A stretch of DNA of 64,000 bases from Nannochloropsis oceanica (Eukaryota; Sar; Eustigmatophyceae; Eustigmatales; Monodopsidaceae): NCBI GenBank assembly GCA_004519485.1, contig CP038131.1:1003001-1067000 (forward strand). Direction: 5' to 3'. Under the pieces are notes generated by a model. That model saw only the letters and a list, made by a program, of their open reading frames with translations. It was not told the DNA's origin and did not search any database. The position numbers were made by a program, and so were the translations under genes. This document shows, piece after piece, positions 1 to 64,000 of this stretch (its first letter is position 1; each line of letters opens with the position of its first letter).

Positions 1-383
1 CGAGTGGTGGCTTGGCTGCGCTGGTTGTGGCTCTGGCTTGCGCATCATCGCTCAGCAGTATAACGATGTGGTGGCCTCCTGATGCGAGCTTTTCTGCAAT
101 TTTAAATTAACGACCCCTTGGCCTTGACACGGCCAAGTGTCCTTGCCTGCCTACGCGCCCACCCCCAAATACAGTAGCCGCAGCAGCATGGTCTGGTTCC
201 ATATCCTCTGTCTCTCTCTTGTTCTCTCTCTGTCAGGGCGGGTATGCATGCACTTTGCGGCGGCCTGGTCGGCGGACGGCTCCTCCAATCCTGTCTCCCG
301 CCCAACTCCTCACTCATATAACCCGCCCCTTTCACCCCACGAGAGCACCCACATACCCTTCTCCATCCCCCAAAAGCTTCATC
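1..383. promoter_or_regulatory. Left-edge region upstream of the sugar-nucleotide dehydratase
   Basis: No gene is recognised. This stretch should hold the promoter and 5' leader of the gene starting at 384. A short perfect hairpin (CTTGGCC at 117-123 pairing with GGCCAAG at 131-137) and a C-rich leader just before the start codon are the only structure seen. Open frames on both strands here have no domain content. Confidence 0.3.
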
Positions 384-2309
384 ATGTCTAACGGTTGCGC
401 CCCCGTCACGGCTGAGACCGATTACACGCCCAAAAACATCCTCATCACCGGCGGCGCAGGTTTCATGTAAGTTCCCCTTGAAACTGTGCTGTCCTTCTTT
501 ATCCTTCTCACACACACACTCGCATACGATCACCGCGGCACACACCACAGCGCTTCTCACGTTGTCCTTCTGCTGGTCAAGAAGTTCCCCAAGTATAAGA
601 TTGTAAGTGCCTTTCCCCCTCTCGCCGCCTCCGCCGTGCTCCCATTTTGAAGGCATGTGGATTTCTATTCCATTCTTCTTTCCTCTCTCATCTTTTGTCG
701 CAAGGCTATGCCCCACCATCGACAGTGTGAAACCTCACGCCCCCATGTCGTGTATATTTATACATTCGCTTTGCCTTCACTGTGGAAGTTGGTGGTTTGA
801 GGACCAGTCTCTCCACTTCCCTTGTTCCTTTTTTCACTTCTTACCACCCGCCTGACAACAGGTGAATCTCGATCGACTGGATTACTGCTCTTGCCTCGAA
901 AACCTCGATGAGATCAAGTACTACAAAAACTACAAGTTCGTGAAAGGGAACATCTGCTCCTCTGACCTGGTCAACTATGTGCTGGAGGAGGAGGAGATAG
1001 ACACCATCATGCACTTCGCCGCGCAGACCCACGTGGACAATAGCTTTGGGAACTCGTTCTCGTTCACGCAGAACAATATTCTGGGGACGCATGTGCTGTT
1101 GGAGAGTGCGAAAGTCCATGGCATTAAACGATTCATTCACGTGTCCACGGATGAGGTGTACGGGGAGGGAGCGGCGGACCAGGAGCCCATGTTTGAGGAT
1201 CAAGTGCTCGAGGTACGGACGGAGGGAGGGCGGGCGGAAGGGACAGAAGGTTACATATTTATTTTTCTTCGTTATCTGGTAGACTGGATTCGGTGCTGTC
1301 TTGTCTGCTTTTGCGCAACGTGCGTGAGATGCTCATGCTTTTGCTTCCTTTCGTTCTCTTCCTACCACCCGCTCCTCCTCCCCCCCTCCTTCCAGCCCAC
1401 CAACCCCTACGCGGCCACCAAGGCCGGCGCCGAGTTCATCGCCAAGTCCTACTCTCGTTCTTTCAACCTGCCTCTTATCATCACCAGGGGAAACAACGTG
1501 TATGGGCCCCATCAGTACCCCGAGAAGCTCATCCCCAAATTCGTTAATTTGCTCATGCGCGACCGACCCGTCACGCTTCATGGCAATGGGCTCAACACCC
1601 GTAACTTCCTCTTTGTACGTGTGCCTTTCTGTCTGTTTACAACCCTCGGCATCTCTTTTTGGCTTCTACATCCCCCTTGCTTCTAATTCTCCATGGTCAC
1701 CCACCTTCCAATCCTACCTACCTCCCTCCCTCCCTCCCTCCTTCCCTCCCTCCCTCCTTCCTCCCTCAGGTGGAGGACGTGGCCCGCGCCTTCGAAGTCA
1801 TTTTACACCGGGGCGTGACGGGCAAGATCTACAATATTGGGGGGACGAACGAAAAGGCCAATATTGAGGTGGCTAAGGATCTAATCCGGCTCATGGGCTA
1901 CGAGCAGGCGGAGGAGAAAATGCTCAATTTTGTGGAGGATAGGGCTTTCAACGGTACGTAAAGCGCTTTTCGGTATTCCTCCGTTCCTTCCTCCCTCCCG
2001 ATCTCTCTCTTTTTCTTTATTTTCCCGGGATGCCATGGCTGGAGTTCAATATCCTGACTCGCAATAATTGCTTATCCACCGTACCCACCCCTCCCCACCT
2101 CCCTCCCTCCGTTGCCCCGCCCTTCAGACTTGCGTTACACGGTCAATAGCGAGGCCTTGAAGCAACTGGGGTGGGAGGAGCTGGTCTCGTGGGAGGACGG
2201 GCTCAACAAGACCGTGGAGTGGTACAAGCAGTACACGGGCAGGTACGGCAACATCGACTGTGCTTTGGTGGCGCACCCACGTTCCGGGGCCTTGCACGAG
2301 TTCCCATAA
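384..2309 (+). CDS. dTDP/UDP-glucose 4,6-dehydratase (extended SDR)
   Basis: Six exons: 384-466, 551-602, 862-1212, 1396-1614, 1770-1953, 2128-2309; 356 aa, all junctions GT-AG and in phase. The enzyme oxidises, dehydrates and reduces an NDP-glucose to the 4-keto-6-deoxy sugar, the first step to rhamnose-type sugars, in the cytosol. Visible: N-terminal Rossmann motif GGAGFIAS, FAAQTHVDNS, the catalytic STDEVYGE stretch, the PYAATKAGAEF segment carrying the YxxxK pair, then NVYGPHQYPEKLIPKF, all typical of the RmlB/TGDS/plant RHM N-terminal family. Length matches single-domain members; the reductase/epimerase half of plant RHM is absent here. Intron 4 ends in a (CCCT)n tract. Substrate (dTDP versus UDP) cannot be told from sequence; UDP is likely in an alga. 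Family call is firm. Confidence 0.93.
1719..1769 (+). repeat. (CCCT)n pyrimidine tract before a splice acceptor
   Basis: A tandem CCTCCCTCC run lies directly before the CAG acceptor of intron 4 of the dehydratase. Similar tracts recur in other introns of the window, always pyrimidine on the coding strand, so it probably doubles as the polypyrimidine tract. Confidence 0.8.
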
Positions 2310-3561
2310 AGTAACTTTAACAATAACAATAATAATGTGGAAGAAAATATGGGTGGGTGGATGGATGGAAGATGAATGAGGAGGGGGACTGAGGGAGGGA
2401 TGTGGGCTAGACTCGGGTATGGTGCTTGATTATTTGTTTTTGGACCGGTAGGAAGAGAAAGAAGGTGGTGTAGGTGTGATACATGAGCGAGGAGGGTACG
2501 TGTGTACAATATCAAAAGGAGGAGGGAGTGGGCAGGTAAGGAAAGGTGCACTGGCAGGAGAAACAAGGACTGAGAAATGAAAAAGCACGGTCTGAGTAGA
2601 AAACCAAAATTTCTTGAAGAGAATTATTTTAGAGAGAGCAAGAAGTTGGAAAATGGGAGAGGAGAAGCGGGGAGAGATACGGAGATGGGGAGTTTGGTAG
2701 AGCAAGACATGCATTTCATCTGCAGTGGGAGTGGGTTTGCTGCCTTATGGTTCCTCATTTTGATAGGATCTCAACATTATTGTCATTGTCATTTTTTATT
2801 ATTTATAGCTAAATACCCACTTCGCGCAGCCTTTACAATGCATGCACTATCTCCATTGGAGAGAAAGGAGGAGGAGAAGGGAAGGGGGGCCGGCAAAAGT
2901 ACCTGTCTTCACAACGCCTACCCCGCACCAAATATAAGGATAAAAGCTCATGTCCTGATTCCCCTCTCTTCCATGCTTAATCCTCTCCCATTCATGCTCT
3001 GTCTGCGTATAACGGTGTACCACTGCAATAGTCTGAACGAATGACCGGAACGTACGAACGGCCCTTTCAAGCCGAAGAAATTAATGCCAGGAGTGGCGGA
3101 ATTGAAAGGATAGGAAAAAGTCGTGGGATCAGAGAGAAGAGAAAGACAGATAGAGACAGAGACAAAGGGGAGCTACATCAAAGTCAGATCAGCTGACCAA
3201 TTAGTACAACAAGAGCTCCACACATCCGTGGCGATCTTATCGGAAGAAAAGCTTCTCATACTTGCGTTTTGTTTTTCTGCTGCTACCAAGCAAATGATGG
3301 GGGTACCCTCACGACTTCTTTATTCTTTCCTTCGAGTCAGCACGGAGAAGGCTTTAGGCCTGCATGACTTGCATGCGTGCACGGAAATAATGCTCCGTGG
3401 CTTATTGTTGTTGGACTGATGCTTCTTGAGGGGGCCCTGAGCCCAACCTCCCCACAACGACTCAGACTTTCGAAGGCGATGCCGAGCAGTCATGCCCCCT
3501 GTCCTCATTACATCCACCTCCAAACCACATCACCACAACCATTACATAAGGCTACAGCTGG
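2310..3561. other. Intergenic stretch, no gene seen
   Basis: Holds the 3' region of the dehydratase (short AAC/AAT repeats at 2318-2336) and the upstream region of the short-chain dehydrogenase. Two open frames (2577-3044 and 3123-3419, plus strand) have no recognisable domain, biased composition and no splice context; they are treated as chance. Base composition is richer in A+T than the coding flanks. Confidence 0.4.
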
Positions 3562-4801
3562 ATGTTGACTCCCCTGCATTGGGTTTGGAATGGACCCCTT
3601 GCCCTGGGATGGGTCGTAGGGTCTTCTATCGTCTTCCCAGTGCTGCGGAAATTAGGCTTGGCCGCTGAGCCCAACACACTGGATTTTACAAATGACATGC
3701 GAGGCAAGACCATCATCGTCACAGGTAAATTTCTTTGCTCCTTAGGCCCTCATTTACTCCCTCCTTCCTTCCATTCCGAAAGCGGGGTATGTGCGAGAGA
3801 AGGTTAGAACGGAAAGACTGATGCCTCTTCTATCATTTTCCCCAGGCAGCAACACAGGCATAGGCAAGGCTACTGCTCTAAACATTGCAAAGATGGGTGC
3901 CACCGTCGTTTTGGCATGCCGCTCTCTGGAGCGGGCTAAGGCGGCTCAAGAAGATATGCTGGTGGCGCTCAAGGCCCTGGACACCTCTCGATACGATTTC
4001 CCCTTCGCTGCGAAAGGAACTTTTGTCTGTTTGCCCTTGGATTTGAGCAGCTTTGCGTCCATCAAGGCTTTTGCCCAGGAATACCGTGCTAAATTTAAGC
4101 GCTTGGATGCTCTTGTGCTGAACGCTGGATTGGCCAATGGCTCTGGGACAACCAAGGAGGGTTTCGAGGTGATGATGGGGACCAACTACCTCGGGCACTT
4201 TTACCTGGTTAAGTTACTGTTGGACGTGCTCAAAGCCACCCCGGACTCCCGCGTCGTGAGCGTGTCCTCTTTGATGCATGAATTCGGCTGCTTGGATTGG
4301 CAAGGAAGCCTGCAGAATAAATACAGCTCTCTAAAAGACCGTCTCTTCTCAAGTCGTTACAATGATTCCAAGCTTGCCCTGGTACTACTCACGCTCGAGC
4401 TCCGGCACCGTCTCAAGGGGACGTCCGTCCGAGCCGTGGCTGTCTCACCTGGAGCAGTTGCCTCAGATATTTGGCGTAGCTTTCCGTCATGGTACAAACG
4501 GCTTGTGCTTGACCCCGTGTCCTCCCTCGCATTCCTCTCCAACGAGCAAGGAAGCATTCCGAGTGTCCATGCCGCTACCCACCGAGCATTGCCTTTGGAG
4601 GACAATGAAAACGAGACGGATGTCGTGTATTTCCACCCGTATTGGTCACCTTCTTCGCGATTTCTCATGCCGTTTGAAGTCATGGGACCTTTCCATGGCT
4701 TCATTCGGGCCGGGCCGCGTTTGCCCGCGAATGCGCGGGCTGTGGCAAAGGAATTGTGGTATCAGAGTGATAAACTTGTCATCCAGCACGCTCCAGCATA
4801 A
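3562..4801 (+). CDS. Short-chain dehydrogenase/reductase, retinol-dehydrogenase/WWOX-like
   Basis: Two exons, 3562-3724 and 3846-4801; 372 aa. NAD(P)-dependent oxidoreductase of the classical SDR type. The cofactor motif TGSNTGIG (about residues 54-61) is split by the intron; LVLNAG lies near 144-149 and the catalytic YNDSK near 226-230, with a Ser run (VSVSS) upstream. Residues 10-30 are hydrophobic and probably anchor the protein in a membrane. Spacing and the long segment after YxxxK resemble plant and animal retinol dehydrogenase, WWOX and protochlorophyllide-reductase relatives; the real substrate is unknown. Start chosen at the first ATG in frame with the hydrophobic segment. It reads in the same direction as the Nudix gene downstream, 424 bp away. 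Confidence 0.9.
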
Positions 4802-5225
4802 GTAAAAACGTAGATGAAAGATAAAATGAAAGCAATCATTCGAAGCATTTTTCGCCGTAAATTTCGTCGAGGGACGGGAATAGGGCTGACCTGTTGGTTG
4901 TCTTTCCTGCGCTTTACAGAGTCAAACTTGCACCTCTCGCAACAAGCGACGGTTCAATATTCACATGGCATTTCTTTCAGTCGTGTATGACGATTCAATA
5001 CCGCTTCCAATCCCAAGATTCTTTTCGATGAAGCTCGTTAATGGGCTGCGAGGCCAGCAGGCAAGAGAGAGCGGTTCCCCCTTACATATAGTTCGAGTAC
5101 CCGGACATACGGTCCCAAAATACATCCTTGCTTCGATGCTGCCGCTGCTGCTGCTGCTGCAGCCACGCCACACCACTCTCACTGCCTCTATGTACGCATA
5201 CACAGTCAAATAATCGTCAACCATC
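4802..5225. other. Intergenic region between SDR and Nudix genes
   Basis: Presumably the 3' end of the SDR gene and promoter of the Nudix gene. It contains a short CTG run (5144-5161) and no recognisable gene. Confidence 0.4.
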
Positions 5226-6968
5226 ATGCTGCGAACGGTCCTGCGCCGCCGACTTTTGTTGGGACGTAGCCGCAGCACGCCATCATTAGCAGCACCAGCT
5301 TCACTCTTCCGACACCGGCCACCATCACTCACACCAAGCACACTTGGGTTGTCCCGGGTGCTGCACCCGCAACGCATATCGTTTGAGAGCTACTTCTCGG
5401 CAACGTTTTCGACATTTGACGACTCCTTGCCGCACAGGGACAGCCCCCATCATAAGAAGAAGAAGCGGGCAAGAGACCCTCTAACGGCCCGTGCAGCCAA
5501 GGAGACCCCAGCTCCTGCTTCCGTCGAAGAACTTAAGCAGCACCATCACCCGCCGGCCATTGATAACAGCGGTATCCTGCAGGAAGGGGAGGACGAACAT
5601 CGGCCGCCCGCCATCGCCGTGCGCGGGGCGCAGATGAAGGGGGGCAACGTGGTATGGCGGGCCTCCGGGGATGAAGTCAAGCAGGCCAAGCCAGCGCAAT
5701 GGGAGAAGGTCAGCGCGGAAGAAAATTTGCGCAGTACCATCAAAGAGAGTAAAGTCGGTCCGTTTGATCCGAACTTTAAGTCGTTAGGTGTCATCGAGCC
5801 GGTACGTGAAGAGTTTGGGAACGGGGGGAGGCTGGAGGGACGGAAAGAGTAGCTAAGCGTCGGACCTTGTCACAAGCCAGACGGTGAATGTTTGTATGGT
5901 TCTATAAATTTGTGCATGGTTACGATGTATTGCAATCCAGCTTGCCAGCTTCAAACCTAATTGGGGTGGAAGATAGGCTTAATTATGGAATCGAGAGCCC
6001 TCCCGGCAGTTTATTCAAGATCGCGTGTGCGCTACTGTCAGTACATCTTAAGGACGAATCTTGTCGTCTGATTTCATGCATCCTTCATATTTTTCCGTAG
6101 CTGATCGAGAAGCAGTGCCAAACCAAACACGACACAAAAGCCTCCTGACTACTTCCATCCCCACAAACAGGACAAAGACCTAGATCTGCAGCTCATGATC
6201 TCAAACTACACCGTACCGGCGCTCGCCACCGGCCTTCGAGATCGAGAGGAAACTCTGCAACTCTGTGCCCATCTCCTGGCCAACGGCGACCTGGAGCAGC
6301 TTGAACGCGTGCTCCATCCTTATCAAGCAGGCCTCATCACGCGACGCCGACGGAAAACACGCAGTTTGGACTTGGCTGGAGGTTTGACCTCCAAGCATCT
6401 GAACATGCTGCGGAAGTATCTGCAGCGCTCTCCGCGGCAATTAACTCGGGCGGTGTCCCTACGCGCATCTGTCGTGATCCCTCTCTGCAATGTGAATGGT
6501 GTGGCCTCTGTGCTCTTTGAGCGACGCTCTAGCTTGGTCCGCTCTTTCAAGAACCAAGTCTGTTTCCCTGGTGGTATGGTGGAAGAGTCTTTAGATGTAA
6601 ATATTATTGAGACATCGTTACGAGAGATGGAAGAAGAGATTGGGTTCCCGGCTAGATCGGTGGATGTGCTGGGGGTCCTGCGCTGTGACTGGTCGGAAGT
6701 GCACAAAATTACAGGTATCGGTGTCACGCCCGTCGTCGGCTTCTTGGGCGATTTGACCAAGCGCGAGCTGTCCCCGAATCCAGACGAGGTAGCAGAATGC
6801 TTTACGATTCCCTTGGCAACGCTCTTGGACGAGGAGCACTGGAGTTATGAGGAGGAGAAGGGCACGGTGGTGTTTGTCGGTGGGCCCCACGTAATTTGGG
6901 GCCTCACGGCCCATTTACTTCTTATCTTCATGAAAGACATTTTGAAGCGGTATAAGATTCGTGTGTAA
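5226..6968 (+). CDS. Nudix hydrolase, CoA diphosphatase (NUDT7/8) type, organellar
   Basis: Two exons, 5226-5801 and 6171-6968; 457 aa. Predicted to cleave a CoA-type or related nucleoside diphosphate with Mg/Mn. The C-terminal domain has the CoA-type signature: LFERRSSLVRSF, then QVCFPGG, then a Nudix box with SLREMEEEIGF, matching the REUxEExGU core. The first exon encodes an Arg/Ser-rich start (MLRTVLRRRLLLGRSRS) that looks like a mitochondrial presequence, followed by about 150 residues without a known domain. The full length is roughly twice that of bacterial or animal members because of this N-terminal part. Intron 1 (5802-6170) has consensus GTACGT...ACAG ends and joins in phase. Family call firm; substrate inferred from the signature. 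Confidence 0.9.
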
Positions 6969-7253
6969 TAGCAAATGAAAGGATGTGGGTCAAAGATCGT
7001 TAGTGGGGTGGACATGGAAACAAATGTTGTGTTGACATGTGCATTGCATTATTACCTTGGATAGGGTCCTGATATACCGGTGTTCGGCGAGACAGGCAGA
7101 ATTATAAAGTACCATGCACAAAATCAAATTTTCGAAATCGCTTTGATTAAAAGAACCCACAAAACCACTCAAGATGAGAAGGGCAATCGAGGACTATCGT
7201 TCTACTTCTTTGTATCACTGATTTTGGCAGCTTCAGAGTGATAAGTCCTTGAT
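6969..7253. other. 3' flank of the Nudix gene
   Basis: AT-richer sequence directly after the stop codon, leading to the foldback element. No gene or repeat seen. Confidence 0.4.
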
Positions 7254-7255
7254 TA

Positions 7256-7669
7256 CGGACTATACAGAAAGTTATTTAAGTTTTTTATTGTTTTTATTTT
7301 TTAGGAGTTTATTCGCCTCTAAGGCGCTTTGCCACCGGCATGGTGACATCTATTTCTATCATATTTTGAGCACCCAAATAAGCCCGCCCCGCATGACGGG
7401 GTAGCTGCCGGCATCAGTCCCACTCGTTGGCGCGGGATGACCGGCAGCCAAAGGAGCGGCTTGTTCAGAGCGGGATGGCGTCATCGTCCCGCGAAAACGC
7501 CAGTGGCCTGATGCCGGCAGCTACCCCGTCATGCGGGGCGGGCTCATTTTGGTGCTCAAAATATGATAGAAATAGATGTCACCATGCCGGTGGCAAAGCG
7601 CCTTAGAGGCGAAGAAACTCCTAAAAAATAAAAACAATAAAAAACTTAAATAACTTTCTGTACAGTCCG
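7256..7669. mobile_element. Foldback/MITE-like element with 162-bp inverted arms
   Basis: The left arm 7256-7417 and right arm 7508-7669 are inverted copies of equal length, differing at only about four positions, around a 90-bp centre. Outer ends read CGGACTATACAGAAAG and its complement. A TA dinucleotide lies immediately outside each end (7254-7255 and 7670-7671), which fits the TA target duplication of Tc1/mariner-type elements. It encodes nothing and must be non-autonomous. High arm identity suggests recent insertion or gene conversion between arms. Two diverged relatives of the centre plus right arm lie at 8400 and 9702. Confidence 0.85.
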
Positions 7670-7671
7670 TA

Positions 7672-8399
7672 CGGATTATGTGTGTTGTTGTTGCTACGCG
7701 CTCCGCGCTTTATTTGAACAGCTATATACGTTGTGTCTATCAGTATTCTTTTTTTACCATATTTACTCACATTCATGAGGGGGTGTCAGGCCTATGCACT
7801 TAGAGGCATTTGCCTGTTGTGGTAGGCACGTATGACCGTCTCTTAACATGCTCCCACGTCGACCACCAAATGTCTCAAAACCAAACTCATCAGATTGTAC
7901 ATCTTTATTTATTATCACATTTTTACATGTACGGCTTGTGTAGCTAGAATAATATCTGCAACGCTTGAGCGAAACCGCGGTCGCATATGCAAGGTGATCC
8001 AGCTACTCTATAATGTACCAAAGGAAAGATTCCTTCTATTCCCCATTGTGAAGGCCCCGAAGGGTGTCTTGCAATTAAGTTCGGCGTGTCAACCGCATCC
8101 ACAACAGCGAATGTTCGTCTAAATGATCAGCACTACATGTTGGTAGCTCACAAATGTTAGAATGAGTTCTCATTCGCGTGCACATGTAGGTTTTTGGTGA
8201 AGAGTAGTCTCCTGATGCCACCCCCTCCTTGCCCTCCAAAAGGGAGTTCCAGAGTTTCAAAGGTTCTCGCAGAGGCTCAATCCCGGCGTCCCCATCCCTC
8301 GAGTATCTTAACAAAATTTCAAGCTGGTGACCCGGAGATGCTAATATGAGATCTCGGTCGCGTCAACGGCACTGTTAGTCTTTCTTATCTTTAGCGCCC
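7672..8399. other. AT-richer gene-poor stretch
   Basis: No intact gene recognised on either strand. Composition is closer to the foldback element and its neighbours than to flanking coding DNA. It could be remnant mobile-element DNA, but no family can be named from what is visible. Confidence 0.35.
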
Positions 8400-8583
8400 G
8401 TGGGATGGCCGCCATCCGCGAAAACGCCAGTGGCCTGATGCCGGCAGCTACCCCCTCATGCGGGGTGGGCTTATTTTGGTGCTCAAAATATGATAGAAGG
8501 AGATGTCTTTATGCCGGTGACAAGGCTCGTTATGGTGATTAAAACCCCCAAAAAGTTAAAAAACTTACATATCTTTATCGTAT
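8400..8583 (+). repeat. Diverged half-copy of the foldback family
   Basis: Matches the centre and right arm of the 7256-7669 element from GGGATGG through CGCGAAAACGCCAGTGGCC, the GATGCCGGCAGCTACCCC block, GGTGCTCAAAATATGATAGA and the AAAAAACTTA end. It differs in the middle (GACAAGGCTCG in place of GGCAAAGCGCC), a variant shared with the copy at 9702, so these two form a subfamily. No matching left arm is seen. Confidence 0.75.
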
Positions 8584-9701
8584 CTGCCCACCCGTCGCGA
8601 CGCACTATCGGTTCAAGCAGCGACTGGAGCTTTCCCACACAGATCGGTTGCATTCTGTATGATCTCACGGCCCTTCATTTATACCGCAAAAACTCAAATG
8701 GATATCTGCTATGCATTATACTCTCTATTTGGGGCCTATCATATGTTCGATGAAGTTGGAACCATGTGGCTTGGCGTTCCGGGGAATCTGTCCATGTCTG
8801 CATGGTCTCGAATGCATCCATGACAGCATTGCTACTGTTTCGCGGCACATTTTGATGGATCAGATGAAAATTTTAGTCTCCATGGACTTATCGATATAAA
8901 GATATATCGCCCGCAGATGAAGGCCGGTGTCCGCTACAAGGTAATCATTGCAGAGACATCAGACATGCAGATCCGTGATTATGGAAATTCTGGATGTGGA
9001 GACTATACACACCATCTATCGTGATGTACGGCGCAGTGACGAGTACGTCGAGTGTTTCAACTGCAAAAGAAGACGATCTTTAGATTCGATGTCCCCTTTT
9101 TGATAAAGAACTTGCTGTGGCATTATGGGCAGTGTATTCGACAGTACGAGAGTAAGTATTATTTAAGTCCTTGTCTATGTTCTCCAGTCGACCAAAGCGT
9201 GTGTGCTAGGAAAGCTCCAAAAGATTTAATACGACGAGCTTAGACGAATAACTATTGAGAAATCGCCCAATAGATTGGGATGGAAAAAGATATCCTGGGG
9301 TGTCGCGAAGGAAATCCCCAAGAAGGGGACACGCTCCAAGAGCGGATCAAACGTTGCCTTACCGACCAGTGAGTGGTCGCTCGAGGCCAGGAATGGGCCA
9401 TCTTTCATCTGCGCTTCAAGAGGACAGGTGACCTATTTGATTTTCTATATTCTAAAGAGCACAGGCCCAAAAAGTTTTGTAGATAATATGAAGGAGCCTG
9501 AGATCTGTAATCGCATCCAACCAATGGAACCAAGTTTAAACATAATTGTCCCTTCCGAACAAGGCCACGGCGACCAGGGCAATCTCATATTGCATGCGCG
9601 CGATCTGACTTGAAAAGTTCTTGAAGACTCAGGATATATAGGCTCGTAATGGTCGTACTCGCTCAGTCACGTGTGTTAGAGAATAGTCACGTACTTTCCT
9701 T
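8584..9701. other. AT-richer segment between two direct half-copies
   Basis: About 1.1 kb bracketed by same-orientation repeats. Several short open frames look like degraded coding sequence, but none matches a domain recognisable by eye and no intact gene is present. Possibly the decayed interior of a mobile element; family and origin undetermined. Confidence 0.3.
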
Positions 9702-9903
9702 GAGCGGGATGGCGTCATCGTCGCGCGAAAACGCCAGTGGCCTGATGCCGGCAGCTACCCCGTCATGCGGGGCGGGCTTATTTTGGTGCTCAAAGCATGA
9801 TAGAAGGAAATGTCACTATGCCGGTGACAAGGCTCGTGAAGGTGATTAAAATCCCAAAAAAGTAAAAAGAGCAAAAAACTTACATAACTTTCTGTATAGT
9901 CCG
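9702..9903 (+). repeat. Second diverged half-copy of the foldback family
   Basis: Runs from AGCGGGATGGCGTCATCG through the shared GATGCCGGCAGCTACCCCG and GGCGGGCTTATTTTGGTG blocks to CTTTCTGTATAGTCCG, the same terminal sequence as the intact element. It shares the GACAAGGCTCG variant with the copy at 8400. It is in the same orientation as that copy and has no opposite arm nearby. Confidence 0.8.
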
Positions 9904-10387
9904 TCCCAAGAATCATGCACAACCCGGCATATGCGATGCAGAAGTTTCAGCTGTTTATAATTAAGAGCCCGTGCTACATGCTGGCGAGATGAAGAAACGA
10001 GATTCAGGATGGGATCGCGCACACTCCGTGGCGAGATCTAAATTTCATAGCTCATAATTTCCCGGAGACTCAAGGAATTCCGAAGACGACAAGCTGGCAT
10101 GCGCGCCACATGTCTCGTAGGTGCAACCCTACTTTGGTCCTCCATTCTGGTAAGCCATAAATGAAAAGGAATCGCCAATTTCAAAGTAAATAAGAACGAG
10201 GCCCGAGTTCACATCGTGAACGCTGATGCTTACACATTGCATTGCTTTTCCCCCTGATAGATCATCTTCTGTCATCGCATCCATGCATTTAAACAACGAA
10301 AGTCTATATCTTCCACATCAGCAGATTAAACGTGCTAACAAATATCACCAACACAATTGACTTCCCATTTGTCGCACGCTCCAACAC
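9904..10387. other. 3' flank of the NADH dehydrogenase gene
   Basis: AT-richer sequence between the repeat and the stop codon of the minus-strand gene. No gene is seen; the last part is probably its 3' untranslated region. Confidence 0.4.
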
Positions 10388-13039
10388 TTAGAACCGACTA
10401 ACGTCGCGACCAAATATCCGTGTCCTCAGCCAGTCATTCAAAACTAAGAAGCGGTTACGTGTTGAGACCTGTTTGACGAGGTAAACGCTACGCCAGAGCA
10501 GGTTTCCAGCCCTTGCGGAGTAGTCACCAAGCTTGATGTTGCCAGTCTGCACCTGTGCCAAAGCGTTCGCCGACCCAACATATGCCAGCAAGCCCAAATT
10601 TAAAAAGGAAAATGGCTGCGCTTCTATGCGACCGCGGAGCCGCACGAAATTGGCGACCTTCTCTAAAGGATTGACCAGGTCTAAATCAAACGTCGGCACG
10701 GGCGTGCTGAGGTCATATTCCCGATTAAGCAGGCGACCCAAAAAAGCACCGTGCTGCGCGGCTACTTGTCCAGTTGGGGGCAACGGATAGTCGTCCACCT
10801 CGACTGCATCGCCAAGCGCCACGATAGTCCCGTTGGTCCCCTTCACGCGGAGCCACTTGTCCACGGACAGCCTGCCCCGCTTCCCTGCCGTCGAGTCGGC
10901 GAGCTCGGGAATCGATGCGATGAGTCTCTTGGTGATGTCCCGTGGCGCAGTGCCTGCCGCCCAGACACAGAGACCATAGGGCAAAAGCTCCCCACCGTCG
11001 AGTTCAATGTGCTTTTCTTCAACTTTCACAACTTTGCGATTAAGCATGACATCGATCCCCTGACTTTGCAGAACTTCCAAGCCGGACGCCTGCATCGCTG
11101 CATCGAACACCTTCAGGGCATGCGAACGTAGATTTTTGTCAGTTGCCGTAAGGTTTCCTGTAAGATCCCTGTCTTCATCCTTCCCTTCCTCCATAACTCC
11201 CTTCCTTACCGGTAGAATGCTAGCACCACCTTGAATGATTTTGAACGAGACGAGGCCCACGAGGCGCGGGTAATACTGTGTGGGTTTGAGCGTAAAGAGA
11301 AAGAAGAAATCACGTGAATTTGTAGAGTGCTATTGGAAGACATATCTCATAGATGCGGGTGCGTCTGCGCGTGTACATGCCTGTATTTTTTGTGCGTGTG
11401 TGATGGACATGTTTGGAAGATGATAATGGAATATCTTCGAGAGAGATGTCATACATACATATACATAAAGATTATGAGAGCCGACAAAAATTTCATGGTA
11501 AATACCACGGTGTCGTCATATTGACATATCGAACGACGCTGATAGCTGTAAAAATGGTCTAAGCATGCACACGATCAGATTTTTCATCAGGACAAGGGCC
11601 AGTTCTCCCATAGACGAAACTAGACAAACACGCCTAGAGACTACCATCGCAACTAACAGCATAAGGATCCGGAACACTGAAAGCACTTTGAGGCTTGCCT
11701 CACTACTTAATCCACTACTTATACCCTTTCCTTTACAATCCAATTGCTAACCTTGGCCAGATCGCGGTTGAGGAAATCGCTGAATTCTCCAGACCACTCC
11801 ACCCCTGTGGGACCCCCCCCAACCACCACAAAGCTCAGGATGCGCTTCTTCTCTTCCACAGGCACACTCGGCATGTTGGCGCGCTCGAACCGATCCACCA
11901 AAGCTCGGCGTAGTTTGATGGCATCAGGTATCTCCTTCAAAAAGAAAGCGTGCTCGCGCACACCTGGGGTACCGAAGGTTCCGCTTTGCGCCCCGCATCC
12001 GTAAACAAGGATGTCGTACGGCGCGTAGAACTCTTCGTACTCATCTGCTTCGTTGGGAATCTCCGAGCGTACGAGCACTGTCTGATTGTGAGGGAAGATC
12101 TGAAGAGCTGTTTTGAGGATGGGATTTGAAAAGAAGGGAGGAAAGGAGGGCGGGAATAAGGGGTTGGATGAGGTCTTATTCGACTATGACTGAAAAGGGA
12201 GCAGGGCGCAGACAAGCCAGGAATAGCCATATGATCCAATTCAAACGGCGTGCACTATTATGTCAGAAATAAATCACCAAAGCAAAATCTCCATACATGT
12301 CATGTGGACGTGGGACAGGATGGTTCAGGAGTCACACGCAAGTTGGCAAGAGTTTTACGATCGCAGTGTAAATACTAATATTTTGAGAAGGGGAGAAATA
12401 TTTTTTAAGTTGGAAATCGATCGTTCAAGCTACCACACTCGAGCATTCCCTCTACTCACCTTGCGCTTCGTAATAGTCCGCGAGTGGGTTGGCCGCCCGG
12501 ATGGGTTCAATGATCGAGCGATAGTCGACGGTGCCCACACTGCTGCCCGCTAACATAGGGGTAAAAAGGAAGTAATTCCGAGGGGAGACCACCACAACTT
12601 CGTACAAGCCCGTGTCTACCACCTTACTAACGGCATGCCCTCCCCATCCGGTCCCAAGAACCATCACCCTCTTCTTCGTCTCATCCTTCTTCTCCAACCT
12701 GTCTCTCCGAAAGCGCCTATCCATGTCACGCTCAGTCGCCCTCCGTAAATGTACTCCAGCATCTTCAACAGTATCTAGTGTACGATCCACCAATAGAAAT
12801 AGGTCCGCCAGTACCAGCTGCCAAAAGGGTATTTCCTTTTCGGACGGGGACGGGGCCACTTGCAGTGGCGCAACTTGGGGCTTGGAGCGACCGATCGCGG
12901 CAAAAGTACTGCACGAGAGTGATGCACGCACTGTCGGGAGTGGCTGCGAGAGCGTAAATGCGTGGATGTTGAGGACGCGGGTGGTGGCGAGCAGCACCAG
13001 GGGTAGAAGCAGGCAGCGCCGGCCGGGGGGGTGGTTCAT
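10388..13039 (-). CDS. Type II NAD(P)H dehydrogenase (NDH-2), probably plastid- or secretory-targeted
   Basis: Three exons read right to left: 13039-12460, 12107-11752, 11275-10388; 607 aa. Single-polypeptide FAD enzyme passing electrons from NAD(P)H to quinone without pumping protons. Two dinucleotide folds are visible: VLGTGWGGHAVSKV with NYFLFTPMLAGSSVG for FAD, and VVVGGGPTGVEWSGE for NAD(P)H; ALGDAVE and TGQVAAQHGAFLG follow, then a hydrophobic C-terminal segment. The N-terminus MNHPPGRRCLLLPLVLLATT is a signal-peptide-like stretch followed by NIHAFTLS, resembling the ASAF-type plastid motif of heterokonts; an ER or mitochondrial location is not excluded. The acceptor of exon 2 is less certain (12107, or 12079, both in phase). 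A charged insertion of about 25 residues follows GGASIL. The start ATG at 13039 was preferred over longer upstream frames because the leader begins there. Confidence 0.9.
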
Positions 13040-13494
13040 CCTCGTCGTGTGTTCAGCTACAAGTTGTTCCTGTAGATCTTGTGCGGGGGAGAGATCGCAT
13101 TGAGAGCGGCTGAGAGCAAGATTTGCCACCGAAAAGACACACATTTCGCTTCTGTCCCATGCGTAGCGAATACGCACATAAGCAGGAGGGAGAGCGGACC
13201 GGAGACCGGGACATACCGAGGTCAACACGCCTTCTGCTTCTTCGTTCGTTTCGAAGGCGACGGAACTAATGAGGAGTCGCGGGGCAACACCCATGCTTGG
13301 CGACAAGTTCAACCTACATAAGCGCGGCACCACCAAAGCGCACATAACACCGCAAAACACACAAATATTGTGCGGGGAATGGATTAAATGCAGGGCGGAG
13401 ATCGTATCATCATGGAAGGGAAAGGTAGCCCTCTCGACCTCCCTCGCCTCCTCTCTCCCCCAACTCCAACGCCCCACAAACACAGTCCAAGACC
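13040..13494. promoter_or_regulatory. Divergent intergenic region, NDH-2 / OsmC
   Basis: The two start codons are 455 bp apart and point away from each other, so this interval must hold both promoters, possibly shared. No recognisable motif was identified. Open frames crossing it are shadows. Confidence 0.45.
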
Positions 13495-14043
13495 ATGCTC
13501 CTGGCCGCCACCACCAAATCAGCCATGCAGCGGCAAATTTGGCCCCTCATGAGATCGCCTCTGATGCGTCCGGTGGTCGCGCCTTGTCGTGGTTTTGCCA
13601 AGGGGTCGCCCACACACGTCGTCATGCATGAGATGAGGGAGGCCGACTCACTCCACGCGGTTCAGGGTACCTCGGGCCGGCACACCTTGTACAGCGACCT
13701 CATGCCCGAAGCAGGGGGTGGCAACAAGGGTCCCGGCCCTAAAGAATACGTTTTGACGGCACTAGGCTCATGCACGCTCATCACAATGCGGATATACTCT
13801 GATCTCATGATCAAGGAAGGAAAGTGGCCCGGCAAGACGATTGAGAAAATGAGTGTCACCTGCAGCGAGCACGGGGACGACCACCACGTCCCCACACGTA
13901 TCGAAGTTCGCGTCTCTCTCAAATCGAATCTCGACGAGGACCAGATCAAGCGCCTCATGGCGGCGGCGGGGAAGTGCCCCGTGAAAAGGATGCTTTTGGG
14001 AGGAATCAAGGAAGGCATAACAACGGTGGTTGACAAAGATTGA
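13495..14043 (+). CDS. OsmC/Ohr-family thiol peroxidase, mitochondrial
   Basis: Single exon, 182 aa. OsmC-type proteins reduce organic hydroperoxides with a pair of cysteines. Both are present: C93 in ALGSCTLITMRIY and C161 in AAGKCPVKRML, at the spacing of the family, with the conserved GPKEYVLTALGSC helix. Residues 1-34 (MLLAATTKSAMQRQIWPL and on, Arg-containing and without acidic residues) look like a mitochondrial presequence ending near CRGFAKGSP. The mature part, about 145 residues, is the normal family size. It sits head-to-head with a type II NADH dehydrogenase, a redox-themed pair. The reductant (lipoyl or other thiol) is not known. Confidence 0.93.
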   Translation: MLLAATTKSAMQRQIWPLMRSPLMRPVVAPCRGFAKGSPTHVVMHEMREADSLHAVQGTSGRHTLYSDLMPEAGGGNKGPGPKEYVLTALGSCTLITMRIYSDLMIKEGKWPGKTIEKMSVTCSEHGDDHHVPTRIEVRVSLKSNLDEDQIKRLMAAAGKCPVKRMLLGGIKEGITTVVDKD

Positions 14044-14431
14044 ACAGTTATGAAGGAAAGTAAAAAAGAAGACGAAATACGAATGAGAAGCTGGGTAAAA
14101 GTACATAAACACGATGCCTTGCACAGATTTGCGCGCTGTGATCAGAGCCCCCATGCGTCGAGCTGGCCCATGTGATTGAAATGATCATCATCAGCGACGA
14201 GCGCGATGCTACGCACGTGGCATCTACGTGCATATGGTGTCATCTTTTTCTAACTCTGACTCTTAATGGTCGCATAGTCTTTATAGTAACAGAGAGACGG
14301 CAATTATCCCTCTCCGCGTTCCCTGCCTTGGCTAAGGCGAATTTCACAGACAACCCCCCGGCTTCAACTCCAGCACTACCAGCAGCACGTCCGTCGTAAG
14401 AGTTACACCGCCAGACCCACACACACTGAGC
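14044..14431. other. Intergenic region before the ABC transporter
   Basis: 3' flank of the OsmC gene and promoter of the ABC gene on the same strand. No gene or strong repeat is seen. Confidence 0.4.
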
Positions 14432-17213
14432 ATGGGCTACGACTACCGACGGAGTGCCTTGCTTCCCAATACGGCGCTGGCAGTGGCTGTGGGTGTGGTA
14501 AGTTACAAATTATCGCAAGCACGTGTATGTCTTCCTTCTCTTCGTCATCTCCGCATGACTCTCCCCCTTCGATCAACCACCTCACCTTGCACGGCATATG
14601 GTTATATCCTCTACCTATCAGATCCTTAGCCCCTAACAGAAAGTTCAGATTGCTCACTTATCTTCCCTCTCCTATCACCCGTAGAGTCTGACTCTTGACT
14701 CAGCCGGCCTTCTCCTCCTCTACTTTTCCGGTGCCGACTTCTCGGCCACTACCGTTTACCATCAAGGCATCCAGGACTATGATTTTCGGCACAGCGTCAG
14801 CGACATAGTGGGATTCAACTTACTTAAAGCAATTTTACTCTGTGCCTTTTGGTCCCTGGCCTATGGGCGCGTCCTAGCTTTAGCGATCCCATCTGTGGCC
14901 ATCGTCTTATGCATCGTCAAGATTGCCGCGTACGATTCGTGGCCAGCCTCGTGCCCCTCATCTTTATCATCGAAATGTAATGCCCATCTAGCTATTGTAC
15001 TTGTATCATTGCTGACTGCGCCGGTTCAGGTGATGGGGGTATGGCGGACTGCTTTCACCTATGTAGACCCTGACGCATCTTTGGCTGAGGCTGTGGAGGT
15101 TGAGGAACAGGAGAAGAAGAGTGAAAGAAGCTCAGTGGAGTGGTTGAAGCAGCGGGCAGAGGTAAGGGCCACTAGCAAAAACAGTGGAAAGAGATGGAAT
15201 AAAGAGCCTTCGTGGGATGACGATAGCGTCTCCGACGCCTACCGGCTCTTAGTCGTGGGCGACGGCGAGGAAGGAGGGCAGGGACATGCCTTGCAACAGC
15301 AACAGCAGCCACCAAGCAGCAGCAGCAGTAGCAGTATCCACTCTAAACCCCGGCGTTCAATGCTCTACCTCCTCTACCGCTACGCACAACCTGATCATGG
15401 TCTTCTCCTCGCCGGCTTCTTCTTCATCATCCTCTCCTCCCTCTTCAAGCTTGCCATTCCCAATTTCGCCTCATCCCTCCTGACCCTCATCATCGAAGGA
15501 GCCACCTCCGACCCTCCCACCCCAACCCTCCATACCTCCGCTTTTTCCGAAACACTCTTTTATTTCATTCTCTCTGTTCTAGGCCTGGCGTTTTTCACCT
15601 CCCTCCGCATCTGGACAACAGCCAAGGCAGAAGTCAGACTAGTGGCGCGCTTGCAGCGGATTTTATTCTTTGCCATTATGCGCCAAGACGTTGCCTTTTA
15701 TGACGCACAAGGGACGGGGGCATTGACTTCCAGGCTGACCTCGGATTGTACCTTGTTAGGGTCTATTTTCACGACTAATATCAACGTGGCAATTCAATCG
15801 AGTATAAATCTGTTGGGTTCGACTGCTTATTTGTTTGTCTTGGACGCACGGCTTGCTGGGGCTTATTTAGCGTTGGTTTTGCTGTTCATGGCTTTGACAA
15901 GGACGTTTGGCGCATATGCCAAGAGGATGCAAAAACAGATTCAAACTCTCAAGGCGGAGGCTAATTCGGTCGCAGATCAGGCGATTGCTTTGGTGAGATT
16001 AGTACGGGCGTTCGCGACCGAGGATTGGGAGAAACAGAGGTATGACACGAGGACCTTGCGGAATGTTGCAAAAGAGCTGGAGGTGAAAATGCTGTGGACC
16101 ATATACGTGCCTTTGGTTTTACTGCTCCAGAACGGCTTGGTTTTGGTGGTGTTGTTGTTGGGAGGGTACCTCGTCTCAGAACATGGATTGTCCGCGCGGT
16201 CGTTGACGGCGTTTTATTTCTACAGCACCACTATTACGGAAGCGATGCAAAATCTTGCGGATAATGTCTTGAGCATTTTGACCGGCTTAGGGGCGGGCGA
16301 GAAGATCATGGATATCATTTCCCAAAAACCCACCATCCCCGTGAAGGGCGGACTCGTCCCTTCCTCCTCCTCCTTTATCGCTCCATCGCCCCCGCACGAC
16401 CTTGTTTTCGAGAATGTCTCCCTCACCTACTCTTCACCCACCAACACCTCCTCCCCCTATTCCTCTCCTCCTCCCTCCTCGACCCGCCACCCCGTCCTCT
16501 CCAACCTTCACCTCCACATCAAACAAGGGCAACGCATTGCCATCGTAGGCCTTTCCGGCTCCGGCAAGTCCTCCCTTGTCTCCCTCCTCCTTCGATTCTA
16601 TAAACCCACCACGGGCCGTATTCTTTATGGGGGAGATGACATTCAAACCCTTGATCCACGTTGGCTCAAAGCGCAGCTTGGAGTGGCGCTACAAGACCCA
16701 ATGCTCTTTGGCGGCATCTCCCTCCGCGAAAACATAACCTATGGCCACGAAGGAATAGAAGAAAAAGACGTCCACCAAGCAGCAAGAATGGCTGCGATTC
16801 ATGATTTTATAATTGCTTTACCACACGGATATGACACTGTAGTGGGAGAGAGAGGAGTTACTCTTTCGGGCGGGGAACGGCAACGAGTCGGACTTGCCCG
16901 TGCCTTGCTCCGACGGCCCAAAGTGATGATTTTCGATGAATGTACGAGTTCTCTTGACTCGCTCTCAGAAAGTAAGTGCCAAGAGGCTCTTGCGATGTTG
17001 CATCGGTCGCAGCCCTCTCTTACCATGTTGACGATCGCTCATCGCTTGAGCACGGTGGTGGATGCGGATCGGATTCTGGTGATGGCAAAGGGAAAAATAG
17101 TGGAAGAAGGGACGCATGCAGAGTTGTTGGAAAAGGGAGGGATGTATAAGGAGTTGGTATTGCATCAATTGCAGGAAGAGGCGATTCAACACAAAGCTTT
17201 GGTGGAGGAGTAG
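14432..17213 (+). CDS. ABC half-transporter, TAP/ABCB (MDR) type
   Basis: Two exons, 14432-14497 and 14685-17213; 864 aa. Exporter half-molecule that would dimerise in an internal membrane. An N-terminal hydrophobic block of several helices (about residues 20-130) precedes a charged, Gln/Ser-rich linker, then the six-helix core (about 200-520) and one nucleotide-binding domain. ATP-site motifs are complete: Walker A GLSGSGKSS near 643, Q-loop VALQDPMLF, signature LSGGERQRVGLARAL near 748, Walker B VMIFDECTSSLD near 768, and switch TIAHRLSTV near 805. Extra N-terminal helices recall TAP1/2 and TAPL (ABCB9). Substrate and membrane are unknown. The first exon is only 22 codons; its junction (GTAAGT to CCCGTAG) is in phase, but no downstream ATG was excluded as an alternative start. 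Confidence 0.92.
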
Positions 17214-18323
17214 CGGGAATGGGAGCGAGGGAGATGGGGGAAGGGGGAGATGCTTTTATATAATGGTCGCGCAAGTTGTGTGATATTTTGCAAGAGGAGA
17301 GAAAGAGGAAATTGATAGCTTGTACCTGAAGAGTAAACAGATAAATTCCGAAAATGGCGGCAAAATCAAAATGTGCAACACTGCATTTTGCACGCGGACC
17401 TACGAATGAACGTATATCAAACATATAGGAAGACAGAAAATTCGTCTTAGTTTTTTGATTGTTGTGTTCTTATTTTCTTTGCTTTTGTTGTCTGTTGCTT
17501 GTCTGTTACCATCTGTTTTTGATCTATTTGAAACTTTGCTGATGTCTTCTGTTCTTCATCATTCGTTCACTACCTTCTCCTTTATTTTTATTTCCTCACT
17601 TCTACCACCGTCCTCTTCCTGCCTCTCTACCTCTATACCTCCGGCTTTTCTCCTCTATATTCCGATTCACTTTACCGACTTACATACTTGATTCGTCGAT
17701 ATCATAAGTACTTTGATTTCTCATGTCTCTTGCTAGACACAGCTACAGCGCCTTTTCTTCTTCTCTCAAGTCATGATATACGCTGGCCATGTCCTCATTA
17801 TTTTTACACAATAATCCACTAATCCCACGATATGCGCCCTTGTCACTTCGCTGCTCCTCCATCCACCATCCCATGTCTTGCTCACTGTCCTACCACGTCT
17901 ATTCTCCTTCTAAGTTTCTCATGGAAACACTTCTCTTTCTCCACAAACATGCATTGGACTATTTCTTGACGCTCTGTTTTCATGCTTTCCCTATGTAGTT
18001 ACCTTTTGGGCCCAAAGGAAGAAAAGCATCATATAGAGAAGAGAAAAGACTGCTTCCCTTTCTCTTCGCTCATCCTTTCCTCCTGCCAACGACAATTGCA
18101 CCCACCCACACGTACATACGCACCCAGGCTGATAAGTTTCTATCAAAAACGTACTTTCGTTCTATCCTCCTCCAATCCCGTGAGAGTGAGTCATCTACTC
18201 CTTTTCTCTGTCTTCCTCGGTCTCGCTTCTCACTCTCACACACACAAACACACATACGCAATTTTGCATTCTCTACCAACGATAAGCGTTTCCTAAATAT
18301 TTCTTATCCATTCTGTAACCTTA
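17214..18323. other. Convergent intergenic region, ABC transporter / MAP kinase
   Basis: Tail-to-tail interval holding both 3' ends. Much of 17450-18250 is pyrimidine-rich on the plus strand with short CACA runs (18236-18256). Short open frames here have Ser/Leu-rich composition typical of read-through of T/C-rich DNA and are not called as genes. Confidence 0.45.
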
Positions 18324-18753
18324 TCACCATGAATTCCTCGAAGTCGAACCCCCCGCCGAGGGACGGGTAACACCTGCCTGCTTACTGTTGCTTCCTGGAG
18401 CAGCAGCCGCAGCAGCAACAGCTCCATCTGCAGCAGCAGCCTTGCCGGGCGAGGGAACAGGTAGGGCAGAGGTGCCAATCTTTTGCCAGGACATAAACTT
18501 ACTAGGCGATTTGGAATTGACGACTGCTTGGACGAGGCGTTGGTGGAGCGATGTCCGATGGACGGGTAACGGTCCGTTCCCCCCTGCTGCTGCTGTTGCT
18601 GCTGCTGCGGGCACTGGTGTTTGGAGCTGCTGTTGCTGCTGCTGGAAGTCAGGCTCATTCGTATCTCTTCCGGCTCCTTGCTGCAAGTGAGAGAATATCT
18701 GCTGCTGATGAAGCTGCTGATGGTGCAAAAGGTTTTGCTGCTGTTGCTGCTGT

Positions 18754-18785
<32 letters not shown>

Positions 18786-19227
18786 CAAGGAAATACCCCT
18801 TATTCCAAAGGCTCCGTCCGCCATGCCGTCTATCGCCCCTGCTCCCCCGAGAGAGGGCAGTAGAGCCGCCGCTGCAGGGGCTAAGCCCGGAGCAGGCCAG
18901 GAAGAGGAGGAAGAAAGAATGGACGTACCCGGGTATAGGTCAGCGGACGGCTGCTGCTGCTGGTGGTGGTGGTGGTGGTAGTTAGAGAGGTGGTGTTGCT
19001 GATGATAGAGGAGTGGCTGCGATTGGAGTAGAGTTTGGTGCTGCTGGAGGAGAGGATGGTAGGAGGTCGAGGGCATTCCTCCGCCTGAGTGACGGCGCTT
19101 CCCCCCTCCAACACCCACGCGACTACTGCTGCCACTACCACTGCTGCTGCTACTATTACTACTCCTGCTGCTGCTACTACTAATGCTGCTACTACTGATG
19201 CTGTTGTTGTTGTTGTTGTTGCTGCTG

Positions 19228-19265
<38 letters not shown>

Positions 19266-20204
19266 GATCAAGGGATAGGCGGCATATTGCAGTACACTGG
19301 ACACGTGAGCAAAGGTGGAGGAGGAAGAGGAGGATTGAGGCAAGGGCGCGCTCCCATGGCTAGCACCTTCGTAAGGCGAACGCTGACTGTGCTTTCTTCG
19401 CCCCAACGACACAAATGAAGCGAAATTCATACCGGGATTTCCCACCACATCCATCCCTTCGGAAGAGTAGAACTTCTTCCCTCCCCCTTGGTGGCCGTCC
19501 TGCTCTACTTCCATTTCATCCCCTTCCCCTTCCCCGCCTGTTCCTCCCTTTTTTTCACCCGCCATGGCCGTGAATGCTGCTGCTGCTCCTGTTGCCGTGT
19601 CGTGCAAGTAGTTATGCCCCCCCCGCATGGTGTAGCCGTTGCCGCAACTGTTGCTGCTCACGGCACTCATCGAGGCCGTGCTCGCGGTTCCCACCATACC
19701 GTGGTTGCGGTGCCCTGGGTCATTCTCCAATTCCTGATTCTCTTCCTCCTCCCCTCCCTCACTTGCCCCCTCCATGCCATCATCAACCACATGCTCCTCG
19801 TCTTCGCCCTCCTCTTCGATAAGACGCGCCCCATAGCTGCCCCCCCGGCTGCTGCTGCTGCCTTTCCTCCTTCGCTCTTGAGGACGACTGCTGCTGCTAC
19901 CACTGCTGCTGTTATTGCTACTGGTTTCAACCGCCCGCCGCCGCTGCCACTGTTGAGCATGGGGTTGGTCATGATGAGACTGAGGAGCAGCAGCAGACAG
20001 CTCCTGACTGTGAAGATGGTGACCGTGAATGCTGGGCAAGGGGTGTGTCTGGGTGAAGGTGGGAGGCTGAGGTTGATTCTTGCGGTGGGAGGAGTAGGGA
20101 TCGTTTATGGGCATCATCCCCGCAGCTGCGTCGATGAGAGGCCAAGCCGCCATGGAGGAAGGTGCAGAAGGAAGCTGCTGTTGCTGACTACTACAATACA
20201 TGGC

Positions 20205-20246
<42 letters not shown>

Positions 20247-22445
20247 CTTCTGCAGTCGCTTCTGCCGATCCCTCCCTCCCCCGCCTCCACTCCCACTTCC
20301 ATTTCCCCATGACCGCTGCAAAGGCGGCGTTGGGCCTGCCGCGCTGCTGCTGGCGGTACCCGATGCTGACGATGCACCAGACACAGAGAATTGAGAGGAG
20401 GCTTGGGAGGCGGAGAAATACCCCGTCGAAGCCTGCTCATGAGGACCAGGGCAGCCACTGCCGCTGAGTTGGTGTTGACCATTGCTGGCGTTGTGGTTAA
20501 TGTTCATGCCCGCGCGTTGAGTGGGAGCTTGGGACATGGTGGTGGAGGTGGTAGATGAGACGGAAGCGGATAGATCAGTGGGATTTAGGCCGTCGTCCGA
20601 GTCCAGGGAGGGCGAGGAGGAGGAGATAGCGGCTGCCTGCTGTTGCTGTTGTTGCAAATGCCGGGAGGTGGTGGGCGGTCTCCTGCCCATAGATGCTGCA
20701 GCTGCGGCAACAGCAGCAGCTCCCCTCGAAATAGCCGAGGGCCGTCGACTCGCCAGTCCCTGCGCTCCTCCGACAGGTTTCACAACCCCCGGCACTCTCT
20801 CCATCCCGTCCTTCTCCCTTCCCTCCCCGGCTACCTCTACGCCTTCCTCCATAGCCTTCTCTGCTACATTTCCATCCTTCACCTCCTCCGTCTCCTCCTC
20901 CGGGCCCAGCCCCAAAGCCTCCCTCCTCTCCCTTCTAAACGATTCCACCTCCCTATAAATCATGTGCTTCAGCTGCCCCTTGCTCAGATGTCCTTGTTCA
21001 AACGAAAAATCCAGCTTTGGGGGAGGCAACAACGCTTGAGCCGCCTCCGCCGCCAGCTGCTGCTGCTGCAATTGCGCCGAGTTCCGCAAGGGCTCAAAGT
21101 ACTTATGGCCCAACGCCTCATCGACCGTTAATCGATTGGAAGGGTCAAACACCAACAGCGACCCTAACAACGACAATGCTTCCCGGCTGGCCTCAGGGAA
21201 AAGCGTCGCAAACGGCACCTTCTTCTTCGCGGCCACTGACTCCAAGAAACGCTTTGCTTGACTACTCTTCACGTGCGCGACCTCCTGTGCCCTCGGCGCG
21301 CCAATCACATCAAATATCAATGTCAACTGATGGACGAAATTCTTACCGGGAAACAAGGGTTTCCTGCCCAAGAGCTCAGCAAAAATGCACCCAACACTCC
21401 ACATGTCCACCGCGTAATCGTACAACCCGTCAGGGCACAGCATCAGTTCTGGCGGTCGATACCAGCGGGTAACCACGTGCTCAGTCATGGGCTCTTCAAT
21501 CGACTCATCGGGATTTGGACCTTTCCCCGCGGGCCGAGCCCGGGCGAGGCCGAAATCGGTGATCCGTAGCTCACAGGAGCGCGTGACAAGAAGATTGCCA
21601 GGTTTGAGATCGCGGTGGATTATGCGGTGGTCGTGAAGGAATTTCAGGCCCTTCAGGACTTGGTGCATGAAGAAGCGGAAGTGGGCGTCCGAAAGCGCTT
21701 GTTTAGATTGGATGATTCGATGGAGATCAGAGTCGAGGAGCTCCATGACGATGTAGAGCTCGTCTTCAGATTCTCGGAGAAAGAGGTCTTTAAGGGTAAT
21801 TATGTTCTCGTGTGTGCCTAAATGGCGCATCATTCGGATTTCTCGCAGGACGTGCTTGGCATCGATGACGTGGGTGGAGATGGGAGATACGCGCTTTATG
21901 GCCACGTTCTCATTCGTCTCCGAATTTGATGCCGAGCAGACAATGCCATACGATCCCTTGCCCACTGGCTTCAAATCCTGATAGACCTTATCCACCTTGA
22001 ATACTGTCCCACACACACTGTAAGACACCTCCCGCGCCGGCGCCACGCTGCTGCGGATGGTCGAGTCAATGAGCTCCTCCGCCATTGCTTGGTTGTTGAT
22101 GTGATTGCTGATGTTCATCGCATGTTGCTGGTGCTGGTGTTGGTGCTGGTTCTGCTGCACACCTCCCTCTGCCGCTCCGCCACCGCCGCTGACTCCGCTG
22201 CTAATCCTACCGCCGGGCATTTGAGGAACAGACGTGCCGGTGCTTTTGGTGATTTCTTCCCCATACACTGGTGGGGCCGGCTGATGATTATTTATACTTA
22301 CGTCGCTGTCGCCACCTGCTGCTGCTGCTGCCACTGCTGCTGCTGTGCATGCTGCTGCCGTTGCGTGCGGTGGTGGCAGGGCGGCGTGCTGCTGCCTGCT
22401 GCTGCTGGTACTGTTGCTCCGGCTGTTTCCCGAGCGACCAATCAT
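18324..22445 (-). CDS. MAP kinase (CMGC) with TEH activation loop and long low-complexity tail
   Basis: One exon, 1373 aa from the ATG at 22445. Ser/Thr kinase of the ERK/MAPK family. The N-terminal 150 residues are Ala/Gln/His-rich. The kinase domain spans about 155-455: GKGSYGIV, VAIK, HRDLKPGN, DFGLAR, then MTEHVVTRWYRPPEL, and the MAPK-type DMWSVGCIFAELL and FPGKNFVHQL. The dual-phosphorylation motif reads Thr-Glu-His (T about 321, His codon at 21477-21479) instead of Thr-Glu-Tyr; His and Tyr codons differ by one base. The last ~900 residues are a Gln/Ser/Gly/His-rich tail with poly-Q and poly-S runs encoded by CTG/TTG/GCT repeats on the plus strand. Typical MAPKs are 350-600 aa, so the length is exceptional; hidden introns in the tail cannot be ruled out. 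Confidence 0.9.
18735..18786 (-). repeat. CAG/CAA repeat encoding poly-glutamine
   Basis: An imperfect CTG/TTG array on the plus strand encodes an uninterrupted Gln run near the C-terminus of the MAP kinase. Mixed CAG and CAA codons suggest selection for the residue, or at least an old array. Confidence 0.9.
19199..19263 (-). repeat. Triplet repeat encoding poly-Ser then poly-Asn
   Basis: A TGT/TGC/CTG array in the MAP kinase tail; read on the minus strand it gives a long Ser run followed by Asn residues. It belongs to a cluster of triplet arrays in this gene. Confidence 0.85.
20206..20244 (-). repeat. (CAG)n repeat encoding poly-glutamine
   Basis: A near-pure CTG array on the plus strand encodes about a dozen Gln residues in the middle of the MAP kinase tail. 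Its purity suggests recent slippage and likely length variation between strains. Confidence 0.9.
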
Positions 22446-23475
22446 TTTCCGTCTCCTGCACCCGATAGCCACTTCGGATCTCAGCCAGCTATTGGTGACG
22501 TCGCTTACCGCAGGTTGATGTCACTACCTGTAGTCTGGCGGCTAGACGAAAGGACGTGCGGAATGGAGGGCGAAGCGAGTAAGGGCCGTGGTCGCTGCTA
22601 AACCCGCGCCTTGCTTTATGCACTTCCACCTTCCATGTTCGATGCCCTCCGGCGCCCACAGCTTCTTTTAGCTCCTTCCTCCCGTCGTCGTTGTCGTGGC
22701 CAGCCGCTCTCGGTACGCAAACCCTCGGCCTGTGCATGTGTAAAGTGGATAGGATTAGTGAAGAAAATGAAGGCGTCAAGAGCTCAGTTTTCGAAACGCA
22801 GGCGATCAACCCAAGGCATGCAGGTCAGATAAAGCCTTCTTCGAGCCTACAAAGGATGCGGCAGAATATAAATCGACTCGCAAGTGATGGCAGCCTTAGG
22901 AAGAGGCCAAGAAGGCTGTCAAATCAGGCGCTAGCTAAGCGGCAGCGAATCGAGGACGGAGGGACGTGTGGGGGTGCGACGGCTTCGAAAAAAGGAAGCC
23001 TGGTCGGCCCAAGCAGGGAATATCTACGACAATATCACCACAATCCGCATGAATTCACTCTGCCTTAATTGCTTTAATCAATCCCGCTTCTAATGCACGC
23101 CGTCTGACTGCGTCGAAGTGCCTGGTTGCTGCAGCGCCTTGACTCGCCGAAGACCTCTCTTTTCTGGGCGAGAGAGAGGGGCCTCCTGGAGGCGGCCCAC
23201 ATGCAAAGTAAAACCCTGAGTGTTGAGAACTCCTGATACACGTGCTTGTTTCACCTTCACACAGCCTCCCTACAAGCACACGAGATCCTTGGTCTCTGAC
23301 GCCCGTCCATTTCGAGACGCACACACGCCAAGTCGGCAGCCACTATACACGCCCATCGTGATGCAGAAAGCCTGCGTAAGAAGGGGACCCGAGGCCAAGC
23401 AATAAGTCCGCATTCCACTCTTCCGCCGCATTCCACAAGCCACTCATTGCGCCGGTGGAAGGCTAATCGACATCC
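22446..23475. promoter_or_regulatory. Divergent intergenic region, MAP kinase / SYS1
   Basis: About 1 kb between two start codons facing away from each other. A 125-codon plus frame (22691-23068) begins at TTG and has no domain, so it was not called. Promoters are assumed to lie here, but no motif was identified. Confidence 0.4.
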
Positions 23476-24896
23476 ATGGGTGCTCAAGGTACGTTTTTGG
23501 AGAGGGGTGTATGCAGGGCAATGTTACTATTCCCCTTTGCCTTCCCGCGTTGCTCATCCCACCCTTTTCTACACACATTTTCACACCCCTTTCCTGCCAC
23601 CTTCCTTACCGCACTTCCACCCGTGCCTTTACTGCCTCTCTCCCTTCCCGCTCTTCCCGACCACCCCAAACCCCCACTACCCCACAACAACAACAACACC
23701 CGTATCCGCACCACCGACCCATCCCTTCTTGCCCCCCCGGCCCGTCCATCCCCCCTTCCCCTCGTTCTACTCCCACCCCAGCCTTTGACCCCAAGCTGAT
23801 AGTCTACCAGATCATCGCCCTTCAGGTATTCTATTTGTAGCTCTTCATCCTACCCTTTGCATCATCCCCACATGTTTTGACTCATTCTTTCCTCCCTCGC
23901 TCCCTCGCTCCCTCGCTCCCTTGCTCGATTCGCTCTCTTCGTTGCGCCAGTGCCTGTACTATTTGGTCGAGGGGGGAATCTTGATGGGATTTAATTTAAT
24001 TTTCGGTACGGACGTGTCCATGACACAAATATTCACGCCCAAGGGTCTGGAAATAGGATCGGCCGAAGGGCTTCTGAACGTGATGGCGTTGTTACTGTCC
24101 TTTGTGGCGGGGTAAGAAAGGAGGGAAAAAGAGAGGGAAGGATCGCGCATCCAAACATGCTCATCCACGGTTTCCATAGATTAGCTCAACTATTCAAATT
24201 AGATTTATTTTTTTCCTCTCCCATTTCATACGGATGAAACCAACAGCTCGGTGCTTTTGTGTGTGGTAGTGGAGCGGGCGAAGAAGTGCCTCGACTTCAC
24301 CGTAACGCTATTCTTTTTCCACTTTCTCGCTTGCGGTGTGTACGAGGTAAGGCGAAACTGGAATCGGGAACTTGTAGTGCATGACGACTATCCCCCTTCT
24401 ACGCTGAAACACATGATTAGACATTGTGCGGTGTTATTAACATGTGAGGGCGGAAGGGAGGAAAAGCCGACCTGCCCATAAATGAAACACCGGGATTCTG
24501 ATGTTTTCCCTAATCTATTCTACCCACAGTCATTCCCCTCCACCCTCCTCTGGTGGGTCTGCCACCTTGTGGGCCTCTCCGTCATGACCTTGCTTGGTAC
24601 GTACAAAGCTTGAAACAAAGCACCCAGTTGTTGTTGTGACGGCCATGTTTTTGTGCCATTTGCTTTTTCTCGTGTTTCACTCTGTACTTACTGCTGATTT
24701 CTACGTATTCTCGTTCCATCAACCACCACCAATAGCTATCTCCAAAATTATAATGCGTTTTCTATTTCATTCTCATAAGCACCCTTCCTCCCTCCCTCCC
24801 TTGCTTCCTCCCTCATTCTCCAAAGGCGAGCACCTATGTGCCCGCAGCGAGCTCCGAGACATCCCCCTCTTCGTAATCGACCAAACCACAGGATGA
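23476..24896 (+). CDS. SYS1: SYS1 homologue, Golgi membrane protein
   Basis: Six exons: 23476-23488, 23782-23825, 23951-24111, 24247-24346, 24530-24596, 24826-24896; 151 aa. SYS1 is a small four-helix trans-Golgi membrane protein that recruits the ARL3/ARFRP1 GTPase in yeast and animals. The family pattern is followed throughout: FDPKLIVYQIIALQCLYYL, then FGTDVSMTQIFTPKGL, then VVVERAKKCLDFTVTLFFFH, then STLLWWVCHLVGLSVMTLLG, ending GEHLCARSELRDIPL. The first exon has only 13 nt. All six junctions are GT-AG and in phase, and the length equals that of the yeast and human proteins. It has the most introns for its size of any gene in the window; short ORF callers miss it entirely. Confidence 0.95.
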
Positions 24897-25863
24897 CGTA
24901 TTGAATCGTCTCTTGTCGTGGACAAGAACATAAGAGTCATGATGAATAAATAAGAGAGAGCATGTCTATGAGAGCGAGATGGCCTATCTTTCTCCTACAC
25001 CCTGCCTACCCCTACCTAAGACCCCTGTCCCTGTTTTTGAAAATAAAATGAGTCAAAAATAATCAAAAGAAATGAATATGAAAAACCTGACGACCTGCGG
25101 TACTACTTTTTGGAAAAAAAAGGCATGACAATCGAATTTATGTATGGGTATGAATTCCATCACAAATAGTTGACAACGAGAAACAACCAACTCTCCTTAG
25201 GCAAGACAACAAATCGTTTAATCGTTTCACTGCCTCTCACCCTGGCACCAACAAGCCACGACCCCCCCACGTCGTCATACACACCTACGAGGCCTCTTCA
25301 GGCGCGCAGCGTCTGCGGTGGTATCGGTTGTGAAGTACCGACACGAAGTAAGCGATTGAGTGAAACGCCTTCGCTCGCCTTCTCTGCAGCTCGCGGGCAC
25401 AGAAAAAGAAAGGGGGCGGCGCCAAGTCCTACCTATTTCCAGGCCAATGCAACCCGTCTGCGTGCCTTATTGCTCGCGGAACAGATTTGGTAACGATGTT
25501 AGAAGGGTGATGGGGCAGGTGGGCAGGAGCACGTGGCGGTGCGGTGGCAAGGGAGTGCTGTCCTCGGCCGTTCCCATCTCCTCTGCCCATGGGAGGGCGC
25601 GTTGTCCAGCATATCGACGCACTGCGAGCAAACAACACAAACCTCATCTAAATACAACGGTGGCCGAAGAGAAGGTTTTTGCACCCTTCTCACTCCCGCT
25701 CCTTCGGCTCCATGGTCAACATCATCGCGGTATCATCCCCCCTTCTGCTTGCCCCACTCACCAACCCCACTCCATCACCCCACTCTACCACTAACATACA
25801 CATAGGAGAGCGACAGCAACAGCAGCACCTACATCTGCAGTCACTCTCTGCCACATAAAAAAA
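24897..25863. other. Intergenic region, SYS1 to CENP-C
   Basis: The first part is AT-rich 3' flank of SYS1; the later part is GC-richer and must contain the CENP-C promoter and leader (a C-rich stretch, then AAAAAA directly before the ATG). Short open frames (25170-25805) show no domain. Confidence 0.4.
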
Positions 25864-28488
25864 ATGGCGTCCCTCGAGGCCATGATGCCTAACCAGGCCA
25901 GACAGTCCACTCCTGGCGACAAAGAAAAGATGGTGAAGTACCGGGCCTCTCAAGCCGCCAACGCCAGTGGTATCGCCTCTAAGCTCAAGGATATCCAAGG
26001 GAGACGTACGGGGTTGGTAATTCATGATCGAGTGAGCAAGGACTCGGAGGGTTTCGAAGACATCGATGCATTTTGGGAGCTCGCTTCAACGGGTGCTGAT
26101 GAGCTTTCGGAAAGAGGCAGCAGCGCCGGAGGGAGGGCTGCCCGTCGTGCAGCCGCGGGAGCAGGCAATGGAGGAGGAAACAGTGTGGGGAGATATTCAC
26201 GTGAGAGTAATGGGTTAGAGCTGGGGCTAGATTCGACCCCAGGTGGGGGAAGTACGATGGGAAGGAGGAGCAGTGGTGTGAGTAGTTTGGGCATGCCGCT
26301 GAGTGATGATGTGTCGATGGCGAAGCGAGGAGGAGGTAGAGGGATGAACCGACGATCTACCCTGCCGGCTGAGGCCATTGCGGCGGCTCGCTCTCGACGA
26401 AGCAGTATACTGTCGACCACCTCGTCATCTCTCCCTGCTTCCTCCACCCCTCTTTCGCTTGATGGTTCCTTGCCGGCCCGCAGCGACGAGGAAGACGGGG
26501 CGGAAAGGGACGACAGCACCCCTGCCAGCCTCCCGGCTCGAGCTACGGGTGCCGCTGCGACAGCTGCTGCTGTCCCTCGTCGTCGGTTGGACTTTCTTCG
26601 CAACCAGAAGGGAAGCCTGGGAGGGTCTGCAGCTGTGCTGCGGCCTAGTGGCGGGAAGGAGAGAGGGAGGGAGGGCGGACAGGATTCGGGGGAGGAAAGC
26701 GAGGCGCCGACCGAGGAGGAGTTCCAGGGGGAGGAAGACGCGGAAGCGGCAGCAGCAGCTGCAGCGGCGGTGGCGGCACGACGAAGGAGTAGCATGGGAG
26801 GGGAAGAGGGAGGGGGTTTTGATGGTGACTGGGCGGCCGGGCGGAGTGATGATTATATGGGGGAAGAGGACGAGGAGGGAAGGAGGGAAGAAAGGATTGA
26901 CGGAGAGAGTCCTGTGAAAGGGACGGAGGAGGAGGAGGAGGAAAAGGAGAAGGCAGCGGCGGCAGCTAAGATCAAGAAGGAGAAGAAAGGAGCAGCTGCT
27001 GCGGCCGCGGCGGTCAAGAAAAAAGCGACAGCAGAGAAGAGGAAGAAACAAAACAAAGAGAAGCCTAGGAATGAGTCAGACACGGAATTGTCGTCCTATG
27101 AGGAGGATGGGGGCGAGGACGGAGAGGAACGCCGCAAAACCCAGGAGCGATTTCGACGCCTGCGCTTGTCCGAGTACAACCGTGAGATGGGGGGAAAAAG
27201 TTTGCTGCAGGGAGAGGAAGGGGGAGAGGGGGGAATAGGGGAGCGAAGGTCGACGAGGAGAAAGGTGCAGCCATTGCAGTTCTGGAGGAATGAGCGGGTG
27301 CTGTATGCCGTGGAGAGCACGGAGGGTGTGGATGAGAGTAGGAGGAAGGAGGGCGGGAGGGAGGGCGGGGTGGATTGCATGATGATGAAGGAGGTGGTGG
27401 TGGCAAATGATACGCCAGTGGCGAGGAGGAGGAGGAAGAGAAAGGGAGGGAAGTCGACCGCCACTGCTGGGAAGATGAGCAAGCGTGGGAAGATCGTTGA
27501 AGGGGAGGAGAGAGGGAGGGAGGACGGGTTGGGGGTGATGGACCCCGAGAAGGTTTACAAGAAACACCCGGGCCATGTGTATGTGAAGGATGGTAGCGGG
27601 AAGGGCAAGGTGTGGGACGAGCGGAAGGCGCTCCGGGCGACACGAAGGGTGGTGATCCGGGAGGAGCAGGTGGTGATGCGACCCTTGGAGAACGAGGAGG
27701 AGGAGGGGGTCGCTTTGGAAGCTGGGCATGCTTTTAGGGTGTTGCAGGTGGCTCGGTCCGCGGATGATCGAGAGGCGCATGAACCGTCGTTGCTAGGATA
27801 CCCGGGGTGGGTCGCAGGGCACATGTCCCTGATGCCGAGGAAGGGTAAAGACCCCGAAAACGTTGGTCCGTGCTCTCAAGTGTTCCATGTCTTGGATTGC
27901 GAGAAGAATTCGTTGGAGCTGGCGGTGGGGGAGTTGGGGGAGGAGGCGTTCAGTGAAGGGATGGCGACGAGATTTCTTCTGGGGAAGGGGGATACGTTCT
28001 ACTTGCCGCCGATGAACGTGTACCGGTTGTTCAATCATTCGAAGCGGGGGAAGGCCAGGGTGTTTTGGACGATCGTGAAGCCCTGGAGCGTGGAGGAAGG
28101 GGAGGGAGGAAGGGGGGGAGGGGCCGATTCCCAGAGTCAGAGTCAGGAGGTGATGCGGATGGAGGAGGAGGGAAAGAAGGAGGTGCCTGCGCCAGTGGCG
28201 GTGAAGCGGGCGAGGAAATCGTCTGTGGCACCGACGCCGGTGGGAAAGAGGGAGAAGGGGAAGAGAGATTCCTCCATTGCTACGGCGACCAAGTCGGGAA
28301 AGGGGGCAAGAAAGAGTAGTATGGCAGCATCGGCAGCGGCGGCAACGGCGGCAAGCGCAAGTGAGTGCGAAGAGGAGGAAGAGGAAGAGGAGGAGGAAGT
28401 GGCAGAGCCGAGCGGGGAGGAGAGCGGAAGTGAGCAGGGGGTGGAGGCAAGTGAGAGTGAGTCGTCGGACTCGGAGATGTCAGAGTAA
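25864..28488 (+). CDS. CENP-C/Mif2 centromere protein
   Basis: Single exon, 874 aa. CENP-C bridges the centromeric CENP-A nucleosome to the outer kinetochore. Three family parts are visible. Near residues 45-75 is RRTGLVIHDRV followed by GFEDIDAFW, similar to the N-terminal Mif2 conserved patch. Near 461-475 is RRSTRRKVQPLQFW, the CENP-C motif (RRS..R..P..FW) that contacts the nucleosome. From about 650 to 745 is a cupin fold with LGKGDTFYLPPMNVYRLFNH and ARVFWTIVKPW, the dimerising Mif2 domain. The linkers are acidic or Lys/Ala-rich and disordered, and the last 60 residues form a Glu/Ser-rich tail after two Lys/Arg patches. Length is within the range for the family (yeast 549, human 943). 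The ATG has a purine-rich AAAAAA context. Confidence 0.9.
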   Translation: MASLEAMMPNQARQSTPGDKEKMVKYRASQAANASGIASKLKDIQGRRTGLVIHDRVSKDSEGFEDIDAFWELASTGADELSERGSSAGGRAARRAAAGAGNGGGNSVGRYSRESNGLELGLDSTPGGGSTMGRRSSGVSSLGMPLSDDVSMAKRGGGRGMNRRSTLPAEAIAAARSRRSSILSTTSSSLPASSTPLSLDGSLPARSDEEDGAERDDSTPASLPARATGAAATAAAVPRRRLDFLRNQKGSLGGSAAVLRPSGGKERGREGGQDSGEESEAPTEEEFQGEEDAEAAAAAAAAVAARRRSSMGGEEGGGFDGDWAAGRSDDYMGEEDEEGRREERIDGESPVKGTEEEEEEKEKAAAAAKIKKEKKGAAAAAAAVKKKATAEKRKKQNKEKPRNESDTELSSYEEDGGEDGEERRKTQERFRRLRLSEYNREMGGKSLLQGEEGGEGGIGERRSTRRKVQPLQFWRNERVLYAVESTEGVDESRRKEGGREGGVDCMMMKEVVVANDTPVARRRRKRKGGKSTATAGKMSKRGKIVEGEERGREDGLGVMDPEKVYKKHPGHVYVKDGSGKGKVWDERKALRATRRVVIREEQVVMRPLENEEEEGVALEAGHAFRVLQVARSADDREAHEPSLLGYPGWVAGHMSLMPRKGKDPENVGPCSQVFHVLDCEKNSLELAVGELGEEAFSEGMATRFLLGKGDTFYLPPMNVYRLFNHSKRGKARVFWTIVKPWSVEEGEGGRGGGADSQSQSQEVMRMEEEGKKEVPAPVAVKRARKSSVAPTPVGKREKGKRDSSIATATKSGKGARKSSMAASAAAATAASASECEEEEEEEEEEVAEPSGEESGSEQGVEASESESSDSEMSE

Positions 28489-29320
28489 GGAGAAAGAGGT
28501 ATAGGAGGCGAGGAATGCTAGCATTGCAAGAAATTGCTGTCTTGTTTGTCCAATATATATTTATTTATTCTTCCCTGTCGATCGAAATGCGTGAGTGATG
28601 GGGGAGAGGGGATTTCCTTTGTTGTAAGTCAAGCGGAGGAAGAAGCGACGACGGGGGCAGGAGGACGATGAGAACGACTTTTACACGAATGAGTGTGTGC
28701 GTATCGCTGGATTTCCCACCTTCGTTTCGAAAGGGACACAGAATGCAGAAAGCGGAAATCGGAGAGGAAAAGAGAGGAGGAAAAAAAAGATGAGCATGGA
28801 CGGATATGAAAAACGGAGGGACATTAGAAATAAAAGAAAATGGCCAAGCTCAAAAAGAGGTCCAGCGACCGACGGGAAACGTCCACCAAGAAGAAGCAGC
28901 AGCAGCAGTGGCAGCAGCAGCAGCAGCACCAGCAGCAGCAGCACCACCACCACCTCGATCAACATTCACAGAGACGAGACTGAGACACCAAGAAGAGACT
29001 ACGAACAAGAAAAGAAGAAAAGAAACATAGATGGAAATAATTTATTCACTGATAGGTGCGTAAGTTTGCATTTTGTTTCGAATGTAGACCTGTCGCAGAA
29101 TTGGAGACGTGCTATACGGGCTTGGTACTTCAAGCCTACCCGGCAAGCCCCGTTTGAACCAGCCCTCGACAACTTATTTATCAGGAGCATTCCACACATA
29201 TAGACAGGCCACAGGCACGATCAGATTGACATTAGCTTCCGTCGTATCGCCTTATCTTTGCCTTTCAACCGCTCCGCCATCCTTTCCGCTGTGCTGTGTA
29301 TCAAGCCCACCATCAGCACA
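28489..29320. other. Intergenic region after CENP-C
   Basis: 3' flank of CENP-C and upstream region of the DinB-like gene. A short AGC/CAGCAG array (28893-28945) is the only repeat. The open frame 28697-29203 depends on that repeat and lacks a domain. Confidence 0.4.
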
Positions 29321-29914
29321 ATGTCGGTACGATCCTGCAGTTTAGCTGTCCTAGGACAAAAGCGTGCCTTGCTCGCTGCAATACAACCCGCTCAGTACAC
29401 GCAGCCCTGTGTATTGGTTGGAGGTGGAAGCATGGGACAGCATTTACGTCACTCCTTGGATCATTACCGCAAGTTATTTGAAGGCGTTGCCTCTCCTTCC
29501 TCCTCTACTGGAGCCTCCTCCTCTCCGACCATCACTACCATCCAGTACGACGTCCGGGACCGCGGCACGGCGATCGAGAGCGACTTAGCTGCTGCACGAC
29601 GGGAGGTGGACCGACTGATGACCGAGATTCAAGCGCTGCCCGACGAGGCGTTGACTCGGCCCGTGCAAGCCGCGTTTGTTCTATCGGCAGGAGGGGAGCA
29701 AGCCTCGTTGCCCTCGACGCTGGGGAGGGAATTAGGGTTCTGCACCCATCATGCCATACATCATCATGCCTTGATTAGGGTGATTGCCTCAGCATTGAAT
29801 ATAAATGCCAAATTACCATCTGATTTTGGATTGGCTCCCTCAACCGCACATTACCAAAAATCGAATGCGCCTATTCCTCCTCCTACTTCTTCATCCTCTT
29901 CCTCCTCTCCGTAG
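29321..29914 (+). CDS. DinB-like (DinB_2/YfiT superfamily) metal-binding protein
   Basis: Single exon, 197 aa. The four-helix DinB superfamily includes metal-dependent thiol transferases and many proteins of unknown role, mostly bacterial. An N-terminal helix carries QHLRHSLDHYRKL, and a later helix has THHAIHHHALIRVIAS, giving the His set expected for the metal site. It is followed by LPSDFGLAPSTAHYQ, a C-terminal pattern I associate with bacterial DinB_2 proteins (from memory, not searched). The tail ends in Pro and a Ser run. The start at 29321 (context CACAATGTC) was chosen because the longer frame begins at a non-ATG codon. The N-terminus could be a short mitochondrial leader. Substrate unknown. 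Tail-to-tail with the next gene. Confidence 0.75.
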   Translation: MSVRSCSLAVLGQKRALLAAIQPAQYTQPCVLVGGGSMGQHLRHSLDHYRKLFEGVASPSSSTGASSSPTITTIQYDVRDRGTAIESDLAAARREVDRLMTEIQALPDEALTRPVQAAFVLSAGGEQASLPSTLGRELGFCTHHAIHHHALIRVIASALNINAKLPSDFGLAPSTAHYQKSNAPIPPPTSSSSSSSP

Positions 29915-30262
29915 TCTTCCTGAGCGGAGGGAGATCACTGTCAATTAAAGGCAGAGGAGGAGATAAATGCGAGAGTAAAAAATGTGCATACATGGTGGAA
30001 GCTGGCGTGATGCTTCGTATAAATGTAGTACCTGATTGACCAGGAGTGCGAGAGACCCAAAAAAGTGTATATGCGAAGGCTTCAGAAACAATCAAAAGAG
30101 GATATCATCCACTATCTGCATCTTTCCATATTGCTGATGCTACTGCTCTTCTCTTCGTGCTTTTTTTGATATTCTTCTTATAGTCCCGCTCTTCTTCCTT
30201 TGCGAACCCCCCTCTTCCCCTCCTCCCTCCTCCCTATCTCCCTCCTTTCCCCCCTAAATCAT
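29915..30262. other. Convergent 3' region
   Basis: Tail-to-tail interval between the DinB-like gene and the secreted protein gene; a CCTCC-rich tract (30219-30252) lies near the minus-strand stop. No gene seen. Confidence 0.4.
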
Positions 30263-31465
30263 CTAAACATTCAAATTAACCGTTACTCCCAAGTTGCCCG
30301 GGCCAATACCGTGCGTAAAACCCTGCGGGCCCAGGAAGGGAGCTTGGTCATCAGGAATGCATGTAAACTGGACGTTGGTTCGCCCCTGTTGGAAAGTGTA
30401 TTGAACATTGATGTTCGTATCGGGGATACGGTAGCTTAGGCCCAGGTTAAGGGGGGAGCCGCCGCCGAGGGCGTTCTGGAGTTGCATCATTTGGGATTGC
30501 TGCTGTTGGAGGAGGGCCATCGTTTGCTGCTGGGTTTGGGCAGCTTGAGACTTGACGTCGAGCAGCTTCTTGTTCTTCTGAGCGATGAAATTCATGGTTT
30601 GCTGCAGACTGGCACGTTCGGCGGCGTAATCCCAGTCGGATCCGGCGCGGACGCAGGCCTCGGCTTCCGAGGAGAAGTAGGCATCGGCGGCTTGCATGGC
30701 TTCGTAATCGCTCGTCTCCGTCCCCTTCGCCTGGGTCTTGTACCGCTGTAGGGCCTTATCACGCAGAGTGAGCAACTGACGGATAAACAAGACATTCAGA
30801 GGCGGATCCATCGATTTCTCCAGCTCCTCCACTTGCTTATCGTGAATCTGAACCTTGATAGGATCCTTGTCGGCGTCCGGGGCCTCCATCGCGAAGGTGC
30901 TCAAGGCAGTATTGCAGATCGCATCGGCCTTGGCACCAAAATTGGAAACGAGCTTGCCTTCTGCTACTTCGCTTTTTAAGGACTCGATCTCGGCAGTCGC
31001 GGCCTTTAGAGCTTTTCCGAAGGCCTATCGGAGGGGACGGAGGGGGACCAGAGGTGGGAGGGAGGTGAGATGGAAATGGGGGTTTGGGGTGTAGGGTGGG
31101 GAAATGAATGAGCTCGGCGTCACAAGACTCTTCCACGCGATTTCTCAAGATATGCACAGACGAAAAATCCTTCCTCTTGCTTGGTCTTGAAGTCCCATCA
31201 TTTATACCACAAGCCCTTGAGAACATGTCTCACGGGGGCTCACCCATCATCATCGTCGACGAGAAATCTCACCTAACAAGGCCGAGGCCAGAGAGCCATT
31301 CCAGCCCCTTCCTCCCCTCATATCCTCAATCACACCTTTAGCCTCTCTTACCTTGGCGCACTGTACTGCGTAGAGGTCTGCCGAGTCCGCTTGCACCTTT
31401 ACGGCCGCCAAGAGGACAACCACCAAGAGGAGGAAAGCTCCCCCCATCGCTCTTCTCCCCAACAT
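30263..31465 (-). CDS. Secreted protein of unknown function
   Basis: Two exons, 31465-31352 and 31024-30263; 291 aa. I do not recognise a family. The first exon is a clean signal peptide (MLGRRAMGGAFLLLVVVLLA, cleavage likely after VQA). The mature part begins DSADLYAVQCAK, continues as a helix-rich region with four spaced cysteines (VQCAK, DAICNT, EACVRAG, QFTCIP), a Gln-rich coiled segment (TQQQTMALLQQQQSQMM), and a C-terminal part rich in beta-formers and Gly (NLGLSYRIPDTNINVQY; GIGPGNLGVTVNLNV). The Cys spacing suggests two disulphides outside the cytosol. The intron joins in phase 0 (CAK to AFGKAL); an extra small exon within 31025-31351 cannot be excluded. Confidence 0.65.
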
Positions 31466-32615
31466 TGTCGTGTGTCCGGGCTGCTGCTGCTGCTTCTCGT
31501 GATGCTGCTGCCTCTACTCCTCTTATTCTACAACAAGCCCACCCAAAAATGCCTGTTTGTGGTGTTTTAAAGTGAAGGAAGGAGGGGTGAGGGACATGCA
31601 GGATTGTTGCACATTGAAGCGAGGCGAAGTGGGTCGGGTAGAAACGAATGGTTCTGAGACCCGCTCGTCCTTTCCCACGACACATCGTCATATGTACAGC
31701 CACAGCGTCCCTTTTGGTCCTTCCTGCATGCTGCTATCATGATGTGGTAGAGAGGCGTGCCTGTACGGGAAAAGGCAGCAAACGACAAGACACATCTGAA
31801 TCCTTGTGGTCGCGCCGCTCCTCCGGGTCGGCTTTTTCCGTATACTGGCGAAGCAACATGCAAAGCATAAAATGCTACATCAAAAGTACAGAAAGTATTC
31901 CCTAAGTAAGTCCTGTTTCATCTTACCACAATTATGATATCCGAAAGATGAAATCGTGTCGATTTCCACTTGCCCAATCTACCACCTGCATGTTTCTTTC
32001 TCTATTCCTTCTCACAAAAACCTGATTGATGAGCAGCCTCAACACAGCACCCTCCCCCACCTTAAGAGAATACGTCTCAAAAATCAAAAAATTGATATGG
32101 TCCTAAAGATAGAGCGGAAAGAACTGCTTTCCGCCCCAAAATCCGCAGGAAACAAAAAGTGCAGCAGCTCTCCCGAAAGCGCAGCAGCTCTCCCGTCGTT
32201 CCGCTGACACCTGAGTATACAATCCCCCACTACACTTGAAATCATCGAGTCAAATGAGTGTAAGTTACTTTCACAGATGAAAGGATAAATTACAACAGCA
32301 AGCCCTAGATTGTTATACACGCGCCTATCAGAATTGACGAGAAGACACGATATTTAGGTTCACATAAAGCTCAACCAGGATTTGAATCGATGTCACAGTA
32401 AGAACCAACGGCAATAATAGCGACAAATGTCACAAGAATAAGGATTACAATATCAATACAACAACCGCAACAACAACAATAGAAAGAACATGAACGAGAA
32501 CAAGAGCAACCGCAACAACAGCGACAATAACCACAGCCCTTAACAGCGGTCACACATTACTACTTGCTATCTTTCTTTCCCTAATTTAACCCATATCCGG
32601 GTGCCGAGATCAACT
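31466..32615. other. Intergenic stretch of 1.15 kb, no gene seen
   Basis: Upstream of the secreted protein gene and downstream of the next minus-strand gene. A duplicated block GCAGCAGCTCTCCCG occurs twice at about 32161-32195, and AAC/ACA microsatellites occupy 32455-32535. No domain-bearing frame on either strand; a Cys-rich minus frame (32371-32553) is a by-product of the microsatellite. Confidence 0.4.
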
Positions 32616-33378
32616 CTATATCTTATCGTCTTGCTCCCTTTGTCGGTCCGCGGCATTCTTTCTCACCGACCAGGACATTGCAGTTCGTCGTCGTAGCTCC
32701 TCAACTTTTTCTTTAGCTTGGGCTTGCGTGTCGCTGACCCCTGGAAACCGACCGCCGGTCACTTGGTCAACCTGCCTCACAAATCTTTCAGTACGCGGCT
32801 TTTTGCTGCTGGGGATAGTACGAGTTTCGCTGGAGGAGAAGAGGGAAGTGAAGGAGGACGAGGTGGGTGGTGACGACGACGACGCTGAGGAGGAGAAGGA
32901 GGAGGAGGAGAAGGAGGAGGATGAGGGGTTTTCCGAGGCCCCCACGCTTCCGTACTCATCGTCGTCGTCGTCGTCAAATAGATTTCGGTGCCGTCGTGAA
33001 CCAAAGGAGGAAGGGGTGGTGGTGGAGGAGGAAGGGGAGAAAGAGGAGGATGAGGCGGGCTGGCGTCGGGACCTACCACTTAGTGGCCTCCCGCTGTTGC
33101 CTTCTTCTCCACGGCGCTTCATAGAAGCCAGCCAGTACTCCCCTTCGTCTTCCTCCTCGTCCTCTTCGATAGAGAATGCGACCTTTTTCTTCGTCGTCGC
33201 CGGGTCAGCAGCACGTGCTGCAAAAGGGGTGTAAGGCGAGGAGGAGGTGGAAGAGGAAGACGGCTGGAGGGACGGTCTGGAGCGCTTGGCAGATGTAATC
33301 GAAGCTCGCGTTGTGGCCACGGCCGTCCTCATCGGCTCTTTGGATGGTGCGGTAGTGACATGCTTGCTCTGCTGCTGT

Positions 33379-33411
<33 letters not shown>

Positions 33412-35150
33412 CGATGAGCCAGGAGCTGGGCCCGTGGAGGGATCCCGATTCGATCTGCTCTCGGCGCCACGCCCGTGCTGTCCTTCCTCCCTCTTCCAAC
33501 CCCTCCGAGACGCCCAAACCCATCCCCTTCCTCGTCATCATCATCATCGTCATCGTCATCAAATAACACCCGTCGTCGCGGTGGCAGCTTGATTCTATCC
33601 TTCTTACTCTTCCCTTCCCCGCCAAGCAGCCCCTTCTTCAGGCCCTTCGTCAGGCTCGTTAAAGATTTCCCTAACGCCTGCGCTCCCTCTGTCACATCAA
33701 AATCGGGCACCAATTGCTTCCATGCCGCCGATGTAATGCCGCCATCTCTCTCCCCCTCCTTCGCCCTTGTCCTCAATCCCGCCTCGCTCCTCCTCCCCTG
33801 CTTCAGCCCCTCCCCGTCACCCCTCCCTCCCTCCCTCCCGCGCAACAGAGCCGGACTCCTCCCCACCACTCCCCTCTTGCCACTCCCAAATACATCCCCC
33901 GGCGAGAAGCTAAAGGTGAAACTCGGCCCTCCCCCATTCCCCCCCTCCTCCTTCCCCTTCCTCCTCCCGCTACCCGCCGCGACGTCCATCTCAGGCCCGT
34001 CATCCACCAGCCCATGCCTGGCCAAAAAGGCCGCTGAAACCCTCTTAAATCTATCCACCGGCGCTGGCATGAGGCTCTCTGCGGACAGGACCTCTGCCTC
34101 GTCCTCCTCCTCTTCTTCCAACAACAACCCCGCCCTCCCTCCCTCCTTCCCTCGCATCCTTTCCCTTCTTTCCCTCTCGGACATCATCCTTCCCTGTTCT
34201 GCCTCCAGACCCAGGCGAAGGAAGAGAGTGGTGTGCTGCGCAAGGAAGCGAATCAGATAAACCAGGACGCAGTAGAGTTGAGGAACGTAAGCATGAAAAA
34301 GTTCGCGGAGGACTAGACACAGGGCGAGCGTCATTCTCCCAGCGGAGGTCTCAAGCAAGCTTTCCTCAACAGGCGAGGGATGCCGCTCGGGAGAAGGAGG
34401 AGGGTTGGGGGCACGGCGACAACGATGGCGTGGACGTTGTCTCCCTGATTGGGTTTCTTCATCCCCTTTTCCTCCATCTTTTTCAACTTCAGCAGCAGCT
34501 GCTGCTGTGGCATCTCCTTGTTGCTCTCCTTCCACTTTCTCTGAAAGTGCCATATCGCCTTCTTCAGCCCTGCGTTGGCGTCGCCCTTGCTTTCTCGTCG
34601 TAGTTTTTTCTTCTAGCAGAGGTTCGATCGGAGGTAGGGCTTCTACAGGCGATTCCTCTGCCGTCGGCGTCTTGGCCTTGCCTTCCTTCTTTTCCTTTTC
34701 CACGCCCACCTCTTTCTCTTCTTCATGAGCTGTCCCGTGGCCAGATTCCTCGTCGGCTTGCGCGGGTGATACGGAAGGAGACATTGCTGCCGAGACGGCT
34801 GCTACGGGTCTCTCTTTCTCGCCATTCCCCTCCTTCCTCTCGTTCGTGTTGGTGGTTGTGGTAGTGGGGATGCTCGGCTTCTTGACATTGCTACTATAGC
34901 TGGAGGTTGTGCTTATGGTTGTCGTTGAGGATTTGGAAGACCGTTTGATGCCGCCGCGCACACGAGAAAGCCACTGTAGTTTTCCCCGCTGGCAAGTGGA
35001 AGAAGAGGACGAGGAGGAGGAAAGGGAGGAGGAAAGGGAGGAGGGGACTTGGCTGAGGGCAGCTGCCGGCACTAATTGTATCCATAGTAGGACCAGGCTG
35101 ACCCCGGCAAGCCAAGGCGCATACTTTCTTCCTCCCTCCTTTCTTCCCAT
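32616..35150 (-). CDS. Low-complexity protein with signal peptide, unknown function
   Basis: Single exon, 844 aa; family not recognised. Residues 1-32 form a signal peptide or anchor (WLAGVSLVLLWIQLVPAAAL) followed by a Ser run. Residues 60-270 are charged and disordered. A second hydrophobic region at about 272-315 (MTLALCLVLRELFHAYV, then QLYCVLVYLIRFL) could cross a membrane or form an amphipathic helix pair. The remainder is Ser/Arg/Asp-rich with repeated short acidic cassettes (LFDDDDDDD, SIEEDEEEDEGEYW, NLFDDDDDDEYGS), each preceded by a basic RR or KKK patch, and a poly-Q run. The C-terminus RFVRQVDQVTGGRFPG followed by a helix is the best-conserved-looking part. ATG at 35150. Continuous coding bias supports a real gene despite simple composition. 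Confidence 0.65.
33370..33411 (-). repeat. CAG/CAA repeat encoding poly-glutamine
   Basis: A CTG/TTG array on the plus strand encodes a run of Gln in the disordered C-terminal half of the 844-residue protein. Confidence 0.88.
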
Positions 35151-35492
35151 TATCGTGGATGTCGATGTGGGGTTGTGTGCAGTGGGGATAGAAAGAGGAC
35201 TCGCTTCTTGTGTGAGGCTTGAGGCAGGACGATGGACGGAGCAGGGTCAATGGGTGGATCAGCAGGCAGCCACCGTGGCTGTCGTTGTCGTCCCGTCAAG
35301 CATGGAGCCGCTCTAGGAGATGATACGACCGTGTGTGCCTGTGGGCGATGTGTACAGTAGATGTAGGAGGTTGTGTTGTGTTGTTGCTTGTCCATCCCAC
35401 TAGACTTACTCGCCGAACGCAGGACTTCTTCCTCGAGGCACGCCACGCACGACCTAAACCTATTCCTCTACATAACATAAGCCACAGTAGGC
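35151..35492. promoter_or_regulatory. Divergent intergenic region, 844-aa protein / HtrA protease
   Basis: 342 bp between two start codons facing away from each other; both promoters should lie here. No motif identified. Confidence 0.45.
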
Positions 35493-37835
35493 ATGCGTCG
35501 ACACGGCTGGAATCTCCTTCGACGCGCGACGCGGGGGCACCACCTGGCACCGGTAGCTTTTTTATCGTCGAGCAGGTTAGTCAAAGTGAAGGGCACTTGG
35601 CCCCTGAGTGGAACATATCGACAGACGAGGCTTGTATGTGAGTCGTACAGGTCCCAAGTCCACTTAAGCCGGCCCTGTATACCCTTATACACTGTACAGA
35701 CAAGCTACCGCGGCATCCAATGCCACCTTTCCCTTGACTTCCCTCCATCGAAGCCCTACGTCCCCTGCCTCCTCCATCTCCTCACCCTGTCATGCTACAC
35801 CTCACACTACAACGACGGCAACTGCCGCTGCCTTGTTGCTGGGCGCGCTGCTCCTAGGACAAGATCACGAAAATGTTGCGGCTCAGGACGCGAAGGTATT
35901 TCGTTTCTTAGCGTGTAGGATAGCAGGCCTCTATTTGGTAACGCAGAGCGCCCAATGTCACATTTGCTGCGTTCCTATCCATTTCTTTTTCTCTCCTCTC
36001 CACGGATCATCAACAAGCATGAAGAATGTTGCATTGCAATCGTCAGAGGATAATTATCAACTCATCTTCTTTCTTGTCTTTCATCCCTCCCTCGCGTTCG
36101 GTATACCCGCAGACTCTCCCTCCCAAAGGCTCTGCTCACGGCAATGGCCTCGGCCGCTACTTCGTCGCTGACGCTGTCGAAGCCGCCGCACCCGCCGTGG
36201 CCAACATAACAGTTAACATCAAATTCCACGCAGGGAGGTGGATGCCTACATATGCGACACAGTCAGGTACGATAAGCTCCGATTCGATGCATGCGGGAGA
36301 AAAGGAGGGAGGGAGGGAGGGAGGGAGGAAGGAAGGAAGGGAAGGGGTAAGGACTCGTGAGTACTAGCACTTTACCAACACGGTTCTGACCTCGCGTCTT
36401 CCTTTCTTAGAGCCTTCATAACGATCCTTTGGACCTATACCAAGGCAAGGCATACCCATCATAACGCACCCTGATCCAACTAATGAAACGCTTTACGCGC
36501 ACATTCAGGTTCCGGGTTTGTGATCTCAGAAGATGGGCTGGTGGTGACGAACGCACATGTGGTTGCCTCAAGCATAGGAGAGGACAATCCGGTAATGATA
36601 ACCCTGACGGATGGACGGAGATTTTCAGGGAAGGTAAGGGAAAAAGGAAAAGGAGAAAGTGAAAAGGAGCGAGGGGTTGTGGCTCCTATTTGAAAAGCCA
36701 GTAGTATGCTAACTTTCCCCTCCCTCCCTCCCTCCATCTCTCCCCCGCTCCGTTCCTCCTTTCCTCATTTCCTCCCGTTCCACCAGGTGCACAGCGTTGA
36801 CACTCGTACCGACGTAGCCCTGCTGCAAGTAGAGACCAAGGGACAAAAGCTGCCAGTGGCTCGGATCGGTCAAAGCTCGAGCTTGCGGCCGGGCGAATGG
36901 GTGGTGGCGTTGGGGAGCCCCCAGGGGTTGGCCAACACTGTGACTGTGGGAATCGTGAGTGCGGTGGCAAGGCTGGGATCGGAGTTGGGGTTATTGCACA
37001 CCAGGGCGGAGTATATCCAGACGGACGCCGCGATTAATGCTGGGAATTCGGGTGCGTTGCGTGGTTCCATTGTACTTATTCATCTACCCACCCCTTTGTA
37101 ATTATATGTTCATTTAGTTGATAAAAATGCATATCCTATTCATTTACTAATTTTCGATTTCTTTCTCTTCATTTCAATCTATTAGTAGATCTTACATTTT
37201 CCTAATCCACCAAATTACGAAATTCGAAAAACAGGTGGACCCCTGGTTAACCTTGATGGAGAGGTGGTGGGTATTAGCAGCATGAAGCTCGAGTACTCGG
37301 ACGGCATCGGGTTTGCAATTCCCATTGACAGCGCCTACCAGGTAAAACTGTGGTGATGGCTAGTCGACCAACCCCGGGGAGCGAGGGAGGGAAGGATAGC
37401 TCTACTGAATCGAGACTACTTGAGGATTGATTCAAAAACATTATTTATTCATCCATTCTACTCCCTGAAATTGCCTCCCTACTGGTAAACCAGATTATAA
37501 AACAACTTGTCAAATACAAGCGAGTCCGCCGTCCTTATGTCGGCCTCTCCTTCCGCCTCGTCACCGTCGAAGGTTTGAAGCCCACCAAAGAGACAAAAGA
37601 GGTGGGCATGTTGGTACTCGAAGTAAAGCCGGGGAGCCCGGCAGAGAAAGCAGGGTTGCAGGAAGGAGATGTGATCGTAGAGATCGATGGGGCTAAAGTG
37701 AGGGGGTTGGGAGATGTGACGGAGAAAATTGGATTGGAGCCGGAGAGGACGTTCCAAGTCAAGGTGATCAGGGAGGGGGAAGGAAAACAGATGGTGATGG
37801 GTGTGACAAGCGTGGCGGATGAGAGGGGGGAGTGA
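35493..37835 (+). CDS. HtrA-type serine protease with PDZ domain, mitochondrial (HTRA2-like)
   Basis: Seven exons: 35493-35575, 35700-35895, 36113-36266, 36509-36633, 36787-37051, 37235-37341, 37494-37835; 423 aa, all junctions in phase. HtrA proteases degrade misfolded proteins in organelles and the periplasm. The catalytic triad is complete: His161 in VVTNAHVV, Asp195 in [10 protein letters not shown], Ser274 in [34 protein letters not shown] before the protease and [32 protein letters not shown] of the single C-terminal PDZ domain match HTRA1/2/plant DegP14-like proteins. The N-terminus ([20 protein letters not shown]) is a mitochondrial-type presequence, and exon 2 ends with a hydrophobic anchor ([12 protein letters not shown]), as in HTRA2. 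Tail-to-tail with the lyase-like gene. Confidence 0.94.
36306..36346 (+). repeat. (GGGA)n purine tract in an intron
   Basis: A short tandem GGGAGGGA/AGGA array in intron 3 of the protease gene, purine-rich on the coding strand, unlike most intronic tracts here. It could form a G-quadruplex. Confidence 0.75.
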
Positions 37836-38115
37836 GGGAGAAGGAGGTACAGACGGAAAGGGGGACGATGAGAGAATTTACGACTGTAGGGAGAAAGTAT
37901 AGGAGGTGGTGAGGAGAGAAGGAAGAATATGGTAGGATTGTGTTTTGAAAACAGAAAAAAACAGGAGAAATGTTATGCTTTCTTTTGCTCGCTTGCTTTG
38001 GTTGTGATTATTCGTTGTTTATCGATAGTGTCCGTTGCTAATAAAAGGTCATGCTCATTTGTTATTTACGTTTGAAGGCATCGTTGTTCTCTTTTTGTCG
38101 TCAATGCTGCCGATG

Positions 38116-40327
38116 TCACCTTTCTCGTCCTTCCTCCTCGACGTCCTCCTCGTCGTCCTCCTCGTCGTCCTCCTCCCCCAAAGCTTCCAAGCCTCCCCTC
38201 TCAAACGAAGGCGAGACCATGCTCACAATGTTCTCCCCATCCTCCCTACTTAACCGGTACGTGCTATTATAAAGCTGTACCACAAAGTTTGCCAACAAAC
38301 TCCGGTCGGGCATCGACTCCACCAACCCATATATATCCGCTTTCCCCTTTGTCGTGAGCGCCGCCGCTCCCTGCCTCCTCACGTTCTCCACCGATGTTTT
38401 GAGATCAAGCAAGAACCTGTCACAAACCTCGTTATGGTGAGGCATCACCGACAAGTGCAGAGAGGCAGGTGCTTGTTGCCTCTCCATCCACCATCCTTTC
38501 TCCTCCATCGCATCGCCCACGAGTAAAATACATACCTTCGGATCCCTGCTCACAATCGCCAGACACGTCATATCCGGCTCTGCCACAAGCCCCAACCCCC
38601 CCACCCCCCTGATGCCCTCCTTCAACCGTTCAGTCACATCCATCGTCGTCTTGGCCAGAGCGACGTACCCACTCTCCCCCAAAAGCATCATGCTCGCCCA
38701 CGCGGCGGCGATGTTCCCTCCCGGCCTTGACCCCGTCAAGGAAGGAGATCCAAAGACCCCACCAGGCCACTCGGTGTAGGTAAAAAACTGGTGGGCACGG
38801 AGGTCCGTGTTACGGTAGAGGAGGACGGAGGTGCCTTTGATGCAGTCTGAGGGGAAGAAGGAAAGGGAGGAAGGGAGGAAGGGAGGAAGGGAGGACTCAG
38901 GGATGAGAAACAGGAGAAAAATAGAGGAACGACTACAGTCAACACCCCGACAAGCCTCCTTACCCCCCATCCCCTATCTCCCCCTCCTTCACTCGGTACG
39001 TACAGCCATATCGATGCATATCCACATTGATACTCATCACGCCCGCACACCGAAAATCCCATCTTGGCACGTCATATCCCAGTTTCTCCAAGAATGGCAG
39101 CATAAAGCCTCCCAAATGCGCGTCTATATGCAAAGGCACGTTCAATTCTCTGGCCATGTCCGCCAAGCAAGGGATAGGGTCAATCACCCCGTGGGGGGCC
39201 TGTGGTGCTGACGCCACCAACAAGATTGTATTGCTCGTTACCGCAGCCTCAACCGCCTCCAACGACACCCGTTTATCCGGACCAACCGCCACCGTTATGA
39301 CACGGACCCCAAATAAATGCCCGGCCTTGATGAAGGCGGGGTGGGCTGTGAGGGGGAGGATCATCTCGGGATCGGTGATATGGGGAAGGGCTGCTCTAGC
39401 CAAGTCGCGATACGTCTTGACCGTGAGAAGAATGCTTTCCGCAGTGCCACTGGTGAGAGAACCAACGACCTCTTCATCGCCGTGAAGGAGGGAGGCGGTC
39501 ATGGCAATGACCTCGTTTTCACACTGTGGTTAAGAAAGGGAGGGAGGAAGGGAGGATGGGAAGGGTGGTGTCAATGATTGTTGTCACATCAGGTCGGAAA
39601 GCGCCACGGGCCTCATCCCCTAAACCCTCCCCCTCATCCTTTCTCATATTCATGCAGATAAATTTCTTCTTCCCTCCTCCGCTCTCGTCTCGTTCTTTCT
39701 CCTAATTTACGTGACACAAGCCAACCTCCCTACCTTGCGAATGACGGGCACCAAAGCGGGATTACTCGGATTCGTCGACTCACTCAGAAAAGCCGCAAAC
39801 GCCATCTCCACCAATCTATCATGGTCTCCCGTCACATCCACGCCACTTCGCTCTTCTAACGCGCGAAAGGCCTTGAGCAATACCTGGCAATGCGCGTTCA
39901 GCCGTTGTGTTCCTGCTTCAGGATCATAGTGCACGTACCCCAACGATTTGTGTCCTGTCTTGGAACTCCTCCTCTCGGCCGCTTTCAACGCCTCCAACTG
40001 TTGCAATATTTCCTCTCCCGAAATTCCTTCCAAAGGCAAACGAAGCATGGGGCGATGGGCTTCGCGGGTGATTTGCGACTCACTTTTAGCTAGCCGCCGC
40101 ACGGCTCCTTCCACCTCTCGTCGGACCAAGCTCTGGATAAGAATTTCCACCCCCGGCAGGTTTCGCAAGGCCTTAAATGTTGCGCTGTACACACCCACAA
40201 AGCCCTTTTGCCGAAATATGTTGAGTGTCCGGCAGGCGACGACGAAAAAGACGGCGTGCTCCAGGAACAACGCCCCGCGCAAGGCGAGCTCCAAGCTTCT
40301 GCCACTGCCGCTGCTGCCTCGGGTCAT
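38116..40327 (-). CDS. Sphingosine-1-phosphate lyase-like PLP-fold protein lacking the PLP lysine
   Basis: Three exons read right to left: 40327-39734, 39523-39004, 38846-38116; 614 aa. S1P lyase splits phosphorylated sphingoid bases into a long-chain aldehyde and phosphoethanolamine at the ER. Family landmarks: an N-terminal hydrophobic stretch (LEHAVFFVVACRTL), GYVHYDPEAG, NPSNPALVPVIRKCENEVIAM, SLTSGTAESIL, the stacking His in THIAHPAF-like LTAHPAF, HIDAHLGGFMLPF, and FGSPSLTGSRPGG. The PLP lysine normally in HKYG is replaced: the sequence reads MHRYGYCIKG, Arg at about residue 369; the second family lysine (375) is kept. The protein is therefore either inactive, uses another lysine, or has a changed reaction. 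The C-terminus ends in an acidic Glu/Asp run. No sign of broken reading; exon phases agree. Confidence 0.88.
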
Positions 40328-41029
40328 GGTGGAGGTGAAGAAGAAGGAGGTAGGGGGGAGATAAAGACGGAGGCCTGCACACGGACGAGGAGTCGAAAAG
40401 GGAGAAGAAGGGCGCGCGTGCGGCAGGCCAGGGGCACGGGCACGTCACGAAGGGGGTCTTTCGCGCTGTCGCCATGGATCGCGTGGGGGAAGGCCGGGGT
40501 AGTGAGAAAGTGTGTCAATAAGGAGCTAGAGATGAGACCGGAGACTTGGGAAAGCAGGCAATTGAGGTGATTCGCATACATCAGGATCCAGTAGCGAGAT
40601 ATATATCTTCATTGTGTGCTGTGAGTTGGAAGTGTCATTTTGATCTCGTAGAACAAGCGCGGAACTCATCAGGCTGACAGCAGGCTTGGCATCTTCGGGT
40701 GCGGGTCCGATCTGGGGCCGAGATTTCGCATGCCAAATCTCATTGACCACCGGCGCAACCACGCTGGCAATGGTAGTGGGCGAGCACATCATTGTAATAG
40801 ACATGTGAACTCTCCTTCGCCGTGGCCCTTTTCCAAATCTCTTTGTCTACAATCGGGAGGGTGGGCGAGGTCGATCGACCTCCTTGCCCTCCTCTGATAC
40901 CCTCCTCCGGGACAGACAAACCTAATGCGATTTCCACATCATCATATCCGCCGTAGGCGTCCGTCTTCTTGCCTAACACGTCGAATCCTTTCTATTTGCC
41001 TCTATCTAGCTCTTCACTGTCTCCGCAAC
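40328..41029. promoter_or_regulatory. Divergent intergenic region with a possible minus-strand exon
   Basis: Separates the lyase-like gene (-) from the small basic protein gene (+). On the minus strand, 40994 to 40740 reads as an open frame following a TAG acceptor-like site and includes KGFDVLGKKTDAYGGYDDVE and a WW-domain-like WKRATAKESSHVYYND. No partner exon was found, so it is not called as a gene. Confidence 0.35.
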
Positions 41030-41722
41030 ATGTCTGGGGCGGATTGCCGGGGTCAGGTCCTCAATGAAGCAGCGGCCTCCGTCAAGCACGACCGTGTAAA
41101 TGACGACGACGAAAACATACACGACGCCCCCCCGCCGCCTCCGACGCCATTGCACACCGATATGCGTGCTCAGCGATGTAAAGGCAACATCCTGGAGTCG
41201 TTATCGGAAATCAGTCTGGAGAATGAGGATGCGGATGAAGGCGGGGCCTGGCCGCAGCGCCCGGGAGGGAGCATGCCTTCGGCGGCCAGAACAATGATCG
41301 AGCTTAAGGCCATCGAGAAAGTGCGGAACCAGATAAATGCTTTGAACGCCGTGCCGTCTCGAGGCGGTGCGAGTCCTGCGGCTAGCTACAGAAGTGGTGG
41401 AGGAGCAGCAGCATCAGGAGGAAAGCTGTCGTTTGCCTTGCCCTCGGCCTTGGACCAGGCCACAGCTTCCTTTGGGGGGGAGACCGAGACGCTGGCGAGC
41501 TTTGATAGGATGCACAGCGGCGGCGGTAAAGGTCGGGGCCAAGGAGGGATTGGGAGCGGCGGAAAGGGTTCAGGACGCAAGGCGGTGTTATCAACGAAAG
41601 CTAGGCAGCGGAAGGTGGTAGGGACCGAGAGGGAGGAGGCGTACAACGACAGGCTGACAGGTCGGGTGGTGAAGCACAATAAGCGTAAGGAGCGCATGGA
41701 GCGACTCCGACGTGTTTATTGA
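41030..41722 (+). CDS. Small protein with basic C-terminus, unknown function
   Basis: Single exon, 230 aa; family not recognised. The first 60 residues are acidic with a Pro run; a helical patch follows (MIELKAIEKVRNQINAL, about 89-105), then a Gly/Ala-rich linker, and finally a strongly basic tail (STKARQRKVVGTEREEAYND; RVVKHNKRKERMERLRRVY) of the kind seen in nucleolar or RNA-bound proteins. Nuclear location is an inference from that tail. The frame extends upstream to an ATG at 40925, but the ATG at 41030 (context GCAACATGTC) gives a more natural start and leaves room for a promoter opposite the lyase-like gene. The conserved-looking ends argue for a real gene. Confidence 0.65.
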   Translation: MSGADCRGQVLNEAAASVKHDRVNDDDENIHDAPPPPPTPLHTDMRAQRCKGNILESLSEISLENEDADEGGAWPQRPGGSMPSAARTMIELKAIEKVRNQINALNAVPSRGGASPAASYRSGGGAAASGGKLSFALPSALDQATASFGGETETLASFDRMHSGGGKGRGQGGIGSGGKGSGRKAVLSTKARQRKVVGTEREEAYNDRLTGRVVKHNKRKERMERLRRVY

Positions 41723-42103
41723 ACAATATGATTGATTGGTCCGAGATCGGGAAGGTGGGAGCTGTAAAAATAATTGAAGGAGAGGAGGGAAGGATAGAAA
41801 GGCAGAAGCTGAGAAGGGAAAGCTCACATGTAATCACGATGTCCGCAGCCAGCCAGCAAAAACGTTAAACGAGAGCTAATGATATCAAAATACCGGAAGC
41901 TGTGCTTCCAGTAACTGTTCTGCATTGGAAAACATCACACCCAACAGAAGGAAGGAAAGAAACAATCATGCAGTCAATGTACTTAACCAGACAGCCAGCC
42001 GCACGCGCACCACGATGTAAACCCTTAAACTTATCCATTTCTTTCCACCCTTTTACCATCGCTTTATTCCTTGCCTCCTTCTGTCCACCCCCTCCTTCCC
42101 TCC
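41723..42103. other. Convergent 3' region
   Basis: Tail-to-tail interval between the small basic protein gene and the large minus-strand gene. AT-richer, no gene seen. Confidence 0.4.
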
Positions 42104-44988
42104 CTAATACCTCTTCCCGCGAGTGATCACAACCGGCCCTCTGTTTCCCCCCATATTCTCACTCATAACCCTTGTGAAAATTCCCGCAAGCACATCAAAC
42201 TCTTCACCCCCCAACGCCTCCACGACCAATGACCTTTCCTTAAACTCTAGAGAAACAATCCTCGCTCTCTTCTTCAGCTTCACTTGCATCAGATTCCGCA
42301 ACAACAAGCTCCCCTTTCCCCTCCTCTGCTGTTGTTGCTGCTGCTGCTGCTGCTGTTGCTGCCTCTTCCTCTTCCCCACCTCCTCCCGTCGACACCAATA
42401 AAGCTCCTCGCGATCCACAAATAAAAAGCGATAGTGAGGAATGACACATCCAAATCTACCGTGCTTCAGTACTTCCATTCCTTCCTCCCTCAAGAGCGTC
42501 AAATGCATGTTCTCCCTCTCTTCTCGTCGTCGACTCGCCGATACCATCGTGGCGTCTCTTGGCCCTGAAGATGAACGGCGATTAGCTCGGGCGGTGCTCT
42601 GCAAAGAGGTAAGAGGGTGGGAGAGAGGCATGGAGACGGAAGTGGAGGATGGATAGGAGAAGGGGGAGGAGGAGGAAGAGGAGGAAGAGAAGGACATACG
42701 GGAGCAGGCGCGTTCTTGGTCTCTACGGACAGTGTGATGGTTGCTGTTGTCGATCCTGGTGGAGGCGGGGTTACGGGGGGAGGCGGAGGAGGACGAGGTG
42801 CTACTCACGCTGCTACTGCTGCGATACCGTCGTGATTGTGCGTGGTAAGGAGGGCTGGAATCGGCGCCCGCTCCTGTTGCTGCTGTTGTTGCTGCTAAAG
42901 AGGAGGGCTTCGAGGAGTAAGAGCAACTAACATCCTCGCTCCTCTTCCGTCGGCCTGGCGCCAGTTGCTGCTCTGAAGGTCGACGTGTCTGCCGAGGAGA
43001 AGAGGAAGTGGAGGAAGTGGAGGAAGAAGAAAGCCTGCACTTGCTGCTTCTCATACTGTGAATGGTGGGCATACGTGGAGTCATGACTGGAGCAGCAGCT
43101 TCCACACCAGACCCTCTCGCGCTGCTACCACTGCCGCTGCTACTACCACTATTGCGAAGGCAGCTACTGCTGGACAACGATATCTTCCTTTGCAGCCCCT
43201 CCTCCTTCTCCGTCTCTCTCTCTCCCCTACATTGGGATGGCAGCCGCTGACCCATCTCTACTGAAAAAGAACAAGGCCGAGGAAAAACAAACTCGGAAAT
43301 CGACATCGGGGTCCATATCTCCGATGCAGGCAAAGGAGCCATCCCAACCGTCTGTTGTAGCCGTAACAGCTCCATTGATCGATCGTGGCACACCGTACGA
43401 AAGCACCCCTCGCAAAGCAGGAGGGGGAGAAAGCGCCGTATGTTCTCAAGCTGCTCTCCATACCCTCCCAAGACCCGCCAAACCCTACGTGAGCGACCAC
43501 ACAAACACAAACCACTATCACTTCTACTGCCATTATTACTGCTGCTGCTCCTGCAATTGTCGTTACCGCTGGAGGGGAAGGCACTTTGCGAGAGCAGGTT
43601 GATTTTCTGGGGGTTGGCCGCTAGTCGGTCAAGGACAAAGCGCAGGAGTTCGTGATGGATCGAGAACCCCAAGCTAGACCCATGTGCAGCTCGTGTCGTC
43701 ACCTCGATGGCCCATCGTAACATGTTACTCACGGATGACTTGGCCGTGGTTGAGCACGCCATCGACGATAAAGAGGACCGCCTTCTCATCGTCTGCACGT
43801 ACGTTTCCACCCCTCCTCCCCTGCTCCCGCTACAGCTACTTCCACGACTCTGACTCGCATCCCCCTTCTCCAACCCCCCTGCCCCTCCTTCTTCCAACTT
43901 CGGCAACTGCCACGCCCTCACCGCCACATCCAACAACCAGAGCATAAACGGCGTCTCCAGAGGCCCCATGACTTGCCCCCTCTCAAACTCAACTCCGTGC
44001 ACTCGTCGGCAATAATCTAATAGCCCCTCGATCAATCCCTCCTTAACCTGCCCCCCCTCCTCTCCCATCTTCAACTGCTCAATCGCGCCCAGCAAGGCTT
44101 TGAATCGAAACGAAAGCAACAATGCAATGATCTCCTCGTTGTGAATCTCAAAACTAAGAATCTCGGACAAGGGGCCCTGAAGATGCATCCAATGCTGTTT
44201 ATCCCTCGCCACGCACTCATCCAGCACGTGCTCATAAAATCCCAGATTCTGCCACGCCTCATGCTTGCTCAATGCCATCTTAAGTGTTCGCAAAAACAGA
44301 TGCCCACCCTGCCCTCCTTGTCCAAGGTAAGTCCCACTTAATTCTGACACGAGGTACACCATCCGAATACTCAAGTGGTCCTCCTGGTTATTCGCCTCCC
44401 TTAAAATAACCCGCAAGACATCAGTCAACAGGTCAAAATGTGTCAAGGAAAGCACCAAATGATTCTTCCCCGACAAGGTGTGAATTTGTAGACATTTTGC
44501 CAAGAATTGAAGCCGGAACTCTTGTATTTTGAAGAGGACTAGGTCCTCCAGACTGAGGACTTGCGTGGTGAGATTGCGGTGATGATGGTGGCCGGTTCCC
44601 AGAATGGCCTGGCCTCCAAGAAGTTTGGAAGCTAGGTCGTTGATGAAGGACTTTGAGGGGAGAAGAGGAGTTGGATGGGTTAGGGTTTCGTGGAGAGGTG
44701 AGAGGAGGATGAAGGGAGGAAAGAAATGTCGTAATAATAGGAGATATTGGTGAGGAGCGAGGGGAAGTTGGAGGAAGAAAGACAATGAAGAGAGCCCACT
44801 GCGAGCCTTTTAAGTTTTCCAAGCATGCAAACAAGAGCTTGTCTACAAGGATTCCCATCACCAGGAAGGCTATGAAGTCGAGGACTGGAACGGCCCATCT
44901 TTCGCCGTTGAAAGTCCAACTGCACACTCAGACAATCAATCCACCTCGCACAACCAGCACGCACCTTCTTCTCGCCCAGGTTGTACAT
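42104..44988 (-). CDS. Large protein with helical N-terminal domain and PH-like C-terminus
   Basis: Two exons, 44988-44965 and 44650-42104; 856 aa. The eight-codon first exon (MYNLGEKK) precedes a GTGCGT donor and joins in phase to SFINDLASKLLGGQ. Residues 10-270 are a helical domain without a firm family; the pattern HLSIRMVYLVSELSGTYL, LFLRTLKMALSKHEAWQNLG, FYEHVLDECVARDKQHW faintly recalls the KIAA0513/SBF2-type domain of membrane-traffic proteins. The middle (300-720) is Ser/Arg-rich and disordered. The last 120 residues look like a PH or GRAM-type fold: GMEVLKHGRFGCVIPHYRFL, a loop holding poly-Q, then VKLKKRARIVSLEFKERSL and FDVLAGIFTRVMSENM. A membrane-traffic or signalling adaptor is a guess. 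Extending the second exon further upstream meets a stop, which supports the short first exon. Confidence 0.7.
42327..42362 (-). repeat. CAG/CAA repeat encoding poly-glutamine
   Basis: A CTG/TTG array on the plus strand encodes about a dozen Gln residues inserted in a predicted loop of the PH-like domain of the 856-residue protein. Confidence 0.88.
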
Positions 44989-45497
44989 GACTGTTTCTCA
45001 ACTTGTGGGCGACACCAGCGGGTGAATGTGGTGATAAAGATTTCGAGACAGGGAGGAGGAAGGTTGACGAGGAGCGAGAAGGAGGGTGTCCTCCTGCCTG
45101 TGTGGATGTGTGGATGTGGAGTTGGATGGATTGGGGCAAGCAAGCGGTAAGAGAGAGATCTAGAGATGCTTATGTGTGCTTGGTTGGGGCAGAAGGTGTG
45201 CTGTAGGGGAGACGCAGAGTCGAATGTCGAAAAGGCCCATGTCCTGTGGTCAGGCTCCTACTGCTTGTTTTCCGTCATGTAAGAGGCGCGAAGCAAGCAC
45301 GACCTCCTCCAAAGCACCTAAGTCAGCACCCAAATAGAAGTTTCCCTTGACACACCGTACGCCCATATCCTTACTGCACAGGAACTGGTGCCCGCAGGGG
45401 CTAGTGCGCTGCGTTCCAGGTTTTTACGCACTCGTCGTCTTCCCTCCTCCAGCGAGCCGCAGCGAAACCCGACTCCCCCATCATCCTCAATTCGCAA
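44989..45497. promoter_or_regulatory. Divergent intergenic region before the coiled-coil gene
   Basis: 509 bp between start codons facing away from each other. Promoters of both genes are expected here; no specific motif was recognised. Confidence 0.45.
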
Positions 45498-50897
<5,400 letters not shown>

Positions 50898-52022
50898 ATG
50901 TGAGTATTTGTTGTAATTAAAAAAGTTAAGTCGGTGGTGATGGTGAAAGTACATGTGCAATCTGTGTGTGTATGGGTGAGGATGTGTGTGTGGTACGTGT
51001 AACGTGGGGGGAGGAGGAAGGAGGGAGGGGGTAAAAAGAAATTCATCCCCGCCCCTACTTTTGTAAAATCGACGAATGTACGCTTTATGCATCAAAACCA
51101 CAAGTATAAAGCGACCTACAGACCGCAAGCAAGCAAAAAAGAAGAACTAAAGACCACAAGAAAGAGCCAAGACCCCCCCTGACATCTGACCCTGTAATGA
51201 AACAAAGGGCACAAGAAAGTTAAAATTGAAAGAGGGCAACGTTTGAACGTATTTTATTTCTAGGAAATTATCAGGCGACAGCCAAGGCAAATAATCGATA
51301 CACAATCGTTGAACGCACATTTCCTGTGTAAAAAATTACCTAGTATGCTACACTTCCAACCTCCCCGATGCTTCAACCCTCTCCCACCGTTGGAAAGCGA
51401 TCATGTCAAAGCAACGAGTGGGCTCTCTGCCTTCCCTCTGTATCCACTCTCTTCCGACACACATTTCTGGATTTAAATACTCCCCTATCTCACCCTCAGG
51501 AGTGTGCACCACAATTTAGGCAAAGAAATATTTGCTCATGGTCTTTTCCAGGGATTGCTTTGGATCCGTAAATGGGCCACGCCACGCGTCGATGCCCTCT
51601 TCGGATGCCTGTGAGTCGCCATACTCTTTGCTTGTCACCCCTCCATTGACACGTTAATCAATGTAAATCGTATGACTCAAACAGCCTTTGGATTTATACG
51701 ACTTTATATCATTCAAGACAGCCTTGGGTGGGCGGACAGTGTCTTTGTGGCCTGTGGCGCGTTTTTGTCCGGTTGTCGTCTCTTCGTCCTCCCCTCCCCA
51801 GCCCCTAGGCTCATGGCACTCGGCGTTTTTGTTTTGTTTGACACACGACGTATATCCAAGAATCACCGTCGTGTCAATCATTCCTGTCACATATACACAA
51901 GCGGGGCTGCCCCCCCCTCCTTTTAGCTTTGATGCTTGTTCATGTACGGCTCTTCCCCATACCTACACCCTACTACAGGAGCACCTTGGGGAAGTACTAA
52001 CTAAACCGTTCCGAAGGCAGTC
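50898..52022. other. Intergenic stretch of 1.1 kb, no gene seen
   Basis: 3' flank of the coiled-coil gene followed by the upstream region of the hydrolase gene. Contains a GTGTGTG-rich patch (50955-51000) and AT-richer sequence. Open frames at 51368-52071 have no domain. Confidence 0.4.
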
Positions 52023-55000
52023 ATGGGCGGCGGTGGCCAGAGGACGATGGTACAAGCTATCTTTGAGGTAAACATACCGTAGATTTGTTGAAATAGTCGT
52101 GGAGGCCTTGCCTCCTGGGACCCGTTACGAGCTGAGCACGGCTCCTGCACTTGTGTTTGTCGTCGTCGCCGGGCGGAAGTGAATGACTTATGAATGATAA
52201 GGCTTATGTGTGTACACTCTTTACTGTTCCAGTTTTAATGCCTCCTATACTGCAATTCTAGCAATAAATTTCCATCACGACGAGATCACCCTGACACTCA
52301 CATGCACACCCGTATCCCATGTAACCCATACACCAGGCCCCAGCCGCAACGACAACGGCAATCAGCGCAACGACACGGATTTTGGACATCCCCTTGACGG
52401 AAGATGGTCGCAATATCCTATCGCCTCATCGTCAGCCACAGCAGCAGCAACCACAACCCCAAACCATCCCTTCAACCTTCGCCCAACCTTTCCCTCGTCC
52501 CCCAGCTCGCAACATCTACGAGAAACGGGACGGTACTCCGTTTTGGAACGCCCCCTTAATAGTAGCCATAGCTGCCAACATCATCTGGCCGGCCATGCTT
52601 CTCGTCTTAACGATATGGAGCATGTTGGTTGTCCTCTATTTCCGCCTCACCCGCTTCCTAACCGAGACCCTTCTCCGGACGCCCGCCGTTCACGTCCATG
52701 ATGGCGACGACGCCCCCGTGGATATGGGCCTCTACTTCTTTGGACTCGACAACCGCTGCGAGAAGTGGATGCCCTCCCCTCCTGTCTTTTCTGACTCCTT
52801 CTCTCTCCCTGCCGCCACCTCGTCCTCCTCCTTCTTCGGTGGCACCAAGAAAAACAAGAGCACCAATGACCTTCCCCTCCCCCGAGGCCATTGCCAGTTC
52901 TTCGACCCCAACAAACCCACCGTCATATACGTGCACGGCTTTTCACGTCGGACCACAGGTAAGTACCCTGGACAAGAATGAGATCGGCCTCTTTCTTACT
53001 TGTGGGGATGGTCATAAACACTCATGCCCTCCCTCCCTCCCTACATCCAGCACGACGATTCCGCGAGACATTCAACTGGTCAAATAATGATAAGCAGTAT
53101 GGACTTGATATCAATTCAGCGGATCGTTGGGTCCGAGAGGGGTGGAATATCGGGATTTTCTTCTGGAACAACCATGCTGACGGTGCGTTTGGGAGGGAGG
53201 GGAAAAGAATTGTTGGAGGGAAGTAAAGGGTATGTTGCTTTCTTTTTGAAGGAGGGAATGGCATTTGAAGAGATATGATATTATTTCCGGGCCATTTACT
53301 TACATATTTCTCTTTCTTGCCCTTTCGCATTCCCACCCATCCAGAGGAAATGCCTCAAGATACGGAAAGCAAAATTTGGACTTCCAACGGCCGCTGCGGA
53401 ATGCGTTATCGTACCTTCTGCCCCAAGAAGGGCCACGTCACCTTCTACACCTCCTCCCGCCCTTCCTCCTCCATCTCCCAACAACTCGCCAATCTACTCA
53501 CAGACGTTTTTCACGGTTCCCGGGCCCCCTACCGCCTCGTCGGCCACAGCTTAGGTACCCAGCTGGTAGTCCACGCCACCACCCTCCTCAGCCAGCAGAA
53601 AGACCGGGAGGAGAAAGAGGCCGCTGCCGCCATGGTGACTGCCACCGCTGCAGCAGCAAAGGCAGCAGCAGTAGCAACAGCGGGGATGGCGGCAATAAAG
53701 GTGGCTCAAGATGGGACGTATGGGAATGGAAAGGAGAGGAAGAAGGCCATCAAGACAGCCAAGCGCGTAGCGGCCATGGCCAATGCCGCCGCCACGGCTA
53801 CAGCTACAGCTACCGCAGCAGCAGCAGCAGCAGCGACACAGAAGGCACCGGTGCAACTGCCCACGAGAATATGCTTGTTGGATGCTTTTGCGACGTTGGG
53901 AGTGAAGGCTTACCTCTCTGGGTGGCCAGTCATGATGGTGGTGCAAAGAGAGGTGGTGGCGCTGCGTGATCTCGGCATTGTGTTCGAGCAGTACCAGACC
54001 AGCATGATCGGTCGTCGGGGGCTGCTCTTGCGGCATCTTACTGCGTTTGTGCAGCTTGACCCTCCCGATATCCCATGGTACCGCCTTCGGGCGCGACACG
54101 TTGCGGCAGTTCACATGTATTTCCTCTCCTTCAGTCATTCGGTGGATGGGCCTAAGCTCAAGAAAGCCGATCTTCGACGGCATCAATCCGCAGAGATTTG
54201 TTTCAGCTTGTTAAATGGAAAAGGGGGGAGTTTAGCGACCGGCTTGAGCGGTTTGAATGGCAGCGGCAGTGAGAGCAGCGGCAGCAACAGCATCAACAGC
54301 AGCAACAGCATCAACAGTGGCTGGGTGACGGCTGCCTCCTGTATTGGCCTCCCTGCTCTCGCTGCCAAAGCCGCACCGCCTCCCTCTTCCTTTACAACCT
54401 CCTTGCGAACCTCGACCTCGCTCTCCATACTGAGTCACAGGAAGAGCCAGAACAAACTCATCCTTGAAATGGACTTGCAAAACTTGCTCCAACCACCTCA
54501 AATTGAAGATGACGAAACTCCCTGCCCGACCACCGTGCTATGTACCACTACCAGCAGCAGCAATAGCAGTACCATCACCACTAGCAGCAGGAGCAGCAGC
54601 ATCAGCAGTGGCCCTCGTAGCGTGGGCTTCAGCGCCATACTCCGTCGTCGGCTAGCCTCCTCCAAATCCAGCGCGCTGAGCAATGGCAACCTCAGCACCC
54701 TCCAAGAGTCCATGCCTCTCCTCCCTTCCAACATTGCCATTCCCCCTCCCCTTCCTCTTGTATCCACCGTTTCCGCTCTTTCCAGACCGCAGCTGCAGCA
54801 GCAGCAGGAGGAGCACCAACAAAATCAATACCCGAACGGTCGGCAACGACACGAGCGATATTCCCCTCGGGCTTATGACGGGCATAACATGAATCATCTG
54901 CGGTGGTTGAAGCCCTCTAACTATAAGGAGGTGGAGGTAGGTGACTTTCCTCTCATGGCTCGGGCTTCAGACGCGGAGGTGAGGGAGCTGATGAAGTGTA

Positions 55001-55059
55001 ATTATGTCTACAAGCAGTATCATGGGCACTTGTTTTTGAGGGTGTCAAGGGCGTGGTGA
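52023..55059 (+). CDS. Membrane-anchored alpha/beta hydrolase (lipase/esterase-like)
   Basis: Four exons: 52023-52067, 52337-52958, 53051-53182, 53345-55059; 837 aa. The first exon encodes MGGGGQRTMVQAIFE. A strong membrane segment follows (IVAIAANIIWPAMLLVLTIW, about 70-100). The hydrolase region starts with KPTVIYVHGF (strand and oxyanion turn), then GLDINSADRWVREGWNIGIF, and the nucleophile elbow LVGHSLGTQLVVHA (Ser in GHSLG). An Ala/Lys-rich insert of about 80 residues separates this from RICLLDAFATLG, where the acid residue may lie. A probable catalytic His cannot be assigned with certainty. The next 300 residues are Ser/Pro-rich and disordered. The last 50 (NHLRWLKPSNYKEVEVGDFP; YVYKQYHGHLFLRV) look conserved. 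Substrate unknown; a lipid is plausible given the anchor. The first exon assignment is moderate; the rest is firm. Confidence 0.8.
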
Positions 55060-56316
55060 GTGAAATGAGGGGTAGGTGGGGTATACCTGAATCAAAATCT
55101 TCGTTCCAGAGAATATAATCAGTAGGTCGATCGCCTATGTATATGTGAATACACAGTGGTACAAAGCAAAATAGCGAGGACAGATTTGTTCAAACAGATA
55201 ATAAAAGCAATTAAATAAATTAGAAGAACGACAGCAGGCGGACGGCTTCCTTCAGGAGAGATAGATCAAATAGAGAACAGTTATTACGCATGAAAACAGA
55301 AAAGCAAAAAGAAAAGGTCATAAATGAGCAACAATTGTACTAGCTACTTCCTTCCAATGTGCTTGACTTGGCCCATCCATTGCATTTCTTGTTTTGGCTT
55401 ACCGGTGACGTACCATTCTTGTCATCGCTCTCGACGAAGGACAGCTGTGCTTGAGGCTCTCGAGGCTGGTCTCTCCTGACTTGGTGACGTCTCGACTTCA
55501 GGCCCTGGCAGATGGGGCCTATTTTTTGCTCATTGAGGTTGGCATGGCCGGTGCTGCCACCCACTTTCTACCTGCCTAGCTTTCTTGACCCTGTGTGTGT
55601 GTGGTGGAATAGGAAAACGTTAGCAAGTTTCATCGATTTCGGCGAGGGCTCTCTCTGCACGCTTACGTGGGTGTCAAGAAGGGGGCGCCTTCCTTCTCCC
55701 GCCATGCCATAACTTCAGGCGAGAAGCCACTGACGCGTGCATGCATTATCGCAAAACCTGGACTCGACGGTACAAATACCTTCACAAGACTTCATGAGCA
55801 TTGCATTGCCAGGGTACTGTGATTTTTATTTTTCGCGGGAGTGTTCCATCCCTCTCGTTATGACTCTTGTTGTTGACAAGGCATGGCCAGACTCAGAAGG
55901 AAAGAAACCAGCGAAGAGCTGCAAATTTCGATTGCGTGTCTCATGCAGACCCAGGGCCACAGACGACAGTGAGACGTGTGTGTGGCATGTGAACACGCAG
56001 GAAGCATGGCTGTCGCCTCCTGCCATGTTTAGGCCTGGACGACATTCACCTCCTCGTGATGCTTTGTCATTCCCCCGCCGGCCGCCGACGGCCCACACAC
56101 CTACCCCCATTCACGTGACACGAAACCCCAGCTTGTCACTTGTGCCCCATACTACGCATGCCTCTCACGCCTAAATTCCTTTACCATAATACACAGCATA
56201 TAGCACATAACACCTACGCAGTTCCGTACTCCTTCCGCGGTCGCTGCCACTTCTTCTCATCACCTTTGCTGCTCTTCGCCCTCATTCCATCCTTCTATTC
56301 TTCGACACATCATACC
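55060..56316. other. Intergenic stretch, no gene seen
   Basis: 3' flank of the hydrolase gene, then the promoter region of the Rieske gene. A 145-codon plus frame (55737-56174) has no domain and is not called. Confidence 0.4.
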
Positions 56317-56382
56317 ATGCCGGGCCTCCAAGGTGTGCCACCCTCGTCGTGCATACACCAATCAAGCAGAGCCAAGCGCAAA

Positions 56383-59274
56383 ATGCCCTTTTCCCCGTCT
56401 TCTTCCTCATCCTCATCCTTCCTCGTCGTTGCCGCCGCCAGTGCGGTTGCCGCCACTGCCCTGTGCGCCTCCTCTGCTTTGAGCTGCAGTAGCGGCAGCA
56501 GCACCGTGCAGGCCTTCCTGATGCCCTCCCTCACCATCTCGTCAACAATCACGTCGCGCCATCGTCATCAACACCAGCGCATCCCTCTTCCTGCTATCAC
56601 CATGAGAAGAAGAGACATCCCTTCTTCCTCCTCCTCCTCCTCGCTACAAGCAATCAGCCCTTTCCAGGAGCACTATCAAGGCAACGAAAATAAAAACAAT
56701 AACGACGATGAAGACGAGGATGAAGCCAAGGCTGCTCTGACCCACGGCAGCAAAACGGCCACGGGTAAAGGCAGCAGCAGCCGTACCAGTAACCTATCTT
56801 CCCTCAGCGACGAAATAAGCAGCAAGTTCCAATCCCTATTTGGTACTATGGCGAGCTTCATCGGACAGGACGCCGCTGCTGCTACTGTTTCCGCTGCTGC
56901 TCTCGCCAAGACCAAGGGTGGGGCCGGTGGCCGTGGACGCAGCGCCACCATCACGCCTGGCAGCCCTTCTACCACCACAATCTCCTTCCTCGAGCCCCGC
57001 ACCCCCGCGGAGCTTGCCGCTGCTACCCTCGCAAATCCGTGCGATAGTGCCTTGCCTACCTTTACTTCTACCCCTCCTTCCACCACCTCCCGGCGTCCTC
57101 CCTCCCTCTCGGCGACAGACGCTGCGCTAGGCAAGGTCCCCGATCCTGTTAATGAAAATATTGCAAGGATTTCGAGCAAAGTGCCAAACACCTGGCTGGC
57201 TGTCTGTCATTCCGCAGATCTGAAGAAGAAGGAGCTGAAAAAGGTGTGGGTGGACGAGAAACCCATCTGCTTGTTCCGGACCTCGAGTGGGGAAGTGAAG
57301 GCCATCAGTGACATCTGCCTGCACCGGGCTGCTGCCTTGTCGGATGGGTGGTTGGATGGTGACCTTGTAGTATGCCCTTACCACGCGTATAAATTTGACG
57401 GGGAGGGGAAGTTGAGATATATCCCCGGGGTAGACGAGGGTATGCTGGCGAAGAATAAACGGACGGCGAGGACCGTATGGTATAAGACCTACGAGCAGGG
57501 GGGGTTGGTGTATATCTTCCCCGATGCCATGAGGGCAGGGGCGATCGAGCAGCACGTGAAGCCTTTCCTCATACCCGAAGCAGAGGATCCGTCGTTTCGG
57601 GTGGTGGAAGGCGTGTGTGAGATCAAGGCGAGCGCGAATTTGGTGGTTGAGAACTTGCTTGATATGCTTCACATTTCTTACGTACACTCGTTTGGTAACA
57701 TGCAGGAACCGCTGCCATTTGAGGAGAATTATGAATACTTTTTTGACGACGAGGCGTCCCAATTGCTGCCATACGCGAGGACGACCTTCAAATACCGGGC
57801 AGGGCCAACGAGCATCAGTAAAGTGGTGGGGAAAATTCAGGAGGTGGTGGTGGAGAATGAGTTCCACTTGCCCTACACCACCGTGACGCGCGTCAAGTTC
57901 GGCCAGGACGTCAAGACGATCTACGTGGTGGCTGTGCCTGTTGAGGACGGGTTGACGGTAGTCCACTACAAGCTGTATCGAAATTTCATGTATGTTCACC
58001 CAAGGGACGAGTCAATTGTGAATAAAGGCCTGGATCAGTTTTTCCAGTCTGTCATGCGCTTGACCCTGAATGAGGATAAGGATATATTGGAGTCGTTGTA
58101 CCAGGAGCACCAGGAGGGTTATGTCCTGAGTAGATATGATAAGCCCTTGAAGATTTTTAGGAAGACGATGAAGGAGTTTATGGAGGCGAGCAGGGCGAGG
58201 GAGGGTATGGCGGAAAGGCGGGCATTGGAGATGGAGTTGTTAAGATTGATAGAACGGACGGAGAGGGGGAGGAGGGCCACCCGGGGTCAGCATGCAACGA
58301 TTTTGTCGATTGTCAAGGGGTTGGAGAAGGGCTTTGCACGCCAGTTTGAGAGGGAGGAAGGGAACATGGGCGAGGTCGTGATTGAGGACAGTGCTGTAAA
58401 CGGGACCTGGCATCTGGTCTATGCGAATCCGGGTGACCTGTCTGCCCTTCCTCCCGCCTCCGAGGAGGAGGAAATGGGGAGGCAGCAATGGCAGAAGGGC
58501 AGGAAGAGGGTGTTGCGGCCGGTGCCGGATGCCACGGCTGCAGCTGCTGCTAGTGCTCGACGCCTTATGACCCCCGCGCAGCAACAGGCAGCCTCCCGGC
58601 AACAGCGCAAGCAGCAGCAGCAGCAGCAGCAGGTAGAGGAAGATGGATCTACCTCTCCTCCTTATTCGTCTCATCACTTTCCTTCTCCTCCATCTCCTAC
58701 CCCTGTCCCTGTTTCTACTGCTACAACTGCTGCTGCTGCTCCTCGCTCTCCGCGTGAGGCTGAAGATGTCTTGTTATATTCCGAAGAGGGATCTGCGCGG
58801 TTGCAGGAACGCCTGCGCTCAGCGGGTGGAGAGAGATATTTGCTTGACTTTACCCCGAGTAAAGGCCGGCCATTGTGGGCGGATACGGACGAAAGCACGC
58901 AAACGATCGACACGGCTAACAATTTATTGAGCAATACGGCGGTTTACCAAGGGCTGCTGGGTATCACGACGAAGGTGGAATTGAACGGCGTGTTGTCCAC
59001 ACCGGGAATAGGAAAGGGAGGGAGGGAGGGGAAGGAGAGAGATGGGGCAGGAAAAGGGCATAGACAGGATGTACAGTTTACGTCGGCGAAGGTGGATGTC
59101 GGGGGTTTTCAGGTGATGTTCCCTCATATGGACGTATTTGGGATAAGTGGTTGGTTGGACACAACATTTGTGGATGAGCATATAAGGATTTGTCGGGGAA
59201 ATCGCGGATCAGTTTTCGTGTTGACGCGTCGGCCGTTGGTTGCTCCAGGCAAGGTGGGAAAGGAGGAGATTTAG
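56383..59274 (+). CDS. Plastid Rieske non-heme iron oxygenase fused to a PAP/fibrillin domain
   Basis: Single exon, 963 aa from 56383; in-frame ATGs at 56317 and 56158 are alternatives. The N-terminus has a hydrophobic signal peptide ending in VQAFLMPS, the Phe motif of heterokont plastid leaders. After about 200 disordered residues, the Rieske 2Fe-2S domain shows ICLHRAA (C312, H314) and CPYHAYKF (C331, H334). The mononuclear iron site is in VENLLDMLHISYVHSF. The PAO/ring-hydroxylating oxygenase fold continues to about 610. From about 615 a second unit begins (LLRLIERTERGRRAT; VNGTWHLVYANPGD) and ends GISGWLDTTFVDEHIRICRG followed by VFVLTRRP, the hallmark of plastid lipid-associated fibrillins, with a low-complexity insert in the middle. 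Fibrillins sit on plastoglobules and thylakoids, so the oxygenase may be anchored there and act on a pigment or other lipid. The fusion has no internal stop. Confidence 0.88.
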   Translation: MPFSPSSSSSSSFLVVAAASAVAATALCASSALSCSSGSSTVQAFLMPSLTISSTITSRHRHQHQRIPLPAITMRRRDIPSSSSSSSLQAISPFQEHYQGNENKNNNDDEDEDEAKAALTHGSKTATGKGSSSRTSNLSSLSDEISSKFQSLFGTMASFIGQDAAAATVSAAALAKTKGGAGGRGRSATITPGSPSTTTISFLEPRTPAELAAATLANPCDSALPTFTSTPPSTTSRRPPSLSATDAALGKVPDPVNENIARISSKVPNTWLAVCHSADLKKKELKKVWVDEKPICLFRTSSGEVKAISDICLHRAAALSDGWLDGDLVVCPYHAYKFDGEGKLRYIPGVDEGMLAKNKRTARTVWYKTYEQGGLVYIFPDAMRAGAIEQHVKPFLIPEAEDPSFRVVEGVCEIKASANLVVENLLDMLHISYVHSFGNMQEPLPFEENYEYFFDDEASQLLPYARTTFKYRAGPTSISKVVGKIQEVVVENEFHLPYTTVTRVKFGQDVKTIYVVAVPVEDGLTVVHYKLYRNFMYVHPRDESIVNKGLDQFFQSVMRLTLNEDKDILESLYQEHQEGYVLSRYDKPLKIFRKTMKEFMEASRAREGMAERRALEMELLRLIERTERGRRATRGQHATILSIVKGLEKGFARQFEREEGNMGEVVIEDSAVNGTWHLVYANPGDLSALPPASEEEEMGRQQWQKGRKRVLRPVPDATAAAAASARRLMTPAQQQAASRQQRKQQQQQQQVEEDGSTSPPYSSHHFPSPPSPTPVPVSTATTAAAAPRSPREAEDVLLYSEEGSARLQERLRSAGGERYLLDFTPSKGRPLWADTDESTQTIDTANNLLSNTAVYQGLLGITTKVELNGVLSTPGIGKGGREGKERDGAGKGHRQDVQFTSAKVDVGGFQVMFPHMDVFGISGWLDTTFVDEHIRICRGNRGSVFVLTRRPLVAPGKVGKEEI

Positions 59275-60826
59275 GGAAGACGATTTTGTAATATTGTTTA
59301 TTTTACCTCTGTTTTAACTCATTGTAGAATTGATTTCGGTGCTGTGTCCGTGCGTTTGTTCGCAATTGTATCTGCGGCTGGTTATGCTGTTACTGCGGTA
59401 GTCGCGTGGTAATGTAATAAGTGGGAAAAGTGGCCTACATGCTTGTGAAAATATTGATTTGGTTTGTGACTACTCTGTTGCAGCTGCCTGCCGACGGATG
59501 TGGGGGCAGAGAGGAAGGGAGGGAGGTATGGAGGGAGGGAAAGAGAGAGTGAAACATAGACCCATTTCCAGGAAAAGTTCAAACGATGACAATGATGGAG
59601 TCGAAAAGCACGCTGTTTGACAGAGCAGGGAGAAAGGAGAAAGAGAAGAGGTGTGTACAAAGTTTGCGTCAAGACATGATGAAAGGAGGGAAGGACAGCG
59701 GATGTTGATTAGAGCGGTGATGTGGCCCTGAGAAACAAAGAGAGTAAATGAAGAGCCATCAGGGGTTAGATAATCATACACATTAGAACATTACAAATTG
59801 ATTTGTGAATGGAAAGAGCGGAAGCTTAAGAGAACAAGCAAGTAAGGAGGACGGAGAGAAGAGCGAAGGGTATACATAGAGATATATTTGTCATTTCCGT
59901 TTACGAGTGGTGAGGGTCGATCAAATTATGCTTCCCTCCCCCTTTGTTTGTCTGTGTGTGTAATGTGAATGTGTGTGCAAAGGAAACCCTTGCAGGCAAC
60001 AAAGACAGGGAGAAGGCAGGACCGCCAGTGTTTGATGACAATTGAGAAAGAAGCTTTCGACCTTGTATGTGCAGAGCTCTGATGTAGAAAACAGTCTTTG
60101 CGAGAGATGTGCTCATGTTTCTATACTCTATGTAGCGGCGGCGGCAGCAGCAGTAGCAGCAGCAGCAGCGGCAAAGGGAGAGAGTAAGAGGAGAAAGAGA
60201 GCGAGCATCAATCAATGGCCAAATATGTCTAACAATCCAGCATCGTTAATAATGAATATCATCAAGACATGGCTGGAGAGAGGACAGCACCGAGAGGCAA
60301 AGAAAAAACGCTCGTCCAAGAGAAAGAGATAGAAAGTGGAGGAATATGCACAGTCTGCGTAGATCAAGGATTAAGAGGGGTAGAGGGCATTTCGGCCCCT
60401 TCGCCTACTTCTTCCACAACGCGTAACGTGACGCTTGAAGGTTGTTATTATTGTATCTTTATTTGTCCAGTCCAACTCCCTCCCAAAGAGAAGAAAAAGA
60501 ATAATAATAATGAAGACACAGGAAAAAAGAAGTGAGACGAGAAGGATGCAAATACACTTCCCTTTGTTGAAAATCTGCTTTCTTCTATCGTCATTCCCTG
60601 GCATAAAGGAACGGGTCCACATTTGTTTCCCTGCTGCTGCCCTACTGGCTTGACATGTGTTCATTTTGCACTCACAGATTGGTATTTAACTGTAGTCTGA
60701 CTATTACACAGAAGCTCCACCGTTGCCGCTCTCCTACTCCCTCCCTCTCTTTATTCGCGAGAGCCACTCTTTGTTCTTCTTCCATTACTCTGCTACCTAC
60801 TAATATCCTCTCTCCCCTACTCCCAC
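59275..60826. other. Convergent intergenic stretch of 1.55 kb, no gene seen
   Basis: Tail-to-tail region between the Rieske gene and the dehydrogenase gene. The middle (59510-59900) is purine-rich on the plus strand with GGGAGG patches; a short GCA run lies at 60136-60172. No frame shows a domain on either strand. Confidence 0.45.
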
Positions 60827-62020
60827 CTACCCCTTCCTTTTCCCTTCAATTGAAGCCCCCTCCAGAAACTTATACACGCTTGAAAAGTCCTTCCCGCCCC
60901 ACCCAGCGACCTGCATCAGCGCATATACCTGCTGCGCCACCGCTCCCAAGGGCAAGGGGACCCCTCCCACTTTGTTTGCTACATCCCCCGCAATTCCTAA
61001 ATCTTTCTGCATTAACCTAGAGGTGAATCCCCCTTGGTAGTCATTTGAGGAAGGGGCGGACGGAATAACGCCCGGGCAGGGGTTGTAAAGTTCCGTGACC
61101 CAGGAGCGGCCGCTGGAGGAGTTGAGGACCTGAGAGAGGGAGGGAACAAGGGAGAGTTGGCCGGGGTGAATTTATGTATGGGTGGGTAATGGGTCTGGCA
61201 GAGGACACGGCAGGGAGGGGAGGAGGAATTCAGGGAGAGGGATTGAGTAACGCACCCCGTTTAAGATCAGGGGGTCCATCCCCAAGGCCACGCCCAGACG
61301 CATAGCTTCCGCGACGCCAATCATATTCACTCCCAGCACTAAGTTGTTGCATATTTTGGCAACGGCCCCCGTGCCAGGCCCGCCGCAATGGACGACCTTC
61401 TTGCCCATGTGCTTCAATATAAACGCCTCGGCTTTCTCGACGCTCTTCGCCTCTCCTCCCACCATGAAAGTCAGCGTCCCGGCCTCTGCTCCCCCTATAC
61501 CACCACTCACGGGGGCATCAACCATTTCGAGGCCTCGAGTAAGGGCTTGAGCGGCTAAGGCCTTGCTTGCCGTGGGGTCAATGGTGCTACCATCAATTAG
61601 GAGTGTCCCTGCCTTGGCGTGTGGGATGAGTACCTGTCCCACCACGGCTTCCACGTGCTGCGTGGCCGGGAGCATAGTCATGATAATTTGAGTTGTCTGC
61701 GCGATTTCCTCGACGGAGCTGGCAAGGCGGGCGCCTTTTCCTTGGAGAATAGCCATGGCCTTCGGGTTGGTGTCATAGATGACGACTGGGAGGTCAGTCT
61801 TGGAAAGCAAATTGCTCGCCATGCGCGACCCCATTTGTCCCAAACCAATAAAACCCATTTTAATCGGCGATGAAGAGTTTGAGGTGCTCTGATGGCGGCT
61901 AGTGATAATGACAAGGGGATCGGGAGTGCGGTCCCTCAAAAAAGGCGGCGTTCTGCAGAGAAAGGAGGAGGTCATGTCGCGATATAGGAGACGCCTTGCG
62001 GGACAAGGCCAGCAATTCAT
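60827..62020 (-). CDS. 3-hydroxyisobutyrate dehydrogenase, mitochondrial
   Basis: Two exons, 62020-61256 and 61129-60827; 355 aa. NAD-dependent enzyme of valine breakdown in the mitochondrial matrix, oxidising 3-hydroxyisobutyrate to methylmalonate semialdehyde. Visible: presequence MNCWPCPARRLLYRD..., cofactor motif MGFIGLGQMGSRMASNL, IDGSTIDP, substrate motif DAPVSGGIGGAEAGTLTFMVGG, catalytic Lys in GTGAVAKICNNLV. The second exon carries NSSSGRSW, YNPCPGVIPSAPSSNDYQGGF and LMQKDLGIA with DFSSVYKFL, which match the HIBADH subgroup rather than glyoxylate reductases. The upstream GTG-started frame is ignored because the ATG at 62020 opens a good presequence. Head-to-head with an aromatic amino acid hydroxylase, another amino-acid catabolism gene. 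Confidence 0.94.
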
Positions 62021-62417
62021 GATCAAGCTTTCACTTGAGTATATACTTGCTCGTTTCCTTTGGTGGTGCACGCAGAATTTCCTGTACTGTATGGGGCGTG
62101 GGTATGGGTGTCAGAGTTGGCCTTGAAGAAAAGAGGCTCTCTCCGCTGATTGGCGATGTTCGGTGCGTTGCCTTCTCTCTAGAAGGCTTTGACACCCTCT
62201 CGATCCTATTTGAGGACAGTCCACAACAGCCTAGAGGCTTCTCGAGGACGTCGCTTGGTATTTCTGCCAGGCCCCAGACGCTGGCGGCATTTTTTTGGGG
62301 CCTTCGCTTCCCTTGCCTCTTCGTTTCCTGTTCTTTCAAGGCATGACATGCTCAATTTTCCACGCTCCCAGACACAGACACAGACACAGACTTATAACCC
62401 CATCGACTCTTGTAAAC
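62021..62417. promoter_or_regulatory. Divergent intergenic region, HIBADH / aromatic hydroxylase
   Basis: 397 bp between start codons facing away from each other, both genes of amino-acid catabolism; shared regulation is possible but no motif was identified. A short CAGACA repeat (62371-62389) lies upstream of the plus-strand start. Confidence 0.45.
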
Positions 62418-64000
62418 ATGCTAATTCCTCGACACTCCTCGGGTCTGGTGTTGTCAGCGGCCGCATCAATGCGTCGCGTCACTGCCACTGCGGCTGCGGC
62501 TGCTTCTACTGTTGCTTCTTCCCGGCTCCTCCCGCTGACGTCCTCCTCCTCTTCCTCCTCTTTCTCGTGCACCCCATCCTTATCCTCGCTTCTCCTGCAC
62601 CACAGTCCTTTGCACCGCTCCATTCTTGAATTTGGTCGCCCCTTTTCTTCTTCCGCCACAATCAGCAGTAGCAGCACCACCGACCACCCCAACCACCACC
62701 AGCACCATCCCGAAGCCGCGGAATATGTGCAGAGTGCCGCCGAAGAAGGAGGGACTGACGCTTTTTTTGACAAAACCTCAGTTCTGATGGAAGTGGAAGA
62801 CTGTCCGGGGGCCTTGGCGGAAATGCTGTCCTTCTTTGCTGCCCATAATGTGAATATCACACGTTTAGAGAGCCGTCCGACAAAGAAGCAATTGGACGGA
62901 AAATTCACCTTTGTCATGTACCTCGATTTTGATGGCTCTCGAGGCGAAGCGCACGTCGACGCTCTATTGAATGAATTGGGACAACACACTCATAGTCTAC
63001 TGGTGTTGGATAAGACGGACGTGCCTTGGTTTCCCCGGCAGGCCTCGCAGCTGGACGCCATTGCCAATCGGGTGTTAGACGCAGGGGTGGACTTGACGAG
63101 TGAGCACCCGGGATTCTCTGACCCTGTTTATCGTGCCCGACGGGGTGAGCTGGCGGAGGTGGCGAGGAAGTATGTGCATGGGGAGATTATTCCACGGATT
63201 GAATATACGATGGAGGAGGTGGAGACCTGGGGAGCGGTGTGGAGAAGACAGGAGGAGTTGCTGCAGCGGCATGCCTGTAGAGAATACCTGGATATATTGG
63301 GGTTGATGAAACAGGAGTGTGGATATGGGCCGCAGAGCATCCCACAACAGGCGGACATCACCACATTCTTGTCGAGGAGGACGGGGTTTCGCTTGAGGCC
63401 CGTGGCGGGATTGTTGAGCTCGAGGGACTTCTTGAATGGACTGGCCTTTCGCGTCTTCTTTTGTACGCAGTATATCAGGTGAATGAGGAGAAAATATTGA
63501 TTCCGCCTCCTATCCACGTGACCTTAACCCCTTCCCTTTGTTGGCACCGGTTTGTCGCTTACTGCAGTGCCAGCTCTTACGCTCATCGGAGACCGTCACT
63601 CCCTCACCTATTCCCCTCCTCTGACAATCCCACAAACACGCATACCAAAAGGCACCATTCCCGCCCGCTCTACACTCCCGAACCTGATATATGCCACGAG
63701 CTCCTGGGTCATGCCCCGCTATTTGCGGATCCTGATTTCGCGGACTTTTCGAATGGTGAGGATGGGTTGAGAGGGAGGAAGGGAGGGAGGGAGGGAGGGA
63801 GGGAGGGAAGGAGGGAGGGTAAGATTGACTCGCTCTGCGCTGCGCATGAAGCGAATGCAGACGCTTGTCTTATTAATCCAATTGCATCATTTCCCCTCCT
63901 ACGGTCCTTTCATCTACCACCCTCCCTCCCTCTCTCTTTCCCTCCCTCCCTTAGAAATCGGTCTCGCCTCCCTCGGTGCCTCGGACGAAGAAGTAAAGAA
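62418..64000 (+). CDS. Aromatic amino acid hydroxylase (phenylalanine 4-hydroxylase-like) with ACT domain, cut by the right edge
   Basis: Exons 62418-63478, 63652-63755 and 63955 to beyond 64000; at least 404 aa here. Iron- and pterin-dependent enzyme; most likely converts phenylalanine to tyrosine. The first ~100 residues are Ser/Ala-rich with Arg, a transit-peptide-like leader ([20 protein letters not shown]). An ACT regulatory domain follows at about 118-195 ([31 protein letters not shown]). The catalytic part starts at [19 protein letters not shown] and shows [47 protein letters not shown], then across intron 1 the iron motif [16 protein letters not shown] (His near 369 and 374). Exon 3 begins [16 protein letters not shown], which continues the family consensus. 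The C-terminal third lies outside the window. Intron 2 contains (GGGA)n and (CCCT)n tracts. Confidence 0.93.
63771..63820 (+). repeat. (GGGA)n purine tract in an intron
   Basis: A tandem GAGG/GGGA run at the start of intron 2 of the hydroxylase gene. A complementary (CCCT)n tract lies at 63916-63952 just before the acceptor, so the transcript could fold these together. Confidence 0.8.

Follow-up and report, generated by a model that had tools for sequence, protein, structure and literature searches.

A C-terminal CxxC motif is a hallmark of the PAO/PTC52/TIC55 family of plastid Rieske oxygenases. Enzymes of the DdmC type are trimers in which electrons cross an aspartate bridge from the Rieske cluster of each subunit to the iron of its neighbour. 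In the plastid, ferredoxin is the natural electron donor.

Fibrillins are another group of plastid proteins, assumed to bind small hydrophobic compounds and to transport them. Passages of PMC5507956 describe the binding of fibrillin 5 (FBN5) to solanesyl diphosphate synthases, with the hypothesis that it aids release of the prenyl chain, and an aspartate among the conserved C-terminal residues of the family. Here we describe a locus of Nannochloropsis oceanica at which a Rieske oxygenase and a fibrillin are encoded as one protein. Both families are known. Their combination appears to be new, although it may have been noticed before: our literature search found no report of a Rieske-fibrillin fusion, but the 2016 survey of algal plastoglobules and fibrillins by Lohscheider and Bartulos may list the protein. 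The same search gave no paper joining Rieske, fibrillin and Nannochloropsis, none with Rieske and PAP_fibrillin together, and none on a haptophyte Rieske carotenoid hydroxylase. The genome paper on N. oceanica CCMP1779 (PMC3499364) contains neither "Rieske" nor "fibrillin" in its main text, and "Rieske" was not found in the excerpted text of a diatom fibrillin paper (PMC10160619).

Domain content of the open reading frame

The fusion occupies a single open reading frame on the forward strand, at 56383-59274 of the window (the whole 64 kb stretch of DNA that was analysed), and comprises 963 amino acids plus stop, with its ATG at 56383 and its stop codon ending at 59274. The earlier note on this DNA had placed both halves in one uninterrupted frame, and this is borne out: three Pfam domains lie in a frame with no stop in 963 codons, compared with 37 and 44 stops in the other two forward frames over the same bases. 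The stop-free run around the fusion extends to 1051 codons, whereas none of 40 windows of 64 kb simulated with a Markov model had a run longer than 393. Further in-frame ATGs lie 5' of the start, at 56158 and 56320; of the three, it is 56383 that brings a hydrophobic segment close to the protein's N-terminal end. The Rieske-fibrillin architecture is real in the DNA and is unusual, and a single transcript presumably spans the whole of it.

The leader (56383-56607, forward strand, as are all features of the protein given below) is followed by a low-complexity linker (residues 76-250, 56608-57132) with no Pfam match above cut-off. Next come a Rieske [2Fe-2S] domain (PF00355, residues 270-352, 57190-57438; E 2.9e-21, 75.6 bits against a cut-off of 20.3 for the whole protein) and a VanA_C catalytic domain (PF19112, residues 414-598, 57622-58176; E 2.4e-10, 41.3 bits against a cut-off of 23.5). 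We aligned the focal protein with 47 bacterial relatives, drawn from all seven plasmid loci and from 40 of the 80 genome loci that had been retrieved. The complete Rieske cluster site (CxH...CxxH) and the mononuclear iron site that had been proposed for the protein are both present and invariant in these 48 rows. Cys312, His314, Cys331 and His334, which we take to be the cluster ligands, His430, His435 and Asp565, presumably the mononuclear iron site, and Asp427, presumably the bridging aspartate, account for eight of the 11 invariant columns, and the same eight residues are found among the 14 invariant columns of a 41-row set.

An AlphaFold2 model of residues 251-963 reaches pLDDT 90 at 192 of 713 residues, mostly in the Rieske half. 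Foldseek places the oxygenase model nearest to dicamba monooxygenase (3gob; E 4.8e-22, TM 0.81 by target length), with GxtA/SxtT at E 4.7e-21, and a sequence search of solved structures also returned DdmC first (4.1e-18). The oxygenase is thus DdmC/VanA-like in domain content and predicted fold, and the best explanation of its sequence is that the N-terminal half is a working Rieske mononuclear-iron monooxygenase of the DdmC/VanA class.

The fibrillin part begins near residue 609, about 10 residues beyond the end of VanA_C at residue 598, and in the AlphaFold2 model one helix (model residues 334-378, protein residues 584-628) spans the joint. The PAP_fibrillin domain (PF04755, E 6.3e-13) covers about residues 609-950 (58207-59232), its left edge being judged from alignment. 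With the whole protein as query it scores 49.6 bits (cut-off 22) over two stretches, only the better of which is positioned, at residues 922-947. A scan restricted to the last 357 residues gives 54.7 bits (E 1.6e-14, cut-off 22), so that the domain search does not refute the claim of a C-terminal fibrillin. The GWLDTTFVDE..RICRG block that had been named as its hallmark is found at 59149-59229, and conserved C-terminal fibrillin residues, including the aspartate, are present in GWLDTTFVDEHIRICRGNRG, as aligned to fibrillin 5. A low-complexity Ala/Gln/Pro insertion, placed by alignment at about residues 690-800 (58450-58782), interrupts the domain; it is missing from all four fibrillin rows of the same genome that cover this place. 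Among PDB sequences the C terminus matches fibrillin 5 (E 0.0012), and rice fibrillin 5 takes Foldseek ranks 1-3 for the fibrillin model (E 3.5e-3 to 5.3e-3), the model itself being poor. Because fibrillin 5 is the only fibrillin listed in the PDB searches, this match assigns no subfamily. The identification of the C-terminal domain as a fibrillin is supported by sequence.

Two strong matches to the VDE family in the genome (252 and 248 bits), like its heterokont-type leader motifs, agree with a eustigmatophyte such as Nannochloropsis. The genome (29.26 Mb, 32 contigs) was searched with the whole protein, genes split by introns matching exon by exon. Among the matches listed, the focal gene was the only full-length one and no second fusion appeared; the best other match was to the Rieske gene C11, at 30% identity over about 140 residues. 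The viral contigs searched held no relative of the oxygenase part and none of the whole protein.

Several other frames were identified in the window. A stop-to-stop frame at 62235-63482 (forward) encodes an aromatic amino-acid hydroxylase with ACT and Biopterin_H domains; since it ends inside the Biopterin_H profile (1-152 of 331), an intron is likely. At 61175-62020 (reverse) lies an NAD-binding dehydrogenase of the 3-hydroxyisobutyrate dehydrogenase type. An 897-codon frame at 25795-28488 (forward) has Mif2_N and CENP-C_C matches, both below the Pfam cut-off, and is possibly a centromere protein. A 594-residue frame at 53275-55059 (forward) has an alpha/beta-hydrolase match (DUF900) below cut-off and long low-complexity stretches.

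Plastid-type leader and relation to PAO-type enzymes

A heterokont-type plastid leader had been proposed from the sequence, and we find one like the other plastid-type leaders of this genome: a single hydrophobic segment (residues 9-34, mean 2.19) followed by VQA-FLMP at 56506-56526, a motif of a type that we take to mark heterokont plastid import. This leader precedes the whole chain. Seven other genes were compared, and five of them (PetC, the fibrillins C14, C15b and C19, and the Rieske gene C6) have a segment of at least 1.73 with an A/S/G-F motif, the three fibrillins ranging from 1.73 to 2.22; C11 is weaker, and for the fibrillin C15a the tested frame offered no candidate start. Signal peptides or membrane domains have been reported for nearly every fibrillin of a diatom (excerpts of PMC10160619). 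The isoelectric point was tried as a guide to location and rejected as uninformative, the mature protein having a value of 6.96 and three fibrillin domains of the same genome 5.0, 9.0 and 9.8. With the leader motif as support, the protein is probably nuclear-encoded and imported into the plastid.

The lack of a membrane segment beyond the leader, implied by the proposed role of the fibrillin domain, is supported: residues 60-963 contain no hydrophobic segment of membrane-spanning strength, the top 19-residue hydropathy mean being 1.15. The C-terminal membrane segment of the PAO/PTC52/TIC55 family was not found in the focal protein, and there is no CxxC anywhere in its 963 residues. For the PaO domain (PF08417) no focal match was listed at E values up to 10, in a search whose HMMER filters drop weak matches. 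With VanA_C present and a PaO match absent, its domain content suggests that the oxygenase is not simply a re-anchored PAO-type enzyme.

There are 11 Rieske match places in the genome, which frame reading divides into four tandem PetC-type genes, three PAO/TIC55-like genes (C11, C6 and C12), and one each that is choline-monooxygenase-like, ferredoxin-like and mitochondrial, together with the focal gene. The C11 gene combines a PaO domain (4.1e-17) and a CSAC motif with a hydrophobic segment of 1.72 at the C terminus. C12 is a fragment without a PaO match, with a CSSC motif and a hydrophobic segment of only 0.64 in the frame tested, and both a PaO match and CxxC are lacking in the C6 exon. A search of the genome for VanA_C gave two places that reached its threshold, one being the focal gene and the other the PAO/TIC55-like gene with CSSC at C12:268150-268746. 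The four PetC-type genes (cytochrome b6f Rieske) stand in tandem outside the window, at C5:414142-421763, about 2.5 kb apart, and three of them are nearly identical over the compared frames.

A phylogeny was built twice, with 35 and then 33 rows. The focal row has the second-longest end branch in the former and the longest in the latter, with no starred sister. Uniting it in one clade with the PAO-type genes of the same genome costs 3.6 log units (AU p 0.271). Given the long branch and this p value we claim neither origin; kinship of the focal oxygenase with these PAO-type genes is neither supported nor rejected by the tree.

Proposed working of the fusion and alternative readings

On balance, the protein is probably a Rieske monooxygenase that is soluble in the plastid and relies on its fibrillin domain either to dock on a lipophilic substrate or to be supplied with one. 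In the working that we infer (trimer, electron donor, docking and substrate alike), the fibrillin domain, putatively lipocalin-like, would take the place of the anchor that holds other plastid Rieske enzymes in the membrane. It would either tether the enzyme, itself soluble, to a lipid surface, such as the thylakoid margin or a plastoglobule, or keep a lipophilic substrate, probably a xanthophyll or a prenylquinone, beside the active site. Plastid ferredoxin would probably be the electron donor to the Rieske cluster, from which the electrons would cross Asp427 to the iron of the neighbouring subunit; there O2 would be activated and the substrate hydroxylated. A trimer would bear three fibrillin domains, which favours attachment to a lipid surface.

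It is possible, though distinctly less probable, that the fibrillin domain is purely an address, as the earlier note proposed, anchoring the enzyme at plastoglobules, whose store of prenyl lipids or pigments the oxygenase would modify or degrade. The lack of a membrane segment after the leader is in keeping with this, as is the strong enrichment in plastoglobules of seven of the 12 Arabidopsis fibrillins found by proteomics; other fibrillins, however, occur in the stroma or on thylakoids (both from passages of PMC5507956), and fibrillin 5, the sole fibrillin among the PDB matches listed, is stromal according to part of PMC8145590.

We think it rather unlikely that the protein is a scaffold of the quinone pathway. 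In such a scaffold the fibrillin domain would, like FBN5, bind either a prenyl-diphosphate synthase or a prenyl chain, while the oxygenase would hydroxylate a prenylquinone or quinol. The sequence and Foldseek matches to fibrillin 5 speak for such a role, together with the FBN5-SPS interaction and the plastoquinone defect described in passages of PMC5507956. The force of these matches is reduced, however, by the fact that the PDB searches listed no fibrillin other than fibrillin 5, which leaves the subfamily unassigned. Ten long frames of the 64 kb window were also scanned, shorter and multi-exon genes falling outside the scan, and none of these neighbours matched a quinone or a carotenoid enzyme.

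That the protein is a Rieske-type carotenoid oxygenase is unlikely on our estimate. It would convert neoxanthin to vaucheriaxanthin, or carry out the ketolation behind the canthaxanthin and astaxanthin of red bodies, its fibrillin domain presenting the xanthophyll. To our knowledge, only enzyme classes other than Rieske are known for these oxygenations. The genome holds 24 match places for P450s, a competing oxygenase class for pigment steps. Either step could reasonably be the work of a plastid oxygenase that carries a lipid-binding domain, but the sequence singles out neither, and sterols and quinones are alternative substrates. Vaucheriaxanthin formation is the most interesting substrate candidate. 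In N. oceanica the enzyme for this step is described as unknown in part of PMC10157934, and passages of PMC11211512 report astaxanthin and canthaxanthin in the red bodies and no clear homologue of the green algal beta-carotene ketolase. Were the carotenoid reading true, it would represent a Rieske solution to the reaction and supply one missing oxygenation step among those of eustigmatophyte pigments.

We hold it improbable that the enzyme acts on a xenobiotic, a small aromatic compound or a sterol, with the fibrillin domain as a passive passenger. The nearest solved oxygenases are demethylases and small-molecule hydroxylases, and the best NCBIfam match is to 4beta-methylsterol monooxygenase, at 80.8 bits far below the cut-off of 600; all 11 NCBIfam families listed score below their own cut-offs. 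Among the seven bacterial plasmid relatives, one adjoins a VanB-type reductase gene and one a P450 gene, while two adjoin ABC-transporter genes and three are without listed neighbours. Against this reading, the plastid-type leader and the lipid-binding domain point to a plastid lipophile, and the identity of the focal oxygenase to its aligned relatives is below 30%, so that their substrates say little.

Finally, it is very unlikely that two adjacent genes or alternative transcripts, for a Rieske oxygenase and a separate fibrillin, have been read as one frame: low-complexity stretches do occur in the frame, but its codons are free of stops, its two domains lie almost next to each other, and a protein starting, hypothetically, at Met609 would lack a hydrophobic leader (best mean 0.25), unlike the fibrillins C14, C15b and C19.

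If the fusion as we read it, a soluble oxygenase served by its own fibrillin domain, is real in the cell, it would give such an enzyme a route to plastid lipids without membrane helices, and the fibrillin habit of helping enzymes in trans would have become one polypeptide. It would also be a concrete candidate, amenable to knock-out, for the vaucheriaxanthin and beta-carotene ketolase steps of N. oceanica pigment synthesis.

Comparison with known systems

The focal protein resembles DdmC and SxtT/GxtA in its Rieske and catalytic domains, its ligand set and its overall predicted fold, at about 20% identity in structural alignment. The solved chains of these enzymes, at 310-350 residues, have neither a leader nor a fibrillin domain. 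With PAO, PTC52, TIC55 and CAO it has in common a plastid-type leader and Rieske oxygenase chemistry.

On the fibrillin side, the likeness to rice fibrillin 5 (9jwr; also 9kaf) lies in the C-terminal GWL.T.VDE.RI.R block and in the order of predicted secondary structure. Fibrillin 5 is a stand-alone protein, whereas the focal fibrillin domain is fused to an oxygenase and carries a long insertion. Arabidopsis FBN11, as described in part of PMC8145590, has the same arrangement as the focal protein, one chloroplast protein with a catalytic domain at the N terminus and a fibrillin domain at the C terminus, but its catalytic domain is a kinase rather than a Rieske oxygenase; this fusion shows that a catalytic domain can sit in front of a fibrillin domain. 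An FHA-FHA-fibrillin chimera of Ostreococcus, described in passages of PMC2716323, likewise joins a fibrillin to extra domains parted by low-complexity stretches, these domains being FHA where the focal protein has an oxygenase.
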